From NCBI RefSeq assembly GCF_008245225.1, contig NZ_VTAW01000006.1, positions 1 through 64,000 on the forward strand: a stretch of 64,000 bases of DNA, written 5' to 3'. Positions 1 through 64,000 of the stretch are shown here, piece by piece. Source of the DNA: Natrialba swarupiae. GTDB taxonomy: Archaea > Halobacteriota > Halobacteria > Halobacteriales > Natrialbaceae. A model generated the notes under the pieces. That model was given only the letters and a program-made list of their open reading frames with translations. It was not told where the DNA came from and made no database searches. Each line of letters opens with the position of its first letter. Positions within the stretch are counted from its first letter, which is position 1. Position numbers and translations under genes: made by a program.

Positions 1-187
1 CCTCCTCATTCCTCTCAAAAAGATGCCTCGATAAGTCGCCGCTGTCACGTGGTTTCTCGCTTAGCTAAAGACGGATAGTGAACAAGAACAAGTCGTACAC
101 CGTCACTTCACACTCTCTCAAATCGAAGACCTCAGAGACGCCGCACACAGCCGAGAATCACGATATGACACGTCCCTTCGGGACGAA

Positions 188-700
188 GTGTTCGTCACAA
201 TCTCCGCAGACCTTGGAACGAGACCGAGAGAAACCATCCGACTCACACGGCACATGTTTGACCTCGATTCAGGGGAAGTCACGATTCCGGCAGGGGTTCA
301 AAAAGAGTATCCTGTGGAAAACAAGTCTCCCCGGGCAGCGACTCTACGACTGGACCCTTACGGGCATTTCAATACAACACGGTTGCTACGGATGTATTTC
401 AGCGAATTAGAGGAAGCTGGAGAAGACTACCTGTTCCCAAGTCGCCAAGGAGGGCATATCAACACTAACAGCGCCAGAAACATCACTGAAAGGCTGGCCA
501 TTGAGGGCGATGTTTGTCCCAAAAGAACCGATGGAAAGCCGTCAGAGTTCGAAGAAGCTCATCCACATGCTTTCAGGCACTCCGTGGCGAACTACATGCT
601 GGCAGACCCAGACACCCGATTAATCGACGTACGAAACCGACTCCGACACCGCTCGATTACGACGACCGAGAGAGTCTATGAACACTACCAGCGTCGGTGA
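188..700 (+). CDS. Tyrosine recombinase (integrase), catalytic half; N-terminal part missing
   Basis: Catalytic domain of a tyrosine site-specific recombinase, the class that integrates and excises islands and proviruses. Visible catalytic residues: Arg in GTRPRE (about residue 12), HAFRH (H127, R130), a second His in LRHRS (H154) and the nucleophile Tyr in ERVYEHY (Y164). At 170 residues it is about half the usual length of haloarchaeal integrases; the N-terminal SAM-like DNA-binding domain is absent. The frame stays open and recombinase-like back to about base 65, but in-frame stops lie at 32-34 and 62-64 and the only usable start is the GTG at 188. It is therefore either a decayed integrase or one whose 5' half lies outside the window in another frame. 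Its position near a tRNA fits an integrated element. Confidence 0.75.
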   Translation: MFVTISADLGTRPRETIRLTRHMFDLDSGEVTIPAGVQKEYPVENKSPRAATLRLDPYGHFNTTRLLRMYFSELEEAGEDYLFPSRQGGHINTNSARNITERLAIEGDVCPKRTDGKPSEFEEAHPHAFRHSVANYMLADPDTRLIDVRNRLRHRSITTTERVYEHYQRR

Positions 701-722
701 CTCCCAACACCCCTTTTCTCAG

Positions 723-989
723 CTAATTCGAGTCAAACCCATCCAAGTCAAGAGATTCCCCTTCGAGCTTGATGCTCCACGCTGCTATGTACCCAACGTA
801 ACCATTGTATGTATTTCCGGGTGCGTTGGGTTCCTGTTTCTCAAAGCTCTCTCGAAGTCTACCCTCATGCTCTGTTTTCAGATGCTGTTTTCCTCGCTCT
901 TTCATGTCGCCTTCATCTCTAATATCGCTGTTTTCTGATTGCTTTATTTGAACTTCACAGTGAGGACAATCGAATACTCTGTCTCCCAT
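723..989 (-). CDS. Small zinc-finger-like hypothetical protein
   Basis: Unrecognised 88-residue protein. The N-terminus carries a Cys-Pro-His-Cys pair (FDCPHCEV), followed about 30 residues later by two histidines in HLKTEH, an arrangement that could bind one zinc ion in a C2H2-like knuckle. The C-terminal half ends in an acidic tail. The ATG at 989 was preferred over one 36 nt upstream because a TATA box lies 26 nt before it, as expected for a leaderless transcript. Codon use is more AT-rich than in the chromosome to the right of the tRNA, fitting an acquired element. DNA binding is possible but not shown. Confidence 0.5.
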   Translation of the reverse strand: MGDRVFDCPHCEVQIKQSENSDIRDEGDMKERGKQHLKTEHEGRLRESFEKQEPNAPGNTYNGYVGYIAAWSIKLEGESLDLDGFDSN

Positions 990-1014
990 GCTCGCATAAT
1001 GCGTATTCAGGAGA

Positions 1015-1020
1015 CTTATA
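1015..1020 (-). promoter_or_regulatory. TATA box of the zinc-finger-like gene
   Basis: TATAAG on the minus strand, 26 nt upstream of the ATG at 989. This spacing places the transcription start at or next to the start codon (leaderless). The surrounding GTATAAGT is shared with the promoter of the 1672-1887 gene. Confidence 0.5.
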
Positions 1021-1067
1021 CACACGAAATTATTGCGAAGGAGAGGTAGTGGAAACCACTACGTCAG

Positions 1068-1517
1068 TTATCGATGAGCCTGCGGATTATGATTATCAAA
1101 CCGTGCGTCAGCGGGTCGCTTAGGTGGCGTCGGAGGTGTCCACTCATAATCCTCGACATCCTCGTCTTTCATTTGTAACGCTGCTGCTAATAACTTCTCA
1201 GTATTGTTCTCCCCATAGTCATTTGCATACAACACATGGTACTTCTTCCCATCATCAGCAGTCACCACTTCTTTTCCTTCACAACTCCATGGCAATTCCT
1301 CAGGGTGTAGCCGCCAAAGTCCGCTATCCGTATTGGGACTGGTTGAAACGTAAATATACTGGTCTGGGTCATTGTAATCCTCAAATCGATAATAGAGTTT
1401 TGTCCGAGGGCCTAAATCCCAGAGCTTGAATATACCATTATCCCACCATAATTTCTCATACAATCCATCATTCGATTTTAACTCGCTCAGGTCAAGTGTA
1501 TCAATTATCTCTACCAT
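1068..1517 (-). CDS. Hypothetical protein of the tRNA-adjacent element
   Basis: Unrecognised 149-residue soluble protein. It is rich in Asp, Tyr and Trp, with aromatic stretches such as KLWWDNGIFKLWDLG and a Pro-rich C-terminus (WTPPTPPKRP). No membrane segment or known catalytic motif was seen. A longer in-frame start at 1625 exists, but the ATG at 1517 was chosen because a strong ATTTAAAT TATA box sits 24 nt upstream. AT-rich codons (AAA, TAT, AAT) contrast with the GC-ending codons of genes beyond the tRNA, which supports horizontal acquisition. Probably cargo or accessory gene of the integrated element; function unknown. Confidence 0.55.
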   Translation of the reverse strand: MVEIIDTLDLSELKSNDGLYEKLWWDNGIFKLWDLGPRTKLYYRFEDYNDPDQYIYVSTSPNTDSGLWRLHPEELPWSCEGKEVVTADDGKKYHVLYANDYGENNTEKLLAAALQMKDEDVEDYEWTPPTPPKRPADARFDNHNPQAHR

Positions 1518-1540
1518 GCAAATTTTGGTCCGGGATTTGT

Positions 1541-1548
1541 ATTTAAAT
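1541..1548 (-). promoter_or_regulatory. TATA box (ATTTAAAT)
   Basis: Canonical haloarchaeal TATA element 24 nt before the ATG of the 149-residue hypothetical gene. It decides that start codon over the upstream in-frame alternative. Confidence 0.55.
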
Positions 1549-1671
1549 GCTTTTCGACGGAAATAGTATGAACACAATACAGTAGACGGAAGAATCAAAC
1601 ACTTGTCCGTATCGTCACAGCACAAAATACGCCATGAATAGTTAAAATAACAACACTAATCAGGAATCACG

Positions 1672-1887
1672 TTACCTGTACACCCCGTCATCGTCCTGTC
1701 GCAGAGTAATCGCATCGCCCTGAATCGAAACTGAATCCGCAGCGAGCGCACTAAACTGACGATTAGCGATATCCATCACATCCTCCGTTGCATCCTCGCT
1801 CGTCCCCGTGACCGAGACCTCTATACCAGACGGAGTTTGTTTGATAGTGACCTCGGGTTCGTCATCTCCGCCGAGCAATCCAAACAT
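1672..1887 (-). CDS. Small acidic hypothetical protein
   Basis: Unrecognised 71-residue acidic protein. It opens with a hydrophobic MFGLLGG, then two short segments predicted to be beta-rich around an acidic middle (SEDATEDVMDIAN). No Cys, no transmembrane helix. TATAAG lies 28 nt upstream of the ATG in nearly the same context as the promoter of the zinc-finger-like gene, suggesting common control of the element's genes. Last gene before the tRNA; role unknown. Confidence 0.5.
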   Translation of the reverse strand: MFGLLGGDDEPEVTIKQTPSGIEVSVTGTSEDATEDVMDIANRQFSALAADSVSIQGDAITLRQDDDGVYR

Positions 1888-1914
1888 GACACTCCAATAT
1901 GGTACGCAGAGAAA

Positions 1915-1920
1915 CTTATA
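1915..1920 (-). promoter_or_regulatory. TATA box of the 71-residue gene
   Basis: TATAAG on the minus strand, 28 nt upstream of the ATG at 1887. The GTATAAGT context matches that before the gene starting at 989. The stretch from here to the tRNA (1921-2115) shows no gene. Confidence 0.5.
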
Positions 1921-2115
1921 CGGGCGAAAATATTGAACAGGAACTTCGACTGGAATATATTCGAAAGCTTATGGCGCAGTAACACGTCGTATCCAATGGA
2001 ATCGCCATACGGGTCGGAGGAGGCACCACGGAGTGTAAGAACTCACTGCGATTCGAGGGTAAAAATCAGCCTGAAACCCATGCCCTCATGCGAATTCAGA
2101 GCATGGCTGCGGTGA

Positions 2116-2189
2116 TGGGCTCGGGCGGGTTCGAACCACCGACCTCGGCCTTGTAAAGGCCGCGTCATAACCAGCTAGACCACGAGCCC
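2116..2189 (-). tRNA. tRNA-Val (anticodon TAC)
   Basis: The minus strand folds into a full cloverleaf: acceptor GGGCTCG pairs with CGAGCCC before discriminator A, D arm with TCTAGCTGGTTATGA, anticodon stem CGGCC/GGCCG around the loop TTTACAA (anticodon TAC, reading GTA), and T arm GGTGGTTCGAACCCGCC. No intron; CCA is not encoded. The 3' end faces the recombinase and the low-GC genes to its left, the usual arrangement when a tRNA 3' end is an integration site. No second copy of the 3' end was seen inside the window. Confidence 0.92.
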
Positions 2190-2250
2190 GTACGCGAACG
2201 GAAACGCCCCGTCCGAATAACCTTTACTTTCTCGAACCGCACGACGTGAC

Positions 2251-2742
2251 ATGACCGCGGAGCGCATCTGGAAGGGACTTCTCGCCGTCGCTGCGCTCGT
2301 GATCGTCGGATTCGTGCTCGTTCAGGCCGGGGTCGTTTCTGCCCCCTGGGCTCAGGATCAGGCGGTCGTCCACGTCCTCGACAACGACGGCGAGCCGAAA
2401 GCCACCGTCGACGTCGAGGTCGCCGACACTGTCGAACAGCGGTACACCGGGCTGAGCGACCACGACTCCCTCGAGGACGGCGACGGAATGTTGTTCGTCC
2501 ACGCCACGGAGGGCGATCGGACGTACGTAATGCGCGAGATGGACTTCGACATCGACATCGTCTTTATCGGCGCCGACCGCGAGATCACGTCGATCGAACA
2601 CGCCCGCGCGCCAGAACCCGACGAGGACGGCGAGGAGTTGCGCCACTCCGGTCGAGCGAAGTGGGTACTCGAGGTGCCCCGCGGCTACACGAACGAGACG
2701 GGAATCGACGTCGGCGACGAGATCGTGATCGACGCCGACTGA
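2251..2742 (+). CDS. DUF192 family protein, membrane-anchored
   Basis: 163-residue protein. An N-terminal hydrophobic helix (about residues 8-30, possibly an uncleaved signal anchor) is followed by a DUF192 (COG1430) domain. Hallmarks are EVADTVEQRYTGLS near residue 55, the MLFVHA turn, the MREMDFDIDIVFI segment, and the VLEVPRG near the end. DUF192 proteins are small extracytoplasmic beta-rich proteins of unknown biochemical role, so this one is probably on the outside of the membrane. Length fits the family. Gene stands alone, first after the tRNA. Confidence 0.8.
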   Translation: MTAERIWKGLLAVAALVIVGFVLVQAGVVSAPWAQDQAVVHVLDNDGEPKATVDVEVADTVEQRYTGLSDHDSLEDGDGMLFVHATEGDRTYVMREMDFDIDIVFIGADREITSIEHARAPEPDEDGEELRHSGRAKWVLEVPRGYTNETGIDVGDEIVIDAD

Positions 2743-2825
2743 CCTGCAGTGTCGACTCTCAGCGGCAACGATATATTTCGATTCGTAGCAAACCCTTATT
2801 GGCGACGCTCCCGGAGCCGGACGTA

Positions 2826-4868
2826 ATGAGCGGCGTCGACTGGGACGAAGACGACCCCTTCGAGGAACAACGCGAGCAGGTCGAGAGCCCGATGCGGCGG
2901 TTGATCGTCGAGTACGGTCGTCCCTACTGGTTCGCGGTGAGCGTCGGACTCGTCGGGAGCGTCCTCGCCCGCGCGCTCGATCTGCTCCCGGCGCTGTTGC
3001 TCGCGGTGGCGATCGACGCGATCTTTTACGACGCCGCGTTCGCCGAACAGGTCCCGCTGTCGGCGTTGCCGGAGGCGTGGCTGCCGGCGACACAGGACGG
3101 TCAGTTCTGGTTCGTCGTCACCGCGATCGCGGCCTCGTTTGCGTTCGGCGCGGTCTTTCACTGGATACGCAACTGGGGGTTCAACGCGTTCTCCCAGAGC
3201 GTCCAACACGACGTCCGAACGGCCACCTACGACAAGATGCAGCGACTCGACATGGAGTTTTTCGCGAACAAGCAGACCGGCGAGATGATGTCGGTCCTGA
3301 GCAACGACGTCAACCAGCTCGAGCGGTTTCTCAACGAAGGGATGAACTCCGCGACGCGGCTCATCGTCATGGTCGTCGGGATCACGTTCCTGCTGTTCTG
3401 GCTCGAGCCCCAACTGGCGCTGGTCTCGCTGGCACCCGTGCCGTTGATCGCGATCTTCACCTACCTCTTCGTCAAGAAAATCCAGCCAAAGTACGCCGCC
3501 GTCCGCTCGTCGGTCGGGAAGGTGAACTCGCGACTCGAGAACAACTTAGGTGGGATCAACGTCATCAAGTCCTCGAACACCGAGGGGTTCGAATCCGGCC
3601 GCGTCGAGGACGTCTCCCGGAAGTACTACGACACGAACTGGGAGGCCATCTGGCTGCGGATCAAGTTCTTCCCCGGGTTGCAACTGATCTCGGGGATCGG
3701 GTTCGTCCTCACGTTCCTCGTCGGCGGCTACTGGGTGTTCACGGGGAGCGGTCCCGGGCCGATCACGGGTGAACTCGCCATCGGGACGTTCGTCGTCTTC
3801 ATCATGTACACCCAGCAACTCGTCTGGCCCATGGCCCAGTTCGGTCAGGTCATCAACATGTACCAGCGCGCCGAGGCCTCGAGCGAACGGATCTTTGGAT
3901 TGATGGACGAGACCGGCCGAATCGAGCGCGACGAGGACGCCGACGATCTCGAGGTCCGCGAGGGGCGAGTCGAGTACGATCACGTGAGTTTCAGCTACGA
4001 CGACGAGTCGGCCGCCGCCGACGAATCCGCCTCTGCGACCGAATCGGCTTCTGGGGAAAATTCGAGCGCTACCGAGACGTGGGGTAGATCCGACCCGCAC
4101 CCGGCCGATCGGATCATCGACGACGTCTCCTTCGCGGTCGACGGCGGCGACACCGTTGCGCTCGTCGGGCCGACCGGCGCCGGCAAGTCGACGGTTCTCA
4201 AACTTCTGCTCCGGCTCTACGACGTCGACGACGGCGAGATCAGAATCGACGGCCAGGACGTCCGCGACGTCTCGCTCTCGAGTCTTCGCCGTGCGATGGG
4301 CTACGTGGGCCAGGAGTCGTATCTCTTCTACGGCACTGTCGAGGAGAACATCACCTACGGTACGTTCGACGCGAGCCGCGAGGAGATCGTCGCGGCCGCG
4401 AAAGCCGCGGAGGCCCACGAGTTCATCCAGAACCTACCCGAGGGCTACGACACGATGGTCGGTGAACGCGGCGTCAAACTCTCCGGTGGGCAGCGCCAGC
4501 GCGTCGCCATCGCCCGCGCCGTGCTCAAAGATCCCGACATTCTCGTGCTGGACGAGGCGACCAGCGACGTCGACACCGAGACCGAGATGCTCATCCAGCG
4601 CTCGATCGACGACCTGACCGAGGACCGGACGACGTTCGCCATCGCCCACCGCCTCTCGACGATCAAAGACGCCGACCAGATCCTGGTGCTCGAGGACGGC
4701 TCCATCGTCGAACGCGGCACCCACGAGCAACTGCTCGAGAACGGAGGGCTCTACTCGCACCTCTGGGGCGTCCAGGCGGGGGAGATCGACGAACTCCCAC
4801 AGGAGTTCGTCGAACGGGCACAGAAACGACAGGCTCGAACTGAAGTCGACGCCGATGTCGACGATTGA
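2826..4868 (+). CDS. ABC transporter, fused permease and ATPase (exporter type)
   Basis: 680-residue half-transporter of the ABC exporter (MsbA/MdlB) class, expected to dimerise in the membrane and export lipids, drugs or peptides. The N-terminal type-I exporter membrane domain has about six helices between residues 35 and 345. The ATPase follows, with Walker A GPTGAGKST near residue 448, signature LSGGQRQR, Walker B ILVLDEATSD and a switch His in AIAHRLST. A Ser/Ala/Glu-rich insert of about 35 residues (ESASATESASGEN) separates the first NBD strand from the rest, a feature often seen as an acidic insertion in haloarchaea. The ATG at 2826 was chosen over the longer open frame because the upstream part is Arg-rich, non-coding-like sequence. 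Substrate unknown. Confidence 0.88.
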   Translation: MSGVDWDEDDPFEEQREQVESPMRRLIVEYGRPYWFAVSVGLVGSVLARALDLLPALLLAVAIDAIFYDAAFAEQVPLSALPEAWLPATQDGQFWFVVTAIAASFAFGAVFHWIRNWGFNAFSQSVQHDVRTATYDKMQRLDMEFFANKQTGEMMSVLSNDVNQLERFLNEGMNSATRLIVMVVGITFLLFWLEPQLALVSLAPVPLIAIFTYLFVKKIQPKYAAVRSSVGKVNSRLENNLGGINVIKSSNTEGFESGRVEDVSRKYYDTNWEAIWLRIKFFPGLQLISGIGFVLTFLVGGYWVFTGSGPGPITGELAIGTFVVFIMYTQQLVWPMAQFGQVINMYQRAEASSERIFGLMDETGRIERDEDADDLEVREGRVEYDHVSFSYDDESAAADESASATESASGENSSATETWGRSDPHPADRIIDDVSFAVDGGDTVALVGPTGAGKSTVLKLLLRLYDVDDGEIRIDGQDVRDVSLSSLRRAMGYVGQESYLFYGTVEENITYGTFDASREEIVAAAKAAEAHEFIQNLPEGYDTMVGERGVKLSGGQRQRVAIARAVLKDPDILVLDEATSDVDTETEMLIQRSIDDLTEDRTTFAIAHRLSTIKDADQILVLEDGSIVERGTHEQLLENGGLYSHLWGVQAGEIDELPQEFVERAQKRQARTEVDADVDD

Positions 4869-4880
4869 CGGAACAAACTC

Positions 4881-4896
4881 ACAGTGAACCGTATCA
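4881..4896 (-). repeat. Possible solo end of the 82-bp inverted-repeat family
   Basis: On the minus strand this reads TGATACGGTTCACTGT, matching the terminal motif of the elements at 34565 and 42572 except for two bases in the distal half. The TGA is used as the stop codon of the DUF5789 gene, as happens for the element at 34565. No opposite arm was seen nearby, so it is a remnant at best. Confidence 0.35.
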
Positions 4897-5238
4897 GAAG
4901 GACTCCTGTTCGCGCTGTCCGTCTTGATCCGGCGCTCCCTCGTCCTGTCGTTTCTCGCCCGTCGCGGGCGGCGTTCGATCGCTGTAGTTCTTGCGTCCGA
5001 TCGCCGAGTCGCCGACCATATTCATGACCGCTCCCTCGAGTTCGTCGAGGGATCGATACTCGTCCTCGTTCAGCGGCTCGAGCAGTTCCTCCAGCGTCGC
5101 GGTCTCATCCCCCATCTCTACCTCCTCGTCGCCGTGCTCGTCGAACAGTTCGTCCTGGCTGATGGGGAACTCCTGGCTCTCGAGTGAGTCCCGAAGATCG
5201 CCGAGTTCGACGCCCAGTTCGCGGTCGTCGTCGGTCAT
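4894..5238 (-). CDS. DUF5789 family protein
   Basis: 114-residue, strongly acidic haloarchaeal protein of uncharacterised function. Matches the DUF5789 pattern as recalled: ELGDLRDSLESQEFPISQDEL near the N-terminus, a central segment around EEYRSLDELEGAVMNMVGDSAIGRKNYSDR, and a disordered Gln/Asp-rich tail. The family is small and cytoplasmic; its occurrence next to unrelated genes gives no functional hint. Converges with the ABC exporter; 25 nt separate the two stop codons. Confidence 0.7.
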   Translation of the reverse strand: MTDDDRELGVELGDLRDSLESQEFPISQDELFDEHGDEEVEMGDETATLEELLEPLNEDEYRSLDELEGAVMNMVGDSAIGRKNYSDRTPPATGEKRQDEGAPDQDGQREQESF

Positions 5239-5310
5239 GGCCGGGGGTTGGCCGCGAGCGCGGAAACAGGTTGACCCTGCGTGCGCCGTCTCCGGGTCAG
5301 CGGTCGGATC

Positions 5311-6234
5311 TCACCGCCCTCGGTCGACCGAGTGCGCGGAGAGGGCGACGGCGAGAACCCCGAGGAGCGCGGGCGACGCTGCCGTCGCGCCCGCCACGAC
5401 GAAACACGTGACGACGACTGCGACACCCGTCACCGCGAACGCGGCCGGCGAGCTCGCTTTCGACCCCGGATCGAATCGACGGTTCGCGACGGACCACGCG
5501 GCGAGCGCGCCGGCCGAGAGCGCGACGTACTGAAGCGCTCGCGTCGAGAAGCCGCTGGCGACGGCGGCGAGCGCCGCTAGCCCGAACGCGATCGCGAACG
5601 AGACCGTCGTGCGATCGCCGCGAGCCTGCTCGAGGAGCCATCCGACTCCCGCGAGATAGCCGACCCCGACTGCGATCCCGGCGACGACGTCGAGCGGATA
5701 GTGGACGGCGACGACGAGCCGGGAGAGACTCACTGCGAGGACGACGAGCGACGCGACCGCGAGACGGAGCCGTCGGGTGCCGACGCGAGCCGAGAGCGCG
5801 ACCAGACCGTAGACGACGGTCGCCCCGGCCGCGTGACCGCTGGGGAAGGCGTAGCCGCCGATCGTCACCGACGAGACGAACCAGGGCTCGAGAGGGGCGG
5901 GGACGACGGTGGGAACCGCGACCACGACCGAGGGACGAGGGAGCGCGAAGGCGTACTTGAGGACGATCACCGCCGACAGCCCGCCGACGGCGAGGCCGAG
6001 AACCCACGGTCCGATCGGGCTGGAGCCGTCCGACGGGACAAACGGCGTCCGCCGGTCGACGGTATCGGTGCTCGTCCGTGACCTCCGTCCGCGAGCGAGT
6101 GTCCACGACGCGACGAACGCGACGGCTACCAGGACCGCGACGTCGCCGAGGCGCGTGACGAGGGCGGCGACTGCGACCGTCCACTCCGGGAGCCCGTCGA
6201 CGAGCCACTCGAGGACGACGCTGCCGCGATCCAT
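5311..6234 (-). CDS. PAP2 superfamily membrane phosphatase
   Basis: 307-residue integral membrane protein with six or more hydrophobic helices and the three PAP2 phosphatase signatures: KYAFALPRP (K-x6-RP), PSGHA with the catalytic His, and SRLVVAVHYPLD with the nucleophilic region. These enzymes remove phosphate from lipid phosphates such as phosphatidic acid, prenyl or glycosyl-lipid pyrophosphates, usually on the outer face of the membrane. The C-terminal third adds more helices (residues about 200-300), longer than a minimal PAP2 domain. Likely role is archaeal lipid or lipid-carrier recycling; exact substrate cannot be told. Confidence 0.83.
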   Translation of the reverse strand: MDRGSVVLEWLVDGLPEWTVAVAALVTRLGDVAVLVAVAFVASWTLARGRRSRTSTDTVDRRTPFVPSDGSSPIGPWVLGLAVGGLSAVIVLKYAFALPRPSVVVAVPTVVPAPLEPWFVSSVTIGGYAFPSGHAAGATVVYGLVALSARVGTRRLRLAVASLVVLAVSLSRLVVAVHYPLDVVAGIAVGVGYLAGVGWLLEQARGDRTTVSFAIAFGLAALAAVASGFSTRALQYVALSAGALAAWSVANRRFDPGSKASSPAAFAVTGVAVVVTCFVVAGATAASPALLGVLAVALSAHSVDRGR

Positions 6235-6344
6235 ACCGGTACTCCGTGACGAGGCCAGTGAAGCGTTTCGGGGACGGCCCGACCGGTACGCTCCGGCCTC
6301 CGCTCACCGACGGCTTCTTGACGACTCGGCCGGAGTACTCGCGC

Positions 6345-7082
6345 ATGGATCTGCGCGCCGCAACGTGGACGGACGTCCGCGACCTCGAGACGAACCTCGC
6401 TGTCGTCCCCGTCGGAAGTACGGAGCAACACGGCCCCCACGCGCCACTCGGAACCGACGTCCTGACCGCCGAAGCGGTCGCCGACGCTGCGCTCGAGCGG
6501 ACCGACCGCGAGGTCGTCCGCGCGCCGGCGATCCCGGTCGGGGTCGCCGAGGAACACCGGCAGTTCCCCGGTACGATGTGGGTATCGCCCGAAACCTTCC
6601 GGCGTTACGTCCGCGAATCGGTCGAGAGCCTCGCACACCACGGCTTCGACCGCGTCGTGATCGTCAACGGCCACGGCGGGAACGTCGACGCCCTCCGTGA
6701 GGTCGGCGGCCGACTCACGAGAAGCGGCGAGGCGTACGCGGTACCGTTCACCTGGTTCGAGGCGGTCGGCGACCACGGCGCCGACATGGGCCACGGCGGC
6801 CCACTGGAGACGTCGCTTCTGTGGCACTGCGCACCCGACCTCGTCGACGAAGACGGACTCGAGGCGGCGAGCGAAGGCGCTGCCGACGGCTGGGGGGAGT
6901 GGACGAGTGGGGCGAACCTGGCGTACGATTCCGCCGAGTTCTCGGAAAACGGAGTCGTCGGCGACCCGACCGACGGTGACGAGCGACGAGGCACAGAGCT
7001 ACTCGAGTTGGCGAGCGACGCGCTGGGTCGACTCCTGGAGGCGGTCGCCGAGCGGGACGTTACGCGTCCCGAGCCGCGTTGA
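6345..7082 (+). CDS. Creatininase family amidohydrolase (ArfB-like)
   Basis: 245 residues. Creatininase-fold metal-dependent amidohydrolase: STEQHGPHAPLGTD near residue 26 supplies the Glu/His/Asp metal ligands, VNGHGGN near residue 108 another, and a further HGG follows. In archaea this family includes ArfB, the formylamide hydrolase of riboflavin and F420 biosynthesis, and that role is plausible here; other members open lactam rings. The ATG at 6345 fits the start of the conserved domain; the longer frame from 6246 begins in non-conserved sequence. Diverges from the PAP2 gene with about 110 nt between. Confidence 0.75.
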   Translation: MDLRAATWTDVRDLETNLAVVPVGSTEQHGPHAPLGTDVLTAEAVADAALERTDREVVRAPAIPVGVAEEHRQFPGTMWVSPETFRRYVRESVESLAHHGFDRVVIVNGHGGNVDALREVGGRLTRSGEAYAVPFTWFEAVGDHGADMGHGGPLETSLLWHCAPDLVDEDGLEAASEGAADGWGEWTSGANLAYDSAEFSENGVVGDPTDGDERRGTELLELASDALGRLLEAVAERDVTRPEPR

Positions 7083-7111
7083 CCGATCGTTCGTGTCGAA
7101 TACCGGAGAGG

Positions 7112-7546
7112 TCACTCCTCGTCTTCGGCGTCTTCGTCCCCGTCGTCGGCCTCGTCGGCACCGGCGTCCGCGAGGGTGCTCTTGAGCGCCGGGATCGTCG
7201 AGGTGAGGTCACTCACCTGCTCGCTCGCGTCGGCGATATCCGTGATCGCGTCCTCGAGGTCGGTGATCTCCTCCTCTAAGTCCGCGGCGTCGTCGAAGGC
7301 GTCGGCGCGCTGGCCCATCGTGAACCACTTCTTGGCGTCCCGGAGGTGGTCCTCGGCGTCACCGACGTCCAGCGCAGAGTTGAGCCCGTTCAACACGCCC
7401 AACACGTTGTCCGCGTCAGTTTCCCAGACGTCGTCGGCCGCCGGAAGGGCGGCCCATCCCTCCTCGAGCGAGGACTCGACGTCCTCGCGCATCTCGTTGG
7501 CTGCCTCGCCGAACAGGTCGTCGTCGCCGAAGGTCGCTTGACTCAT
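7112..7546 (-). CDS. DUF5790 family protein
   Basis: 144-residue acidic protein, mostly alpha-helical with a coiled-coil-like C-terminal half (DLEEEITDLEDAITDI) and a polyacidic tail. Resembles the haloarchaeal DUF5790 family, whose members begin MSQATFGDDDLFGEAA as here. No catalytic motif. The ATG at 7546 was chosen because a TTTTAA TATA element is 26 nt upstream and the family starts here. Uncharacterised; halophile-specific. Confidence 0.72.
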   Translation of the reverse strand: MSQATFGDDDLFGEAANEMREDVESSLEEGWAALPAADDVWETDADNVLGVLNGLNSALDVGDAEDHLRDAKKWFTMGQRADAFDDAADLEEEITDLEDAITDIADASEQVSDLTSTIPALKSTLADAGADEADDGDEDAEDEE

Positions 7547-7571
7547 GGGTTGCCCTTCTCGGGGATCGAGG

Positions 7572-7577
7572 TTAAAA
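7572..7577 (-). promoter_or_regulatory. TATA-like box of the DUF5790 gene
   Basis: TTTTAA on the minus strand, 26 nt before the ATG at 7546; spacing fits a leaderless transcript. Confidence 0.4.
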
Positions 7578-7665
7578 GGTCGCCCGAAAGTGAAAGTAAA
7601 ATCGGCCTCGAGCGATTCGTTCCCGGCCGAACGAGGGATGGAATCCGAAAGGGACGTCGTGAGTG

Positions 7666-7953
7666 TCACGAACCGATGCGCAGTGCCGAGGACATCTGTG
7701 AACCGATGTCGAACGCGGTGACGTATCGACGCAGAACGACACTCGACGTCGACCGGCATTCGGACGAACGACGGTTCGAGAAACTCGAGGACGCGTAACA
7801 GGGGAACAGCGAGACCAGTTCGAAGAAGACGCACGTACCGACTCCGGTGATTCCAGCGGCGGCGACGAGCGGGACGAGTAGGCGGCTGGCTCGAGTGACC
7901 GCGTCCAGCGTCGACGACACCGTATCGATCGAAAGGGCGGATTGCTGTCCCAT
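7666..7953 (-). CDS. Possible small membrane protein (doubtful)
   Basis: 95-residue frame in the otherwise unassigned stretch 7547-8074. Residues about 24-50 form one hydrophobic helix (LLVPLVAAAGITGVGTCVFF), and third positions in the first 55 codons are mostly G or C, as in real genes here. The second half loses this bias and looks non-coding. No homologue recognised and no clear TATA box upstream. May be a short membrane protein or chance; nothing else was recognised in this 530-nt region. Confidence 0.25.
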   Translation of the reverse strand: MGQQSALSIDTVSSTLDAVTRASRLLVPLVAAAGITGVGTCVFFELVSLFPCYASSSFSNRRSSECRSTSSVVLRRYVTAFDIGSQMSSALRIGS

Positions 7954-8074
7954 TCCCCGACGGCCACGTGCTCTCGCTTGAAGGTCAGTCAGACGCCCGA
8001 ATGACGTCGCCAGACGGCCCGGCCTGCCCGTAGCCGCGTCGGCTCGAAATCGGTCGTTTCACCGTCGGCGGGGA

Positions 8075-8440
8075 TCACTCGCGACCGCCGACCGACTCGA
8101 GTCGCATCAGCGGGTAGCCGTCTTCCATCTCCATGCGCGTCACGACCTCGCATCCCTCGTAGTCGACGACGATCTCGACCTCGAGAAACCGTCCGGTGAG
8201 TTCGGTGTACTCGGCGCTCGCCTCCGCGAGCGCCTCCTCGAGTTCCTCTTCTCGGACGTCGACCGTGACGGCGGTGCAGTGTGGCTGGTTCTCGATCGAG
8301 TCCTCGATCGCCCGCGCGAGGCTGCCTGCGCTCGCCGGCGAAATCGGCGTCCCGGCGAACTGGTGGTAGAGCGACCCGAACTTGATGCCCGCCTCGAAGC
8401 AGGCCGTTTCCGCGTCGGTCGGCGTGACGTCGTCGGTCAT
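8075..8440 (-). CDS. mptD: Archaeal dihydroneopterin aldolase
   Basis: 121-residue homologue of MptD, the archaeal dihydroneopterin aldolase that cleaves 7,8-dihydroneopterin to 6-hydroxymethyl-dihydropterin and glycolaldehyde in pterin biosynthesis. The signature FEAGIKFGSLYHQFAGTPIS lies near the N-terminus (residues about 14-33), and the compact alpha/beta length matches the family. The start at 8440 fits because upstream codons are Arg/Pro-rich and not conserved. Diverges from the azf gene. Haloarchaea use folate-type pterins, so the activity is expected. Confidence 0.75.
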   Translation of the reverse strand: MTDDVTPTDAETACFEAGIKFGSLYHQFAGTPISPASAGSLARAIEDSIENQPHCTAVTVDVREEELEEALAEASAEYTELTGRFLEVEIVVDYEGCEVVTRMEMEDGYPLMRLESVGGRE

Positions 8441-8525
8441 ACGTGACTCCTCGAGTGCACTCGGCAAGGGGGTTCCGATCGGTCGCGGGCGATGCCACGG
8501 ACCCCGTTCACCTGGAATCGCACGA

Positions 8526-8533
8526 TACTTATC
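8526..8533 (+). promoter_or_regulatory. TATA-like box of the azf gene
   Basis: TACTTATC, ending 25 nt before the ATG at 8558; suits a leaderless transcript and supports that start. Confidence 0.45.
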
Positions 8534-8557
8534 GGCGCTATCCCTCACACCGAACGA

Positions 8558-9301
8558 ATGGTACAGTCCGTCCTGCTCACGGGGGCTGCGGGGCGTGTCG
8601 GGGAAGCGATTCTCGCCGACCTCGCGGACGTACACGAGTGGCGCTTGTTAGATCGCGACCCACCGACGGGGGAACAACCGGGCGAGTTCGTCGTCGCGGA
8701 CATCACCGACGAGGAGGCGGTCCGTGAGGCGATGGACGGGATCGACGTCGTGATCCACCTCGCGGGCGACCCCCGTCCGGAGGCGCCCTGGGACAGCGTC
8801 CTCACGAACAACATCGACGGCACGCAGACCGTCTTCGAGGCGGCCGTCGACGCCGGCGTCGAGACCGTCGTCTTCGCGTCGTCGAACCACGCCGTCGGGG
8901 CCTACGAGACCGACGAGCGCACGCCGGAGATGTACCGCGCGGACGACGACTACCTGCTCGACGGCACCGAACTGCCGCGGCCGGGCAACCTCTACGGCGT
9001 CTCGAAGGCCGCCGGCGAGTCGCTGGGACGGTACTACCACGACGAGTACGGTCTCTCGGTCGCCTGCGTCCGTATCGGCAATCTCACGGAGGGACACCCA
9101 CCGATCGACTACGAGCGCGGGCAAGCGATGTGGCTCTCCTATCACGACTGTGCGCACCTGTTCGATCGCTGTATCCGCGCCGACTACGGCTACGAGATCG
9201 TCTACGGCATCTCGGACAACGACCGCAAGTACTACTCGATCGACCGTGCTCGAGAGGTCCTCGGCTACGAACCACAGGACAACTCCGCCGAACACGACTG
9301 A
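8558..9301 (+). CDS. azf: NAD-dependent glucose-6-phosphate dehydrogenase (Azf-type extended SDR)
   Basis: 247-residue extended short-chain dehydrogenase. Rossmann motif TGAAGRVGEA at residues 8-17, DITDEEAVREAM for cofactor adenosine contacts, HLAGDPRPEAPW, and the catalytic pair Y-x3-K in LYGVSKAAGESL. Length and sequence style match Azf, the archaeal glucose-6-phosphate dehydrogenase described in Haloferax volcanii, which feeds the oxidative pentose phosphate pathway. The related uronate dehydrogenases share this fold, so substrate assignment is by recalled similarity. Its own TATA box precedes it, so it is probably monocistronic. Confidence 0.72.
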   Translation: MVQSVLLTGAAGRVGEAILADLADVHEWRLLDRDPPTGEQPGEFVVADITDEEAVREAMDGIDVVIHLAGDPRPEAPWDSVLTNNIDGTQTVFEAAVDAGVETVVFASSNHAVGAYETDERTPEMYRADDDYLLDGTELPRPGNLYGVSKAAGESLGRYYHDEYGLSVACVRIGNLTEGHPPIDYERGQAMWLSYHDCAHLFDRCIRADYGYEIVYGISDNDRKYYSIDRAREVLGYEPQDNSAEHD

Positions 9302-9340
9302 TCGGCACCCAATACGACTGACTGGCGCCGAACGCCGCGA

Positions 9341-9955
9341 TCAGAACAGGCCGTCGACGTCCTCCTCTCGAGTGCGCCGCCGGTCGACGTGATCCGTCAA
9401 GCGCTGGAAGACGATCCCACGATGGTCGTCCTCGCGGACGAAGTCGAACAACAGCGTGATGAACCGGCTGTCGTCCTCGCCGGCCGCGAGATCCCGCTCG
9501 GCGTATGCGTGGGCCCGTTCGATCGACTCCTCCTCGAAGCCAAGCGCGTCGGCGAGGGTGCTGGCCGCGATCGCGGTCGCTTCGAACCCGAGAGTCGCCC
9601 GAGTCGGCGTTGTCTCGTCGTGTTCGATTCGGATCGGCGGACGACGTTCGACGACCTCCGGATCGGTGGCGAGCGTCGCGAGATACGTCCGGATCGGAAC
9701 GAGACGAACGTCACGGTATGTCGATGAGAGCCCTTCGAGATACGCGAGTGCGCTGTCGGCCAACCCGGTCGTACCGTCCCAGTTTCGGTCCTGAGCGTGG
9801 TAGACCGCCGCGGTGGCCTGGATCAACCCGTGGAGCAACTGCTCGTCGTCGGTTCCCGCCTCGAGTTCGAGCCAGTGATCCTCCCAGGCGTCATGAGCGG
9901 CGTGGTAGTAGCCGTCGTTGTAGATCGCAGCGCCGGCCCGCAACTGATCTCGCAT
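9341..9955 (-). CDS. DUF309 domain protein
   Basis: 204 residues. The N-terminal half carries the DUF309 helical signature, GYYHAAHDAWEDHWLE followed by LLHGLIQATAAVYHA, with His and Glu residues that may bind metal. The C-terminal half (residues about 110-204) is an additional acidic helical region. DUF309 proteins are uncharacterised in prokaryotes. The start at 9955 puts the conserved domain at residue 10; the longer frame to 10111 is Arg-rich and not conserved. Confidence 0.72.
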   Translation of the reverse strand: MRDQLRAGAAIYNDGYYHAAHDAWEDHWLELEAGTDDEQLLHGLIQATAAVYHAQDRNWDGTTGLADSALAYLEGLSSTYRDVRLVPIRTYLATLATDPEVVERRPPIRIEHDETTPTRATLGFEATAIAASTLADALGFEEESIERAHAYAERDLAAGEDDSRFITLLFDFVREDDHRGIVFQRLTDHVDRRRTREEDVDGLF

Positions 9956-10206
9956 ACCCGACGTACGGACTCGAGGCTGGTGAGGGTCACGGTCGCCAAA
10001 AAATCTGAAAGTGAGGCCGGATACGTACCGCCTCCGGCGGGGCGGGCAGACACTGTGGAAACGGGGAACGGGGCGCGAGAAAGCGCCCTTCGACCGGTTA
10101 CTGGCCGCCACCGGTCAGGGCGGTACTCGTTTCGAGTGTGGAGACACGTATAATTATGCAGTCGGTTCGATTCCTTCGGGACCGCATTCCGGACGGGAGG
10201 TGGTGC

Positions 10207-11349
10207 TTACTCCTCGAATTCGTCCTCCCATCGGAACCGCCCGTTCCGCTGGACGATGTCGCCGTCGACCTCGAGGCGGGCGTTCTCGCTGACGTCGGCG
10301 ATCAGATCGACATGGACCGCGGAGTCGGTGCCCGACTCGCCGTCGGCCAGGCAGGCGTCGTAGGCCCGCCCGAGCGCGAGGTGGATCGTCTCGCCCATCT
10401 TCTCGTCGAAGAGGATGTTGTCCGTATAGCGGTCGATCCCGCGGTTCATTCCGACGCCGAGTTCGCCGAGCCGACGCGCTCCCTCGTCGGTTCCAAGCAC
10501 CTCGGCGATCACGTCCGCCCCCTCGTCGGCGTCGTGGTCGACGACCTCGCCGTTCTCGAAGACGAGGCGGACGTTTCGGACCGACTCCCCGCGAACCGTC
10601 ATCGGGACGTCGAAGGTGACCTCGCCCTCCGTGGCGTACGGTGCGGTAAACACCTCGCCGCTGGGGAGGTTGTGTGAATCGTACGCGACCGAAGCCGCAC
10701 TGTTGACTGCCGTCCGGCCGTCGATCCGCATCGTGAGGTCGGTGTCGCCCGCGACGAGTCGAACCGTCGACGCGTCGTCGAGCAGTTCTTTCATCCGGGC
10801 CATCTCGTCGGCCAGTGACTCCCAGTCGCGAAGTATCGCGTCGTAGGCGAACTCGCGATACTCCTCGTAGGCCATCCCCGCCTGCTGGGCGAGCGACCGC
10901 GTCGGGTGAACGGTCGACACCCATCGCGTCCCGAGCCGACGCTCGCGAATCCCCGTCCGGGAACTACTGTAGGCCTGTCGCGTCTCGGCCGGCACGTCCG
11001 CCGTTGCACTCGTGTTTCGGCCGCCGCCGAGCGAGAGGAAGACGTCCGTCTCCTCGAGCAAGGCGAGTTCGTGAGCCGGATCGTCGTCGAACGCGACACT
11101 CGAGCGATCATCGTGTTCGTCTTCCGAGACGGCTGAGTCTCCATCGTACGCCCGCAAATACGCCCGCGTGAGCTCGCCCGAAGAATAGGTCGCGAGCAGG
11201 TTCGCCCCGCGTTCTCCCAGACACCGTGCGACTGCGACGGCGAGGTCGTGAGCGTCGGGGCCGACCGAGAGCACGACGTTGTCGCCCGCTTCGACTCGAG
11301 CGCTCCAGTCGACCAGTATCTCCGCGTGTTCGCGAACGCGTTCGTCCAT
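10207..11349 (-). CDS. M29 family aminopeptidase
   Basis: 380-residue metallo-aminopeptidase of family M29 (AmpS/PepS, thermophilic aminopeptidase group). Cytoplasmic enzymes of this family remove N-terminal residues using two metal ions. Seen: N-terminal alpha/beta domain (MDERVREHAEILVDWS), the NLPSGEVFTAP segment with the conserved Glu, GEVTFD, a further Glu/His cluster in FDEKMGETIHLALG, and HVDLIAD near the C-terminus. Length is close to the family norm (about 360-410). The ATG at 11349 begins the conserved part; eight extra residues upstream in frame are unlikely. Stands alone. Confidence 0.8.
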   Translation of the reverse strand: MDERVREHAEILVDWSARVEAGDNVVLSVGPDAHDLAVAVARCLGERGANLLATYSSGELTRAYLRAYDGDSAVSEDEHDDRSSVAFDDDPAHELALLEETDVFLSLGGGRNTSATADVPAETRQAYSSSRTGIRERRLGTRWVSTVHPTRSLAQQAGMAYEEYREFAYDAILRDWESLADEMARMKELLDDASTVRLVAGDTDLTMRIDGRTAVNSAASVAYDSHNLPSGEVFTAPYATEGEVTFDVPMTVRGESVRNVRLVFENGEVVDHDADEGADVIAEVLGTDEGARRLGELGVGMNRGIDRYTDNILFDEKMGETIHLALGRAYDACLADGESGTDSAVHVDLIADVSENARLEVDGDIVQRNGRFRWEDEFEE

Positions 11350-11421
11350 GGCGGAGGAAGGAAACGAAGCCACAAAATCCCGTCTCTTGGCGAACGGGGG
11401 AACGCCTCTCTCGACTCGAGA

Positions 11422-12138
11422 CTACGCCGTCGCCGCTCGTCCCTCGGCGTCGGTTCGGCTACGAACGAGCGTGACGACGGCGTACACCACCGGTGTATCG
11501 AGGACGGCGATCGCGAGCTTGAGCAGGTACTGGCCGACGATCAGCGCGAGGATCGCCTCGAGGGGTAAGACGACGCCGACGCCGAGAACAGCGGGCGCGA
11601 TAGCGAACGCGATCGAGACGAAGATCACGGTGTCGATCGCCTGGCTCGTCCCCGTCGAGACGACGTTGCGCAGCCAGAGGTAATCCGACCCTGTCCGATC
11701 GCGGATGCGATGGAAGAGCCAGACGTCCCAGTTCTGACTGACGAGATAGGCGAGCAAACTGCCGAGGACGACGTTCGTCGACGCGCCGAGGGCCGTCGCG
11801 AAGGCGTCGGGATCGACGCTCGCTTCGGCCGCGGGCGCGGCGATCGTCGACCAGACGAGCGCGAGCACGACGAAGTTGAGCACGAACGCGACGTTGACGA
11901 CGATCTGTGCCGCACGTTTGCCGTACAGTTCGGTGTAACAGTCACTCGCGAGGAACGTAAGCGCGTACGCGAGCGCCGCGCCAGGGAGGACCAGTTCTGC
12001 ACCGGTAACCGGTAACGCGAACGGAAGATCGAACGCGAGTACTTTCGAGGCAGTCAACTGCGCGGTGACGAGCGATGCGACGAACAGGCCGATCAACGTG
12101 ACCTGAGCCACCGTCGGCGCTCCGTGACGATCGGTCAT
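11422..12138 (-). CDS. Queuosine precursor transporter (YhhQ/VUT family)
   Basis: 238-residue integral membrane protein with about six helices, matching the YhhQ/COG1738 vitamin-uptake-like family. Hallmarks are QLTASKVLAFDLP near residue 27, the conserved DCYTELYGKRAA loop, and SQNWDVWLFHRIRDRTG plus NVVSTGTSQAIDT. Bacterial members import preQ0/preQ1; in archaea the same base is a precursor of archaeosine in tRNA, so salvage of a 7-deazaguanine is the likely job. Diverges from cspA. Confidence 0.8.
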   Translation of the reverse strand: MTDRHGAPTVAQVTLIGLFVASLVTAQLTASKVLAFDLPFALPVTGAELVLPGAALAYALTFLASDCYTELYGKRAAQIVVNVAFVLNFVVLALVWSTIAAPAAEASVDPDAFATALGASTNVVLGSLLAYLVSQNWDVWLFHRIRDRTGSDYLWLRNVVSTGTSQAIDTVIFVSIAFAIAPAVLGVGVVLPLEAILALIVGQYLLKLAIAVLDTPVVYAVVTLVRSRTDAEGRAATA

Positions 12139-12459
12139 ACCGACTGATTTTGCTGGACCTACGTAAGCGATACTATTTCAAACGTCCTCGAGGATCACTC
12201 GAAGAATATCTCCTCGCTCGATCGCTCGCTTCACTCATCTCCCACTCGGTACTCGACCCCATTCTGAACGTTTGGTCGGTTCTGTCCGTGAGTGTTCGAT
12301 ACCGCTTATCCACACTGTTACGAACTCTCTACGGAGAAATTTCCGTATTATTGGTGGGTAGTGGAGTTCGTACTCGACTGAAAAAAGGGTTCGAACTGCT
12401 CTAGCGCAATTTTCACCCGGAATTATGGCCAGAACGAAAGCGATTGTATAACCAAACTG
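12139..12459. other. Intergenic region between yhhQ-type gene and cspA
   Basis: About 320 nt of lower GC than its surroundings, holding the back-to-back promoters. An 84-codon open frame on the plus strand is AT-rich, starts without a promoter and shows no recognisable domain, so it was not called. Nothing else seen. Confidence 0.5.
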
Positions 12460-12466
12460 TTATATG
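12460..12466 (+). promoter_or_regulatory. TATA box of cspA
   Basis: TTATATG, 26-32 nt before the ATG at 12492, the standard position for a leaderless haloarchaeal gene. Confidence 0.55.
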
Positions 12467-12491
12467 TGTCGCGTGGATTCGTACAATTGCA

Positions 12492-12686
12492 ATGGCGAAA
12501 GGAAACGTTGATTTCTTCAACGACACAGGCGGTTACGGTTTCATTTCGACGGACGACGCGGACGACGACGTGTTCTTCCACATGGAAGACGTTGGCGGCC
12601 CGGACCTCGAAGAAGGCACAGATATCGAATTCGACATCGAACAGGCCCCCAAGGGCCCCCGCGCCACCAACGTCACCCGCCTGTAA
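12492..12686 (+). CDS. cspA: Cold-shock domain protein
   Basis: 64-residue single cold-shock domain, a five-stranded OB-fold that binds single-stranded RNA/DNA and melts mRNA secondary structure. RNP1-like GGYGFIST and RNP2-like DVFFHMEDV are intact. Basic surface residues are replaced by acidic ones (DDADDD, DLEEGTD), the usual halophilic adaptation. A strong TATA box immediately upstream suggests high, possibly leaderless expression. Start at 12492 follows the family consensus MAKGNVDFFND. Confidence 0.93.
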   Translation: MAKGNVDFFNDTGGYGFISTDDADDDVFFHMEDVGGPDLEEGTDIEFDIEQAPKGPRATNVTRL

Positions 12687-12896
12687 TACGGCACCTCACG
12701 TTCGGTAACGGGTTTTACTCTACGACCATTCATTCTTCGACGGCCAATGCGAGAGCAGTGCCGACCCGGAGTAGCGACCTGCTGTTCTGTACAGTGACAT
12801 CGTACGACGAGTAGCTTCGCCGAAACTGGATCGCCGGGAGAAATACGTGCTCGATAACAAATAGTCACTCTCGTGGTGTGATCATATGGGAGAAAC

Positions 12897-13178
12897 ATGG
12901 ATGAACTGACCGGTTTCCAACGGGATCTCCTCTACGTCATCGCGGGAGCGGATCGGCCATCCGGTCAGGACATCAAAGGGGAGGTCGAACGGTACTACAG
13001 CACCGACGTCAACCACGGTCGGCTCTACCCGAATCTCGATACGCTCGTCAACAAGGAGTACGTCGAGAAGGGACAACTGGATCGACGAACGAACTACTAC
13101 GCGATCAGTGACCGCGGCCAACGATCGATCGAAAACCGCCGCGACTGGGAGCGACAGTATCTCGAGACGAATCGGTAG
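12897..13178 (+). CDS. PadR family transcriptional regulator
   Basis: 93-residue winged-helix protein of the PadR type: helix 1 DELTGFQRDLLYVIAG, recognition region SGQDIKGEVERYYSTDVNHGRLYPNLDTLV, and wing GQLDRRTNYYAISDRG. It lacks the long C-terminal dimerisation helix of larger PadR proteins, as is common in haloarchaea. Presumably binds DNA as a dimer; target unknown. It converges with the TrkA-C-like gene, one base apart, so the two are not cotranscribed. Confidence 0.82.
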   Translation: MDELTGFQRDLLYVIAGADRPSGQDIKGEVERYYSTDVNHGRLYPNLDTLVNKEYVEKGQLDRRTNYYAISDRGQRSIENRRDWERQYLETNR

Positions 13179-13179
13179 A

Positions 13180-14310
13180 TCACGCTACCGGGAGACGATC
13201 GAAGTCAGTAGCCGTTCCGAGGATATACACGTCGTCGTCGGCCTCAAGGGGTACCTGCTCGGCCGGAAACGGGATCGTCTCGTCGTTCCGGACGAGACCC
13301 ACCACGGTCCCGGACAGCCAGCCGACGAACTCTCCCTCGAGAGGGCCGTCTCTGGAGACTGTCAGCCTGGCGACCGTGTGATCGAGCGCTCGAATGGTCG
13401 ACAGGAGCTCGTAGATGTCGGACGACGACGCGGGGCGTGTGACGATCCGATACCGCTCGTGACTGCGTATCTCCTCGGCACGTTCGGCGTCGGTTACGAT
13501 CGTCGCGACGTCTCCCGACGTTGCCCGGAGTGTTCCGGTCGCCACCAGTCGACTCGTACACTCGTCGTCGGTCCAGATCTCGACTCGCTCTCCGGTCGAC
13601 CCACTCGACTGAGCTACACCACGAACTGCGAGAGCGACCGCGTTTGGCGCTATCGTCGACCCGATTCCGACCCGTTTCCGACCGAGGCGAACCCGGGAAA
13701 TCGCTCCGTCCGACGTGAGATCGACGGCGACGTGTCCGATGCCGAAATCTCGCTCGAGGCGGTTCTCGAGTCGGGATACACGGCTGTCGGCGGGGATATC
13801 ACAGGGAACCAGCACTGATTCCCCTGCGAGTTCGCGTTTGACCGAGTTCTCGACGGGAGGAGAGCCGGGCAGATCTGTGAACTCCTCCGGCAGTCGATAC
13901 TCGACCGAGAGTCGTCCGCGCCGGATGACCGACGCAGCTGCGGTTCGGTCGTCGATTCGATCGATGTTCGCGCTCTCACGCGCGACGGCATCGCCGATCC
14001 GTCGCCCACCCGCGGCGGCGACCGATCCGACCGCGAACGCGGCGAGGAAGTAGGTTGCAGTCGCGTGGTGGAACACCGGCGTCTCGTCGATGATCGTCGA
14101 CTGGCGGACGCTGACGACGTTTATCCAGAGGCCGACGACGGCTAGACCGACGAGTACGGCAGCGCCAGCCGGTATCGACCGTGTACTGTATCGGCGGTAC
14201 GCGAACGCGACGACGAGCGTGACGACGCCGGTGAGCAGTCCGAACCCGAACACGTTGACGACCGCGGTTTCGGTCCACTCCGTGAGTATTGCCTGTGCTA
14301 TCGCCGTCAT
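13180..14310 (-). CDS. Membrane protein with TrkA-C/RCK_C-like domain
   Basis: 376 residues. Three N-terminal hydrophobic helices (residues about 12-35, 43-63, 85-105) precede a cytoplasmic part. The final 80 residues have the spacing of an RCK_C (TrkA-C) domain: VSRDGPLEGEFVGWL, then GLVRND, PFPAEQVPLEADDDVYILG. RCK_C domains bind ligands and gate K+ channels or cation transporters; here no pore domain was recognised, so it may regulate a partner. Its ATG overlaps the stop of the gene upstream (ATGA), so the two are probably co-translated. Domain assignment is by pattern only. Confidence 0.55.
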   Translation of the reverse strand: MTAIAQAILTEWTETAVVNVFGFGLLTGVVTLVVAFAYRRYSTRSIPAGAAVLVGLAVVGLWINVVSVRQSTIIDETPVFHHATATYFLAAFAVGSVAAAGGRRIGDAVARESANIDRIDDRTAAASVIRRGRLSVEYRLPEEFTDLPGSPPVENSVKRELAGESVLVPCDIPADSRVSRLENRLERDFGIGHVAVDLTSDGAISRVRLGRKRVGIGSTIAPNAVALAVRGVAQSSGSTGERVEIWTDDECTSRLVATGTLRATSGDVATIVTDAERAEEIRSHERYRIVTRPASSSDIYELLSTIRALDHTVARLTVSRDGPLEGEFVGWLSGTVVGLVRNDETIPFPAEQVPLEADDDVYILGTATDFDRLPVA

Positions 14311-15581
14311 CGTTTCACCGCGGGTTCTTTCGACACTCGAACCCCCGCTGGTCCGTCCGATTCTCGTCGTGAACGTCCGGCGAGTCGGTGGATGGTGGTC
14401 GAATCGGCGACGACGAACACGTCGGCTCGATCCTCGAGGCGGTCCAGATCCGGATCGACGATCCATCGGTGGCGTGTGTCGGGCCCACCGTTTGCGACGT
14501 CGGACTCCGCAACGAGCGGCGTGATGTCGTCTTCGTCGACTGTCTCCGAATCGATCGAGGCCACGACGTTCCCGACCTGGCATCGGTACACGTGATGTCC
14601 CGCTCGGCCGAGGCGGACGAACGCCTCGACTGTGGGCGTCGTTTCGTCGGGAGGGACGGTTACGTGAATTCGGTTCGCTCCCAACACCGGTTCGGCGTCC
14701 GTCGCGGGAATCGCGACCGTCAGTCGTCTTCGGCCGCCTTCCGAGCCGCCTGTGGGGTGATCGGCCGCTGTCGACGACACCTCACCAGCGTCTCGCTCGC
14801 TCGGACCGGCGTCGATCGAGGCATGCGTTTCGAGAACGATCCCCTCTACGTCGGTGGCGTCGGTGGAGAGGACGACCGTTTCGTCCGCGTACAACCCCGT
14901 CGGGATCAGGGCCTCGATAGTGATCGCACGCCACCCCTCCGGTATCCGCGACCCGGCGACGGATGTCGGCGGTGCGGCGGCGATCGTCGCCCGCGCTCGG
15001 CCGTCGACCGAAACCGAAACGGCCGACAGATCGTAGCTCGTTCGAAGACGCGTCTCGAGTCGACGTTCGAGTTCCGAACGCGGAAGGTCCGCGGGAAGCC
15101 GCCAGACCTCGTCCTCGAGCGATCGCCGCAGATTCGGGGGTAACGGTGGATACCCCTCGAGATCACGGACGCCACCCGTCGACTGGATCGAGACCTGCCC
15201 GCTCGCATCGATCGCCTCGGTCGCGTCGCCCGATAGCGATCGACCGCGGACGAGTCGGCCAGCCGTCCCGATCGGCAACTCGGAACCGATTCGACTCCCG
15301 TGACCGTTCGCGTACAGTGCGAGCGTCACAACCACGATCGATGCGGCGGCGAGCCGTGGTGTGTGTCCTCGAATTGCGGTGGCCGGAGGGGCGATCAAGC
15401 CGACTGCGTACGCGTTTCCAGCCGCAAGCGGAAGCGCAACTGCGATGCTCTGTCGACCCGAGAACTCTCGACTCAGGTATTCGCCGATTGTCCCGAGTGC
15501 ACCGACGGTGATCGCGGGGCCGATGCCGACGACGAACCCGAACGAGACGCCGACGATAATCTCCGTCGTAACCTCGAACAT
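14307..15581 (-). CDS. Membrane protein with TrkA-C-like domain, partner of downstream gene
   Basis: 424 residues. N-terminal helices (about 8-33, 43-66, 76-92) are followed by a long soluble region with two segments resembling RCK_C-type ligand domains (around LPADLPRSELERRLE and the VEAFVRLGRAGHHVYRC region). Size, layout and gene order parallel the following gene, so the two look like diverged partners of one complex. The four-base overlap implies translational coupling. Likely involved in cation transport control; this is inferred from recalled TrkA-C patterns and not demonstrated. Confidence 0.5.
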   Translation of the reverse strand: MFEVTTEIIVGVSFGFVVGIGPAITVGALGTIGEYLSREFSGRQSIAVALPLAAGNAYAVGLIAPPATAIRGHTPRLAAASIVVVTLALYANGHGSRIGSELPIGTAGRLVRGRSLSGDATEAIDASGQVSIQSTGGVRDLEGYPPLPPNLRRSLEDEVWRLPADLPRSELERRLETRLRTSYDLSAVSVSVDGRARATIAAAPPTSVAGSRIPEGWRAITIEALIPTGLYADETVVLSTDATDVEGIVLETHASIDAGPSERDAGEVSSTAADHPTGGSEGGRRRLTVAIPATDAEPVLGANRIHVTVPPDETTPTVEAFVRLGRAGHHVYRCQVGNVVASIDSETVDEDDITPLVAESDVANGGPDTRHRWIVDPDLDRLEDRADVFVVADSTTIHRLAGRSRRESDGPAGVRVSKEPAVKR

Positions 15582-15593
15582 AGATCCGAGTGG

Positions 15594-16091
15594 CTAGCCG
15601 TCGATCAGAACGATCTCGGGATTCGATCGCTCGTCGACGTAGTTGCTGTTACTCGGTGGAACGATTTCGACTTCGAGCGTCCCCGTGTCCTGGTCCCGAC
15701 GTAGATCGGCATCGTCGGGAACGGTGATCGTGTTGGTATCGGAGACGTGAACCGGATCGTCGAGTTGTGCAGAGCCGGCGGTAAGGATGACGGTAAACTC
15801 CTCGAGTTCGTTCCCCTCCTCGTCGACGACGGAGAAGCTGAGGGATTCCGCCAGATCGCCCGTCTGGACGACGTGGTCGTCTTCCCACTCGATCGTTACT
15901 TCAGTGTCGCCGAACTCGCCGACGCCGCCGAGCATGTTCATCATCACTGAGAGAGCAGCGATACCGACGACGAGCGCGATGACGAGTCTGATCGGTAGTC
16001 CCTCGATTGCCCGGTCGTCGGACTCGAGCGATTGTAATCGATCCGTCGTGCGTTCGGACGGTGGTTCCGTCCGGGTAAGCGGTGAACGCAT
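15594..16091 (-). CDS. Single-pass membrane-anchored protein, first gene of TrkA-C-like operon
   Basis: 165 residues. After a polar N-terminus comes RAIEGLPIRLVIALVVGIAALSVMM (residues about 27-52; quoted in part), one hydrophobic helix preceded by a short acidic/Gly motif as in archaeal type-IV pilin-like or DUF7382 proteins. The remaining 110 residues form a beta-rich, acidic domain (TEVTIEWEDDHVV, LSFSVVDEEGNELEEF) likely outside the cell. Located 12 nt before the two TrkA-C-like genes, so it probably belongs to the same unit. Whether a prepilin peptidase cleaves it is unknown. Confidence 0.55.
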   Translation of the reverse strand: MRSPLTRTEPPSERTTDRLQSLESDDRAIEGLPIRLVIALVVGIAALSVMMNMLGGVGEFGDTEVTIEWEDDHVVQTGDLAESLSFSVVDEEGNELEEFTVILTAGSAQLDDPVHVSDTNTITVPDDADLRRDQDTGTLEVEIVPPSNSNYVDERSNPEIVLIDG

Positions 16092-16264
16092 ACCCGCTCT
16101 GGCCTCGGTTTCGTACTTAAACGTCCGACCCAGGGTTCAAATGTGAAGCCGCATGGAGCGCCACTCGGCTTGTGGTCGTCGACGTCGACCCGCGGCTGGT
16201 CGTATGATGGATAGGAGAAACTGAAATGGCAGGCGAACGCTGGCTGTCGCCGCGAGTAACAGCC

Positions 16265-16831
16265 TCACCTGCAGGCGTCGTCGATCGCGGTCTCGATCTT
16301 GCTCGCCCGTGCGATCTTCTCGACTGTGGTGGTCGTCCCGTCGGGACAGACGACGACCAATGGCGATTGTGCGTGGACCGAGATTTCCTGTCCGAACTCG
16401 TCGACCAGCGCTCCGGTGAACGGCTCCGGTGCGGCCCCGAACGCCCACTCGTAGCCGTTCTCTTCGGCGTGGGCCCTGACGTCGTCGGGGTCGTCGTTGC
16501 CGTCGATCACGAGGTCGACGAACCGGACCTCGTCGCCGACCGCCGCATGGCTCTCTGCGATCTCCTCTTGCTGGCTGTTGCAGGTCGGACAGAACGGCGC
16601 GAACGTATGGAGTACGACCGGGCGGTCGGCGTTTGCGACCGTGAACGACTCGCCGGTCGTCACGTCCTCGAGCGTCGTCTCCCGCCAGTTTTCCGTCTCT
16701 TCCGAATCGCCGCCGGACGCTCCCTCGTCTCCCGTGTCGTCGGTGCCAGTCTGGTCCTCGAGACAGCCCGCGAGGACGAGCGACGTCCCGGCGGCCGCGA
16801 GGAGGGTCCGGCGGGTCGGCGGCTGGCTCAT
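16265..16831 (-). CDS. TlpA-like thioredoxin-fold lipoprotein
   Basis: 188 residues. Tat-style N-terminus (TRRTLLAAAG) with lipobox LAGC (Cys about residue 22), an acidic linker, then a thioredoxin/redoxin domain with active-site CPTC in FAPFCPTCNSQQEE. Such extracytoplasmic oxidoreductases reduce disulfides, for example in cytochrome c maturation. A cis-Pro equivalent is seen in AQSPLVVV. Start at 16831 places the signal at the N-terminus; the longer frame was discarded. Flanked by unrelated genes. Confidence 0.83.
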   Translation of the reverse strand: MSQPPTRRTLLAAAGTSLVLAGCLEDQTGTDDTGDEGASGGDSEETENWRETTLEDVTTGESFTVANADRPVVLHTFAPFCPTCNSQQEEIAESHAAVGDEVRFVDLVIDGNDDPDDVRAHAEENGYEWAFGAAPEPFTGALVDEFGQEISVHAQSPLVVVCPDGTTTTVEKIARASKIETAIDDACR

Positions 16832-16894
16832 GGCTGAAACGTCTGGCGCGAGCACGAAATAGCTATGCGACTGTGCGCGTTCGTACACGGGTAG

Positions 16895-18571
16895 TTACTC
16901 CTCGCGGTCGTCCGGATCCCCGTGGCCGCCCCCGCCCGGCGTTCGGACCGTAACGGTCGTCCCCGCCTCGACGTCGACGGTCGTCTTCGCCGGGGCCTGC
17001 GCGTCGTCGATTAGATTCTCGCCGGGTTCGCCGTCCTCGCCGCCGCCAACGCCTCGCGGACGGTGTCGACGCCGCTCCGTGAGCAGGGAGACGGTCGCGT
17101 CCGTCTCGACGGTAACCGATCGCTCGAGGCCGTCGCCGCCGTCGAACCGGCCGCGACCGCCGCTGTCCGGACGGAGCGCGTAGCGTTCGACGCGGAGCGG
17201 GTACTCCGCCTCGAGCGCCTCGACCGGCGTGTTGAGCGTGTTCGTCATGCCGACCTGGACGCCGTCCATCCCGTCGCGGTCGGGGCGTGCGCCGAAGCCG
17301 CCGCCGATCGTCTCGTAGTAGGTAAACGAGCCGTCTCGGCCGCCGATCGTCAGGTTGTTCATCGTCCCCTGGCCCTGGGCGGGCACGCGATCCGGCGCGG
17401 CTCGTGCGAGCGCGGCGAAGACGACGTCGGTCACCCGCTGGCTGGTCTCGACGTTCCCACCGACGACGGCCGCCGGTGGCCGGGGGTCGAGCAGCGACCC
17501 CTCCGGCACGCGGACGCTCACCGGCTCGTAACAGCCCTGGTTCGGCGGGATCTCGGGATCGGTGAGACACCGGACGACGAAGTAGACTGCGCTCGTTGCC
17601 ACCGCGAGTGGTGCGTTCAGGTTCCCCTCGAGTTGGGCGGCCGTCCCCTCGAAGTCGACGTCGATCGATGCCCCGTCGATCGTCACCGCTACTTCGATCG
17701 CGATATCCTCGTCGGTGACGCCGTCGCCCTCGAGGACGTCGGTCGCCTCGTAGGTGCCGTCCGGCAACGCCTCGATCTCGCGTTCGATCCGCTCGCGCGA
17801 GTAGTCGATAACGGCGTCGAATCCCGCCCGGGCGGTCTCGCGGCCGTGCTCGTCGAACAGCGCGACGAGCCTGTTCTCGGCGCGCTCGTTCGCCGCGAGC
17901 TGTGCCCGGAGGTCCGCCCGCCGCTCCCGCGGATTCCGGACGTTCGCGAGCAACAGCGACCGCACGTCCTCGCGAACGTCGCCGTCCGCGACGAGGCGGG
18001 TCGGCGGGAGCCGCAGCCCCTCCTGGTAGATCTCCCGGGAGTTCGCGGGCATGCTCCCCGGCGTCGCCCCGCCGACGTCCGCGTGGTGGGCGCGGGAGAC
18101 GGCGTATCCGACGATTTCTGGTTCGTCGGAATCGGTTTCACCGTTCTCGCCACCGCCCGACTCGTCGAGACCGTCCGGCGGAGCCAGCGGCGAGACCATC
18201 GTCACGTCCGGCAGGTGCGTGCCGCCGGTGAACGGATCGTTGAGCACGAAGACGTCGCCCGGACGTGGATCGCGCTCGCGGACGGCGTCGACGGCGGCGG
18301 GCATCGCCCCCAGGTGAACCGGGATGTGCTCGGCCTGGGCGATCATCCGTCCTCCGGCGTCGAACAGCGCCGTCGAGCAGTCCCGGCGCTCCTTGATGTT
18401 CGGCGAGTACGCGCTCCGGATCAGCGTCCGACCCATCTCCTCGGCGACTCCCTCGAGCTGGTTGCGAAGCACCTCGAGCGTCACGGGGTCGATTTCGGGT
18501 GCCGTCTCCCCGCTCGAGTCGGCCACATCCGAGCCCCCATCGACGGAGTCGGGCGCGTTCGAGTTCGTCAT
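16895..18571 (-). CDS. hyuB: Hydantoinase B / oxoprolinase subunit B
   Basis: 558-residue HyuB-type subunit, partner of HyuA in ATP-dependent opening of hydantoins or 5-oxoproline-like lactams. Signatures include DPVTLEVLRNQLEGVAEEMG, YSPNIKERRDC, LNDPFTGGTHLPDV, and RAHHADVGGATPGSMP. A 25-residue acidic/Gly insert (GGGENGETDSDEPE) interrupts the domain after LAPPDG. Stop and start codons overlap with hyuA (ATGA), so both are made from one transcript. Substrate cannot be fixed from sequence. Confidence 0.87.
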   Translation of the reverse strand: MTNSNAPDSVDGGSDVADSSGETAPEIDPVTLEVLRNQLEGVAEEMGRTLIRSAYSPNIKERRDCSTALFDAGGRMIAQAEHIPVHLGAMPAAVDAVRERDPRPGDVFVLNDPFTGGTHLPDVTMVSPLAPPDGLDESGGGENGETDSDEPEIVGYAVSRAHHADVGGATPGSMPANSREIYQEGLRLPPTRLVADGDVREDVRSLLLANVRNPRERRADLRAQLAANERAENRLVALFDEHGRETARAGFDAVIDYSRERIEREIEALPDGTYEATDVLEGDGVTDEDIAIEVAVTIDGASIDVDFEGTAAQLEGNLNAPLAVATSAVYFVVRCLTDPEIPPNQGCYEPVSVRVPEGSLLDPRPPAAVVGGNVETSQRVTDVVFAALARAAPDRVPAQGQGTMNNLTIGGRDGSFTYYETIGGGFGARPDRDGMDGVQVGMTNTLNTPVEALEAEYPLRVERYALRPDSGGRGRFDGGDGLERSVTVETDATVSLLTERRRHRPRGVGGGEDGEPGENLIDDAQAPAKTTVDVEAGTTVTVRTPGGGGHGDPDDREE

Positions 18572-20655
18572 CGTTTCTCACCCCCGGATCGAGCCATAAC
18601 GAGCGTTCCGTCGGTGTCGACCTCCCCCCGCCACTGCGGTGGGACGACCGTCGTACTTCCCGCCTGTTCTAAGATCGCCGGCCCCGACAGCGTCGTCCCC
18701 GCTTCGAGGCGGTCGCGATCGTAAACGGTCGTCCCCCAGCCGCCGGTCTCCGAGAAGTGAACCTGGCGGGTGCCGACGAGCGCGCCGCCGTCGCCGTCGT
18801 GGTCGACGTCGGGGTCGGCTCCGGGAACGCTCGCCGTCGTGCGCAGCGTCACCACTTCGATGGGTTCGTCCGCCGTGTAGCCGTGGGCCCGGTCGTGGGC
18901 CTCGTGGAACCGCCGCTCGACCGCCGCGGGGTCGAAGCCGTTGCCGACGGGGACGGTCAGTTCGAAACTCTGTCCGGCGTACCGACAGTCGGCCGCCCGC
19001 TCGACGGTCGCCCGATCGGGATCGGAGACGTCTGCGAGTACGTCCGCCACGAGGTCGTCGTAGGTGTCCTCGAGTTCCGTCGGCTCCGCGTCGGAGAGCG
19101 TGACGCCGACCGTTCGCGCGGCGTCGTAGCTCTCGTCGGCGGCGAGTAAGCCAAACGCCGAGAGGACGCCGCTCGGCCGCGGGACGACGACCCGATCGAT
19201 CTCGAGGGCGTCGGCCAGCGCCGCGGCGTGCATCGGCCCCGCGCCGCCGAAGGCGACGAGTGCGAACTCGCGAGGGTCGTGGCCGCGCTCGACGGTCACC
19301 GAGCGGATCGTCCGGGTCATCGTCGCGTTCGCCACGCGGTAGACACCGTGGGCCGCCTCGAGCGCGCTCTCGAGGCCGGCCTCGTCGGCCAGCCGTTCGA
19401 GAGCCTCGTGGGCGGCCTCGACCCCGAGGGTCATCTCGCCGCCGAGTGCGGTCTCGGGGCCGATGTAGCCCAGCACGACGTTCGCATCGGTGACGGTGGG
19501 ATCGGTCCCGCCGCGGCCGTAGCAGGCCGGTCCCGGATCGGCACCCGCCGATCGCGGTCCGACGCGTAACGCGCCGCCGTCGTCGACCCAGGCGATCGAG
19601 CCGCCGCCCGCGCCGACGGTGTTGACGTCGACCATCGGCGTTCTGATCGGGAGGCCGTCGATCGCCGCCTCGGTCGTCCGTTCGGCTCGGCCGTCTCGGA
19701 CGAGGCTCACGTCGCTCGAGGTGCCGCCCATGTCGAACGTGACCAGCCCCTCGACGTCGGGTTCGTCGACCGTTGCGGCCGCGCCGACGACGCCCGCCGC
19801 CGGACCCGACAGCGTCGTCGTGACTGCGCGCTCGCGGACCGTCTCCGGGTCGGCGATGCCGCCGTTTGCCTGCATGATCCACGGCGCCGGGAGCCCTGCC
19901 TCGTCTGCCTCCTCGACCAGTCGACCGACGTAGCGGTCGATCGCCGGCCGGACGTAGGCGTCGACCGCCGTCGTCGACGTCCGCTCGTACTCCCGGAACT
20001 CGGCGAGCACCTCGTGGGAGGTCGAAACCGGCACCTCGAGGTGCTCGCGGAGGATCTCGGCGACCGCCTGCTCGTTCGACGGGTCCGCGTAGGCGTGGAG
20101 CAGACAGACCGCGACGGCCTCGACGTCCTGTGTGCGAAGCGTCTCCGCGAGCACCCACACCTCGGCGTCGTTAACCGCCCGTTCGACGCCGTTGACCGTT
20201 GTCCGCTCGTCGATTTCGAACCGTCGTTCGCGCGGGACGAGCGGCTCCGGTTTCTCCGCCTCGAGGTCATACAGGCTCGGCCGGTCCTGGCGACCGATCT
20301 CGAGGACGTCCCGGAAGCCCGCCGTCGTGACGAGGGCGGTCTCCGCGCCGCCGCGCTCGAGGAGGGCGTTGACCGAGACGGTCATCGCGTGGGCGAACTC
20401 CTCGATCTCGGCCGGATCGATCCCCGCCTCGTCACAAGCCTTCTCGACTCCCTCGAGAACGCCGACGTGTTGGTCGTCAGTCGTCGGGACCTTCGCGGTG
20501 ACGAGACGGTCGTCGACCGAGAGCGCGACGTCGGTGAACGTGCCGCCGACGTCGACGCCGATGCGCGTAGCGCCGTTCGCACTCGACACCGGAAGCGCTC
20601 GATCCTCCCGGCTCGGTTCGCCGTCGTTCGGTTCGTGGGAACTCGAGTCGGTCAT
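18568..20655 (-). CDS. hyuA: Hydantoinase A / oxoprolinase subunit A
   Basis: 695-residue HyuA-type ATPase subunit of the ASKHA-like fold. N-terminal phosphate-binding motif GVDVGGTFTDVAL, then SVNALLERGG, GLPAPWIMQANGGI, a second phosphate-binding motif in TFDMGGTSSDVSLV, and VNTVGAGGGSIAWV. With HyuB it hydrolyses 5-membered cyclic amides at the cost of ATP. The ATG at 20655 was chosen because it begins an acidic halophilic leader; 38 upstream in-frame codons look non-coding. First gene of the hyuAB pair. Confidence 0.88.
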   Translation of the reverse strand: MTDSSSHEPNDGEPSREDRALPVSSANGATRIGVDVGGTFTDVALSVDDRLVTAKVPTTDDQHVGVLEGVEKACDEAGIDPAEIEEFAHAMTVSVNALLERGGAETALVTTAGFRDVLEIGRQDRPSLYDLEAEKPEPLVPRERRFEIDERTTVNGVERAVNDAEVWVLAETLRTQDVEAVAVCLLHAYADPSNEQAVAEILREHLEVPVSTSHEVLAEFREYERTSTTAVDAYVRPAIDRYVGRLVEEADEAGLPAPWIMQANGGIADPETVRERAVTTTLSGPAAGVVGAAATVDEPDVEGLVTFDMGGTSSDVSLVRDGRAERTTEAAIDGLPIRTPMVDVNTVGAGGGSIAWVDDGGALRVGPRSAGADPGPACYGRGGTDPTVTDANVVLGYIGPETALGGEMTLGVEAAHEALERLADEAGLESALEAAHGVYRVANATMTRTIRSVTVERGHDPREFALVAFGGAGPMHAAALADALEIDRVVVPRPSGVLSAFGLLAADESYDAARTVGVTLSDAEPTELEDTYDDLVADVLADVSDPDRATVERAADCRYAGQSFELTVPVGNGFDPAAVERRFHEAHDRAHGYTADEPIEVVTLRTTASVPGADPDVDHDGDGGALVGTRQVHFSETGGWGTTVYDRDRLEAGTTLSGPAILEQAGSTTVVPPQWRGEVDTDGTLVMARSGGEKR

Positions 20656-20930
20656 GGTGATCGAATCCGCAGTGTCGGCCCCCGTCCGCCGGATCGCCGG
20701 GGGAAGGGGTGCCTCGGTGGTCGTCGATTCCGTTGTCGTCGCGCGGCGTTCATACGGCCCCACTCGCACCCCACTCGAGTATAACTCACGGAATCCCGGA
20801 CGGTCTACGATATTGCCGATCGGGCCATCTCGAGGACGGATCCAGCGTGATCGAGTGTGTCTCGGCCGAGCAGACGGCGTCGGCGTGAAGGCGGCAGAAC
20901 CTCCCTCGCCTGCCCCAGGTGGCGGCGGAG

Positions 20931-21434
20931 TCAGCGCGTCAGCGTATCGACCGTGACGTGGCCGTCCTCGATATGAGCGACGAGCATCGTCTCGTGTGTG
21001 GCAGGGCTGGCCGCGGTCGCACTACCCGGGTTGAGAACCCGGATCCCGTCCCGAGCCGTGTCGACGACCTCGTGGGTGTGGCCCGCGACGACGACGGCGT
21101 TTTCGCCCGTATCGACCTCGTCGTACGCGATTTCGACCACCCGCCGGTGCCAGCCGCCCGGCGATCCCGTTCCGTGAGTGACGACGACGGTGACGTCCTC
21201 GAGGACGAGCGTGTCGGTTCGCGGTAACTCGAGCGTCGAGGGATCCATGTTTCCACGCACACAGGTTAGGTTTCCATCCGCGAGCGTAGCGATCCGGTCG
21301 TACGCCTCCCGCGAGTCGAAATCGCCGGTGTGGATCGTCCGACCGGCCGTTCGAACCTCCTCGGCCACCCAGTCGGGGAGCCCGGTCGCTCGAGACGGCA
21401 CGTGCGTGTCTCCGAGGATCGCTACTTGCGTCAT
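20931..21434 (-). CDS. YfcE-type metallophosphoesterase
   Basis: 167-residue calcineurin-like phosphoesterase of the short YfcE/MJ0936 group: GDTHVPSR (GDxH), HTGDFDS, CVRGNMDP (GNxD), VVTHGTG and AGHTHE give the metal ligands. Such enzymes act on phosphodiesters such as 2',3'-cAMP or model substrates in vitro. The conserved domain begins at residue 3, confirming the start. Divergent from the Nudix fusion, 61 nt apart. Natural substrate unknown. Confidence 0.83.
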   Translation of the reverse strand: MTQVAILGDTHVPSRATGLPDWVAEEVRTAGRTIHTGDFDSREAYDRIATLADGNLTCVRGNMDPSTLELPRTDTLVLEDVTVVVTHGTGSPGGWHRRVVEIAYDEVDTGENAVVVAGHTHEVVDTARDGIRVLNPGSATAASPATHETMLVAHIEDGHVTVDTLTR

Positions 21435-21495
21435 ACGCGGGGATACGACGTCGACTCCCGAAAGCGATTCCCCGGCGGCCGCCGTCGATCGACGT

Positions 21496-23043
21496 ATGAG
21501 CGAGCGCGATCCGACGCGTGCCAGGAGGGACGAAGACGGCGAACGCACCGACAGGGCCGGTGAGGACGACGATGAAGCTAAAAGTCACGTCGTCACCGCG
21601 TTCCTCCGGGACCGTGGCGAGGTGTTGTTGTTGTGCCGAAGCGACGTCGTCGGCACCTACGCGGGCCAGTGGAGTGGCGTCTCCGGTTTCGCCGAAGGGA
21701 GCCCCGACGGGCAGGTCCGCGTCGAGATTCGCGAGGAGACCGGTCTCTCCGACGACGGGGTCTCTCTCGTTCGGTCCGGGCGACCGATTCGATTCACCGA
21801 CGACGACCTCGAGCCGAGCCGAGAGTGGGTCGTCCACCCGTATCTGTTCGATCTGACGGCAGACTCCCGAGAGATCGAACTCGGCGAGGAACACGACGAG
21901 TTCGCGTGGACCGATCCGACCGAGATCGTCGCGGGCGACGCCGAAGCCGGTGTGCGTGCCACCGCAGCGGACTCCGAAGCCACTGTACGTGCCACCGCCG
22001 GAGACTCTGGCCACGACCTCGAGACGGTGCCGAAGCTCTGGACGGCCTACGAGCGCGTCGCACCGACGGTTCGATCGATCGCCGCCGACGACGACCACGG
22101 GGCTGCGTTCCTCTCGATCCGCGCACTCGAGGTACTTCGCGATCGGGCGGGATTGCTCGTCGCCGAGCGGGAGGCGTTCGGCACGGAACCGGACGAGGAG
22201 TGGGACGAACTCGCCGAACTGGCGACCAGACTGCTCGAGGCCCGTCCCGCGATGGCGGTCCTTCGAAACAGGGTGAACCGCGCGATGGCGACCGCGGCGG
22301 GGATCGACGCAACCGACGCCGCTGGGAGCAATTCCGACGGCTCCGACGACGGAACCGACGGCTCGAGTCGACGGGACGCAACGGCGGTTCTCGAGACGAC
22401 GCGTGGGGCGATCGACCGCGCGATCGCGGCGGACGCGGACGCCGCGGCGACCGCGGGCGAACACATCGAGGGACGGGTCGCGACGCTTTCGCGCTCGGGA
22501 ACGGTGCTCGAGGCCCTCCGTGCGGGGTCACCCACACGGGTGTTCGTCGCGGAATCGCGGCCGGCACGCGAGGGCGTCGCCGTCGCCGAGACGCTGGCGG
22601 CCGATACGGCGGTCGACTGTTCGGTGACGGTCCACGCCGACGCGGCCGCCGCGTCCGTCCTCGCCACCGAGTCGATCGATCGCGTCGTCGTCGGCGCGGA
22701 TACGATCCTGCCCGACGGTTCGGTCGTGAACAAGACTGGGACGCGAGCGCTCGCGACCGCCGCCACACGCGAAGGCGTTCCCGTGACCGTCGTCGCCGCG
22801 AGCGACAAAGTCTCGACCCGCGAGGAGGTCAACCTCGAGTCGGGCGATCGGACGGCGGTGTACGACGGTGACGCGCCCGTCGACGTCCTCAACCCGACGT
22901 TCGACGTGACGCCGCCAGGCTGCGTGAGCGAGATCGTCACCGAACGGGGGCGACTCGAGCCCGCAGCGGTAAGCGAAGTCACGGCGGAGTTGCGCGGCCT
23001 CGAGGATTGGAGAGCGGGCACGGGCGACGCTGCCAGCCGGTGA
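21496..23043 (+). CDS. Nudix hydrolase fused to eIF2B-alpha-like domain
   Basis: 515 residues, two domains. Residues about 28-150 form a Nudix domain; the box is degenerate, GFAEGSPDGQVRVEIREETGL containing REETG but lacking the standard G-x5-E spacing in part. Residues about 170-505 are an eIF2B-alpha/R15P-isomerase-like domain with LSRSGTVLEALRAG, GADTILPDGSVVNKTGT and DVLNPTFDVTPP. The position of the catalytic Cys of ribose-1,5-bisphosphate isomerases holds Ser here (LSRSGT), as in eIF2B-alpha, arguing against that activity. An insert rich in Asp and Ser separates subregions. A nucleotide-metabolism or regulatory role is likely. Confidence 0.75.
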   Translation: MSERDPTRARRDEDGERTDRAGEDDDEAKSHVVTAFLRDRGEVLLLCRSDVVGTYAGQWSGVSGFAEGSPDGQVRVEIREETGLSDDGVSLVRSGRPIRFTDDDLEPSREWVVHPYLFDLTADSREIELGEEHDEFAWTDPTEIVAGDAEAGVRATAADSEATVRATAGDSGHDLETVPKLWTAYERVAPTVRSIAADDDHGAAFLSIRALEVLRDRAGLLVAEREAFGTEPDEEWDELAELATRLLEARPAMAVLRNRVNRAMATAAGIDATDAAGSNSDGSDDGTDGSSRRDATAVLETTRGAIDRAIAADADAAATAGEHIEGRVATLSRSGTVLEALRAGSPTRVFVAESRPAREGVAVAETLAADTAVDCSVTVHADAAAASVLATESIDRVVVGADTILPDGSVVNKTGTRALATAATREGVPVTVVAASDKVSTREEVNLESGDRTAVYDGDAPVDVLNPTFDVTPPGCVSEIVTERGRLEPAAVSEVTAELRGLEDWRAGTGDAASR

Positions 23044-23308
23044 GACGACGCTGGCGACGCGGCGAATCGGGTCGGGGGATCGAAACGACAGATCGAAACC
23101 CCTCGGCGCGGTATCTCGAGGTGGCGGCAGTGACGAGGAGTTACCCCCACCGAGCCCCGTGTGACGAGGGATTTTCCCGAGCCGCCGTTCTCGAGACGGC
23201 TTCTCCGGTGAGCGACGGGAGACTTCGCCGGTGAGAAACGAGAGCCACGACGCCTCAGCGTCGACGAACGGGGTTACCTTCTAATGGGGTCAGCGCTGTA
23301 CGTTCCGT

Positions 23309-25192
23309 ATGGCTCCGTCGACCGGCGGTCGATCGTGTGTCGATCCGCTCGAGAACGTCGACGTTCTCTGTGTCGACGACGACCCATCTTCCGCGAGACT
23401 AACGCAGGCGTATCTCGAGCGTCGCCACCACGAGTTCGACGTTCGAATCGAACACCAGACTGCCGACGCACTCGAGCGACTCGAGACCGACCGATTCGAC
23501 TGCGTCGTCAGCGACTACGACATGCCGGAGATGAACGGCCTCGAGTTCCTCAACATGGTTCGCGACTCCTTCGGCGAGATTCCGTTCATCCTCTTTACCG
23601 GCAAGGGATCCGAAGAGATCGCGAGCGAGGCGATCTCTGCCGGTGTCACAGACTACCTTCGGAAGGAGACGGGCAAACACCAGTACGACGTCCTGGCGAA
23701 TCACGTCCGCAACGCCGTCGAGAGCAATCGCAGGCGGCGGACACTCGAGCGATCCCGCGCACTGTTCGAGACGACGTTCGACGACCCCGATCGACTGATC
23801 GCCGTGCTCGACCCGGACGGAACCGTCAGACGAGCGAACCGGCGACTGAGTACGTTCGTCGGGGTCGAAACGGACGATCTCGTCGGCCACCGCTACTGGG
23901 AGCTTCCGTGGCCGCGGGCATTCGAAGCGGCCGCACCCGATCTCGCGGAGTGGCTCGAGCGAGCGACAGCGGGTCGCCGGACGACCATCTCCTTCGAGTA
24001 CTCTTCGGAGAGTGGCGAACCGGTCACCGGTGAGGAAACGACCGAGTCACTCGTAACCGAGCACGTCTTCGTCGAAGCGGTCGCTCAGCCGGTGACGATC
24101 GACGGCGCCGTTGGGGCACTCGTCGTCGACGTCCACGACGCGAGCACGGCGGTGACGTGGGAACGAGAGGTCGAACTCAAAGACGCCGCGTTCGACGCTG
24201 CTCCGGTCGGGATGACCATTACCGACCCCTCTCTCGAGGACAACCCAATCGTCTATGCCAACGCGGCGTTCGAGCGCCTCACCGGCTATCCTCACGAGGA
24301 GGTCCTCGGACGGAACTGTCGGTTTCTCCAGGGCGAGGGGACGAATCCGGAGCCGGTCGACGCGATGCGCGAAGCCGTCGACGCAGAAGAGCCAGTGACG
24401 GTCGAACTCACGAACTACCGCAAAGACGGGACCACGTTCCACAACGAAGTGACGATCGCCCCCATCCGCGACGCAGATGGAACGGTCACTCACTTCGTTG
24501 GCTTCCAGAACGATATTACCGACCGACGGACGGCGTACGACCGCCTCGAGCGCGAACGCGATCGGTTAGAGGAGTTCGCGAGCGTCCTCTCGCACGACCT
24601 TCGGAATCCGCTAACCGCGGCGATGGGGTACGGAGAACTCGTCCGCGAAGACTGTTCGAGTCCGTTTCTCGACGATATCGAGGCGGCTCACGAACAGATC
24701 GAGCGGCTGATCGACGAAACGCTCGCCCTGGCGCGTGCCGGGAGTGTGGTCGGTTCGCTCGAACCGGTCTCGCTATCGGAACTCGCGGTCGACTCGTGGC
24801 AGACCGTCGATTCCGGCGATGGCTCGCTCGAGGTCGTCGACGACGAGCAGTTTCTCGCGGATCCGGGCCGAAGTCGACAGCTGTTCGAGAACCTCTTTCG
24901 AAACAGCCTCGAACACGGCGTCGACTCCGACGGACAGGGAGACGGTCCGGCGGTCACCGTCACCGTCGGCCCGCTTGGCGACGGGTTCTTCCTCGAGGAC
25001 GACGGCCCCGGAATCGCGCCTGCCGAGCGCGATCGCGTGTTCGAACGTGGGTACACGACGAGCGAGGAGGGCATCGGGCTGGGATTGCGGATCGTCGAGG
25101 AGATCGCCACCGGCCACGGGTGGACTGTCGCCGTACTCGAGGGAGGAGATGGCGGCGCGCGGTTCGAGATTACCGGGGTGGACCGACCGTGA
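23309..25192 (+). CDS. Hybrid sensor histidine kinase: receiver-PAS-LOV-kinase
   Basis: 627 residues, soluble. A receiver domain (about 16-135) has acidic VDDDP, phospho-acceptor Asp in SDYDMPEM (residue 69) and Lys in LRKETG. A PAS-like region (145-275) follows. The second PAS (285-410) carries the LOV photoreceptor motif GRNCRFLQG (Cys about 337), plus NYRKDGTTFHNEV and VGFQNDIT, which supply the Asn, Asn and Gln that hold flavin in LOV domains. HisKA (SHDLRNPL, His about 429) and HATPase (LFRNSLEHG, DDGPGI, GIGLGL) complete it. Phosphate presumably passes to the receiver of another protein. A flavin-based blue-light sensor is likely. Confidence 0.87.
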   Translation: MAPSTGGRSCVDPLENVDVLCVDDDPSSARLTQAYLERRHHEFDVRIEHQTADALERLETDRFDCVVSDYDMPEMNGLEFLNMVRDSFGEIPFILFTGKGSEEIASEAISAGVTDYLRKETGKHQYDVLANHVRNAVESNRRRRTLERSRALFETTFDDPDRLIAVLDPDGTVRRANRRLSTFVGVETDDLVGHRYWELPWPRAFEAAAPDLAEWLERATAGRRTTISFEYSSESGEPVTGEETTESLVTEHVFVEAVAQPVTIDGAVGALVVDVHDASTAVTWEREVELKDAAFDAAPVGMTITDPSLEDNPIVYANAAFERLTGYPHEEVLGRNCRFLQGEGTNPEPVDAMREAVDAEEPVTVELTNYRKDGTTFHNEVTIAPIRDADGTVTHFVGFQNDITDRRTAYDRLERERDRLEEFASVLSHDLRNPLTAAMGYGELVREDCSSPFLDDIEAAHEQIERLIDETLALARAGSVVGSLEPVSLSELAVDSWQTVDSGDGSLEVVDDEQFLADPGRSRQLFENLFRNSLEHGVDSDGQGDGPAVTVTVGPLGDGFFLEDDGPGIAPAERDRVFERGYTTSEEGIGLGLRIVEEIATGHGWTVAVLEGGDGGARFEITGVDRP

Positions 25193-25212
25193 TTGACGTC
25201 GAGTGAGCGAGC

Positions 25213-26208
25213 CTACGGACGGGGCGCGGCCCTTTGCAGCGCCGTTTCGGCCACGTTGCCGCCGTAGTCGGCGCTCCGGGAGAGTGAATCGAGGACGAGC
25301 CCGAGCGACTGCGCCTGAACCGGATCGAGATTACGCAACAGATCGTCGATACGTCTGGTGTGTTCGTCGATCTCGAGGACGGACTCGAGGGCGTCGTGTC
25401 CGAGGTCGGTCGCTCGTTCGGCGTCGTTGGCGAACAGCGCGTCCATCGACTTCTCGACGACGGTCGCGACGTCCGCGTGGAGGGCGAGCAGCGCGTCGGC
25501 GACGTCCTCGGGAATGTCCTCGAGCTTGCGCGCAAGCTGGGCGATCTTGACGGCGTGATCGGCGATCCGCTCGAGTTGGCGAGCACTCGAGTGGTACTCG
25601 AAACAGTCCTCGCGGTGGACGCCGAGTTCCTCGGCCGCGCGGGGGGAACGGAGCGTCGCGCGGAAGATCCGGGAGACGACCAGCCAGAGCCGATCGACGT
25701 CGTCGTCGCGTTCGGTAACGTCGCGGGCGACGTCGTCGTCGTTCTCGACGAGCGCGGTCACCGCGTCCTCGAGCATCGACGCCGCGATGAGTCGCATCCG
25801 GGTGACGGCGTTGACGATCGACAGCTCCGAGGAGTCGAGCAAGTCCTGGACGACGACGCGATCCGATCCCTCCTCGACGATTTCGACCCCGATCAACCCC
25901 TGGATCGCACTCCGGATCGCCCGACGCTGGTCGGTCGTGATCCGCCCCGCCTCGAGCGTGATGACGTCGAATCCGCCGACGTACATCGTCATCACGGCCC
26001 GGATCAGCTGTTCGTCCTCGAGACTCGAGACGTCGAGCGTTCCTTCCTGATGGGTTTCGTCGCTCTGTGGCGTCACGAGCAGCGTGTCGTCCTCCGTATA
26101 GATTTCGACGGTGGTTCCGCTACTGACGTCGTTTTCCGTCGCCCACGTTTTCGGGAGCGAGACGGTGTACGTCGACCCACCCGTCACCTGGACCTTTCGG
26201 GTCTCCAT
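25213..26208 (-). CDS. AbrB-PhoU fusion, putative phosphate-responsive regulator
   Basis: 331 residues. N-terminal AbrB/SpoVT-type DNA-binding hairpin (KVQVTGGSTYTVSLPKTWA, about residues 5-48), then PhoU helical bundles with RQLERIADHAVKIAQLA and a second EIDEHTRRIDDLL region. PhoU proteins link the Pst transporter to phosphate signalling; the AbrB part suggests direct DNA binding. It is divergent from pstS across 473 nt. Close paralogues lie at 31242 and 32376. Regulation of pst is inferred from position. Confidence 0.82.
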   Translation of the reverse strand: METRKVQVTGGSTYTVSLPKTWATENDVSSGTTVEIYTEDDTLLVTPQSDETHQEGTLDVSSLEDEQLIRAVMTMYVGGFDVITLEAGRITTDQRRAIRSAIQGLIGVEIVEEGSDRVVVQDLLDSSELSIVNAVTRMRLIAASMLEDAVTALVENDDDVARDVTERDDDVDRLWLVVSRIFRATLRSPRAAEELGVHREDCFEYHSSARQLERIADHAVKIAQLARKLEDIPEDVADALLALHADVATVVEKSMDALFANDAERATDLGHDALESVLEIDEHTRRIDDLLRNLDPVQAQSLGLVLDSLSRSADYGGNVAETALQRAAPRP

Positions 26209-26230
26209 ACTGCGCGTTTTCTATGGCCAG

Positions 26231-26238
26231 TATATAAA
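26231..26238 (-). promoter_or_regulatory. Strong TATA box of the AbrB-PhoU gene
   Basis: TTTATATA on the minus strand, about 23-30 nt before the ATG at 26208; textbook haloarchaeal TATA at the leaderless distance. Confidence 0.65.
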
Positions 26239-26631
26239 TCCATCTGTATCTATAGTGTGGGTTGGAAATGTGCCGTTTACCTCTCCCGAATCTCTATCGA
26301 ATTCGGTACGGAAACCCGTCCCAGGGTATGTTTATATTGGCAAATGTTTACGTATAGCGTAATATATAGAGATATGGCCTCTACGGTGAACATCCGTACG
26401 TTCGTAGCGAAACGGTTCGTTGATACGGATTACTGTACGTATTCCCGATGCGACTGCAGAGACGGATCGTAGTTGTGCCGGTCGCTGGATCCGACGATCC
26501 GGATGACGAGTGGTCCGTGTTCGATCTCGAGGACGCCGGGCCCCTTGCTGCTGATTTCGGTGTGGTGAGTCCGATCGGTAGTCGGAAAATACTGTCCGAT
26601 ACATAGATCAATGTGATGGGTGGTAATCGGC
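26239..26631. other. AT-rich divergent control region upstream of pstS
   Basis: About 390 nt with no gene. Unlike the coding sequence around it, it holds many TATA-like and TATAG-rich stretches (for example near 26335-26375) and a degenerate inverted-repeat element from 26423. It is the only space for controlling both the AbrB-PhoU gene and the pst operon. Confidence 0.5.
26423..26480 (+). repeat. Decayed copy of the 82-bp inverted-repeat element
   Basis: Begins ATACGGATTACTGTACG, then CCGATGCGACTGCAGAGACGG, which aligns with the reverse complement of the element at 34565 (ATACGGTTTGCTGTACCG ... GGTGCGACTGCAGGACGG). The second arm is not recognisable, so this is a truncated or decayed copy. 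It is the only one located upstream of a gene, inside the pstS control region. Confidence 0.5.
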
Positions 26632-26637
26632 TATATA
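26632..26637 (+). promoter_or_regulatory. Probable TATA box of pstS
   Basis: TATATA in CGGCTATATAGATATT, 45 nt before the pstS ATG, which would give a short 5' leader of about 20 nt. Confidence 0.45.
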
Positions 26638-26681
26638 GATATTAGAAGGCTACTTGTTCGTCTCCGATCGTCGTCTATCTG

Positions 26682-27770
26682 ATGACGGACAACCAGTCCG
26701 GTCGAACCGGTTTCAGTGGGGTATCGCGGCGTAACTTCGTGGCTATCGGCGCGACGGCGGGGATCATCGGCGTCGCTGGCTGTAGTAGTGACGACGGCGG
26801 AAGCGGCGGCAACGGCGGTGGAAACGGCGGCGGAAATGGTGGCGGAAACGGGGGAAGCGGCCTCTCGGGAACCATCGACGCGTCCGGATCCAACACCGTC
26901 GCCCCGATCACCTCGTGGGCCGGCGAGAACTTCTCGAACGAGTTCCCGGACGTCCTCGTCGACGTCGCGCCGGAGGGCACCGGTGCGGGCTTTCAGGAGT
27001 TCTGCCGCGCTAACTCCGACGTCCAGAGTGCGAGCCGAGCGATTACCGAAGAGGAGATCGATCTCTGTGGTGAGAACGACGTCAACTACGGCTTCCTCGA
27101 GGTCGGCCTCGACGGCCTCTCGGTCGTCAAGAACTCCGCGAACGACTGGGTCGACAGTATCACACTCGACGAACTCCAGTTGATCTGGGAGTTCGAAGCG
27201 ACCGACGAAATCACTCACTGGAGCGACGTTCGCGACGAGTGGCCCGACGAGGAGATGCAACTGCACGCCCGTGACAGCGCGTCCGGGACGTTCGACTACT
27301 TCACCGAGAACATCTGTGGGGAGCGAGGAAACATTAGGGACGACTACTCCGCGACTAGCCAGACGAACGAGATCATGGCTGCGGTCGCGGACAACGAGCA
27401 CGGTTTCGGTTGGGGTGGACTGGGATACCTCCGAGAGATCGAGGACGATCAGCCGATCGAAGCCGTCCCCGTCGAGAGCGACGCCGATGGCGAGTTCTAT
27501 CTCCCGACGCAGGAAAACATCGAAGAAGGGCTGTACTCCCCGCTGGCGCGTCCGCTGTTTGCGTTCGTCAACATCGCGAGTCTCGAAGACCGAACGGACC
27601 TCATCGGTTCGTTCGCTCGGTTCTACACTAACGATTCCCAGCAGTTCGCCCGTGACGAGGGCTTCTACGCTGCCCCCGACGCAGTTACCGAGGAGAACCA
27701 CGACAAAATCGACGACTGGCTCGACCAGGTCGGCGCATCGCCGGACGACCTCACCGTGCAACGCGACTAG
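26682..27770 (+). CDS. pstS: Phosphate ABC transporter, substrate-binding lipoprotein
   Basis: 362 residues. Tat motif SRRNF (15-19) and lipobox VAGC (Cys34), then a Gly/Asn linker of about 25 residues. The binding domain shows SGSNTVAPITSWAGE, GTGAGFQEFCR, SRAI, and RDSASGTFDYFTE, the loops that bind phosphate in PstS. It delivers phosphate to PstCA at the cell surface. First gene of pstSCAB-phoU; pstC follows after 12 nt. Expected to be induced by phosphate limitation. Confidence 0.95.
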   Translation: MTDNQSGRTGFSGVSRRNFVAIGATAGIIGVAGCSSDDGGSGGNGGGNGGGNGGGNGGSGLSGTIDASGSNTVAPITSWAGENFSNEFPDVLVDVAPEGTGAGFQEFCRANSDVQSASRAITEEEIDLCGENDVNYGFLEVGLDGLSVVKNSANDWVDSITLDELQLIWEFEATDEITHWSDVRDEWPDEEMQLHARDSASGTFDYFTENICGERGNIRDDYSATSQTNEIMAAVADNEHGFGWGGLGYLREIEDDQPIEAVPVESDADGEFYLPTQENIEEGLYSPLARPLFAFVNIASLEDRTDLIGSFARFYTNDSQQFARDEGFYAAPDAVTEENHDKIDDWLDQVGASPDDLTVQRD

Positions 27771-27782
27771 CTACCCAACCCA

Positions 27783-28784
27783 ATGAGTACGGACGTAACC
27801 GACAGATCAGGGCCGGGGATACGCGGCGACGGGGCGGTCGGCGCAGATAACGCGACCGACCGGCGAGTCCGCCGACTCCTCTTTGGCTGTGCCGTAATCA
27901 CGGTCCTGACCACGCTTGCGATTTTTTTCGTGTTGATCGACAACGCGGCGAGTTACTTCTTCGGCGCGAAACTCACCGAGATGCTACTCGGAGCGAGCGT
28001 CGAGCGAACGGTGACGTTCACCGAGTTCTTCAGCGGAACGCGGTGGGCGCCCGACCACGCGACGCCGGGTCACGGCGTATTACCGATCGTCTTCGGGACG
28101 CTCGCGATCACCGTCGGCGCGGCGTTCGTCTCGATCCCGATCGGGACGGCGACGGCGATCTATCTCTCGGAGTACTCCTCGAAGAGCGTTCGCTCGAAGC
28201 TCAAGCCGACCCTCGAGATCCTCGCCGGGATTCCGACGATCGTCTACGGCTACTTCGCGATCGCCTTTATCAACCCGGTGATCGTCGCACCGATCGCCGA
28301 GACGCTGTTCGGCATCAACATGGGCCGGTACAGCCTGCTCTCGGGAATGCTCGTCGTCGGCATCATGACGATTCCGATGGTCTCCTCGATCAGCGAGGAC
28401 GCCATGTCGGCCGTGCCGGACGATCTCAGAAACGGTGCGTACGCCCTCGGCGCGACGAAGTTCGACGTCTCGACGAGGATCGTCCTCCCGGCATCGATTT
28501 CGGGCGTCTTCGCGTCGTACATTCTCGCCGTCTCCCGGGCGATCGGTGAGACGATGGCGGTCACGCTCGCCGCCGGGATGCAACCCCAGATCACGGCCAA
28601 CCCGTTCGCCGAGATCATGACGATGACGGCGTACATGGTGAAGATGGCGCGCGGAACGACCGCCGTCGGAACCGTCGAGTACCAGTCGCTGTTCGCCGTC
28701 GGCCTGTTGTTGTTCGTCATGACGCTGAGTATGAATCTTCTCAACGACTGGTTCAAACGCCGATTCCAGGAGGAGTACCGATGA
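27783..28784 (+). CDS. pstC: Phosphate ABC transporter permease PstC
   Basis: 333 residues with six predicted helices and a hydrophilic N-terminus of about 30 residues. The permease region begins near VFGTLAITVGAAFVSIPIGTA; the EAA-like coupling loop lies around DLRNGAYALGATKFDVSTRIVLP. Forms the membrane channel with PstA. Its final four bases overlap pstA (ATGA), so translation is coupled. Confidence 0.93.
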   Translation: MSTDVTDRSGPGIRGDGAVGADNATDRRVRRLLFGCAVITVLTTLAIFFVLIDNAASYFFGAKLTEMLLGASVERTVTFTEFFSGTRWAPDHATPGHGVLPIVFGTLAITVGAAFVSIPIGTATAIYLSEYSSKSVRSKLKPTLEILAGIPTIVYGYFAIAFINPVIVAPIAETLFGINMGRYSLLSGMLVVGIMTIPMVSSISEDAMSAVPDDLRNGAYALGATKFDVSTRIVLPASISGVFASYILAVSRAIGETMAVTLAAGMQPQITANPFAEIMTMTAYMVKMARGTTAVGTVEYQSLFAVGLLLFVMTLSMNLLNDWFKRRFQEEYR

Positions 28785-29680
28785 GTTCCGAAACGGATCA
28801 CGACCTGTTCGCCGACGTCGACCTCGGGTGGGAACACCGGAAGAATCGAATCTTCCTCGGACTCATCTTCGCGGCGTCGATGTTCGGCGTCCTCATGCTG
28901 GCACTGCTGTTGTTCGACGTCGCCACCGACTTTTACGTCGGACTGACCGAGTACAACATCAACCTCGTCGACTTCTTCACCCGAGACGGCTCCCGACGCG
29001 AGGAACTGTCCGGCTTCAGGGGTGCGATCGTCGCGTCGATCACGTTGATGGTCCTGGTCACATTCCTGGCGTTTTTCGTCGGCGTCGGCTCCGCGATCTA
29101 CCTCGAGGAGTACGCGCCGGACAATCGCATCACGCGACTCATCGAGGCGAATCTGGCGAACCTCGCGGGAGTCCCCTCGATCGTCTACGGACTGCTCGGC
29201 CTGGCGGCGTTCGTCAACGGAATCGGGATGGGACCGATCCTGCTGGCCGGGGCGATCGCGCTTGGCTTGCTCGTCATGCCGATCATCATCGTCTCCGCAC
29301 AGGAGGCACTGCGCGCGGTCCCAGACGGCGTCAGAAACGGCTCGCTGGCAACTGGCGCGACCCAGTGGCAGACGATCCGGAACGTCGTGCTCCCGGCGGC
29401 GATGCCCGGCATCATGACCGGAACCATCCTCGCGCTCGCGCGGGCGATCGGTGAAACCGCTCCGCTGATCATGGTCGGCGCGATCTTCATCAACCGGATG
29501 CCCAGAGGGCCGTTCGATCGATTCAGCGCGATGCCGACCCAGATCTACAACTGGGCGAACGAACCGAGCCAGCACTTCATCCACCTCGCTGCGACCGGGA
29601 TCGTGGTGTTGCTCTCGTTTCTGTTCGTGATGAACCTGATCGCGATCTACATCCGCCACCGGTACGAGACGGAGATTTAA
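28781..29680 (+). CDS. pstA: Phosphate ABC transporter permease PstA
   Basis: 299 residues, six predicted helices. Permease core visible as [15 protein letters not shown], the EAA-like loop [25 protein letters not shown], and [11 protein letters not shown]. Pairs with PstC to form the phosphate channel. pstB begins two bases after the stop codon. Confidence 0.93.
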
Positions 29681-29681
29681 C

Positions 29682-30512
29682 ATGTCGACAGAAGAACAAT
29701 CGCTGATCACGACCGAAGTACAGACCGAGAACACGACGCGTGCCGACCGGCCAGACGAGACCGTTCTCGAGGCCAGAAGCCTCGACGTCTACTACGGCCA
29801 GGATCAAGCGCTTACCGACGTCTCGATCGAGATTCCCGAGCACAAGGTGACCGCGATGATCGGCCCGTCGGGCTGTGGGAAATCGACGTTCCTGCGGTCG
29901 ATCAACCGGATGAACGACCAGATCGACGCCTGTCGCGTCGACGGTGAGCTGTCTTTCCACGGGAAGAACGTCTACGACGAGGACGTCGATCCGGTCGCAC
30001 TACGGCGAAAGATCGGACAGGTGTTCCAGAAACCGAACCCGTTCCCCAAGTCGATCTACGAAAACGTCGCCTACGGGCTTCGCGTGCAGGGGACGGTCGA
30101 CGACGTCGACCTCGACGACGCCGTCGAACAGGCCCTGCGTGGCGCGGCCCTCTGGGACGAAGTGGAGGGCAAACTCGACTCGAGCGGGCTCGACCTCTCG
30201 GGCGGACAACAACAGCGTCTCTGTATCGCGCGGGCGATCGCGACCGATCCCGAGGTCATCCTGATGGACGAGCCGACGTCGGCGCTCGACCCCGTCGCGG
30301 CGTCGAAGATCGAGGACCTGATCGACGAACTCGTCGAGGAGTACACGGTCGTCATCGTCACCCACAACATGCAACAGGCCGCCCGCATCTCCGATCGGAC
30401 GGCGGTCTTTCTCACCGGCGGCGAACTCGTCGAATTCGACGACACCGCGAGTATCTTCGAGGACCCGGCCGACGACCGCGTTGAAGATTACATCACCGGC
30501 AAGTTCGGCTGA
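29682..30512 (+). CDS. pstB: Phosphate ABC transporter ATPase PstB
   Basis: 276 residues. ATPase subunit with Walker [11 protein letters not shown]-loop region [20 protein letters not shown] (typical of PstB), signature LSGGQQQR, Walker [14 protein letters not shown] and switch His in [10 protein letters not shown]. An N-terminal acidic extension of about 25 residues precedes the domain. Drives phosphate import with PstSCA; phoU starts three bases later. Confidence 0.95.
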
Positions 30513-30515
30513 TCC

Positions 30516-31175
30516 ATGGCGCGAATCGAGTACCAAGAACAGCTGGAGCAACTCCGCGAGGACGTCCTCGAGATGGGCGACGTCGTCTGTCAGCGCCTGC
30601 GCCGGGCACTCGAGGCCTACGAGACGACCGACGCCGCGCTGGCGAATCGCGTGATCGCGGGTGATCACGAAGTAAACGAACTGTATCTCGACCTCGAGGG
30701 AGAGTGTATCGACCTCTTTGCGCTCCAGCAGCCGGTCGCAGGCGACCTCCGGTTTATCGCCTCGTCGTTCAAGATCATCACCGACCTCGAGCGGATCGCC
30801 GACCTCGCGGTCAACTTAGCCGAGTACGCGAAACGAGGCGACCCCGAGCGGTACCCCGATATCGACGTCGTCCACATCGGCACCGAAATCGTGTTGCTGG
30901 TCGAAGACGCGATGCGGGCGTACGCGACGAACGATGCCGACGCCACCTACGAGGTCGCCGCAACCGACGACGAGATCGACGAACTCTGTGGTCGTGCGAG
31001 TCGTATCGTCGCCCGCGACCTCGTCGAAACTGATGTCGTCGACGACGACCTCCTCGAGGAAGTTTCGCGAATGCTGTTGACGATTCGCGATCTCGAGCGG
31101 GTCGGCGATCACGCGGTGAACATCGCCGCGCGAACGCTGTATATGGTCGAGAACGACGACGAACTGATCTACTGA
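30516..31175 (+). CDS. phoU: Phosphate transport regulator PhoU
   Basis: 219 residues, two PhoU three-helix bundles with the metal-binding E/DxxxD signatures DLERIADLAVNLAEYA and DLERVGDHAVNIAARTL. PhoU modulates Pst activity and, in bacteria, histidine-kinase signalling; here only the Pst-linked role is supported. Fifth gene of the pst operon. Other PhoU-domain proteins in the region carry extra DNA-binding domains that this one lacks. Confidence 0.93.
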   Translation: MARIEYQEQLEQLREDVLEMGDVVCQRLRRALEAYETTDAALANRVIAGDHEVNELYLDLEGECIDLFALQQPVAGDLRFIASSFKIITDLERIADLAVNLAEYAKRGDPERYPDIDVVHIGTEIVLLVEDAMRAYATNDADATYEVAATDDEIDELCGRASRIVARDLVETDVVDDDLLEEVSRMLLTIRDLERVGDHAVNIAARTLYMVENDDELIY

Positions 31176-31241
31176 TGATCGAAAACGACGACGAGTCGAC
31201 CGACCGATGACGGCGGAACACACCGACGGTTCGAACGACTG

Positions 31242-32255
31242 ATGAGCAACGGAGAGCACCCAGCCGAGTACGAGCCGGTCGAGCGGAAGGTACAGCTCGC
31301 CGGAAACTCGACGTTCGTCGTCTCGTTGCCAAAAGAGTGGGCGCGGGCCCAGGACCTCGAATCCGGAGCGTCGATGTATCTCTACCCCCACGAGGATCGA
31401 CTGATCGCGGCGGCCGAGACGGTCACGGGTCGCACCCAGCCGGTCACCGTCGACGCCGCTGGTCTCGACGACGAAACCGTTCTGCGGCGGGTCGAAGCCG
31501 CCTACGTCGAGGGCTGTGATCGAATCACGATTACCGATCTCGAGGGCCTCGAGCCCGACTCACGCCGGCGGCTCGAGCGCTCGATCGGCCGCCTCGTCGG
31601 CGTCGCGATTCAGACCGCTACCGACGAGACGATGACGGTGACGAACGTCCTCGACGCCAGCGAGGTATCGCTCCCCCAGACTCTCGCACAGATTCGCCAG
31701 CTCACGCTCGAGATGTACGAGGACGCGATCGAGAGCTTCTGTCGCGGCGACGCCGACCTCGCCCGGCGAGTGATCGATCGCGACGACGACGTCGACAGAC
31801 TGTTCGCGTTCGTCAGCCGAGGCGTCTATCGCGGACTGGAGGACGTTCGTGAGATCAACCACCTCGAGACGGACCGGACGTCTGCGTTTCGCGAGTACCG
31901 GGTCGCCGACGAACTCGAGCGGATTGCCGACGACGCCACCGAGATCGCGGCGGCGGCGACGAAACGATCCGGTCCCGTAGACGACGAGTTCGTCTCAGAG
32001 ATCGAATCGATCGGCGCACAGACCCGTTCCGTCGTCGAACACGCTTTCGACGGAGAGCAGGCTCGAGTCATCGAGGCGGCCGCGACCGCACGCGATCGAA
32101 TCGCAACGTTCGACGACCGGCTGGCCAAGCGGGACGTCCCGGAGGGCTACCTGTACGGAACGGTAGTCCAGCGGCTCGGACAGACGACCGAACACGGTCT
32201 CGCGATCGCGGACGCGACCGTGGAATCGACGATCGAAGGCTCTCAGAGTCGGTGA
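31242..32255 (+). CDS. AbrB-PhoU fusion at the end of the pst operon
   Basis: 337 residues. AbrB-like hairpin (residues about 14-60, KVQLAGNSTFVVSLPKEWARAQ) then PhoU-type bundles with RVADELERIADDATEIA and a second LTLEMYEDAIESF region. Paralogue of the proteins starting at 26208 and 33380. Lies 66 nt after phoU in the same direction, so it is probably cotranscribed and may report transporter state to DNA. No experiment is implied. Confidence 0.8.
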   Translation: MSNGEHPAEYEPVERKVQLAGNSTFVVSLPKEWARAQDLESGASMYLYPHEDRLIAAAETVTGRTQPVTVDAAGLDDETVLRRVEAAYVEGCDRITITDLEGLEPDSRRRLERSIGRLVGVAIQTATDETMTVTNVLDASEVSLPQTLAQIRQLTLEMYEDAIESFCRGDADLARRVIDRDDDVDRLFAFVSRGVYRGLEDVREINHLETDRTSAFREYRVADELERIADDATEIAAAATKRSGPVDDEFVSEIESIGAQTRSVVEHAFDGEQARVIEAAATARDRIATFDDRLAKRDVPEGYLYGTVVQRLGQTTEHGLAIADATVESTIEGSQSR

Positions 32256-32375
32256 TCGTCGTTGCACTCCCGATCGCGAATCGGAGACCGGGACTGGTCG
32301 TACCGGTCGTCGACGCGCGAAAATCCTCTTTTCCGGAGCGATCGGCTGGCGTCTCGAGTGTGACCGGTCGCCCGA

Positions 32376-33380
32376 TCAGTGTGCGTCGTCGATCGTGATC
32401 CGGACTCCGACCTCGGCGATCGCCCGCGCGTTTCTCACCGTCCGATCGAGGTAGTCGAAGAGACTGTTTACACTCGAAGCCACCGAGGAATCCTCGTGGT
32501 CGAACAGCCGCTCTCGCTCGACATCGATCGCCTTTCGCTGGCGGGTACAATCGCGCACAATCGCGTGGGACTCCGCGCTTTCGGACGTTCGAAAGACGGT
32601 GTTACAGGCTCGCTCCTGGAGGTGTTTCGTCTCGCTCGCGTGCTCCTGGAACGCTCTCGAGAACGTCGCCGGAAGCGGCGTCTGAAACTGGTCGACGTGT
32701 TCGGCCATGCTCGTCGCGCAGCCGGCGATCCGGTCCAAGTGAGTCGCGGCCCGGTAGTAGCCGAACAGTTCGACTCGGGAGCAACCGAGCCGGTCCGCCT
32801 CTTGGAGATCGGAGAGGCTCCGGCGGAACTGGCGTTCGATCAACGCGAAGTGTTTGTCCGCCTCCGACGTTCGGTCGCTGACCTGCGAGGCGAGTTCGAC
32901 GTCGGAGTCGACGATCGCCTCGACGGCATCACGAAACATCGCGAGCGTGATCAACTGGAGGCGTAGCGTGCTCTTTCGAACGGAGATCGTGTCGCTGTCG
33001 AGGAGGTTTCGGAGCGTGATCGTGTTCTCGGTCCCCTCGATGATCTCGAGACCGCAGAGTCGATCTACTGCGGTCGTCACCACGTGGCGTCGCCTGCCCG
33101 TCTCCCCGCCGTGGTCGAGTAAGGTAATCTCGTCGTAACCGGCGAGATAAGCGGCTCTAATCGACTGCCTGATCGGCTGTTCGTCCTGTTGACTGATGTC
33201 GATCCGGGCCGTTTTCGCTCTCTCGCTCCCGTCGTCGACCGTCTCGAGCAACAGGGAGCGATCGTCGGGATAGAGATAGAGCACCGATCCCGAATCGATG
33301 TTGTGCTCGTCCGCCCACTGTTTGGGAAGCGAAACCGTATACGTCGTTCCGCCGGATAGCTGTACTTTGCGCGTTTCCAT
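32376..33380 (-). CDS. AbrB-PhoU fusion, convergent with the pst operon
   Basis: 334 residues. Third AbrB-PhoU paralogue. Its N-terminus METRKVQLSGGTTYTVSLPK is nearly identical to that of the protein at 25213. PhoU-like bundles follow (ATHLDRIAGCATSMAEHV). Convergent with the pst operon, 120 nt apart. A palindrome lies upstream of its TATA box. Likely a DNA-binding phosphate-signal protein. Confidence 0.8.
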   Translation of the reverse strand: METRKVQLSGGTTYTVSLPKQWADEHNIDSGSVLYLYPDDRSLLLETVDDGSERAKTARIDISQQDEQPIRQSIRAAYLAGYDEITLLDHGGETGRRRHVVTTAVDRLCGLEIIEGTENTITLRNLLDSDTISVRKSTLRLQLITLAMFRDAVEAIVDSDVELASQVSDRTSEADKHFALIERQFRRSLSDLQEADRLGCSRVELFGYYRAATHLDRIAGCATSMAEHVDQFQTPLPATFSRAFQEHASETKHLQERACNTVFRTSESAESHAIVRDCTRQRKAIDVERERLFDHEDSSVASSVNSLFDYLDRTVRNARAIAEVGVRITIDDAH

Positions 33381-33412
33381 ACGCGACGCTCCCAGCGAAC
33401 CCCGATAACCGC

Positions 33413-33418
33413 TTATAT
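33413..33418 (-). promoter_or_regulatory. TATA box of the 33380 AbrB-PhoU gene
   Basis: ATATAA on the minus strand, 33-38 nt before the ATG, implying a leader of a few bases. Confidence 0.45.
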
Positions 33419-33420
33419 GA

Positions 33421-33432
33421 CCGCTATAGCGG
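33421..33432. promoter_or_regulatory. Perfect 12-bp palindrome, possible operator
   Basis: CCGCTATAGCGG, a perfect palindrome directly upstream of the TATA box of the AbrB-PhoU gene at 33380, in the spacer shared with the divergent HTH-PhoU gene. A dimeric regulator could bind here. Confidence 0.4.
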
Positions 33433-33574
33433 ACTGTTTAATCGTCGTTACCCGATGGGAAAACCCCCGGTCGATCGAACTGGATACGGACCGATCAGTT
33501 CGGTACGTATCTCTCCGTACTCGTCTGCAGGATACGTACCCTGACGTTTTGTCGCCGGAGTGATCAGCCGGGCT

Positions 33575-34441
33575 ATGGGCTTTCACGACGGAGACTGGGA
33601 TGCGAACACTCGCTTCGGCGCGATACGCGACGTGGTCGAAGCCGTCGACCGGTGTGCCCCCGAGACCAAGCGCAGACTCGCCGAGGAGACCGATCTGTCC
33701 GAACACTACATCTCCGAAATCGTTCAGGAGTTGAAACGAAACGGCCTGATTCGGAAGGGGTACGTCGTCGACCGGGCCGCGATGTACGAACACGCCGTCA
33801 CGGTGACGACGTTCGGACCGGACGACGACCGAAGCGCCGCCCTCCTCGAGTTGTTCGAACAGCTCGACGACGTGACGAGACGACAGTACGATGCGGCGAG
33901 CGCGACGTTCGCCGAAGGGACGCCCGACCCCGCGGCGACGACGCTCGAGCCGCTGGTGAACGAACGGTACGAGGTCGTCCTGAAGGAACTGAAGACGCTG
34001 ACGATCAGAAGCGACTGGCCGGGAAATCGCGTAGTTGCGGACCTCGCGAGAATCGCTCAGAACATGGAGATCGTCGGCGACAGAGCGTGTTTCATCGAAA
34101 ACGCGATCGAAACGACCGAGACGCTCCCGCGAGGAATCATCTGCGACCGGATCGAGACGGTGTTCGAGGACGGCCAGCGGATCAACGACCACTTCGGGAC
34201 GATCTTTTTCGAGGCGGATCTCGACTGCGTCGACGCCCTCTACGATCTCGAACGGGAGGTCCACCGAACGTTAGACGAACTGTTCGAACTCGTCACGGCG
34301 TACGATCCGGCGGTGTACGGCTCCGTCGTCGGCATCATCCGAACGCTCGAGCGGTGTCTCCACTACTGGGTCTCCGCCGCCGAAATCGCCGTCCGCTTGC
34401 ACACCGGACTGGATCAGCGGTTTCCGCTGACCGTTAGCTGA
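33575..34441 (+). CDS. HTH-PhoU fusion protein
   Basis: 288 residues. An N-terminal winged-helix/HTH (APETKRRLAEETDLSEHYISEIVQELKRNGLIRKG, residues about 24-60; quoted in part) is joined to a PhoU-like helical part with RIAQNMEIVGDRACFIENA and DLEREVHRTLDELF. It differs from the AbrB-PhoU proteins in its DNA-binding head. The ATG at 33575 is preferred over the GTG 15 nt upstream. Adjacent to the carbon-phosphorus lyase genes, it is a good candidate phosphate/phosphonate regulator. Confidence 0.75.
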   Translation: MGFHDGDWDANTRFGAIRDVVEAVDRCAPETKRRLAEETDLSEHYISEIVQELKRNGLIRKGYVVDRAAMYEHAVTVTTFGPDDDRSAALLELFEQLDDVTRRQYDAASATFAEGTPDPAATTLEPLVNERYEVVLKELKTLTIRSDWPGNRVVADLARIAQNMEIVGDRACFIENAIETTETLPRGIICDRIETVFEDGQRINDHFGTIFFEADLDCVDALYDLEREVHRTLDELFELVTAYDPAVYGSVVGIIRTLERCLHYWVSAAEIAVRLHTGLDQRFPLTVS

Positions 34442-34541
34442 TAGGAGTTATCGTAGCCTCCCGGCGGTCTCGAAGCCGGGCCTTCTGCGCCGTCTCTCGG
34501 ATCGTCAGCGAGAAACTCTGAACTTCTACGATAACTCCTAT
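34441..34541. repeat. 101-bp element bounded by perfect 16-bp inverted repeats
   Basis: ATAGGAGTTATCGTAG at 34441-34456 is the exact reverse complement of 34526-34541. Between the arms are two smaller hairpins: CCCGGC/GCCGGG (34460-34465, 34475-34480) and TCTCG/CGAGA (34495-34499, 34509-34513). The left arm starts at the last base of the HTH-PhoU stop codon. It could be a structured terminator/3' RNA or a small inverted-repeat mobile element. Confidence 0.6.
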
Positions 34542-34564
34542 GAGACGAACGACGTTGGGCGCTC

Positions 34565-34646
34565 ATACGGTCTGCTGTCAGTCATTTCCGGTGCGACCGC
34601 GCCCCGTCCTGCAGTCGCACCGGTAAATCGGTACAGCAAACCGTAT
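34565..34646 (-). repeat. 82-bp inverted-repeat element, copy 1
   Basis: Ends ATACGGTCTGCTGT (left) and ACAGCAAACCGTAT (right) pair with one G-U-type mismatch. An inner perfect 10-bp repeat, CCGGTGCGAC/GTCGCACCGG, gives a long hairpin. Read on the minus strand it begins ATACGGTTTGCTGTACCG and starts right at the stop codon (TGA) of the hexapeptide transferase gene. Copy 2 lies at 42572. Confidence 0.75.
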
Positions 34647-35284
34647 CAGGCGTACTCCGCGAGGAACGTCTCGAGATCCGTAAGCGCCTCGAACGCCTCC
34701 TCGAGTTCCGATCGCGACCAGTGCCACCACTCCGTCGCTTCGATCCGGTCTGCGGTTTCGCGGTCGAAGCGCCGACCGATCGGTTCGGCCGGGACGCCGG
34801 CGACCATCGAGTAGGGTTCGACGTCGCGCGTGACGACCGCGCCGGCGCCGACGACCGCGCCGGTGCCGATCTCGACGTCCGGCATCACCGTCGCCCCGTG
34901 GCCGATCCAGACGTCGTGTTCGACGGTTACGGGCTGGTCGCGTCGCCACTCGAAAAAGGCCTCCTCGTCCGCGTCGTCGAGGTCGTACTGTCGGCGTCGG
35001 TAGGTGAGGTGGTGTTGGGTCGGCCTGTCCGTCGGGTGATTTCCGGGGTTCAACCGGACGAACGAGGCGATCGAACAGAACTTCCCGACCGTGGCGTTCG
35101 CGACCGAGCCTTGCCTGACGATGTAGCTGTAGTCGTCGAACGTCGATTCGCGCATGCGAACGTGTTCGCCGATCTGCGTCCATGCGCCGAGGCGACTCTC
35201 CCTGACGGTCGCGCTCGGGTGGATCGTCGGCTCTTCGGTCAGCGGTTTCGACTGGAATCCGTCGTGTTCGGCTATCTCGTACAT
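34646..35284 (-). CDS. Phosphonate-associated hexapeptide-repeat acyltransferase
   Basis: 212 residues. Left-handed beta-helix acyltransferase (xenobiotic acetyltransferase type): hexapeptide turns in IHPSATVRESRLGAW, HDVWIGHGATVMPDVEIGTGAVVGAG and VVTRDVEPYSMVAG, with the catalytic-type His in FVRLNPGNHP. A transferase of this kind recurs in phn gene clusters (as recalled, the phn transferase-hexapeptide family), probably acylating aminophosphonates or a cofactor-linked sugar. Start at 35284; 66 more in-frame codons upstream look non-coding. Divergent from phnG. Confidence 0.8.
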   Translation of the reverse strand: MYEIAEHDGFQSKPLTEEPTIHPSATVRESRLGAWTQIGEHVRMRESTFDDYSYIVRQGSVANATVGKFCSIASFVRLNPGNHPTDRPTQHHLTYRRRQYDLDDADEEAFFEWRRDQPVTVEHDVWIGHGATVMPDVEIGTGAVVGAGAVVTRDVEPYSMVAGVPAEPIGRRFDRETADRIEATEWWHWSRSELEEAFEALTDLETFLAEYA

Positions 35285-35677
35285 AGTGATGGAAATCGAT
35301 GGCGCGGCTCGCACACATCGGGACCGCTCGATCCGGCCCGAATCCCACTCGAGTCGGGGCAGACACGTTCGTTTCCTCCGGAAAGTACGGACGGCCCCGA
35401 CCGACGCCCTCCGCTGACCGAGAAGCGGTCGAAACAGTGTACGGCGATCGATCACGACCCCGCGGCCAGCGTCAATCACCACCGACGGGGAGTCGTCGAG
35501 AGCCGTCGGTCGTCCTCTCGTGATCTACTGTCCACTACGGACCGTTCCGATTCCTTTCGAGCGGATCACTCGAGTCCGGACCGCCGCTCGTTCCGGCGGG
35601 CGATCGGCGAGACTCCACAGTCGTCCGGACATTACCCTCTAAGCGGTTATGCACCGACGACAGCTCCGACCAACTGA
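35285..35677. other. Divergent promoter region between acyltransferase and phnG
   Basis: 393 nt without a credible gene. Both units must start here. A weak TATA-like GGTTATGC lies about 28 nt before the phnG ATG. No clear operator palindrome was seen. Confidence 0.4.
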
Positions 35678-36121
35678 ATGGAAGACCCACGACACAGATC
35701 GGATCGGTTCGAACTGATCGCCGCCTGTGAGGGCACCGCGCTGGTCGAGCTGGCCGAACTCGTCCTCGACGGCGAGACGACGGTCGAGATCCGCCAGGCG
35801 CCGAAGCCACAGCTCGTGATGCAGCGGGTTCGCGATCCCGTCCACGCGGACGTCTTCAACCTCGGCGAGGCCCTCGTGACCGGGGCGGAGGTCGAACTCG
35901 CGGGCGAACGGGGGTTCGCGATGGTCGCCGGTCGGGCCGAGGCATCCGCGGTCGCCGGCGCGATCGTCGACGCGGCGATCGAAGCCGACCACCCCGAAGC
36001 CGACCGGCTCGCCTCGGCGCTGACCGAGACGCGACTCGAGCGCGAGCAACGCCGAAAGCGACAGTGGGCGGAGAGCACCGCGACCGCGGTCGACTTCGAG
36101 AGCATGGAGGGCGAGCTGTGA
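35678..36121 (+). CDS. phnG: Carbon-phosphorus lyase core subunit PhnG
   Basis: 147 residues. Subunit of the PhnGHIJ core complex that activates and cleaves phosphonates. Recognised from RFELIAACEGTALVELAE, APKPQLVMQRVRDPVHADVFNLGEALV (key part of the family), and the helical tail LASALTETRLEREQRRKR. Length is normal. First gene of the phn operon; its stop overlaps the GTG of phnH. Confidence 0.92.
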   Translation: MEDPRHRSDRFELIAACEGTALVELAELVLDGETTVEIRQAPKPQLVMQRVRDPVHADVFNLGEALVTGAEVELAGERGFAMVAGRAEASAVAGAIVDAAIEADHPEADRLASALTETRLEREQRRKRQWAESTATAVDFESMEGEL

Positions 36122-36672
36122 GAGCCCTCGGCATCGACCCGGTCGGGGACGTGCGCGCTACGTTCCGAGCGCTCGTCGATGCAACCGCCAGGCCCGGAAC
36201 GATCCAGTCGACGCCGACCGCGCCCGCCGACCGCGCCGTCCTCGCGACGCTCGTCGATCACGAGGTCGGTCTCTACACCGAAGACGACCGCGTCGCGGAC
36301 GCGCTCTCGAGCGAGGGTCGCCTCGAGCGAGCGGCCGTCGCCGACGCCGACGTCGTCCACGTCGACGGAGCCGGTGCCGTCGACCTCGAGGCGGTGTCCC
36401 GCGGGACGCTCAAGGAGCCGAGCGACGGCGCGTCGATCGTCTACCGCGTCGACGCGCTCCGGGAGGATCCCGCCGCGAGCCGGCTGGGCGTCGCCGTCTC
36501 CGGTCCGGGCGTCCCCAGCGAACGGACGTTCGGCGTCGACGGACTGACCGCGGACGAACTCGCGGCGTTCGAGGAACTCACCGTCGACTTCCCGCGCGGC
36601 GTCGACGTGGTTCTCGCCGCCGACCGGGCGATCGTCGGACTCCCGCGTAGCGTCGATACGGAGGTGCGCTGA
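36118..36672 (+). CDS. phnH: Carbon-phosphorus lyase core subunit PhnH
   Basis: 184 residues. PhnH, a PLP-transferase-fold subunit without cofactor, sits in the PhnGHIJ core. Seen: FRALVDATARPGTI, ATLVDHEVGLYTED, GTLKEPSDGASIVYRV and SGPGVPSERTFGVDGL. Starts at GTG overlapping the phnG stop (GTGA), a translation-coupled junction; the longer frame was rejected. The stop overlaps the phnI start (TGATG). Confidence 0.9.
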   Translation: MRALGIDPVGDVRATFRALVDATARPGTIQSTPTAPADRAVLATLVDHEVGLYTEDDRVADALSSEGRLERAAVADADVVHVDGAGAVDLEAVSRGTLKEPSDGASIVYRVDALREDPAASRLGVAVSGPGVPSERTFGVDGLTADELAAFEELTVDFPRGVDVVLAADRAIVGLPRSVDTEVR

Positions 36673-37763
36673 TGGGGTACGTCGCCGTCGAGGCCGGCGA
36701 GGAGGTCATCGAGCGAGCCGAACAGCTCTTCGAGAAACGACGCACCGAAGGCGAATCCGACCCGGTCTCGATCGACCAGATCGACGAGCAGTTCGGCCGG
36801 CTCGTCGGGCAGGTGATGAACGAGGGGGGACTCTACGCGCCGAAACTCGCCGCCCGCGCGCTGAAACAGGCTCAGGGTGACACCGTCGAGGCCTCGTTTC
36901 TGCTCCGCGCCTACCGGTCGACGCTCGAGCGCTGGGACGACAGCGTTCCCGTTTCGTCCGACGAGATGTTCGCCACCAGGCGGGTCTCGCCGGCGTACAA
37001 GGATGTCCCTGGCGGCCAGATCCTCGGCGCGACGAAAGATTACACCCAGCGGTTGCTGGATTTCGATCTCGACGGCGGGGACGATCCGACGGCCGACTGG
37101 GACCTCGAGGAGGCCGAGCCCGAATCGTTGCGCAACGTACTGGAGATCCTGCGGGAGGAAGGACTCCTCGCGGAACCGTCCGCCGAGGACGACGGCGAGG
37201 ACTACGACACGACGCGCGAACCGCTCGTCTACCCGGCCCCGCGGTCGGCAATCTTACAGGAACTCGCCCGCGGGGAGACGGGCGCGATTACGGCACTCGG
37301 CTACAGCACCCTGCGGGGGTACGGTTCGGTCCACCCAACCCTCGGCGAGGTTCGCGTCGGCTCGCTCCCCGTCCAAATCGAACACCCCTATACGGGCGAC
37401 CCGGTCGAAGTGACGAGCGTCGAGGTCTCCGAGTGCGAGTCTGTCGTTCCCGAGTACGAAAAGCGAGACGACGCCCAGTTTTCCTTCGGTTACGGCCTCG
37501 TCTTCGGGCGCAACGAGCGCAAGGTGATCGGCATGTCGATCCTCGACGCGTCGACCCAACTCGAGGGCAACGAGCCCGTCCACGACACCGAGTTCGTCTG
37601 TCAGATCGTCGACGGCGTCGACTCGTTCGGCTTCATCGAACATCTGAAACTCCCCCACTACGTGACGTTCCAGAGCACGCTCGACCGAATTCGAGCGATT
37701 CGGGAACGGACGGCGGACGGTGGCGACTCGCCCGCAACCACGGAGGTGAGCGGCGATGACTGA
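36672..37763 (+). CDS. phnI: Carbon-phosphorus lyase core subunit PhnI
   Basis: 363 residues. Nucleosidase subunit that, with PhnG, H and L, displaces adenine from ATP with a phosphonate to give ribose 1-phosphonate 5-triphosphate. Recognised motifs: GYVAVEAGEEVIERAEQLF, MNEGGLYAPKLAARALKQAQGD, ALGYSTLRGYGSVHPTLGEVR (partly quoted), and FIEHLKLPHYVTFQSTLDRIRA. Length is typical. Overlaps phnJ by 8 nt. Confidence 0.93.
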   Translation: MGYVAVEAGEEVIERAEQLFEKRRTEGESDPVSIDQIDEQFGRLVGQVMNEGGLYAPKLAARALKQAQGDTVEASFLLRAYRSTLERWDDSVPVSSDEMFATRRVSPAYKDVPGGQILGATKDYTQRLLDFDLDGGDDPTADWDLEEAEPESLRNVLEILREEGLLAEPSAEDDGEDYDTTREPLVYPAPRSAILQELARGETGAITALGYSTLRGYGSVHPTLGEVRVGSLPVQIEHPYTGDPVEVTSVEVSECESVVPEYEKRDDAQFSFGYGLVFGRNERKVIGMSILDASTQLEGNEPVHDTEFVCQIVDGVDSFGFIEHLKLPHYVTFQSTLDRIRAIRERTADGGDSPATTEVSGDD

Positions 37764-38925
37764 TCGGGGAGAATCCGACGACGACACTCTCCGAACCGGC
37801 GACGGAGTCGACGCCGGGGAATCGTCGACCGCCGCGGAGACCGAGGCCGGGGAGTCGACGACCGGCACGGAGACCGATGCCGAAGACGAGACGCGCGAGG
37901 GACTCGAGTCCGACGGCGGCGTGTCGGAGCCGGCCCCTAGTTCGCCCGGCGTCGCCCCGGAGTCCGTCGACGGCCTCCTCGAGGGGGTCGAGTCGGCGGG
38001 GATCGAGGGCTACAACTACGCCTACCTCGACGAGCACACCAAACGCGAGGTTCGCCGGGCGACCCTGAAGGCGATCGCGATCCCCGGCCACCAGGTTCCC
38101 TTTGCCTCCCGCGAGATGCCCCTGGCTCGAGGCTGGGGGACCGGCGGCATTCAGGTCTCGCTCTCGTTGCTCGGGCCCGACGACACGTTCAAGGTGATCG
38201 ATCAGGGGAGCGACGAGTCGGTCAACGCGGCCAACATCCGGCGACTCGCCGAGACGACCGCGAACGTCGACCCGACGAGGGATACGACCGCGGCGTCGAT
38301 CATCCAGACGCGCCACCGCATCCCCGAGGAGGTGCTCACCGACGAACAGATCCTCGTCTTACAGGTGCCGACGACCGACCCGCTTCGGAAGGTCGACGGG
38401 AGCGACGACCGCAACCGGCGTCGTCACGCCCACCAGAACTACTCGAAGATGTGGGTCTCGCTGTACGAGAACGTCGTCGAGTGGGACGAGATCCAGATCG
38501 GCGCGGCCTACCCGGTGTTGGTGAACGGTCGATACCTGATGTCGCCGTCGCCGATCCCGCGCTGGGATACGCCAAAGCTCCATCAGGCCGAAACGCTCTT
38601 TCTGTTCGCCGCCGGCCGGGAGGCCCGCATCTACGCGGTTCCGCCACACACCGACGTCGAACCGCTCGCCTTCGAGGACAAGCGCTTCCAGCGCGAGCGC
38701 TTCCCCGAGGCGTGTGCGCTCTGTGGGAGTACCGATACGTACCGCACGGAGGTCGAAACCGACGACGGGAAGCGGCTGTACGCCTGTAACGACACGAGCT
38801 TCTGCGAGAAACGCCAGCGCGATCCCTCGATCCAGAAAGCTCATCACGTCGATCGAGACGTCGGCTGGGAACGCCTCGAGGAGCCGGCCGTCGACGCCGC
38901 GAACGACGGAGGTGAGGGTCGATGA
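37756..38925 (+). CDS. phnJ: Carbon-phosphorus lyase PhnJ (radical SAM subunit)
   Basis: 389 residues, about 100 longer than bacterial PhnJ because of an acidic, Thr/Glu-rich extension (residues 1-72). The core starts near GIEGYNYAYLDEHTKREVRR. The 4Fe-4S/cysteine region reads C-x2-C-x20-C-x5-C (CALCGS ... ACNDTSFC), one residue shorter in the middle spacer than I recall for E. coli. GWGTGGIQVSLSLLG and QNYSKMWVSLYENV are also typical. Cleaves the C-P bond with a 5'-deoxyadenosyl radical, releasing alkane and a ribose cyclic phosphate. Confidence 0.93.
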   Translation: MTDRGESDDDTLRTGDGVDAGESSTAAETEAGESTTGTETDAEDETREGLESDGGVSEPAPSSPGVAPESVDGLLEGVESAGIEGYNYAYLDEHTKREVRRATLKAIAIPGHQVPFASREMPLARGWGTGGIQVSLSLLGPDDTFKVIDQGSDESVNAANIRRLAETTANVDPTRDTTAASIIQTRHRIPEEVLTDEQILVLQVPTTDPLRKVDGSDDRNRRRHAHQNYSKMWVSLYENVVEWDEIQIGAAYPVLVNGRYLMSPSPIPRWDTPKLHQAETLFLFAAGREARIYAVPPHTDVEPLAFEDKRFQRERFPEACALCGSTDTYRTEVETDDGKRLYACNDTSFCEKRQRDPSIQKAHHVDRDVGWERLEEPAVDAANDGGEGR

Positions 38926-39794
38926 GCGGCCCGGCTCGAGTCGAACGGTTCCCTGACTCGGAAGCCGACGACGACGTCGTCCTCCGGGCCCGCGGGATCG
39001 AAAAACAGTACGGGAGTTCGTGTGGCGACTGCGTCGAACTGACCGGCGACGACGCGGGAACCAACCAGTGTCCGACCTGCGGGACGATCGTCGCCGTCGC
39101 CGACGCCGACCTCGAGTTACACCGCGGCGAAGTGCTCGGCATCGTCGGGGAGTCGGGCTCCGGCAAGTCGAGTCTGGCCGAGATTCTTGCGCTCGAACTC
39201 GAGGCGACCGCCGGCACGGTCGACTACGCCGGGTTCGAGGGGAACCTGCTCGAGGCGGATTATCAGCAACGCCATCGGCTGCGCCACGAGGAGATCGGGC
39301 TGGTCCACCAGCACATCCGCAACGGGTTGACGCTCTCGTTTACCGGCGGCGGCAACGTCGCGGAGAAACTGCTCGCCGCCGGCTGGCGCCACTACGGCGA
39401 CGTCCGCGAACGCCTGACGGAGCTGTTCGAGGCGACGGAGGTGCCGGTCGACCGGATGGACGATCCGACCAGCACCTACAGCGGGGGGATGCAACGACGC
39501 GTCCAGATCGCGAAGGCGATCGCCAACGGGCCCGGCCTGATCGTCCTCGACGAACCGACCACCGGCCTCGACGTGAGCGTCCAGGCCCGTGTCCTCGACA
39601 TGTTCCGTGAGATTCAGCGCGAGGAGGACGTCTCGACGATCGTCGTCAGCCACGACCTCGGCGTCATCCGACTGCTCGCCGACCGAACCCTCGTCATGCG
39701 CCACGGCCGAATCGTCGAATCCGGCCTCACCGACCGCATCCTCGAGGATCCACACCACGAGTACACCCAGACGCTGATCAACTCAATCCTCTGA
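38922..39794 (+). CDS. phnK: Carbon-phosphorus lyase accessory ATPase PhnK
   Basis: 290 residues. ABC-type ATPase that docks on PhnJ in the lyase complex. Walker A GESGSGKSS, signature TYSGGMQRR, Walker B LIVLDEPTTGLD, switch His VSHDLG. Family-specific stretch VHQHIRNGLTLSFTGGGN and RHYGDVRERL. A zinc-ribbon-like insert, CGDC ... CPTC, lies between the first strands (residues about 34-53), as I recall in some other PhnK proteins. ATGA overlap with phnJ. Confidence 0.9.
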   Translation: MSGPARVERFPDSEADDDVVLRARGIEKQYGSSCGDCVELTGDDAGTNQCPTCGTIVAVADADLELHRGEVLGIVGESGSGKSSLAEILALELEATAGTVDYAGFEGNLLEADYQQRHRLRHEEIGLVHQHIRNGLTLSFTGGGNVAEKLLAAGWRHYGDVRERLTELFEATEVPVDRMDDPTSTYSGGMQRRVQIAKAIANGPGLIVLDEPTTGLDVSVQARVLDMFREIQREEDVSTIVVSHDLGVIRLLADRTLVMRHGRIVESGLTDRILEDPHHEYTQTLINSIL

Positions 39795-39846
39795 TCAGCG
39801 GCTCCCGCTCGAGCGACCCACAATCCGACTTTCGACCACTGATTCA

Positions 39847-40605
39847 ATGACCACGACACACCACCCAGAAACCGCACAGCTGTCGATCGACTCGCTCTCG
39901 AAACGCTTCGAGATGCACGTCCTCTCGAACACCACCGTCGTCGGCCTCGAAGACGTAAGCGCGACGATCCGAGACGGCGAGTTCCTCGCCGTCGTCGGCG
40001 AATCCGGCTCGGGGAAGTCCTCGCTACTGAAGTGTCTCTACCGAAGCTACGAGCCGACCGCCGGCGCCGTCCGCTACGCGACCGACGACGGCGACGTCGT
40101 CGACTTGGCGAGCTGTTCGGAACGGACCATCCTGGCGCTTCGAGAGGGCGAAATCGGCTACGTCTCACAGTTCCTCGAGGAGATTCCGCGAGTGTCCGCA
40201 CTGGACATCGTCTCGCGGCCGCTCCGGGAGGCCGGCGTCTCGGACGACGAAGCGCGGGACCGAGCCCGCGAACTGCTCGCCGCACTCGAACTCCCACCCG
40301 AGCTGTGGAAGGCGTATCCGGCCACCTTCTCCGGCGGCGAGCGCCAGCGGGTCAACCTCGCGAAGGCGCTCGCGACCGAACCCAGCTTGCTGTTGCTCGA
40401 CGAGCCGACGAGCGCACTCGACCCCGAGACGCGCGCGGCCGCCGTCGACCTGCTTCGGTCGTCGCTCGCGGACGGAACCACCATGGTCGGCGTCTTCCAC
40501 AACCCCGACGTCGTCGCGACGCTCGCCGACCGCGTGCTCGTCCTCGACGACGGATCCGTCGTCGACACCGTAGACGTCGACGCCTACCTGGAGGGAGTTC
40601 GATGA
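39847..40605 (+). CDS. phnL: Carbon-phosphorus lyase accessory ATPase PhnL
   Basis: 252 residues. Second ABC-type ATPase of the C-P lyase system, required together with PhnG, H and I for the ATP-dependent nucleosidase step. Walker A GESGSGKSS, FSGGERQRVNLAKALA, Walker [13 protein letters not shown], switch His FHNPD. N-terminal KRFEMHVLSNTTVVGL is typical of PhnL. A 52-nt gap separates it from phnK, the only real spacing in the operon; the stop overlaps phnM. Confidence 0.9.
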   Translation: MTTTHHPETAQLSIDSLSKRFEMHVLSNTTVVGLEDVSATIRDGEFLAVVGESGSGKSSLLKCLYRSYEPTAGAVRYATDDGDVVDLASCSERTILALREGEIGYVSQFLEEIPRVSALDIVSRPLREAGVSDDEARDRARELLAALELPPELWKAYPATFSGGERQRVNLAKALATEPSLLLLDEPTSALDPETRAAAVDLLRSSLADGTTMVGVFHNPDVVATLADRVLVLDDGSVVDTVDVDAYLEGVR

Positions 40606-41765
40606 GCCGGCTCGAGGCGCGGGCGACCGGTCGGCTCGCGATCGAGAACGGCCGGATCGTCACCCCGGACGCGGTCGTCGAGGGCGGTATCGTGATCGAG
40701 GAGGGCCGCATCCAGGTCGTCGAGGAGGGTCTCGAGTCGGCCGCCGAGACGAGGATCGACGCGGCCGGCAGGGTCGTCATGCCCGGCATCGTCGACTTAC
40801 ACGGCGACGACGTCGAGAACCACCTGTTCCCGCGCTCCGGTGCGCGAATGCGGATGCCGATCGCGGTGACGTCGGTCGACCGCTCGAACGTGGCCGCGGG
40901 GATCACGACGAAGTTCCACGCGCTGTCGTTCCGGGAGAACCCCGACAAGGATCGGTCGCCGGAGCTGGCGGCCGAACTGATCGATGCCATCGAAACGACT
41001 GAGACGGTCCTCGGCGATCACCGGATCCACGCCCGGTGTGAGATCAGCGACGAGACGGCGGTCGAAGCCGTCGCCGAGGTGATCGATCGCGGAGTTCCGG
41101 ATCTCGTCTCGGTGATGACGCACATTCCGGGAAAGGGCCAGTTCAGGGAGATCGAAAACTACCTCTCGTATCACAAAGGGAGAGGTGAGGACGCGTACGA
41201 ACGCGCGAAGCGGCGCGTCGAAGAGGCCGGCGAGATCGATCACGAGTACCTCCGTGATAACATCGATCGGATCGTCGATCGGGCACAAAACGCCGGGATT
41301 CCCGTGGCCTCCCACGACGACGAGAGCGCGGCCGAAGTCGAACGCATCGCCGACCGCGGCGTCGGCATCAGCGAGTTTCCGATCACGATGGGTGCCGCGA
41401 AACGGGCCGACGAACTCGACGTGACGACCGTGATGGGCGCGCCAAATCTCGTTCGGGGCGAGAGCCAGTGGGGCAATCTCGGCTCTCGAGCGGCGATCGA
41501 CGAGGGTCTCGTCGACGTGCTCGTCGCCGACTACCACCCGCCGTCGATGCTGGCCGCCGCGTTCGTCGACACCGGCGAGCCGTTATACGAACGGGTCGCC
41601 CGCCTCACCGCCACACCCGCGGACGCCGTCGGTCTCGAGGACCGCGGCCGGATCGAATCGGGCGCGAGAGCCGACTTGCTCGTCGTCGACGCCGACCCGA
41701 CCCCGGTCGTCGAGTGGGCGTTCGTCGACGGGTCGCCGGTGTACCGAACCGGAGGCGACAGATGA
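40602..41765 (+). CDS. phnM: Ribose 1-phosphonate triphosphate diphosphatase PhnM
   Basis: 387 residues. Amidohydrolase-fold metalloenzyme that removes pyrophosphate from ribose 1-phosphonate 5-triphosphate before PhnJ acts. Metal-site motifs MPGIVDLHGDDVENH near residue 65, HARCEISDE, MTHIPGKGQF, and PVASHDDESA; FPITMGAAKRADE is also typical. Starts with ATGA overlap after phnL; length matches the family. Overlaps the next gene likewise. Confidence 0.93.
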   Translation: MSRLEARATGRLAIENGRIVTPDAVVEGGIVIEEGRIQVVEEGLESAAETRIDAAGRVVMPGIVDLHGDDVENHLFPRSGARMRMPIAVTSVDRSNVAAGITTKFHALSFRENPDKDRSPELAAELIDAIETTETVLGDHRIHARCEISDETAVEAVAEVIDRGVPDLVSVMTHIPGKGQFREIENYLSYHKGRGEDAYERAKRRVEEAGEIDHEYLRDNIDRIVDRAQNAGIPVASHDDESAAEVERIADRGVGISEFPITMGAAKRADELDVTTVMGAPNLVRGESQWGNLGSRAAIDEGLVDVLVADYHPPSMLAAAFVDTGEPLYERVARLTATPADAVGLEDRGRIESGARADLLVVDADPTPVVEWAFVDGSPVYRTGGDR

Positions 41766-42538
41766 GAGTCGGCGCCGCGATGGACATCCGGTTCGACTGG
41801 ACGTTCGATCGCTTCTGTGAGTACGTCGTCGACTGCGGCTTAGAACACGTCGAACTCAAGATGGAGTACGTCCACGGCCACCCGGACGCGCCGGACCCCG
41901 AGACCGTCGCGGAGCGAAGCGACGCCTACGATGTCACCGTCACCTACCACGCCCCGTTTCGCGACTGGAACGTCGGAAGCTTCAACGAGGATTCTCGACG
42001 CGCGTCGGTCGAACAGGTCAACTCGACGCTCGAGGCGGCGGCGACGGCGGGCGCGGGTGCCGTCGTCGTCCACGGCGGTTCCGTCCCGTACCGGTATCCG
42101 GAGTACGTCCGTGAGCGCGCACGGGACGCCGCTCGACGCTCGCTCGCGGAGTGTGCGCGCTACGCCGCGGAGGTCGACGTCCCGCTGTGTCTCGAGAACC
42201 AACCCCAGTCCGACTCGAACGAGCGCCACACCACCTCGCCCGACGACCTGGCGGCGATGCTCGAGTCCGTCGACGTTGACGACGCCCTCGGTGTCACCCT
42301 CGACGTCGGCCACGCGCGGGTCAACGGCTTCGACTGGCGGACGTTCGCCGACCGGTTCGCAGACCGGATTCACGTCGTTCACCTCCACGACAACGACGGC
42401 GTCGAAGACCGCCACGAACCGCTCGTCGAGTACGAATCGATCTGCGAGTCCGTCGACGCGCCGTACAACGTCTTCGAGATGAAACGAGTCCCCGATATTG
42501 AGCGCTGTCTCGAGAGGAACCAGTTGCCATCGGAGTGA
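41762..42538 (+). CDS. TIM-barrel enzyme (sugar isomerase/AP-endonuclease-2 fold) in the phn operon
   Basis: 258 residues. Xylose-isomerase-like TIM barrel with metal-ligand residues: Glu in ELKMEYVHG, His in YHAPF and VVHGGS, Glu in LCLENQP, Asp/His in TLDVGHARV, His in HVVHLHDND, and Glu in NVFEMK. These resemble EndoIV and sugar-phosphate epimerases. It is translation-coupled to phnM by ATGA overlap, so it probably acts in phosphonate breakdown. PhnP and PhnN are not in the cluster, so it may process the ribose cyclic phosphate product; this is inference. Ends the phn operon. Confidence 0.78.
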   Translation: MRVGAAMDIRFDWTFDRFCEYVVDCGLEHVELKMEYVHGHPDAPDPETVAERSDAYDVTVTYHAPFRDWNVGSFNEDSRRASVEQVNSTLEAAATAGAGAVVVHGGSVPYRYPEYVRERARDAARRSLAECARYAAEVDVPLCLENQPQSDSNERHTTSPDDLAAMLESVDVDDALGVTLDVGHARVNGFDWRTFADRFADRIHVVHLHDNDGVEDRHEPLVEYESICESVDAPYNVFEMKRVPDIERCLERNQLPSE

Positions 42539-42571
42539 TCCACGCCGACTGAACGCCCGAACCGCCTTTTC

Positions 42572-42652
42572 ATACGGATTGCTGTAACGATTTACCGGTC
42601 GAACCGAGACACATCTGTGATTGCACAAGTAACGACGAACAGCAGACCGTAT
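42572..42652 (+). repeat. 81-bp inverted-repeat element, copy 2
   Basis: Ends ATACGGATTGCTGT and ACAGCAGACCGTAT. The left end continues AACGATTTACCGGT, matching the minus-strand reading of copy 1 (ACCGATTTACCGGT). The centre differs from copy 1. Located 33 nt after the TIM-barrel gene, in the same orientation as that gene. Rest of 42539-42861 shows nothing recognised. Confidence 0.75.
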
Positions 42653-42861
42653 CAGACAAACCGGAGTTGGTTCTCGGCCAAGTGGCCGTCCTTCGACCGT
42701 CAACAGTAGCCAGTTCAATCCCTCTGAACCGACATCCAACCGTTGTCGACAATCACCCGTGCGTTGGCGACCAACAGTGGAGTGACTCGAGCGAGTGTTC
42801 CACGCCCCCTCGTGTGCGAAAATAGAAATCGAAGTGGGCGGCGTCCGGCAACTATCACCGA

Positions 42862-43656
42862 TTACTGGGCCTTCGTCCGGGCATACGCCGATACCCCCTC
42901 GCTCAGGATGACGACGAAGAGAATCGCGAGCACGATAATCGCGACCGTGCGCCAGGCGAAAGAGTCGACCGCGGTGTACAGGTGGACGCCGATCCCGCCC
43001 GCGCCGACGAACCCGAGGATCGTCGCGCCGCGGACGTTGATATCCCATCGGTAGATCGTCAGTCCAACCACGGCCGGTTTGATCTGGGGGAAGACCCCGT
43101 AGAGCAGCGTTTTGAACCGGTTTGCACCGGTCGACGAGATCGCCTCCTGCTGGCCAGCGTCGATCTCCTCGAGTTCCTCGCCGAGCAGTTTGCCGAGGAA
43201 GCCGACGGAGCGAACCGCGATTGCGATCGTGCCCGCGAGCGCGCCGGGTCCGAACATAATGACGAAGACGAGCGCCCAGATGATCGTGTGAACCGACCGC
43301 GAGACCGTGACGATCACCTTGCCGAGCGCGTAGGTGAGTCGGTTCGGCGTCAGATTCTCAGCCGAGAGGTACGCGACGGGGATCGAGAGCGCGAACGCCG
43401 CCATCGTTCCGACGGCAGCGATGTGGATCGTCTCGATGAGAGGAGCGACGATCTCCGGCGCGTACTCGAGGTGAGGCGGGAACATTCGCGTCGCGAGATC
43501 GGCGAACGCGGCCGTCGCACCGCCGAAATCGCGGAGGTCGAGCTCGAGATACTGCCACGAGGCGAGTACCACGATGAGACCCCCGAGAGCGAACGCGAAC
43601 CGAAGGAGCCGGCTGCGACGATCGTGGCGCTCCCACGTGACGGATTCGACCGACAT
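42862..43656 (-). CDS. phnE: Phosphonate ABC transporter permease PhnE, second
   Basis: 264 residues, six predicted helices. PhnE-type permease with EAA-like loop SSTGANRFKTLLYGVFPQI and IYRWDINVRGATILGFVGAGG typical of phosphonate/phosphite permeases. ATG overlaps the stop of the first PhnE by a base, so the two are translated together and probably form a heterodimeric channel. Last gene of phnDCEE. Confidence 0.9.
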   Translation of the reverse strand: MSVESVTWERHDRRSRLLRFAFALGGLIVVLASWQYLELDLRDFGGATAAFADLATRMFPPHLEYAPEIVAPLIETIHIAAVGTMAAFALSIPVAYLSAENLTPNRLTYALGKVIVTVSRSVHTIIWALVFVIMFGPGALAGTIAIAVRSVGFLGKLLGEELEEIDAGQQEAISSTGANRFKTLLYGVFPQIKPAVVGLTIYRWDINVRGATILGFVGAGGIGVHLYTAVDSFAWRTVAIIVLAILFVVILSEGVSAYARTKAQ

Positions 43657-44474
43657 CACTGGACCCTCCGTCGGACGACGGCGCTTACGTACTCGGCGAG
43701 TAGGACAACTAGGATGATCCCGAGCAGAATCGAGGCGACGTAGTCGAACTCGTAGCGACTGTAGGCGGTCATGAGCAGTTGGCCGATGCCACCGGCACCG
43801 ACGATTCCGATGATCGCCGACGCGCGGATGTTGATGTCCCACCGATACACGGTCAATCCGACGAATCGGGGCACGATCTGCGGTACGACGCCGTAGACGA
43901 GCGTCTGGAAGCGGCTCGCACCGGTCGATTCGACGCTCTCGATACTGCCCATGTTGATGTCTTCGACATCTTCCGAGAGGAGTTTCGAGAAGAAGCCGAC
44001 CGTTTTGAAACTGATCGCAATAATTCCAGCTAGGGGCCCAAATCCGAACGCCATCACCGCAATAATCGCGACGATCAGTCCATCGATCGCCCGTGAGATG
44101 CTGATTATCGCCCGACTGAGTAGGTAGATCGGCCGTGAGACCAGGTTCTGAGCTGCACCGAACGCAACCGGAATACTGATTGTGACGCCGATGGCCGTCG
44201 CTACCATCGCCATCGCGACGGACTCGAGCAACCGGTCGCCAAGGCGTACCAGATCGCCCGCCTCCGTTCGGGGCGGGTACATCGTCTGCAAGAGCGTCAC
44301 GCCGTATCCGAGACCTTCGGTAAATCGCGACAGCCCAACGCCGGCGAGTATCCCCCACAATGACCACGCCAGAAATGCCGCGAGGGCCACGTAAATACCC
44401 CATTTCACCCGATGATCGTAGAACGTTGTCGGACGGTGCCACGTCGACCGAGGTTGCTCCGTCTCCGCGACCAT
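43656..44474 (-). CDS. phnE: Phosphonate ABC transporter permease PhnE, first
   Basis: 272 residues with six predicted helices. EAA-like loop ESTGASRFQTLVYGVVPQI and VYRWDINIRASAIIGIVGAGG are shared with its partner. The ATG at 44474, one base after the phnC stop, was preferred to the GTG 15 nt upstream. The two permeases are similar but not identical, suggesting an old duplication. Confidence 0.9.
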   Translation of the reverse strand: MVAETEQPRSTWHRPTTFYDHRVKWGIYVALAAFLAWSLWGILAGVGLSRFTEGLGYGVTLLQTMYPPRTEAGDLVRLGDRLLESVAMAMVATAIGVTISIPVAFGAAQNLVSRPIYLLSRAIISISRAIDGLIVAIIAVMAFGFGPLAGIIAISFKTVGFFSKLLSEDVEDINMGSIESVESTGASRFQTLVYGVVPQIVPRFVGLTVYRWDINIRASAIIGIVGAGGIGQLLMTAYSRYEFDYVASILLGIILVVLLAEYVSAVVRRRVQ

Positions 44475-44475
44475 C

Positions 44476-45264
44476 TTACCGTCTCCCACCGGCGGGAATC
44501 GCCCGTTTGGCCTCAGTAGTTGTCAGCTCCTCACCCCGGTATATAACGCCGTGAGTGTCGTCAGTAAGCTCCTCTGGTGTCCCGTCGAAGACAAGCTCGC
44601 CGTCGTGTAGCCCGAGGAGCCGGTCCGCGTATCCGACCGCGAGATCGACCTCGTGGATGTTAATCAACACGGGAATGTCGTGGTCGGTCGCGATGTCGGT
44701 CAACAGCTCCATGACGTCGTGGGACGTCTCCGGATCGAGACTCGAGGTCGGCTCGTCCGCGAGGAGGATCTTCGGGTTCTGGACGACTGCACGAGCGATG
44801 CCGACGCGCTGGCGCTGCCCGCCAGAGAGTTCGTCGACGCGTTTGTTCTCCATTCCGCCGAGGCCGACCAGTTCGAGGATCTCGTAGGCGAGTTCGATAT
44901 CCTCCTGGGGGAATTTTCGCCTGAACGCGGCCCAGTTCGAGACGTATCCCAGCCGACCGGAGAGAACGTTCTCCATTACGGTCAGCCGTTCGACGAGGTT
45001 GTACTCCTGGAAAATCATCCCGATATTCCGTCTGGCGTCCCGTAGCTCGGCGCTCGAGAGCGCGGTCAGGTCAGTTCCATCGAGTTCGACGGTTCCGGAC
45101 GTCGGTTCGGTCAACCTGTTGATACACCGGACGAACGTACTCTTCCCGGCACCGCTCGGGCCGATCATCGCGACGAACTCCTTGCCCTCGATCGTCGTCG
45201 AAATACTCGTCAGCGCTTCGTCTCCGGTTGGGTACACCTTTCGGAGATCGTGTGTTTCGAGCAT
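44476..45264 (-). CDS. phnC: Phosphonate ABC transporter ATPase PhnC
   Basis: 262 residues. Walker [33 protein letters not shown] (partly quoted; PhnC-type), signature LSGGQRQR, Walker [14 protein letters not shown], switch His NIHEVDLA. Drives uptake of phosphonate, phosphite or related anions with PhnD and PhnE. Five bases after the phnD stop. Confidence 0.92.
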
Positions 45265-45269
45265 TGGTC

Positions 45270-46466
45270 TTAGAGTTCTCCGGACTCGTAGTCGACCTCG
45301 TTTAATCGCTGGGCTACCAACACTGGATGAAAGTGGTACTTATACTCGACTTCGTAGAGATCGGCCCAGCCGCGGATGTTTGCCGTTGCAGTGCCGGACC
45401 AGTCGGTCTCGAGCCACGCTCGCCTGAGTCCGTCTTGAATATCGGGATGTAGTTCGGCGACCCAGCCGAAGGGGTTCGAGACGTAGGCATCACTCGCCCA
45501 GACGATCTTGAAGTCACTAAAGTCGAGATCGTCGGTGTTTTCGATAGCATTCGTCCCGGCCCCACTAGAGACCGGTCCGGCATCGTAGTCGCCGAACCCG
45601 ATACCTCGAACGCTCTGATCATGGCCGCCGGAGAACTCGATCTCGTAGTCTTCGCCTGGGATGACGCCGAACTCTTCTTGAAACAGTGCCGACGGTGCCT
45701 GATGCCCGGAGTTCGAGCCAGGATCCGTGTGTGCAACCGAGACGTCGGCGAAATCCCCGACGGACTGGACATCGTTGTTGTCGGCGCGCGTTGTGGCCCA
45801 CAATCGGTATCCAAACTGACCGCCCTCTGACAGCGTGGTGGCAACGGGGACGAAGTCTGCGAGGTTGACGGCGAACGGAACCGATCCGGTCGGAATCCGT
45901 CCGACGGGTGCCTCGCGGGCTCGCATCGCTTCGACCGTCGCCGCGTAGGAGTCGACCGTAAGAAAGTCGACTTCTTTTCCGGTCTCCTCTTCTATCCGCT
46001 CGACCAACGGATCCATCGCGTCGTCGTACTGCGGGAGCAGATCATCGCTCGGGTTGTCGACGACTGTGAGCACGTCGGGATCGAGCCACTCGCCCGGATC
46101 GTCCGGCGTTTCTGTGACTGGGTTTCCGTGTGCGGGCTCGTCGATATCGCGTTCTAACATCGCCTCGAGGTCAGCGACCTGCCCACTGTCGAATCCCGCA
46201 TCCATGAGGGTGTCGCCCAGATAATTGTTGTTCTCCCAGTCCGGGTTCGCGGGATCGAACTCGTCCGAGATCATGGGATCATCAATCTCGCCGCCTTCTC
46301 CCCCGCCAAGTCCAGCACCCGCTTGAGACGAGCCGCCGCTTGAGTCGTCAGAGGAATCGGTGTCCGATTCCGTACAACCTGCGAGCGCGACCGCCGTTGC
46401 AGCGCCCGTCACCAGGAACGTCCGCCGCGATCGATTCGAGCCTGACCGAGGTTCGTGAGACATCAT
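45270..46466 (-). CDS. phnD: Phosphonate-binding lipoprotein PhnD with N-terminal insert
   Basis: 398 residues. Tat motif RSRRTFL and lipobox LAGC (Cys31), then an acidic linker. The binding domain begins near [20 protein letters not shown] (about residue 130); [31 protein letters not shown] and [18 protein letters not shown] follow. Residues about 45-130 ([18 protein letters not shown] ... GEWLDPD) are an unusual insert not expected in PhnD. First gene of phnDCEE; ligand among phosphonate, phosphite and phosphate esters is open. Confidence 0.88.
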
Positions 46467-46943
46467 CGGGATACGCGTAATTCAGGCTAATGAAGCCTGC
46501 TATTGGGTATATTGTGCAGAACACATCGAATGGGAAGTCAAACAATCACCGTCGTTCTGCGCGCTGTCTCTCTCGGCTCTACCGACCGGCACGTATCCGT
46601 CCGAGTTCGACTGTGTTCGCTGTACCAGTCCGACCCTCCACGTAGCTCTAAACGAAGTCCGAATCGGTCGATCCTCGCCAATCTCAGTCCAGGCCGGCGG
46701 TCTCGTGATTCATCGGCGCTTACCACCGAACCGGTCCGTCGGACGTCGGCGCCCCGAGATAGGAGGACTGCCCCTGTCGGATCCGTCCCACCGGAGAAGG
46801 CTGGCACGACTGCTGGCCGTTCTGACGGGTACGTTTCCCTATGCCCCACTACGTAGCCGTACGTCGACAACATATAAACGGCTTATCAGTCCGTCTTCGA
46901 ACGAATTTTCGAACGATTCGTGACCGCCACTCCACCCGAGTCA
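46467..46943. other. Divergent region between phnD and the phosphatase-ppk operon
   Basis: 477 nt, no credible gene (frames in both directions are Arg/Ser/Thr-rich and lack domains). A TATATT on 46508-46513 lies 42-50 nt before phnD. CAGGCT/AGCCTG (46483-46488/46494-46499) forms a small inverted repeat between it and phnD. On the other side ATATAAAC (46872-46879) is the likely TATA of the phosphatase-ppk pair. Confidence 0.45.
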
Positions 46944-47612
46944 ATGTATTCCGTCCCGTTCGATCATCGACGCATCGACCTCGAGGACTACGACGACGTC
47001 TACGTCGTCGGCGACGTCCACGGCTGTCTCGACGCCCTCGAGCGACTGCTCTCGACGCTGAATCTCGGCGAGAACGACCTCGCGATCTTCGTCGGCGATC
47101 TCGTTCGAAAAGGTCCCGAGAGTGTCGCCGTCCTCGAGCGCGTTCGACGATCACCGAAGCTGTGTTCGGTCCGTGGCAATAACGAACAGAAGCTTCTCGA
47201 GGGCGACGCGTCGCTCTCGAACTTCGGACGAGCTGAGTACGAGTACGTCGAGTCGCTTCCGCTCGCGATTTCGTGGGACGGTGGGCTCGTCGTCCACGGC
47301 GGCGTCGATCCGAACCGGGAGCTTACGGCGCACTCGAGTCGGGACGTGCTGACGATGCGCTCGCCGAACGGGGACGGCTACGACGGCCCGTTCTGGTTCG
47401 ACGCATACGAGGGGCCGCCGCGGGTGTTTTTCGGTCACACAGTCCTCGAGGAACCACTCGAGCGCGAGTGGGTTATCGGTCTCGATACGGGCTGTGTTTA
47501 CGGCGGATACCTGACCGCCTACGACGTCCGCCGCGACCGATTTATCACCGTTTCGACGACGGAACATACGAGCCGATCCGACGACAAATTCGTCCCCGTG
47601 GAGGGGCGCTAG
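46944..47612 (+). CDS. PPP-type metallophosphatase preceding ppk
   Basis: 222 residues. Calcineurin-like phosphatase close to the PPP/PrpA/ApaH group: GDVHGC, GDLVRKGP, RGNNEQK, VHGG and FGHT supply the two-metal site; LDTGCVYGG is PPP-typical. GDLVRKGP replaces the usual GDxVDRGP, and GNNE replaces GNHE, so protein- or dinucleotide-phosphatase specificity is uncertain. ATG at 46944 chosen; an in-frame GTG lies 24 nt upstream. 14 nt before ppk, so probably one operon. Confidence 0.82.
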   Translation: MYSVPFDHRRIDLEDYDDVYVVGDVHGCLDALERLLSTLNLGENDLAIFVGDLVRKGPESVAVLERVRRSPKLCSVRGNNEQKLLEGDASLSNFGRAEYEYVESLPLAISWDGGLVVHGGVDPNRELTAHSSRDVLTMRSPNGDGYDGPFWFDAYEGPPRVFFGHTVLEEPLEREWVIGLDTGCVYGGYLTAYDVRRDRFITVSTTEHTSRSDDKFVPVEGR

Positions 47613-47626
47613 CGGGGTCAGAATCG

Positions 47627-50080
47627 ATGGGAAGCGACAGTCCATCCGACGAGGATGGTTCGGACAACGATGAACCGGATCGATCGGGGGATGCCGCCAG
47701 CGCCGGGAGTGATCGATTCGACGACGAATCGACCAGCGACGACGGTGGGGTCGATCGAGCGAACGGATACCGCGTAGCGGACGGATGCGAATTGGCGGAC
47801 GAGACCGCGCCGGTCGCCGGAGCGAAACGCGACGTTCAAACCGAGTCTGGGGACGAGAACGAACCCGTTCCCGCGGAAGAGCCGGCCGATTCGATCGCGT
47901 TTCGCTTCGATGCTTCCGACGGCGAAGACGCCACCACGTCGCCCACGACCGAGGACGCGCCAACCGAAGCGAAGGCGGTGACTCCCGAGAGCGAGGTCGA
48001 TCTCTCGGCACCCGAGTACTATCTCAATCGCGAGCTGAGCGAACTCGCCTTTCAGCGTCGGGTGCTCCACGAGGTGACCGACGAATCGAACCCCCTGCTC
48101 GAGCGAGTGAAGTTCCTCGCGATTCTCACCCGTAATCTCGACGAGTTCTTCCGCAAGCGGGTCGGCGGGTTGAAACAACAGATCGCCGCCGGAGTGACGG
48201 ACGCAACGCCGGATGGTCGAACACCGGCGGAGCAGTGGGAGGAGGTCCTGACTGAGGCGCGCTCGCTGTTCGACCGACAGAGTGCGTGTTACCGCGAGGA
48301 GATCCGACCAGCGCTCGCCGACGCGGGGATCGAACTCGTCGAGTACGACGACCTCTCGTCGGACGAACGAACTGACGTTCGCGACCACTTCGAGAGCTCT
48401 GTCCTGCCGACGCTCACCCCGCTGACGTTCGATCCGGCGCATCCGTTCCCGTTCATCTCGAATCAGAGCCTCTCACTCGCCGTCCTCACGCGGGAGCGTC
48501 CCGACGCGGAGTACACGTTCTCTCGGGTGAAGATCCCGCGCAACCAGGTTCGGTTCGTCGAAATCGACGACGACGCCCGGTACGTTCTCCTCGAGGACGT
48601 GGTGCGTGAGAACCTCGATCTGTTGTTTCCCGACGTCGAAGTGGTCGACACCGCCCTCTTTCGCGTGACCCGAAACGCCGAGGTTCGGCGCAACGAGGAG
48701 GTCGCCGAGGATCTCATCGAGATGATCGAGGAAGTTCTGGAAGAGCGACGGTTCGCCACGGCAGTGCGACTCGAGATCGAACCCGACGCACCCGAGGAGA
48801 TCCTCGAGATTCTCACCGACGAACTCGACCTCGACGACCGGGAAGTCTTCCGACTCGCCGGGCCGCTCGATTATCGGGACTTCGACGAACTGGTCGACCT
48901 CGAGCGTGACGACCTGCGCCTTTCCGACTGGACGCCACAGCCACACCCCCGATTGGGCGGGCGCGAGGACGGGCGGAGCGTCTTCGACGTCGTTTCGGAG
49001 GGCGACGTACTCGTCCACCACCCGTATCACTCCTTCGAGGGGACCGTCCAGCGCTTTCTCGAGGAGGCCGCGAACGATCCGGACGTACTGGCGATCAAGG
49101 CGGCGATCTACCGGACCGCGAGCGACTCGCAGGTGATCGAGAGCCTGATCGAGGCGGCCCGAAACGGCAAACAGGTAGCGGTGATGGTCGAACTCAAAGC
49201 GCGCTTCGACGAGAAGAACAACCTCGAGTGGGCGAAGAAACTCGAGGAAGAGGGGATCCACGTCGCCTACGGAACGATCGGTTACAAGACCCACACGAAG
49301 ACGTCACTTGTCGTTCGTAGGGAGGACGACGGCGTGCGGCTGTACTCTCACGTCGGTACCGGCAACTATCACTCCGAAACCGCAAAACGGTACGAGGACC
49401 TCGGTCTGCTGACCGCCGATCGGGACGTCGGCCAGGACCTCGTCAGGCTGTTCAACTACTTTACGGGTCACTCGATGCACCGCGAGTACCGCAAACTGCT
49501 CATCGCGCCGGGCAACATGCGCGAGCGCTTCGTCGATCTTGTCCGCGGGGAGGCCGAACGCGCACGAAACGGCGAGGAGGCGCGTATCGTCGCCAAGATG
49601 AATCGCTTAGAGGATCCGGCGATCATCCGCGAACTCTACCGGGCGTCGATGGCCGGCGTCGACGTCGATCTGATCGTCCGTGACATCTGTCGACTCCGGC
49701 CCGGACTCGAGGAGGTCAGCGAAACGATCGATGTCTACAGTGTCGTCGGTCGGTTCCTCGAGCACTCCCGCGTGTTCTACTTCCACGCGGGCGGCGGGGA
49801 GCGGTACTACACTGGGTCGGCCGACTGGATGTCCCGAAACCTCGATAACCGCGTCGAGGCCGTCGCGCCGATCGAGGACCCGCGGCTGTGTACGACGCTC
49901 GAGGGCATCCTCGAGACCCTGCTCCGCGATACGGCCAACAGGTGGCGGATGTGCTCGGACGGCACCTACGAACGGTGTCGTCCCGCGAGCGACGGCGCGG
50001 AGTACGACGCCCACGAGACGTTCATGCACGCGGCCCGTGATCGGCGTTCCCGACGCCGGGACTGGCTCGGAGAGGAGTGA
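47627..50080 (+). CDS. ppk: Polyphosphate kinase 1
   Basis: 817 residues. Ppk1 makes inorganic polyphosphate from ATP reversibly. N domain YYLNRELSELAFQRRVL, NLDEFFRKRVGG; catalytic core KAAIYRTASDSQVIESLIEAAR (partly quoted), KARFDEKNNLEWAKKLEE, the active-site His region GYKTHTKTSLVV, and SHVGTGNYHSETAKRYEDL; C-terminus GSADWMSRNLDNRVE. A 125-residue acidic, low-complexity extension precedes the domain, unusual in length. Linked to pst/phn genes, it would store the phosphate imported. Confidence 0.93.
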   Translation: MGSDSPSDEDGSDNDEPDRSGDAASAGSDRFDDESTSDDGGVDRANGYRVADGCELADETAPVAGAKRDVQTESGDENEPVPAEEPADSIAFRFDASDGEDATTSPTTEDAPTEAKAVTPESEVDLSAPEYYLNRELSELAFQRRVLHEVTDESNPLLERVKFLAILTRNLDEFFRKRVGGLKQQIAAGVTDATPDGRTPAEQWEEVLTEARSLFDRQSACYREEIRPALADAGIELVEYDDLSSDERTDVRDHFESSVLPTLTPLTFDPAHPFPFISNQSLSLAVLTRERPDAEYTFSRVKIPRNQVRFVEIDDDARYVLLEDVVRENLDLLFPDVEVVDTALFRVTRNAEVRRNEEVAEDLIEMIEEVLEERRFATAVRLEIEPDAPEEILEILTDELDLDDREVFRLAGPLDYRDFDELVDLERDDLRLSDWTPQPHPRLGGREDGRSVFDVVSEGDVLVHHPYHSFEGTVQRFLEEAANDPDVLAIKAAIYRTASDSQVIESLIEAARNGKQVAVMVELKARFDEKNNLEWAKKLEEEGIHVAYGTIGYKTHTKTSLVVRREDDGVRLYSHVGTGNYHSETAKRYEDLGLLTADRDVGQDLVRLFNYFTGHSMHREYRKLLIAPGNMRERFVDLVRGEAERARNGEEARIVAKMNRLEDPAIIRELYRASMAGVDVDLIVRDICRLRPGLEEVSETIDVYSVVGRFLEHSRVFYFHAGGGERYYTGSADWMSRNLDNRVEAVAPIEDPRLCTTLEGILETLLRDTANRWRMCSDGTYERCRPASDGAEYDAHETFMHAARDRRSRRRDWLGEE

Positions 50081-50334
50081 CCGTCTCCGGTGGTTCGTTC
50101 TCGTCGTCGTTTCCAGAACTCTCGTCGTCGCTCCCGACCCGATTGTCCGTGGGCGATCGAGACCCCGGTAGAGTCCGTCGATCGGAAACGCAAACGCTCG
50201 AGAATCGGTGCCGACCGACGACGGTACTGTGCGCGAGGTTCACACAACTTCGACTGTGTTCGCTATTGTGGTGTTTCCACCACGACGTATCACTATTAGT
50301 AGGGTTATTCAGGATACGCGTCGAGTAGCCACCG

Positions 50335-51039
50335 ATGGCGGAGAATTGGGACGAGTCGAGTGAGTCAAGTCGCGACGAGCGGTCGCCCGCTCCGTCGGTG
50401 ACGGCGAGACCGGGGCGACGGGAAGTACTCTCGAGCGTCGGTCTCGTCGTTTCGGTCCCGATCACCGGCTGTCTCGCGGGCGCTCCGGCGGAGCGATCCG
50501 ACACCGAGACGGAGTCCGCGATCGACTCGAGGTCCGCCTCGAACAGCGGCGGGGACGACACGTCCGAACACTCCGGCGGATCACAGTCCCGTTCGGCCGC
50601 TCTCTCCGAGATGGCCACAGAGCGGACGGTCGAAATTGTCCGCGAGGACGACGTTCGATTCGATCCTCAACTCGTCTGGCTGAAACCGGGCGGGCGCGTC
50701 ACGTGGATCAACCGCGACGACCGCGGCCGACACGACGTCGTCCCGATCGGCCGACGAACACCGGTCGGCGCCACGAACTGGCGGAGCGCCGCTCTCGAGG
50801 AGGGTGAACGATTCGAGCGGGCATTCGACCGTGAGGGGGTCTACGATTACCTCTGTACGCGCCACGAGGAGTTCCTGTTCGGCCGGCTCGTCGTCGGGCG
50901 TCCGGATCCGGCGGACGAACCCGCGCTGACCGCGCCCGACGAGTATCCCGACCGGGTACGGGTCGCCCTCGGCGACCTGAACGAACGGACCCGATCGCTG
51001 CTCGTCGCGGCATCCGACGATTGCGGCTGTCCGGGCTGA
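50335..51039 (+). CDS. Plastocyanin/halocyanin-like lipoprotein lacking axial Met
   Basis: 234 residues. Lipobox ITGC (Cys about residue 46, after a hydrophobic stretch), a Ser/Asp-rich linker of about 45 residues, then a cupredoxin domain (residues about 95-180). Copper ligand candidates are His in RGRHDVV and Cys/His in YLCTRHEEF. The Met four or five residues after the last His, usual in blue copper proteins, is missing (FLFGRL), so electron transfer or copper binding may be altered. Tail of 55 residues ends CGCPG. Convergent with nothing; upstream spacer 254 nt. Confidence 0.72.
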   Translation: MAENWDESSESSRDERSPAPSVTARPGRREVLSSVGLVVSVPITGCLAGAPAERSDTETESAIDSRSASNSGGDDTSEHSGGSQSRSAALSEMATERTVEIVREDDVRFDPQLVWLKPGGRVTWINRDDRGRHDVVPIGRRTPVGATNWRSAALEEGERFERAFDREGVYDYLCTRHEEFLFGRLVVGRPDPADEPALTAPDEYPDRVRVALGDLNERTRSLLVAASDDCGCPG

Positions 51040-51284
51040 TCGGTTACGACAGCTCCGATGAACCCGGCCGTTTCGTTCGCCGCCGATCATCCCACCCTCG
51101 AGACCTTCTCGTTCGCTCGCGGCCGGGACCCCGGCGTCGACGGGTTCTGCCTCGGCGTTACCGATTTCCTCTCTCGAGACGAGTCGCCGGTCCGTTCGGA
51201 CGTGAGTGCGTACCGGTTGCAGTCTTCGGAGAGATACGTGTGCCTATGGAACGGAACGTACTGGCCCGGCCCAGTTCGTATCAA

Positions 51285-51293
51285 TATTATAAA
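51285..51293 (+). promoter_or_regulatory. TATA box of the second phosphonate-type transporter
   Basis: TATTATAAA, about 40 nt before the ATG at 51331. The rest of the 291-nt spacer holds no gene; an apparent longer frame from 51058 was rejected because the lipoprotein signal begins at 51331. Confidence 0.5.
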
Positions 51294-51330
51294 CAGTGTT
51301 GTTCGAACCGGATCGACTCCACGAACGAGG

Positions 51331-52401
51331 ATGGAAAACCAATCAGCATCGACGAGTACCCGACGACGGTTTCTGGCAACCAGCGGCGTACTCGGTGTGG
51401 GTGTTGCGGCCGGCTGTCTGGACGACGAAAACGGCGACGCCGCCGGCGGAAACGGTGGTAACGGCAACGGTGGCGACGATTCCGGCGGAGAAGCGTCGGG
51501 TGCGACCGCAGGATCGGTCGAGGAGACGACCGAAATCGACTGGATTCTCAACCCGGCGGAAGCCGACGTCGACGTCGAAGCCCAGTACCAGCCGTTTTTC
51601 GAGTACATCGAATCTGAAGTCGACGTCGCCATCGAGACGACGCGAGCGGCCAGCTACACGGCGACGATCCAGGAACTGCGCCGGGGCTCCGGCGAGCTCG
51701 CCGACACCTCGCCGTCGGCGGCCGTCGCCGCCCGGGACATCGCCGACGTGATCGGGATGCGGGTCGCGTTCGGCTCCGCACAGTACTTCTCGCTGATCAC
51801 GACGACACCCGACAGCGACATCGAGGAACTCGCGGATCTCGAGGGCGAGGAGATCGCGATGGGCGATACGATGTCGGTGTCGGGGACGCTCGTCCCGATG
51901 ACGGTGCTCAGCCGCGCGGGACTCGACACCGGGACGGCGCCAGACGGCGACCCGGTCGACTTCACGCCGCGGTACTCCGACCACTCGACCGCTCGCGACC
52001 AGGTGATCGAGAACCCGTCGATCGCGGCGGCGACCACCGGCGCGTTCTCGACGGCACCCCACGTTCCCCAGGAACAGTTCGACGAACACTCCCCCGAGTT
52101 CGTCGAGATCTCCGCGGAGTACGACGGCGCCGGCTCCGAGGAGCCTGAACTCCAGTTGCTCGCGGTCTCCGATCCAATTCCGCGCGCACCGCTTATGGCC
52201 CGAGCGGACTGGGACGACCCGATTCGCGAGGAGATCGAAGACGCGATTTTGAGCGTCGAACCCGAAGACCTCGCACACGGCGACAGCTACGACGGCGAAG
52301 AACTGTGGTTCGACGGCGTCGAGCCCGGCACCCACGAGGACTACGAGCCGATCGAGGACGTCCTCGAGGAACTCGGTCTCGAGTTCGAGGACATCTCCTG
52401 A
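51331..52401 (+). CDS. PhnD-like substrate-binding lipoprotein, second system
   Basis: 356 residues. Tat-like TRRRFLATSG with lipobox AAGC (Cys about 29), a Gly/Asn/Asp linker to about residue 60, then a PhnD/phosphate-phosphonate binding domain: WILNPAEADVDVEAQYQPFFEY, ASYTATIQELRRGSGELADT, ADTSPSAAVAAR, and TDIEELADLEGEEIAMGD-like segment. It shares the family fold with the other PhnD but has no 85-residue insert. Followed by an ATPase and one permease, so it is an independent transporter. Ligand unknown. Confidence 0.8.
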   Translation: MENQSASTSTRRRFLATSGVLGVGVAAGCLDDENGDAAGGNGGNGNGGDDSGGEASGATAGSVEETTEIDWILNPAEADVDVEAQYQPFFEYIESEVDVAIETTRAASYTATIQELRRGSGELADTSPSAAVAARDIADVIGMRVAFGSAQYFSLITTTPDSDIEELADLEGEEIAMGDTMSVSGTLVPMTVLSRAGLDTGTAPDGDPVDFTPRYSDHSTARDQVIENPSIAAATTGAFSTAPHVPQEQFDEHSPEFVEISAEYDGAGSEEPELQLLAVSDPIPRAPLMARADWDDPIREEIEDAILSVEPEDLAHGDSYDGEELWFDGVEPGTHEDYEPIEDVLEELGLEFEDIS

Positions 52402-52414
52402 CCGCTCTACCCTC

Positions 52415-53263
52415 ATGAGCAGGCTCATAGCTGACGGACTGACGAAGGAGTTCGGCGACACCGTCGCACTCGAGGACGTCTCGTTCGAGATACCCGACGG
52501 CGAGTTTGTGGTCGTCCTCGGCGTCTCTGGATCGGGGAAGTCGACGCTGTTGCGGTGTTTGAACGGGCTGACGGAGCCTACCAGCGGAGCGGTTCGCCTC
52601 GACGGTGAGTCCGTGACCGAACCCCGCGAGGACGTCGCGATGATCTTCCAGCAACACAACATCATCGACAACATGAGCGCGTTCTCGAATGCGCTCACCG
52701 GCGCGCTACATCGGAGTCGGTACGTCGAGAGCGTCCTCCAGCTTCACGCGTCCGAGGAGAAGTACCGGGCGCTCGACGCACTCGACACGGTCGGCCTCCT
52801 CGAGGAGGCCCAGCAGAAGGCCCGTCGGATGAGCGGCGGCCAACAACAGCGCGTCGGGATCGCCCGCGCGCTGGTCCAGCGACCGAACGTCCTGTTGGCG
52901 GACGAGCCGGTCGCGAGCCTGGATCCCGGAAGCGCCCAGCAGGTGATGCGCTACCTCCGGACGGCGGCGAGCGACCGCGATCTGACCGCGCTCATCAGCC
53001 TCCATCAGGTCAATCTCGCACGCAAGTTCGGCCAGCGGTTCATCGGCCTCCGGGACGGACGGAAGGTGTTCGACGGCTACCGCGAGGAGTTCACGATGGA
53101 CGTCATCGACGAGATTTACGGCGACGTCGACACCGAAGGAATGTTCGCTCGGACGGACGGCGATGGCGGGGCCGACAAGGGAAGAACCCGCCCCTCGAGC
53201 GATCGGAGCGCCACCGGCGAGAGAACGCCCGCCGTCGGCGCGTCGGAGGGGGCGGATCCGTGA
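52415..53263 (+). CDS. PhnC-like transporter ATPase, second system
   Basis: 282 residues. ABC ATPase: Walker A GVSGSGKST, FQQHNIIDNMSAFSNALTG (PhnC-type), signature MSGGQQQR, Walker B LLADEPVASLDP, switch His SLHQVNLA. A 45-residue acidic/Thr-rich tail follows residue 235. Overlaps the permease GTG start by four bases (GTGA), showing coupled translation. Confidence 0.85.
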   Translation: MSRLIADGLTKEFGDTVALEDVSFEIPDGEFVVVLGVSGSGKSTLLRCLNGLTEPTSGAVRLDGESVTEPREDVAMIFQQHNIIDNMSAFSNALTGALHRSRYVESVLQLHASEEKYRALDALDTVGLLEEAQQKARRMSGGQQQRVGIARALVQRPNVLLADEPVASLDPGSAQQVMRYLRTAASDRDLTALISLHQVNLARKFGQRFIGLRDGRKVFDGYREEFTMDVIDEIYGDVDTEGMFARTDGDGGADKGRTRPSSDRSATGERTPAVGASEGADP

Positions 53264-54294
53264 GCGACGAACACCGAACCGATCGCGGCGGCTGGCCGGA
53301 ACGCGTCGTCGATCAGTACGACCGAATCCGTGCCGCGCGCCGCCGTCGAGCCGTCGGGGTGGTGATGCTCGTCGGCGTTGTCGGCTTCCTGTTCGTACAG
53401 GCGCTTTCCGCCGTCGGCATGTTCGGCGAGGAGTTCAACCTCTCGTTTTTCGCCGAGTCGTTACGGGATTTCTTCCCGCTCACGCTGTATTTCGGCGTCA
53501 TCCCGTTTCTGGACGTCGCACAGTACTTGGCGTTCATCTCGGAGCGACAGCTTTTGTTCGATCCCGACGTCGGCCGTCTCCTCCTCACCGACCCGGTCGC
53601 GTTCTTCGTCGACGAACTGGGCGTGTTCTCGGTGTTCGGACAGGCCGGAATCACCCTCGCGATGGGGCTCGCGGGAACCATACTCGGCTTCCCGCTCGCG
53701 TTGCTGTTCGGCATTTTGGGATCCGAGCGCGTGACGCCGTTCCCGCTCAACTTCGTCTTCCGCGGGACGATGTCGGCGATCCGGTCGATTCCGGCGCTCG
53801 TCTGGGCGCTGATCCTGATCCCCTTGGCAGGGCTCGGTCCCGCCGCCGCGACGCTCGCGATCGCGATCGACACGATCGGCAACCTCGGCCGGCTCTTTAC
53901 TGACGAACTCGAGGAGATTTCCGACGGGCCGATCGAGGCGATGGAGACGACGGGCGCGAACCGCCCGCAGACGATCACGTTCGGCATGTTGAGCCAGGTG
54001 ACGACGCCCTACATCGCCTGGACGCTCTACATCTTCGAGATCAACGTCCGGATCGCGGTCTCGCTCGGTGTCATCGGCGCCGGCGGCCTCGGCCAGATCC
54101 TCGACGTCCAGCAGGGGTTGTTCCAGTTCACCAACGCGATGGCGACGCTGCTCTGTATCTTCCTGTTGATCATCACCGTCGAGTTATTCAGCCAGCGGAC
54201 GCGAGCACGGCTCCGGGCGGACGAGGAGCCGATGGGGCTTCGAGAGCTGATCGTCGGCCTGCCGCGGCGGCTTGTCGAGTCGCTCTCGAAGTAA
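53260..54294 (+). CDS. PhnE-like permease, second system
   Basis: 344 residues, larger than the other two PhnE proteins, with an N-terminal polar part and an extra helix (residues about 32-52). Six further helices; EAA-like loop ETTGANRPQTITFGMLSQVTTP and NVRIAVSLGVIGAGGLGQ. Starts at GTG. Only one permease is encoded, so a homodimer is expected. Confidence 0.85.
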   Translation: MSDEHRTDRGGWPERVVDQYDRIRAARRRRAVGVVMLVGVVGFLFVQALSAVGMFGEEFNLSFFAESLRDFFPLTLYFGVIPFLDVAQYLAFISERQLLFDPDVGRLLLTDPVAFFVDELGVFSVFGQAGITLAMGLAGTILGFPLALLFGILGSERVTPFPLNFVFRGTMSAIRSIPALVWALILIPLAGLGPAAATLAIAIDTIGNLGRLFTDELEEISDGPIEAMETTGANRPQTITFGMLSQVTTPYIAWTLYIFEINVRIAVSLGVIGAGGLGQILDVQQGLFQFTNAMATLLCIFLLIITVELFSQRTRARLRADEEPMGLRELIVGLPRRLVESLSK

Positions 54295-54361
54295 CGCCCG
54301 CCGTTTCGATTCGCTTTCACCGTTTCGAGGATGATCGACCGCGACTCGGTTTCCCCGTTTC

Positions 54362-54454
54362 GAGGATCACCGACCGGTCGAGTTCTTCGGGCTCTATTGG
54401 CACTTCGTCGACATCGTCTGGGTCATCCTCTTCCCGCTGTTCTACCTGATGTAG
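54362..54454 (+). pseudogene. Remnant of cytochrome c oxidase subunit III C-terminus
   Basis: The frame ending at the TAG 54452-54454 reads [20 protein letters not shown] plus PLFYLM, the unmistakable last helix of heme-copper oxidase subunit III (YWHFVDxVW motif). In-frame stop at 54332-54334, no start and no other subunit sequence precede it, so only about 27 codons of homology remain. It sits directly after the PhnE-like permease. Just upstream, CCGTTTCGAGGAT occurs twice, 36 bp apart, possibly left by the rearrangement that truncated it. Confidence 0.7.
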
Positions 54455-54521
54455 CGTCACCCGACTCCCGATTGCTTCGTGATCGCTTCTATCGTCCTGT
54501 CGACCGATCACTACTTGCGGG

Positions 54522-55523
54522 TTATCGGACCGGTTTCGCCGCCCCGACCGAGGGTGAGTCGACGATCAGCGGCGGTTCCGAGAGCAGCGGCGAGTCCTCG
54601 AGTGCGTCTTCGGTGATGCCGAGGAGTGTCCGCCGAAACGTCGGCCCCGCTTCGGCCAGCTCGTAGGCCTCCGATCGACCTGCCTCGCCCGCGACCGAAA
54701 CCAGCCAGACCGACGTCCCGTCCTCGTCGATTTCGAGGAGACAATACACCTGTGGATACGACGCGAGCGCGGGGGCGATGAGCTGTCTCGTCTCGCCGTG
54801 ACGGACCACCGCCGGGAGGTGGTGGTGTCCGGAGAGCACCAGCTCAACGTCGTGTTTCTCGAGGACCGACCGGAGCCGCTCCCGTCGACGCATGGTGAAC
54901 GTCCGCCAGGGGTGGCTCTGGCACAGCGGGTCGTTCACGATCGGCATCAGGTTGTGATGACAGCAGACGATCGGGGCCGTTGTCCCCTCGAGTTCCTCGT
55001 CGAGCCACGCGATCTGGTCGCTCGAGACGAGCCCTCGGTGTGTCTCCGTGTACGCGCCGTCGGGTCCCGACGCGCTGTCCAGTACGAAGAGGTCGATTTC
55101 GTCCATTTCGTAGCGCCCCGGCAACGACCCAGAGGCGTACCGATCGGCGAACGCAGACGCCGACGGACAGTCGTGTTCGTCCTGGCGTTTCTGGAGGTCG
55201 TGATTGCCGGGGGTCGCCACGAACGGCCGCTCGAGTTCCTCGAGCAAGACGTCGACGCGGTCGTAGTTCCAGAGCTCTCCGTCTTTCGTGAGATCTCCGG
55301 GAAACACGACGAGGTCGACGTCCCGTTCGTTACAGTCGTCGATCGCGGTCCGGAGGCGCTGTTCGGTGCGGTGGAACACCCGGTAGGTCTCCCGTGATCG
55401 GGTCGCGACGTGTGGATCGCCGAGGACCGCGAGTCTGGTCCGACGGTCGGCCCGCGGCCGGGAAAACTGGGCGAGCAACAATCGATCGCCGACGGCGGAA
55501 AGGCCACACTCAGTAGCGTCCAT
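54522..55523 (-). CDS. Cytoplasmic calcineurin-like metallophosphoesterase
   Basis: 333 residues. Full set of metal ligands: [32 protein letters not shown], the pattern of class III phosphodiesterases (CpdA-like). Possible substrates are cyclic nucleotides or phosphodiesters. Residues 200-333 extend beyond the usual domain. ATG at 55523 was chosen; the GTG at 55529 is possible. Near the phosphorus island but not in an obvious operon. Confidence 0.8.
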
Positions 55524-55710
55524 CGTCACCCGTCTCGAGTCTTCGTCCTCGGTTGCGACCGGCTGTTCGAACGGGCCGGAGCCGTTCCGGGTACAACTCC
55601 CAACTACGTCCCATGTCGAATGCTATTGCTCTCGGGAAGAACTAGGTTTATATTGGGTCTCCATGTGGATTGATAGACCCTCCCCGCTGGTGGATCGTCT
55701 CCGGGTAACG

Positions 55711-55780
55711 ATGGAGCAGTCGGATCCGCTACGGGCGACAACGGTGCGGTCGGATCCGCTACGGGCGACAATGGAGCGGG
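55711..55780. repeat. 30-bp tandem repeat, about 2.3 copies
   Basis: Positions 55711-55740 and 55741-55770 are near-identical; the 20-base core CGGATCCGCTACGGGCGACA is repeated exactly, and a third partial copy follows. On the minus strand an open frame reads PLSPVADPTA twice, so it could be a short coding repeat, but no good start or promoter supports a gene. Nothing else was recognised in 55524-55930. Confidence 0.65.
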
Positions 55781-55930
55781 TACCTCGTCTCTGGAGGTCT
55801 CGGTGTCGCTCTCGAGTCGGTGACGTCGTGGTGTGTGACCGTGATTTTCGCTCATTCCGTCTGCTTTCGAAGGTGTCACGAGGGGAGATTGTGGCCGGTC
55901 ACACGTCACGAAGGAGAGGCGGCCAACCGA

Positions 55931-56692
55931 TCATCTCACGATAGCGAGGCGACGGTCGACCTGTGATCGGGTGCGTTCGATTCGATCGCCGAGTTCCGCG
56001 ATCGATCCGAGAACGGGGTGTGGGCTCGAGCGCTCGTCGTACAGATATCGCTCGAACGTCCCGATTTCCATGATTGTCAGTCCTTGCCGCCGTCGGATCT
56101 GTCGCTGCCGTTTCGCGGCGAGTTCGTCACACCGATTCCGTAACTCGTCCAGTCGTTCCCTGGTGAGTCTGAGCGCGTTGAACTCGAGGCAGTCGATCGG
56201 CTGTGCGCGGACGGCGTCCAGTTCGTCGGCGACGTTTTCGACCTCCCGTTCGATCTCGCCGATTGCCGTCGACTCCGTGTCGATGGCGTCGAGGATACGC
56301 TCGCGGCTCTCGATCGCTTGCTCGGCCGCCTCGCGGAGCGAACGCTTCAACTGAGCGTGTAACGACGTGTGTTGGGCGACAGCGACCGCGAGTTCGGGGC
56401 CCAACTCTTCGGCCATACTCTCGAGTGGCGTCTCGTCGTACTCGTCGCCGTAGTGCGGGCTACTCATAACCGTCTCCGTGTACGCGTTCCGGACCGTCTG
56501 AAGACCGCTCGCTCGCGTTCCACACTGTAACGGTTGCCGACCGGCTATCTGGGGCTGGCTCGCCTCGAGTTCGCCGAGGCGCCTGTGAAACCGCTCGAAC
56601 GCCCGTTTTTCGTCGGCCAGCACCCGCCGCTCCCGCCGGGCCGTCTTTCTCGCCTCCTCGAGTACCGTCGTCGTTGGGGTAGCGCTGGACAC
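55931..56692 (-). CDS. Coiled-coil hypothetical protein (possibly DUF7260)
   Basis: 253 residues, almost entirely helical with heptad-rich stretches (residues about 8-48, 105-200), typical of a soluble coiled coil. I recall a haloarchaeal family, DUF7260, of this size and layout (TVRNAYTETVMSSPHY, EEYDETPLESMAEELG, LTIMEIGTFERYLYDE), but cannot confirm. No signal peptide or catalytic motif. It stands alone. Confidence 0.6.
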   Translation of the reverse strand: MSSATPTTTVLEEARKTARRERRVLADEKRAFERFHRRLGELEASQPQIAGRQPLQCGTRASGLQTVRNAYTETVMSSPHYGDEYDETPLESMAEELGPELAVAVAQHTSLHAQLKRSLREAAEQAIESRERILDAIDTESTAIGEIEREVENVADELDAVRAQPIDCLEFNALRLTRERLDELRNRCDELAAKRQRQIRRRQGLTIMEIGTFERYLYDERSSPHPVLGSIAELGDRIERTRSQVDRRLAIVR

Positions 56693-56925
56693 GCGTAGAT
56701 GCTCCTCACTGCGTTGCTTTGAACGTGTATAATAGCCGACTATACGACTACGTTCGCCACGAGCCGAAGGGAGAACTATAGCGATCCACGACCGTTCGGC
56801 GTCGTTGCCCGACTCCGGCCACCTCTCGGAGATTTCACCCTCCCAACAGTTCCCGACGACTACGAAACGATTAGAACCACTCGAGAGGTCTCAATAGCCC
56901 AACTAGCAGTGGCTTTGTAGGCCGG

Positions 56926-56949
56926 GGAACAGTTCCTGATACGGTATCA
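56926..56949 (+). promoter_or_regulatory. Two adjacent palindromes before the DUF7511 gene
   Basis: GGAACAGTTCC (56926-56936) and TGATACGGTATCA (56937-56949) are perfect odd palindromes lying side by side 17-40 nt before the ATG. They may bind a dimeric repressor. The 273-nt spacer otherwise holds nothing recognised. Confidence 0.4.
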
Positions 56950-56965
56950 TCGACCCCGATTCCAC

Positions 56966-57193
56966 ATGAGTGATCCAGCAAGCGGCTACGACGACCGAAG
57001 CGTTCGGGAGCGACTGGAGACTGCGGCGGAGTACTCTCGGCCATCGATCGACCTCGAGGCGATCGTCGTTCGGTACGAGAGTCGCCCGGACCAGTGTACG
57101 GTCGTTCCACAGGAGTGTCCCGAGGAGAAACGGTTGACCACCTGGCTGTCGGCCGATCTGAGATCGTTCGTCGAACTCGACGAAGTTCGCTAA
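56966..57193 (+). CDS. DUF7511 family protein
   Basis: 75 residues. Small haloarchaeal protein with VVRYESRPDQCTVVPQ and RLTTWLSADLRSFVELDEVR, matching the DUF7511 pattern as recalled. No known function; acidic and cytoplasmic. Just two palindromes separate it from the spacer. Converges with uvrB. Confidence 0.7.
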   Translation: MSDPASGYDDRSVRERLETAAEYSRPSIDLEAIVVRYESRPDQCTVVPQECPEEKRLTTWLSADLRSFVELDEVR

Positions 57194-57276
57194 CGGACAC
57201 GACACGAGCCGAGAGACGTTTTCCAGACGAAATCCGTCCGCGAGATCCCGACCGGTCGACGGTCCGTGATCGTCGG

Positions 57277-59334
57277 TTAGAACTCTTCGGTCGGCGGGGC
57301 GATCCCCTCGTCGTCGTCGCTTTCGAGGTCGAACTCTTCGCGGACCTCCCGGATGCGGTCTCTGATGTCCGCGGCGAGTTCGAACTCGAGGTTGCTCGCG
57401 GCTTCCTCCATCCGCTCTTCTAAGTCGGCGACGTAGCGGGCGGCCTCCTCTTCGTCCGCGAGCTCTCGCCCGGAGACGCTCGAGGTGTCGGTCTTCGAGC
57501 CGGGGAGGTTCGTCTCGCCGACTTCTTTCTCGATCGTCGTCGGCTCGTAGCCGTGTTCTTCGTTGTACTCCCGCTGGATCTGGCGACGGCGTTGAGTTTC
57601 CTCGATCGCCGACTCCATCGCGCTCGAGGGGTCGTCGGCGTACAGCACCACCTCGCCGTTGACGTTGCGGGCGGCCCGGCCCATCGTCTGGACGAGCGTC
57701 GTCTCGCTTCGCAGAAAGCCCTCCTGGTCGGCGTCGAGGATGGCGACCAGCGAGACCTCGGGGATGTCGAGTCCCTCCCGTAGGAGGTTGATGCCGACGA
57801 GGACATCGATCTCGCCCAATCGGAGCGAGCGGATGATCTCGTGGCGCTCTAACGTGTCGGTCTCGTCGTGCATGTACTCGACGTCGACGCCCGACTCCTC
57901 GAGATACTCCGTGAGATCCTCGGCCATCCGTTTCGTAAGCGTCGTGACGAGGGTTCGCTCGTCGCGGTCGATCCGTTCGTCGATCCGCTCGAGCAGGTCG
58001 TCGATCTGGCCGGTCGCCGGCGAGACCTCGACCGCGGGGTCGACCAGATGGGTCGGGCGGACGATCTGTTCGACGATCCGCCCCGATTGCTCGCGCTCGT
58101 AGTCGCTTGGGGTCGCCGAGACGTACAGCAACTGGTTGGTCTTCTCCCCGAACTCCTCGAAGGTGAGCGGGCGGTTGTCGTAGGCCGTCGGCAATCGAAA
58201 GCCGTTCTCGACGAGCGAATCCTTGCGGGACTTGTCGCCGGCGTACTGCCCGCGAACCTGCGGAAGGGTGACGTGGGATTCGTCGACGACGGTCAGGAAG
58301 TCCTCGGGGAAGTAATCGAGCAAGGTGTAGGGGGCCTCGCCGGAGTCGCGATCCGAGAGATAGACCGAGTAGTTCTCGATCCCCGAACAGTAGCCGGTCT
58401 CGGCCATCATCTCGAGGTCGAACGTCGTCCGCTCCTCGATGCGCTGGGCAGCGATCAGGTCGCCCTGGCGCTCGAAGTAGGAGATGCGTGAGTCCAGATC
58501 CTCGCGAATCTCGTCCATCGCACGCTCGAGTTTCGACTCCGGAATGGAGTAGTGCTCGGCGGGGTGGACGAGCACCGCGCGCTGTTCGCCTTTGGCTTCT
58601 CCCTCGAGCGGGTCGACTTTGATCATACGGTCGATCTCGTCGCCCCAGAGTTCGACGCGGACGGCGTAGCGGCCGTACATCGGGAAGATCTCGATCGTAT
58701 CTCCTCGAACGCGGAACGTCCCCTGCGTGAAGTCGACGTCGTTTCGCTCGTAGTTCAGGTCGACGAGTCGTTTCAACAACTCGTCGCGGCCGACCGCCTC
58801 GCCGACCTCGAGGCGCATCGACATGTCGACGTAGTTTCGCGGGTCACCGAGGCCGTAGATCGCCGAAACGGAGGCGACGACGATGACGTCCTCGCGCGTG
58901 AGTAGGGAGCGCGTCGCGGAGTGGCGCAGGCGGTCGATTTCGTCGTTGATCGAGGCGTCCTTGTCGATGTAGGTGTCGGTCTGTTCAACGTACGCCTCTG
59001 GCTGGTAGTAGTCGTAGTAGGAGACGAAGTACTCGACGGCGTTGTCGGGAAACAGCGACCGGAACTCCTCGTATAGCTGGGCGGCGAGGGTCTTGTTGTG
59101 AGCGATGACAAGCGTCGGCTTCTGGACCTCCTCGATCACCCACGAGACGGTGTTGGTCTTTCCCGATCCGGTGACGCCGAGGAGGGTCTGTTCGCCCCGT
59201 CCCGACCGGAAGCCGTCCGCGAGCTCCTCGATCGCTTCCGGCTGATCGCCGGCCGGGTCGAAGGGGGCGTCGACCTCGAACGGACGGTCGACGTCGGGTC
59301 GGTCCGGCTGCAGCGGGCCTCGAGTGTCGCTCAT
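57277..59334 (-). CDS. uvrB: Excinuclease ABC subunit B
   Basis: 685 residues, full length. Helicase-like damage-verification subunit of UvrABC nucleotide-excision repair: Walker A GVTGSGKT near residue 53, the beta-hairpin [15 protein letters not shown]-type DESHVTLPQ, motif IV-VI regions ([34 protein letters not shown]), and a C-terminal UVR domain ([19 protein letters not shown]) that binds UvrC. Like other bacterial-type uvr genes in haloarchaea it was probably acquired from bacteria. Alone here; uvrA and uvrC not in the window. Confidence 0.97.
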
Positions 59335-59391
59335 TACCGGCCCCAGGGGTTCGAGCCACTTTACCCGCTCGCATCGGGGCGTCGATCGTCG

Positions 59392-60162
59392 TCAGTCGCC
59401 TGCGCCGAATTCGCCGTCGACCGTGGGCAGGACGGTGAACGAACGGTCCTCGAACTCCTCGGGTGGCTCGAGGTAGCCGATCGCGTACGCGGTGTAGGCC
59501 GTCTGGGGGTCGACGTCGACGTCGAAGGAGGCGACGACGGTCTCCGGATCACCAGCGGGTGTGATCGACAGTTCGTAACTGCCTGCAGGGACCGCGAGGT
59601 AGTTGGTCGACTCCTCGAAGGCGAGGTTCTCGACCACGGCCTCTCCATCGGCGAGGACGTCGACCGCCGGCGCGTCGGGCGAGAAGTGTGCGACTCGGAC
59701 CAGAGCCGATCCGGCGTCGACGAGGATCTCCGGGCGGAACGTGTCCGCGCCGAGTTCCCCGATAGCGGCGACGGTGTAGAACGCGCTTCCGAACTCGACG
59801 TCCCCGTCGAAGACGACCGCCTGCGGATCGCCCGCTGCGGTGATCGTGACCGTGTACTCGCCGGGTGCGATCTCGAGGTACGGTGACACGTCGGCGTACG
59901 CGAACGCCGAGAGTACTCGGTCGCCGTCGATGTAAACGTCGACCGCCGGCGCGTCCGGTGCGAAGTGAGCGACGCGGACCGCGGCCTCGGGAACCACCGG
60001 TTCGTCCGCATCGTCCGGTTTGTCGTCCGTGTACTTGTCGTCTTTTGCCTTCGTTCGCTCGTCGTCTTCGTGTTCTCCCACCGCGAGTACGGTCCCGCTG
60101 GCTGCGGTGAGCCCACCGGCGGCGCCGACGGCCTTCAGTGCCGAACGTCGTGATACTGGCAT
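59392..60162 (-). CDS. Tat-exported DUF4397 protein
   Basis: 256 residues. Twin-Arg signal (SRRSALKAVGAAGG), an Asp/Lys-rich linker, then two tandem DUF4397 beta domains: VRVAHFAPDAPAVDVYIDGD and VRVAHFSPDAPAVDVLADGE, each followed by YLEIAPGEYTVTI or YLAVPAGSYELSI. Probably a secreted or surface protein of unknown role. The two repeats are about 40% alike by eye, showing duplication. Confidence 0.85.
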   Translation of the reverse strand: MPVSRRSALKAVGAAGGLTAASGTVLAVGEHEDDERTKAKDDKYTDDKPDDADEPVVPEAAVRVAHFAPDAPAVDVYIDGDRVLSAFAYADVSPYLEIAPGEYTVTITAAGDPQAVVFDGDVEFGSAFYTVAAIGELGADTFRPEILVDAGSALVRVAHFSPDAPAVDVLADGEAVVENLAFEESTNYLAVPAGSYELSITPAGDPETVVASFDVDVDPQTAYTAYAIGYLEPPEEFEDRSFTVLPTVDGEFGAGD

Positions 60163-61330
60163 GATGCACTCGAGTCACAGGATCGCTCCAGCAAATAGGC
60201 CGTAGTTAGTAGCGATGAATTTCGGAGATTTCCCTGCTGCGACAGGGACCGTATGGTGGCTGTATCAGCCGTAATCTGCTCGTACAAGCGGGTGCAGTCT
60301 GTCCACTGTGGTCGGTCCCGGACGAGTAGAGACTGGTTGGTTAGTATCGATCCGCTATCCGACAACCATCTCGTGGATAGGGTCGTCCTGACCGTGGTTG
60401 TGGACGATCCACCGAAGCAGGCCTGGGACAACCCCGGACGGAGATCGTCGTCGTCGGACGTCTGCTCTGCTTACTACAAATCGTCGTGAACCTGTTCGGG
60501 TTCGCGGGCCATACGCGGGGCGTCCACGAACGGATGCAGACCTATTGGGCGGACAGTGGTGACGTTCGGGATCTGTGCCGCCGACTGGTGGGACCATACA
60601 CGACGGGACGCAGGCCCACTGGAACTGACTCACACCAGCCCATCTGAACACGGCACGTGACGCTCTCGAGGCGGACGCTCACCGCTACCTACATTGGAAC
60701 TCGCCGTCGAGCGCAGTTCCCCGATACCGTCGCGTTCGACTGATAGTGTTCTTGACAACTATTCTCGCCGTCGAACTCGAGAGTTGCAGACTCGTTGGAC
60801 CTGGCGCAATCGGCCGGCGTCTGCCGACCGGTTTCGTGCTCGATCCACGGGGATCGAATCATTATATATTTTCGATATATTATCCGAATAGTAATTATAC
60901 TGACTTATATACTTCCGTCGACCCGAACGAACGCACGGTGCAGGTCGCGTAGTTGAGTCTGTGCCAGAACCGATCTACTAACACAGATATTTCGATTTAC
61001 CCGGTGAGTTCGCGAAACAGATTCTGCTACCTATCAGGATAGTGTCGTGTTTGTGAATCGAACTGGAGAGAGAAATCATCGAGAAGATATAGTGTGTGAA
61101 TTTAACGAATGCGATGTTTCGTTAGATGCGAACGGATCTCGGCGTCTCGTCCTCGAGTACCGGTATACGACCACGGAATCGTTTTTCGCGTGACAGTTTA
61201 AATTACACTCATACATACGTAAATAGAGCCGTTCGTTCGAGGCGTCCACCGGAGACGTCGTGCAGTGGCGAACGGCTCCGAAGTCGCGAGTAGTAACGAA
61301 ACGCTATCGTTCCACATCACCGAACGACTC
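60163..61330. other. Long stretch without recognised gene
   Basis: About 1,170 nt. The left part (60163-60750) has several short frames (for example 60253-60489 plus, 60355-60651 minus) with no domain, promoter or consistent codon bias; one may be a remnant (LLRWIVHNHGQDDPIHEM on the minus strand). The right part (60840-61260) is AT-rich with TATATA-like runs and may hold promoters or a structured RNA. I see no clear RNA gene. Confidence 0.5.
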
Positions 61331-62095
61331 TCACGTGTGCTGAATGTTGAGTTCGATGACGTTTGCGATTCCGAGCACCGTCTCCGGCAGCTCGGTTTCG
61401 AACCGTTCGCCTTTCATCCGGTGGGTCGGCCCCGCGACACTGATCGATCCGATCACCGAATCGGTCCCATCGAGAATCGGAGCGGCGACGCTCCGTAACC
61501 CGTTCAACCGCTCCTCGTCGTCGTACGCGATCTTGCGTTCGCGAACGGTCTCGAGGTCCTCCTCGAGTCTCCCGCGATCCGTTATCGTGTTGTGGTTGAC
61601 GGCGGGAAGTTCGTGCTGGTCGATAATCGCCGCACGGCGATCGTCCGGAAGAAACGCGAGAATTGCCTTACCGAGCGCTGTACAGTGGATCGGCACCCGA
61701 TCCCCGATACAGGTGTCGATCCGAGCGGCCTCCGACCCGCGGCTTCGGTAGACGAACACGCCGCGACCGTGTTCCTCGGTCATCAGTGCCGAAATCTCGC
61801 CGGTCTTCTCCGCGAGGTGCTCGACCTCCGAGCGCCCGACCTCGTAGAGAGCGTGTTGATTGCGTGCCGTCTCACTGATCTGGAGGAACTTCAAACTCGT
61901 CCGATACGTTCCGTTTTCACGGACGACGTACTCCGCACGCTCGAGCGTGTCCAGGTGATTGTGGACGGTGCTTTTCGGTAACTCGACGTGTCTCGCCAGT
62001 TCGGAGACTCCCGCTCCGTCGAGTTCGTTCAACGCTTCCACGATGTCGAACGCTCGATCGACCGCCTGTATCCCGGGTGAGTCGCGTGTTGTCAT
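61331..62095 (-). CDS. IclR family transcriptional regulator
   Basis: 254 residues. N-terminal winged helix (IQAVDRAFDIVEALNELDGAG, SELARHVELPKSTVHNHLDTL; residues about 8-70), then the IclR effector-binding domain (HCTALGKAILAFLPDD, LRSVAAPILDGTDSVIGSISVAG). Such regulators sense small metabolites and control catabolic genes. It is next to and co-oriented with the nucleotidyltransferase and hydantoinase-like genes, so it may control them. ATG at 62095 chosen; nine upstream codons look non-coding. Confidence 0.9.
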   Translation of the reverse strand: MTTRDSPGIQAVDRAFDIVEALNELDGAGVSELARHVELPKSTVHNHLDTLERAEYVVRENGTYRTSLKFLQISETARNQHALYEVGRSEVEHLAEKTGEISALMTEEHGRGVFVYRSRGSEAARIDTCIGDRVPIHCTALGKAILAFLPDDRRAAIIDQHELPAVNHNTITDRGRLEEDLETVRERKIAYDDEERLNGLRSVAAPILDGTDSVIGSISVAGPTHRMKGERFETELPETVLGIANVIELNIQHT

Positions 62096-62313
62096 ACCAC
62101 AGTATACGGACCGAGGGTCCATAAGTGTTCAGTATCGTGGGACGTTACTCCGATTTGTCACTCCGTCAACTGCCGGGAGTCCACTTCTTCGGTGGTGGTA
62201 TCGTTGAATTGTGCCGAAAAACTGGGCGGTTGTTTTCCAAAAACCGAAACTGAACGCTCAAATCGAGTATTTTCGAACCGGGCGAAAACGAACTCGTTCG
62301 GGACTGTAGAACG

Positions 62314-62904
62314 TTACTCGCACTCGAGCGACGCGAGGTCGTCGACGGTATCGACGTCGACGTGGATTCCTGGATCCTCGACGGGAAGTCGTCGAACCGC
62401 GACGGTCTCGAACAGGGCTCGCCCGCCGGTATCTCCGGAGAGATCAGCCAAATCGTCGAAACAGCTGGCGTCGAACAACACCGGATTCCCCCGTCGGCCG
62501 TCGTACACCGGAACGACGGCGTCGACGTCGTCCTCGCGTGACGCCTCGACGATCCGCTGAACCGTTCGCGGATCGACGGTGGGCATATCACCGGGAAGGA
62601 AGACCGCGGCGTCGGCGTCGCGCTCGCGTGCTGCTATCGCGCCCGTGCGAACCGACGTGCTCTGTCCGCGCTCGTAGGCTGGATTGTGGACCGTCTCGTC
62701 GACGACGCTCGAGACGGCCTCGCGGACGGCGTCGGCCTCGTGGCCGACGACCGCGACGACGTGGTCGACGGCGTCGGGAAACGATCGCGCGGCACGGACC
62801 ACTATCGGCTCGTCGCGCTGGCAAACCGGGGCGAGCAGCTTGTTCCCGTCCTCGAACCGGGTTCCAAGTCCGGCCGCGAGCAGGACGCCGACGAGTTCGG
62901 ACAT
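62314..62904 (-). CDS. MobA-like nucleotidyltransferase
   Basis: 196 residues. NTP-transferase fold: GVLLAAGLGTRFEDGNKLLA (signature Gly loop), VVAVVGHEADAVREAV, MPTVDPRTVQRIV with the metal Asp in PGDMP, and RRGNPVLFDASCFDDL. Resembles MocA-type CTP/GTP:molybdopterin transferases, which finish the cofactor of molybdenum hydroxylases. Only three bases from the stop of the downstream hydantoinase-like gene start region, and no such enzyme is in the window. Alternative: a sugar nucleotidyltransferase. Confidence 0.75.
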   Translation of the reverse strand: MSELVGVLLAAGLGTRFEDGNKLLAPVCQRDEPIVVRAARSFPDAVDHVVAVVGHEADAVREAVSSVVDETVHNPAYERGQSTSVRTGAIAARERDADAAVFLPGDMPTVDPRTVQRIVEASREDDVDAVVPVYDGRRGNPVLFDASCFDDLADLSGDTGGRALFETVAVRRLPVEDPGIHVDVDTVDDLASLECE

Positions 62905-62907
62905 CGG

Positions 62908-64000
62908 TTACTCGAGTTCGACGCCCTCGGGGCCCCGCGGGAGGTAGTTGCGTCCGCCCGGATCGGTCTGGAGTTCGCCATCCTCGACGACGGTCTCGCC
63001 GCCGACGATGGTGTGGGTCGGCAATCCGGTCAGCTCCTCGCCGTGGAACGTCGAGTACCGCGGTTCCATCGTGTGATAGAAGTCGTCGTCGACGACCGCC
63101 GACTTCTCTAGGTCGACGATCACCATGTCGGCGTCCGAGCCTTCGACGAGCGCGCCTTTGCGGGGGTACAGCCCCCAGCGCTTGGCGTTGTTCTCGGCAC
63201 AGACCTCGACGAGTCGTTCCATGCTGATGCGGTTTTTATTGACGCCCTCGCTCATCATCACGGGGAGGAAGTACTCGATGCCGTTGTTGTCGCCGGGGAT
63301 CGCGTCCCAGATGTCGCCGTGTTTGCCTTCCTCTTTCTCCTTGAACTCGATCTTGTGCGGGCAGTGGTCGGTTCCCATGTAGTCGACGACGCCCGTTCGC
63401 AGTCCTTCCCAGAGGCGTTTCTTGCTCTCCTCGCCGCGTAGCGGCGGGGATATCTTCCCCCAGACGCCAAGATCTTCCTGCTCGTAGGTGTGTGAGAGAA
63501 ACGCCGGGAGCGTCTCGGCGTGGAGGTTGACCCCCTTTTGCTGGTAGCGCTCGCAGATGTCGACGCCCTCGCCCGTACTCATGTGGACGATGTACGCCCG
63601 CGAGTCGGTGTACTCGGTGAGCTGGCCGATCTGTTCGATCTGCATCGCCTCGCAGATGTTCGGCGCGGCCTCACTCCAGGCCTCGAGGTCGTTTCTGCCC
63701 TCTTCTTGGAGTTCCTTTCGTCGTTCGATCGCGAGGTCCTCGTTTTCGGCGTGGAACATCACGACGCCGTCCGGGATCTCCGAGACCTTATCGAGTACCT
63801 TGTAGGTACGACCCGCATCGGAGTGGTCGATCCCGAGTTCCGGCGAGGCGTGTTTGTACCAGTTGAAGAAGATCTTGTACGAACGGATCCCCTCTTCGGC
63901 CAGCTGTTCGATCTCGTCGACGTGGTGGTCCTGGTGGACGATCGCGTGGTAGGCGAAGTCGATGTAGGAGTTCTCCTCGCCCGCCTGCTTGAAGAAGTCC
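62908..64000 (-). CDS. Hydantoinase/dihydropyrimidinase family amidohydrolase, truncated by window edge
   Basis: The N-terminal part lies outside the window; about 364 codons are seen. Two-metal cyclic-amidase signatures: SYKIFFNWYKH (carboxylated Lys), MFHAENED, YIVHMSTGEG and GTDHCPHKIEF with the catalytic Asp. HAETLPAFLSHT is the equivalent of the GETCPQYL loop. C-terminus PRKGALVEGSDADMVIVDLE is family-typical. Hydrolyses hydantoin, dihydropyrimidine, or a related cyclic amide. Its stop is 3 nt before the nucleotidyltransferase ATG region, so the order of transcription is nucleotidyltransferase last or first in an edge-spanning operon. Confidence 0.85.
   Translation of the reverse strand, partial: DFFKQAGEENSYIDFAYHAIVHQDHHVDEIEQLAEEGIRSYKIFFNWYKHASPELGIDHSDAGRTYKVLDKVSEIPDGVVMFHAENEDLAIERRKELQEEGRNDLEAWSEAAPNICEAMQIEQIGQLTEYTDSRAYIVHMSTGEGVDICERYQQKGVNLHAETLPAFLSHTYEQEDLGVWGKISPPLRGEESKKRLWEGLRTGVVDYMGTDHCPHKIEFKEKEEGKHGDIWDAIPGDNNGIEYFLPVMMSEGVNKNRISMERLVEVCAENNAKRWGLYPRKGALVEGSDADMVIVDLEKSAVVDDDFYHTMEPRYSTFHGEELTGLPTHTIVGGETVVEDGELQTDPGGRNYLPRGPEGVELE

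Follow-up and report, generated by a model that had tools for sequence, protein, structure and literature searches.

Histidine kinases with a LOV domain are already known from archaea. Losi et al. 2014 described archaeal LOV histidine kinases, including an architecture with a receiver domain (PMC4844311), and Valle et al. 2025 reported LOV domains of haloarchaea preceded by receiver, PAS and GAF domains and followed mostly by kinases at the C-terminus, as well as a photocycle, at up to 3 M salt, in one haloarchaeal LOV domain (PMC12202551). The nearest solved relatives of the LOV domain studied here are YtvA LOV and the engineered LOV kinase YF1 (PDB 2mwg, 4gcz) by sequence, and YF1 also by fold. 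A precedent for a receiver serving as an input is LvrB, the prototype Rec-controlled histidine kinase, which likewise has an N-terminal receiver upstream of a helix and kinase but is a bacterial Rec-DHp-CA protein without PAS or LOV (PMC13269768).

The kinase gene examined here lies in a stretch of 64,000 nucleotides of Natrialba swarupiae DNA (contig NZ_VTAW01000006.1), which is the whole stretch that was analysed and is referred to as the window. A complete open reading frame coincides exactly with the coordinates 23309-25192 on the plus strand, and Pfam matches together with inspection of the sequence gave the domain order REC-PAS-LOV-HisKA-HATPase. The features of the gene are as follows.

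23309..25192, plus strand: kinase open reading frame, 627 amino acids; the GTG at codon 12 might serve as the start instead.
23363..23677, plus strand: N-terminal receiver (REC), residues 19-123 (Pfam Response_reg, E 9.8e-22), with the acidic cluster at D23, the acceptor D71, T97 and K119.
23780..24142, plus strand: first PAS-like region, residues about 158-278, tentatively assigned from a second PAS_4 stretch whose place is not given.
24191..24529, plus strand: LOV domain, residues 295-407, assigned from PAS_4/PAS_9, the YtvA match, pLDDT and Foldseek.
24308..24334, plus strand: GRNCRFLQG, residues 334-342, aligned to YtvA C62; the predicted adduct-forming Cys337 is at 24317-24319.
24413..24451, plus strand: NYRKDGTTFHNEV, residues 369-381, with the predicted flavin-contacting Asn369 and Asn379; His378 is at 24440-24442.
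24497..24520, plus strand: VGFQNDIT, residues 397-404, with the predicted flavin-contacting Gln400; DIT is the start of the signal helix.
24518..24592, plus strand: J-alpha or signal helix from the LOV domain to the H-box; helix 404-448 in the model, with 27 residues from the D of DIT to His429.
24566..24742, plus strand: HisKA (DHp), residues 420-478 (Pfam, E 5.6e-14); the phospho-acceptor His429 is at 24593-24595.
24860..25174, plus strand: HATPase_c, residues 518-622 (Pfam, E 7e-15), with N-box N532, G1 box DDGPG with D564, and G2 box GIGLGL.

The H-box, N-box, G1 and G2 residues of a HisKA-type kinase are present (H429, N532, D564 in DDGPG, and GIGLGL), and the listed residues of the receiver, which is N-terminal to the kinase, are intact. 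Pfam placed a PAS_9 match at residues 299-405 (E 2e-31) and two stretches of PAS_4 in the protein. The first PAS-like region, where the pLDDT of the predicted model drops to 26, was not picked up by our own LOV/PAS profile, which did find this region in several relatives.

When the LOV region was searched with phmmer, the YtvA LOV domain of B. subtilis matched at E 1.2e-37, far beyond chance, in an alignment spanning residues 5-123 of the query. Thirteen of the 14 compared positions match YtvA, the exception being W103, which is a His here, and YtvA residues C62, N94, N104, Q123, R63 and R79 are all kept. We take N94, N104 and Q123 to hold the isoalloxazine ring and R63 and R79 to be the phosphate-binding Arg pair. 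A total of 151 distinct PDB sequences matched at E 1e-5 or better, and among the best 60 of these 151, YtvA is followed by YF1, LOV kinases of Meiothermus and Brucella, aureochromes and phototropins. Residues 301-400 were modelled at pLDDT 92-96; the top PDB match in Foldseek is the LOV kinase YF1 (4gcz, E 2.0e-29), and comparison with the solved Brucella LOV domain gave TMt 0.90-0.96 and rmsd 0.6-0.8 Å. The full-length model has a pTM of only 0.38, therefore the arrangement of the domains in the kinase is not established by it. The first-pass annotation of this DNA had read a complete LOV signature (GRNCRFLQG, NYRKDGTTFHNEV and VGFQNDIT), which is indeed present at the sites given, with one deviation that it did not flag, FHN for the usual FWN; in the alignment that it had proposed as a check, Cys337, both Asn and the Gln match YtvA. 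A light input to a two-component kinase, which it had considered likely, is well supported by the sequence and the predicted fold.

Judged from its sequence and model, the protein is most probably a soluble haloarchaeal histidine kinase that senses blue light and takes phosphorylation as a second input. The LOV domain would bind FMN (or FAD), and blue light would induce a reversible adduct between flavin C4a and Cys337. The resulting change would pass through Gln400 to the heptad-spaced signal helix and on to the kinase, where it would alter the balance of autophosphorylation and phosphatase activity at His429, and the phosphoryl group would then be handed to a response regulator elsewhere in the genome. 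The receiver is intact and stands at the N-terminus; on the precedent of LvrB it is best seen as an input that would control the kinase once another kinase has phosphorylated Asp71, and the protein may integrate light with another signal.

In its architecture, the protein is a canonical LOV kinase of an already described kind. The first-pass annotation called the combination of LOV and N-terminal receiver unusual for an archaeon; this is unsupported, since REC-(PAS)-LOV kinases occur in many haloarchaeal genera and are in print in two papers. A class-wide search at the E 1e-22 level found a LOV-like match in 347 of 391 haloarchaeal genomes; this cut-off, checked in the host genome, parts LOV from other PAS domains there (the next match being at 4.7e-17). 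The REC-(PAS)-LOV-HisKA-HATPase order was found, among named loci, in at least the genera Natrialba, Halorubrum, Natronomonas, Halorubellus, Halogeometricum, Haloferax, Haloarcula, Halosimplex, Natronorubrum and Halobacterium, and the best named relatives of the window kinase, among the matches listed, are haloarchaeal. The archaeal LOV kinases of PMC4844311 and the Lake Diamante LOV domains of PMC12202551 have receiver, PAS and GAF domains as additional units and share the GxNCRFLQ motif with the window protein. The host genome itself has three matches at E 1e-22, namely the window kinase, an apparent Bat-type regulator with a Cys-bearing LOV domain (L002), and a protein resembling a GAF-PAS-LOV-kinase (L003); the Bat and GAF labels are both readings from the sequence.

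Within this family, the LOV-kinase part of the window protein is nearest to REC-LOV-HisKA-HATPase proteins without a PAS domain, with 60% identity to one of them (L013), and the tree joins it to this PAS-less group at 84/86, a fork of moderate support that is not starred in a tree that flags long branches. The PAS-less kinases (L013, L014, L015, L017, L018 and L020) have no intervening region between REC and LOV, and the window protein is about 140 residues longer there. Because its LOV-kinase part is closest to theirs, the residues that separate REC from LOV probably represent an insertion when set against these kinases. No orthologue was found in a family search of 125 genomes including its own, with ten candidates scored per genome, in which the best full-length match was 45% identical; over the LOV-kinase part the best named locus, among the matches listed, reached 56%.

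The adduct-forming Cys was considered across the relatives, since the first-pass annotation had named its loss in close relatives as an outcome that would refute its LOV reading; no such loss was seen. It is kept in 47 of 48 other LOV rows from loci fetched by overall similarity, best first (two of which, L011 and L012, are identical), the sole exception being L003 of the same genome, and in 12 of 12 aligned LOV-kinase rows, comprising the window and 11 hand-chosen relatives. In a larger set of 102 distinct LOV segments scoring above 140 bits with our own profile, 98 have Cys and the other four carry His, Arg, Phe or Tyr; this set counts the window twice, once cut differently, includes pattern-biased named loci, and leaves out the lower rows, mostly bacterial, and L133 with Leu for Cys. 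With the threshold lowered to 60 bits, and with the window copies and ordinary PAS domains counted in, Cys is present in 130 of 140 rows. The named loci came from two peptide patterns and give minimum counts only; since one of these patterns holds the Cys and the matches listed are a lower bound, Cys counts that include them are biased. LOV-like domains in which the Cys is replaced were observed in Haloferax gibbonsii (L078, His), Halorientalis (L083, Arg), Natronomonas (L127, Phe) and Zavarzinella (L133, Leu). In the host genome, L003 (C72:29177-29545, minus strand) is a paralogous LOV kinase that reads GRSYRFLQG, with Tyr for the adduct Cys. All 19 other loci fetched with the L003 LOV domain keep the Cys, which points to a loss of Cys in the L003 lineage.

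Haloarchaea live with steep oxygen gradients, which lends something to the alternative that the LOV domain binds flavin but acts mainly as a redox or oxygen sensor, or through flavin photoreduction, rather than by a Cys adduct. The Tyr-bearing paralogue L003 fits such a function, and so does the Cys-less LOV-like domain of halobacterial Bat, which binds flavin and responds to photoreduction (PMC4682037). We consider it very unlikely, because a lineage that makes no adduct would be expected to lose the Cys, and the window protein has Cys337, as do all the aligned LOV-kinases at this position.

We then compared the linkers on either side of the LOV domain. From the D of DIT to the His of the H-box, 21 of 26 distinct linkers have 27 residues, four have 20 and one has 48, in a count that covers H-boxes recognised by our own pattern. 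All 26, the window included, equal 6 modulo 7, as a coiled coil demands; because 21 of them share one length, the independent evidence amounts to three lengths. The window linker is 9 residues shorter than that of YF1. Inverted YF1 variants fall essentially in the +1 register (PMC11164954), whereas the register of the haloarchaeal linkers differs from that of YF1 by +5, so that neither the light-repressed register of YF1 itself nor the inverted +1 register applies. Prediction of light polarity from the linker register was dropped for this difference from both YF1 classes, and light-on cannot be told from light-off in this way. On the receiver side, the distance from the receiver Lys to the LOV Cys is 76 residues in five and 75 in one of the six PAS-less relatives listed; it is 192, 193, 199 and other values in PAS-bearing relatives, and 218 in the window protein. 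This spacing is constant within groups but takes several registers between them, and thus gives no support for one continuous register.

The one compared position at which the window LOV domain departs from YtvA is His378, at the Trp position of the usual FWN motif. Trp occupies this position in 97 of 100 other distinct LOV segments, the remainder being two Val and one Tyr with no His; it is thus usual but not essential. PMC12202551 calls FWN hyperconserved, and the window protein has FHN instead. ALovD-1, the one domain tested in that paper, stands second among the three PAS domains of its kinase and carries Tyr in this motif. In YF1 and SB2F1, the Trp forms a hydrogen bond with the D-I/V-T motif and ties the J-alpha helix to the LOV core (PMC13322254). 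The DIT motif is kept in the window protein, and since His378 replaces the DIT-bonding, helix-anchoring Trp, coupling to the kinase could be altered. It is very improbable that the protein is an integrator of light and phosphorylation in which the receiver, the inserted PAS and the LOV domain would be stacked on one coiled coil, with the Trp-to-His change giving a protonation-dependent or inverted light coupling unlike that of other LOV kinases. We regard it as very unlikely that the Trp-to-His change cuts a still photocycling LOV domain off from the kinase, so that the receiver or the PAS domain would be the effective input. Such uncoupling would fit a His378 unmatched among the 100 other distinct segments and the helix-anchoring role of the Trp in YF1 and SB2F1 (PMC13322254), but His is likewise able to hydrogen-bond, and the other 13 compared positions, the DIT motif and the linker register are all kept, which argues for retained function.

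The gene is flanked by the following features of the window.

21178-23043: e2b2-NUDIX fusion gene, upstream of the kinase.
23123-23186, plus strand: non-coding element, box C/D sRNA, in the gap that separates the kinase from the e2b2-NUDIX gene.
25213-26208: AbrB-PhoU fusion gene, directly downstream of the kinase, convergent with it and not co-transcribed.
26682-31175: pst-phoU cluster, downstream of the AbrB-PhoU gene.

The names pstC and pstA are readings from the sequence. Between 25213 and 33380, four PhoU-domain genes surround one pst operon, and two of them also have a MazE/AbrB-like domain. At the other end, positions 1-2000 of the window have a GC content of 47%, against 57-72% in the other 2-kb steps, and are perhaps mobile DNA. 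In a congener (G038), homology to the window ends at 23201 and restarts at 25213, with about 240 unrelated bases between. The 24 named LOV loci (L069-L092) were examined with flanks of up to 7 kb, several of them cut by contig ends. One locus (L083) has a 28%-identical match to pstB, and another (L078) a 67%-identical match to hydantoinase A, whose gene in the window is located farther upstream. Clustering of the flanking open reading frames of these 24 loci by blastp, with 201 frames passing length and acidity filters, revealed no partner gene conserved between genera, therefore the adjacent pst operon is probably a coincidence. Six clusters spanned three or more loci, five of which contain Halorubrum only and represent one orthologous site. 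The sixth (L075, L080, L084, L090 and L092) is a 1404-aa frame, presumably a spurious one antisense to the kinase genes. A conserved operon with pst was ruled out, since the site is kinase-free in the congener and the 24 loci do not have this context bar the one weak pstB match. Light control of phosphate uptake, in which the kinase would regulate the adjoining pst operon and PhoU-like genes, is most improbable even though the AbrB-PhoU fusion and pst-phoU cluster directly follow it, for the congener keeps the order e2b2, AbrB-PhoU, pst with the kinase absent, the kinase and AbrB-PhoU genes are convergent and not on one transcript, and AbrB-PhoU, pstS, pstC, pstA and phoU are found in none of the 24 named loci at E 1e-15.

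The element upstream of the kinase is class-wide: in the family, 114 of 125 genomes have it, and in the class, 238 of 292 do. It is usually present once per genome, with two matches in a few. Rfam gave no match above any family cut-off, the only match up to E 5 having 12 bits. The 37 distinct copies, from the window and 41 loci, have a terminal stem, two invariant UGACGA boxes and two C(C/U)GA boxes, and in two copies one compensatory change has turned the stem from GGCGGC/GCCGCC into GACGGC/GCCGTC. Set against the box C/D consensus, these boxes and the terminal stem identify the element as a box C/D sRNA. The host rRNAs matched the archaeal LSU model at 2833 bits and the SSU model at 1584.5, but these models exceed the cut-off in bacterial control genomes too, so the scores by themselves are no proof of an archaeal host; the haloarchaeal placement comes from the best named relatives. 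An invariant guide, GUUACCCCC, extended by the A that precedes it in the window, forms a perfect 10-base duplex with CGGGGGUAACUAU in the host 23S rRNA; of 20,000 shuffled 10-mers, 226 likewise had a perfect match in the two rRNA loci. A longer guide pairing that needs five G-U pairs lies in the same rRNA locus, outside the 23S gene. An exact-pattern search for guide targets found none in any RNA gene, and no convincing target was found for the second guide. By the five-nucleotide rule, which gives the target position of a box C/D sRNA, we take the target to be G1909 (E. coli numbering). For G-1950 of Haloferax volcanii (1909 in E. coli), a study from 2008 reported a C/D box sRNA candidate that has homologues in 25 archaeal genomes (PMC2584109). 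Because that candidate targets exactly this position, the element at 23123-23186 is most likely the same sRNA.

Archaeal LOV kinases are widespread, and the accessible text of PMC4844311 and PMC12202551 reports no in vivo role for them and a single characterised domain. With His378, the window kinase offers natural variation in the place from which LOV domains hand on their signal, which leaves the picture of the family unchanged. The gene is a reasonable test case for light changing haloarchaeal two-component output.
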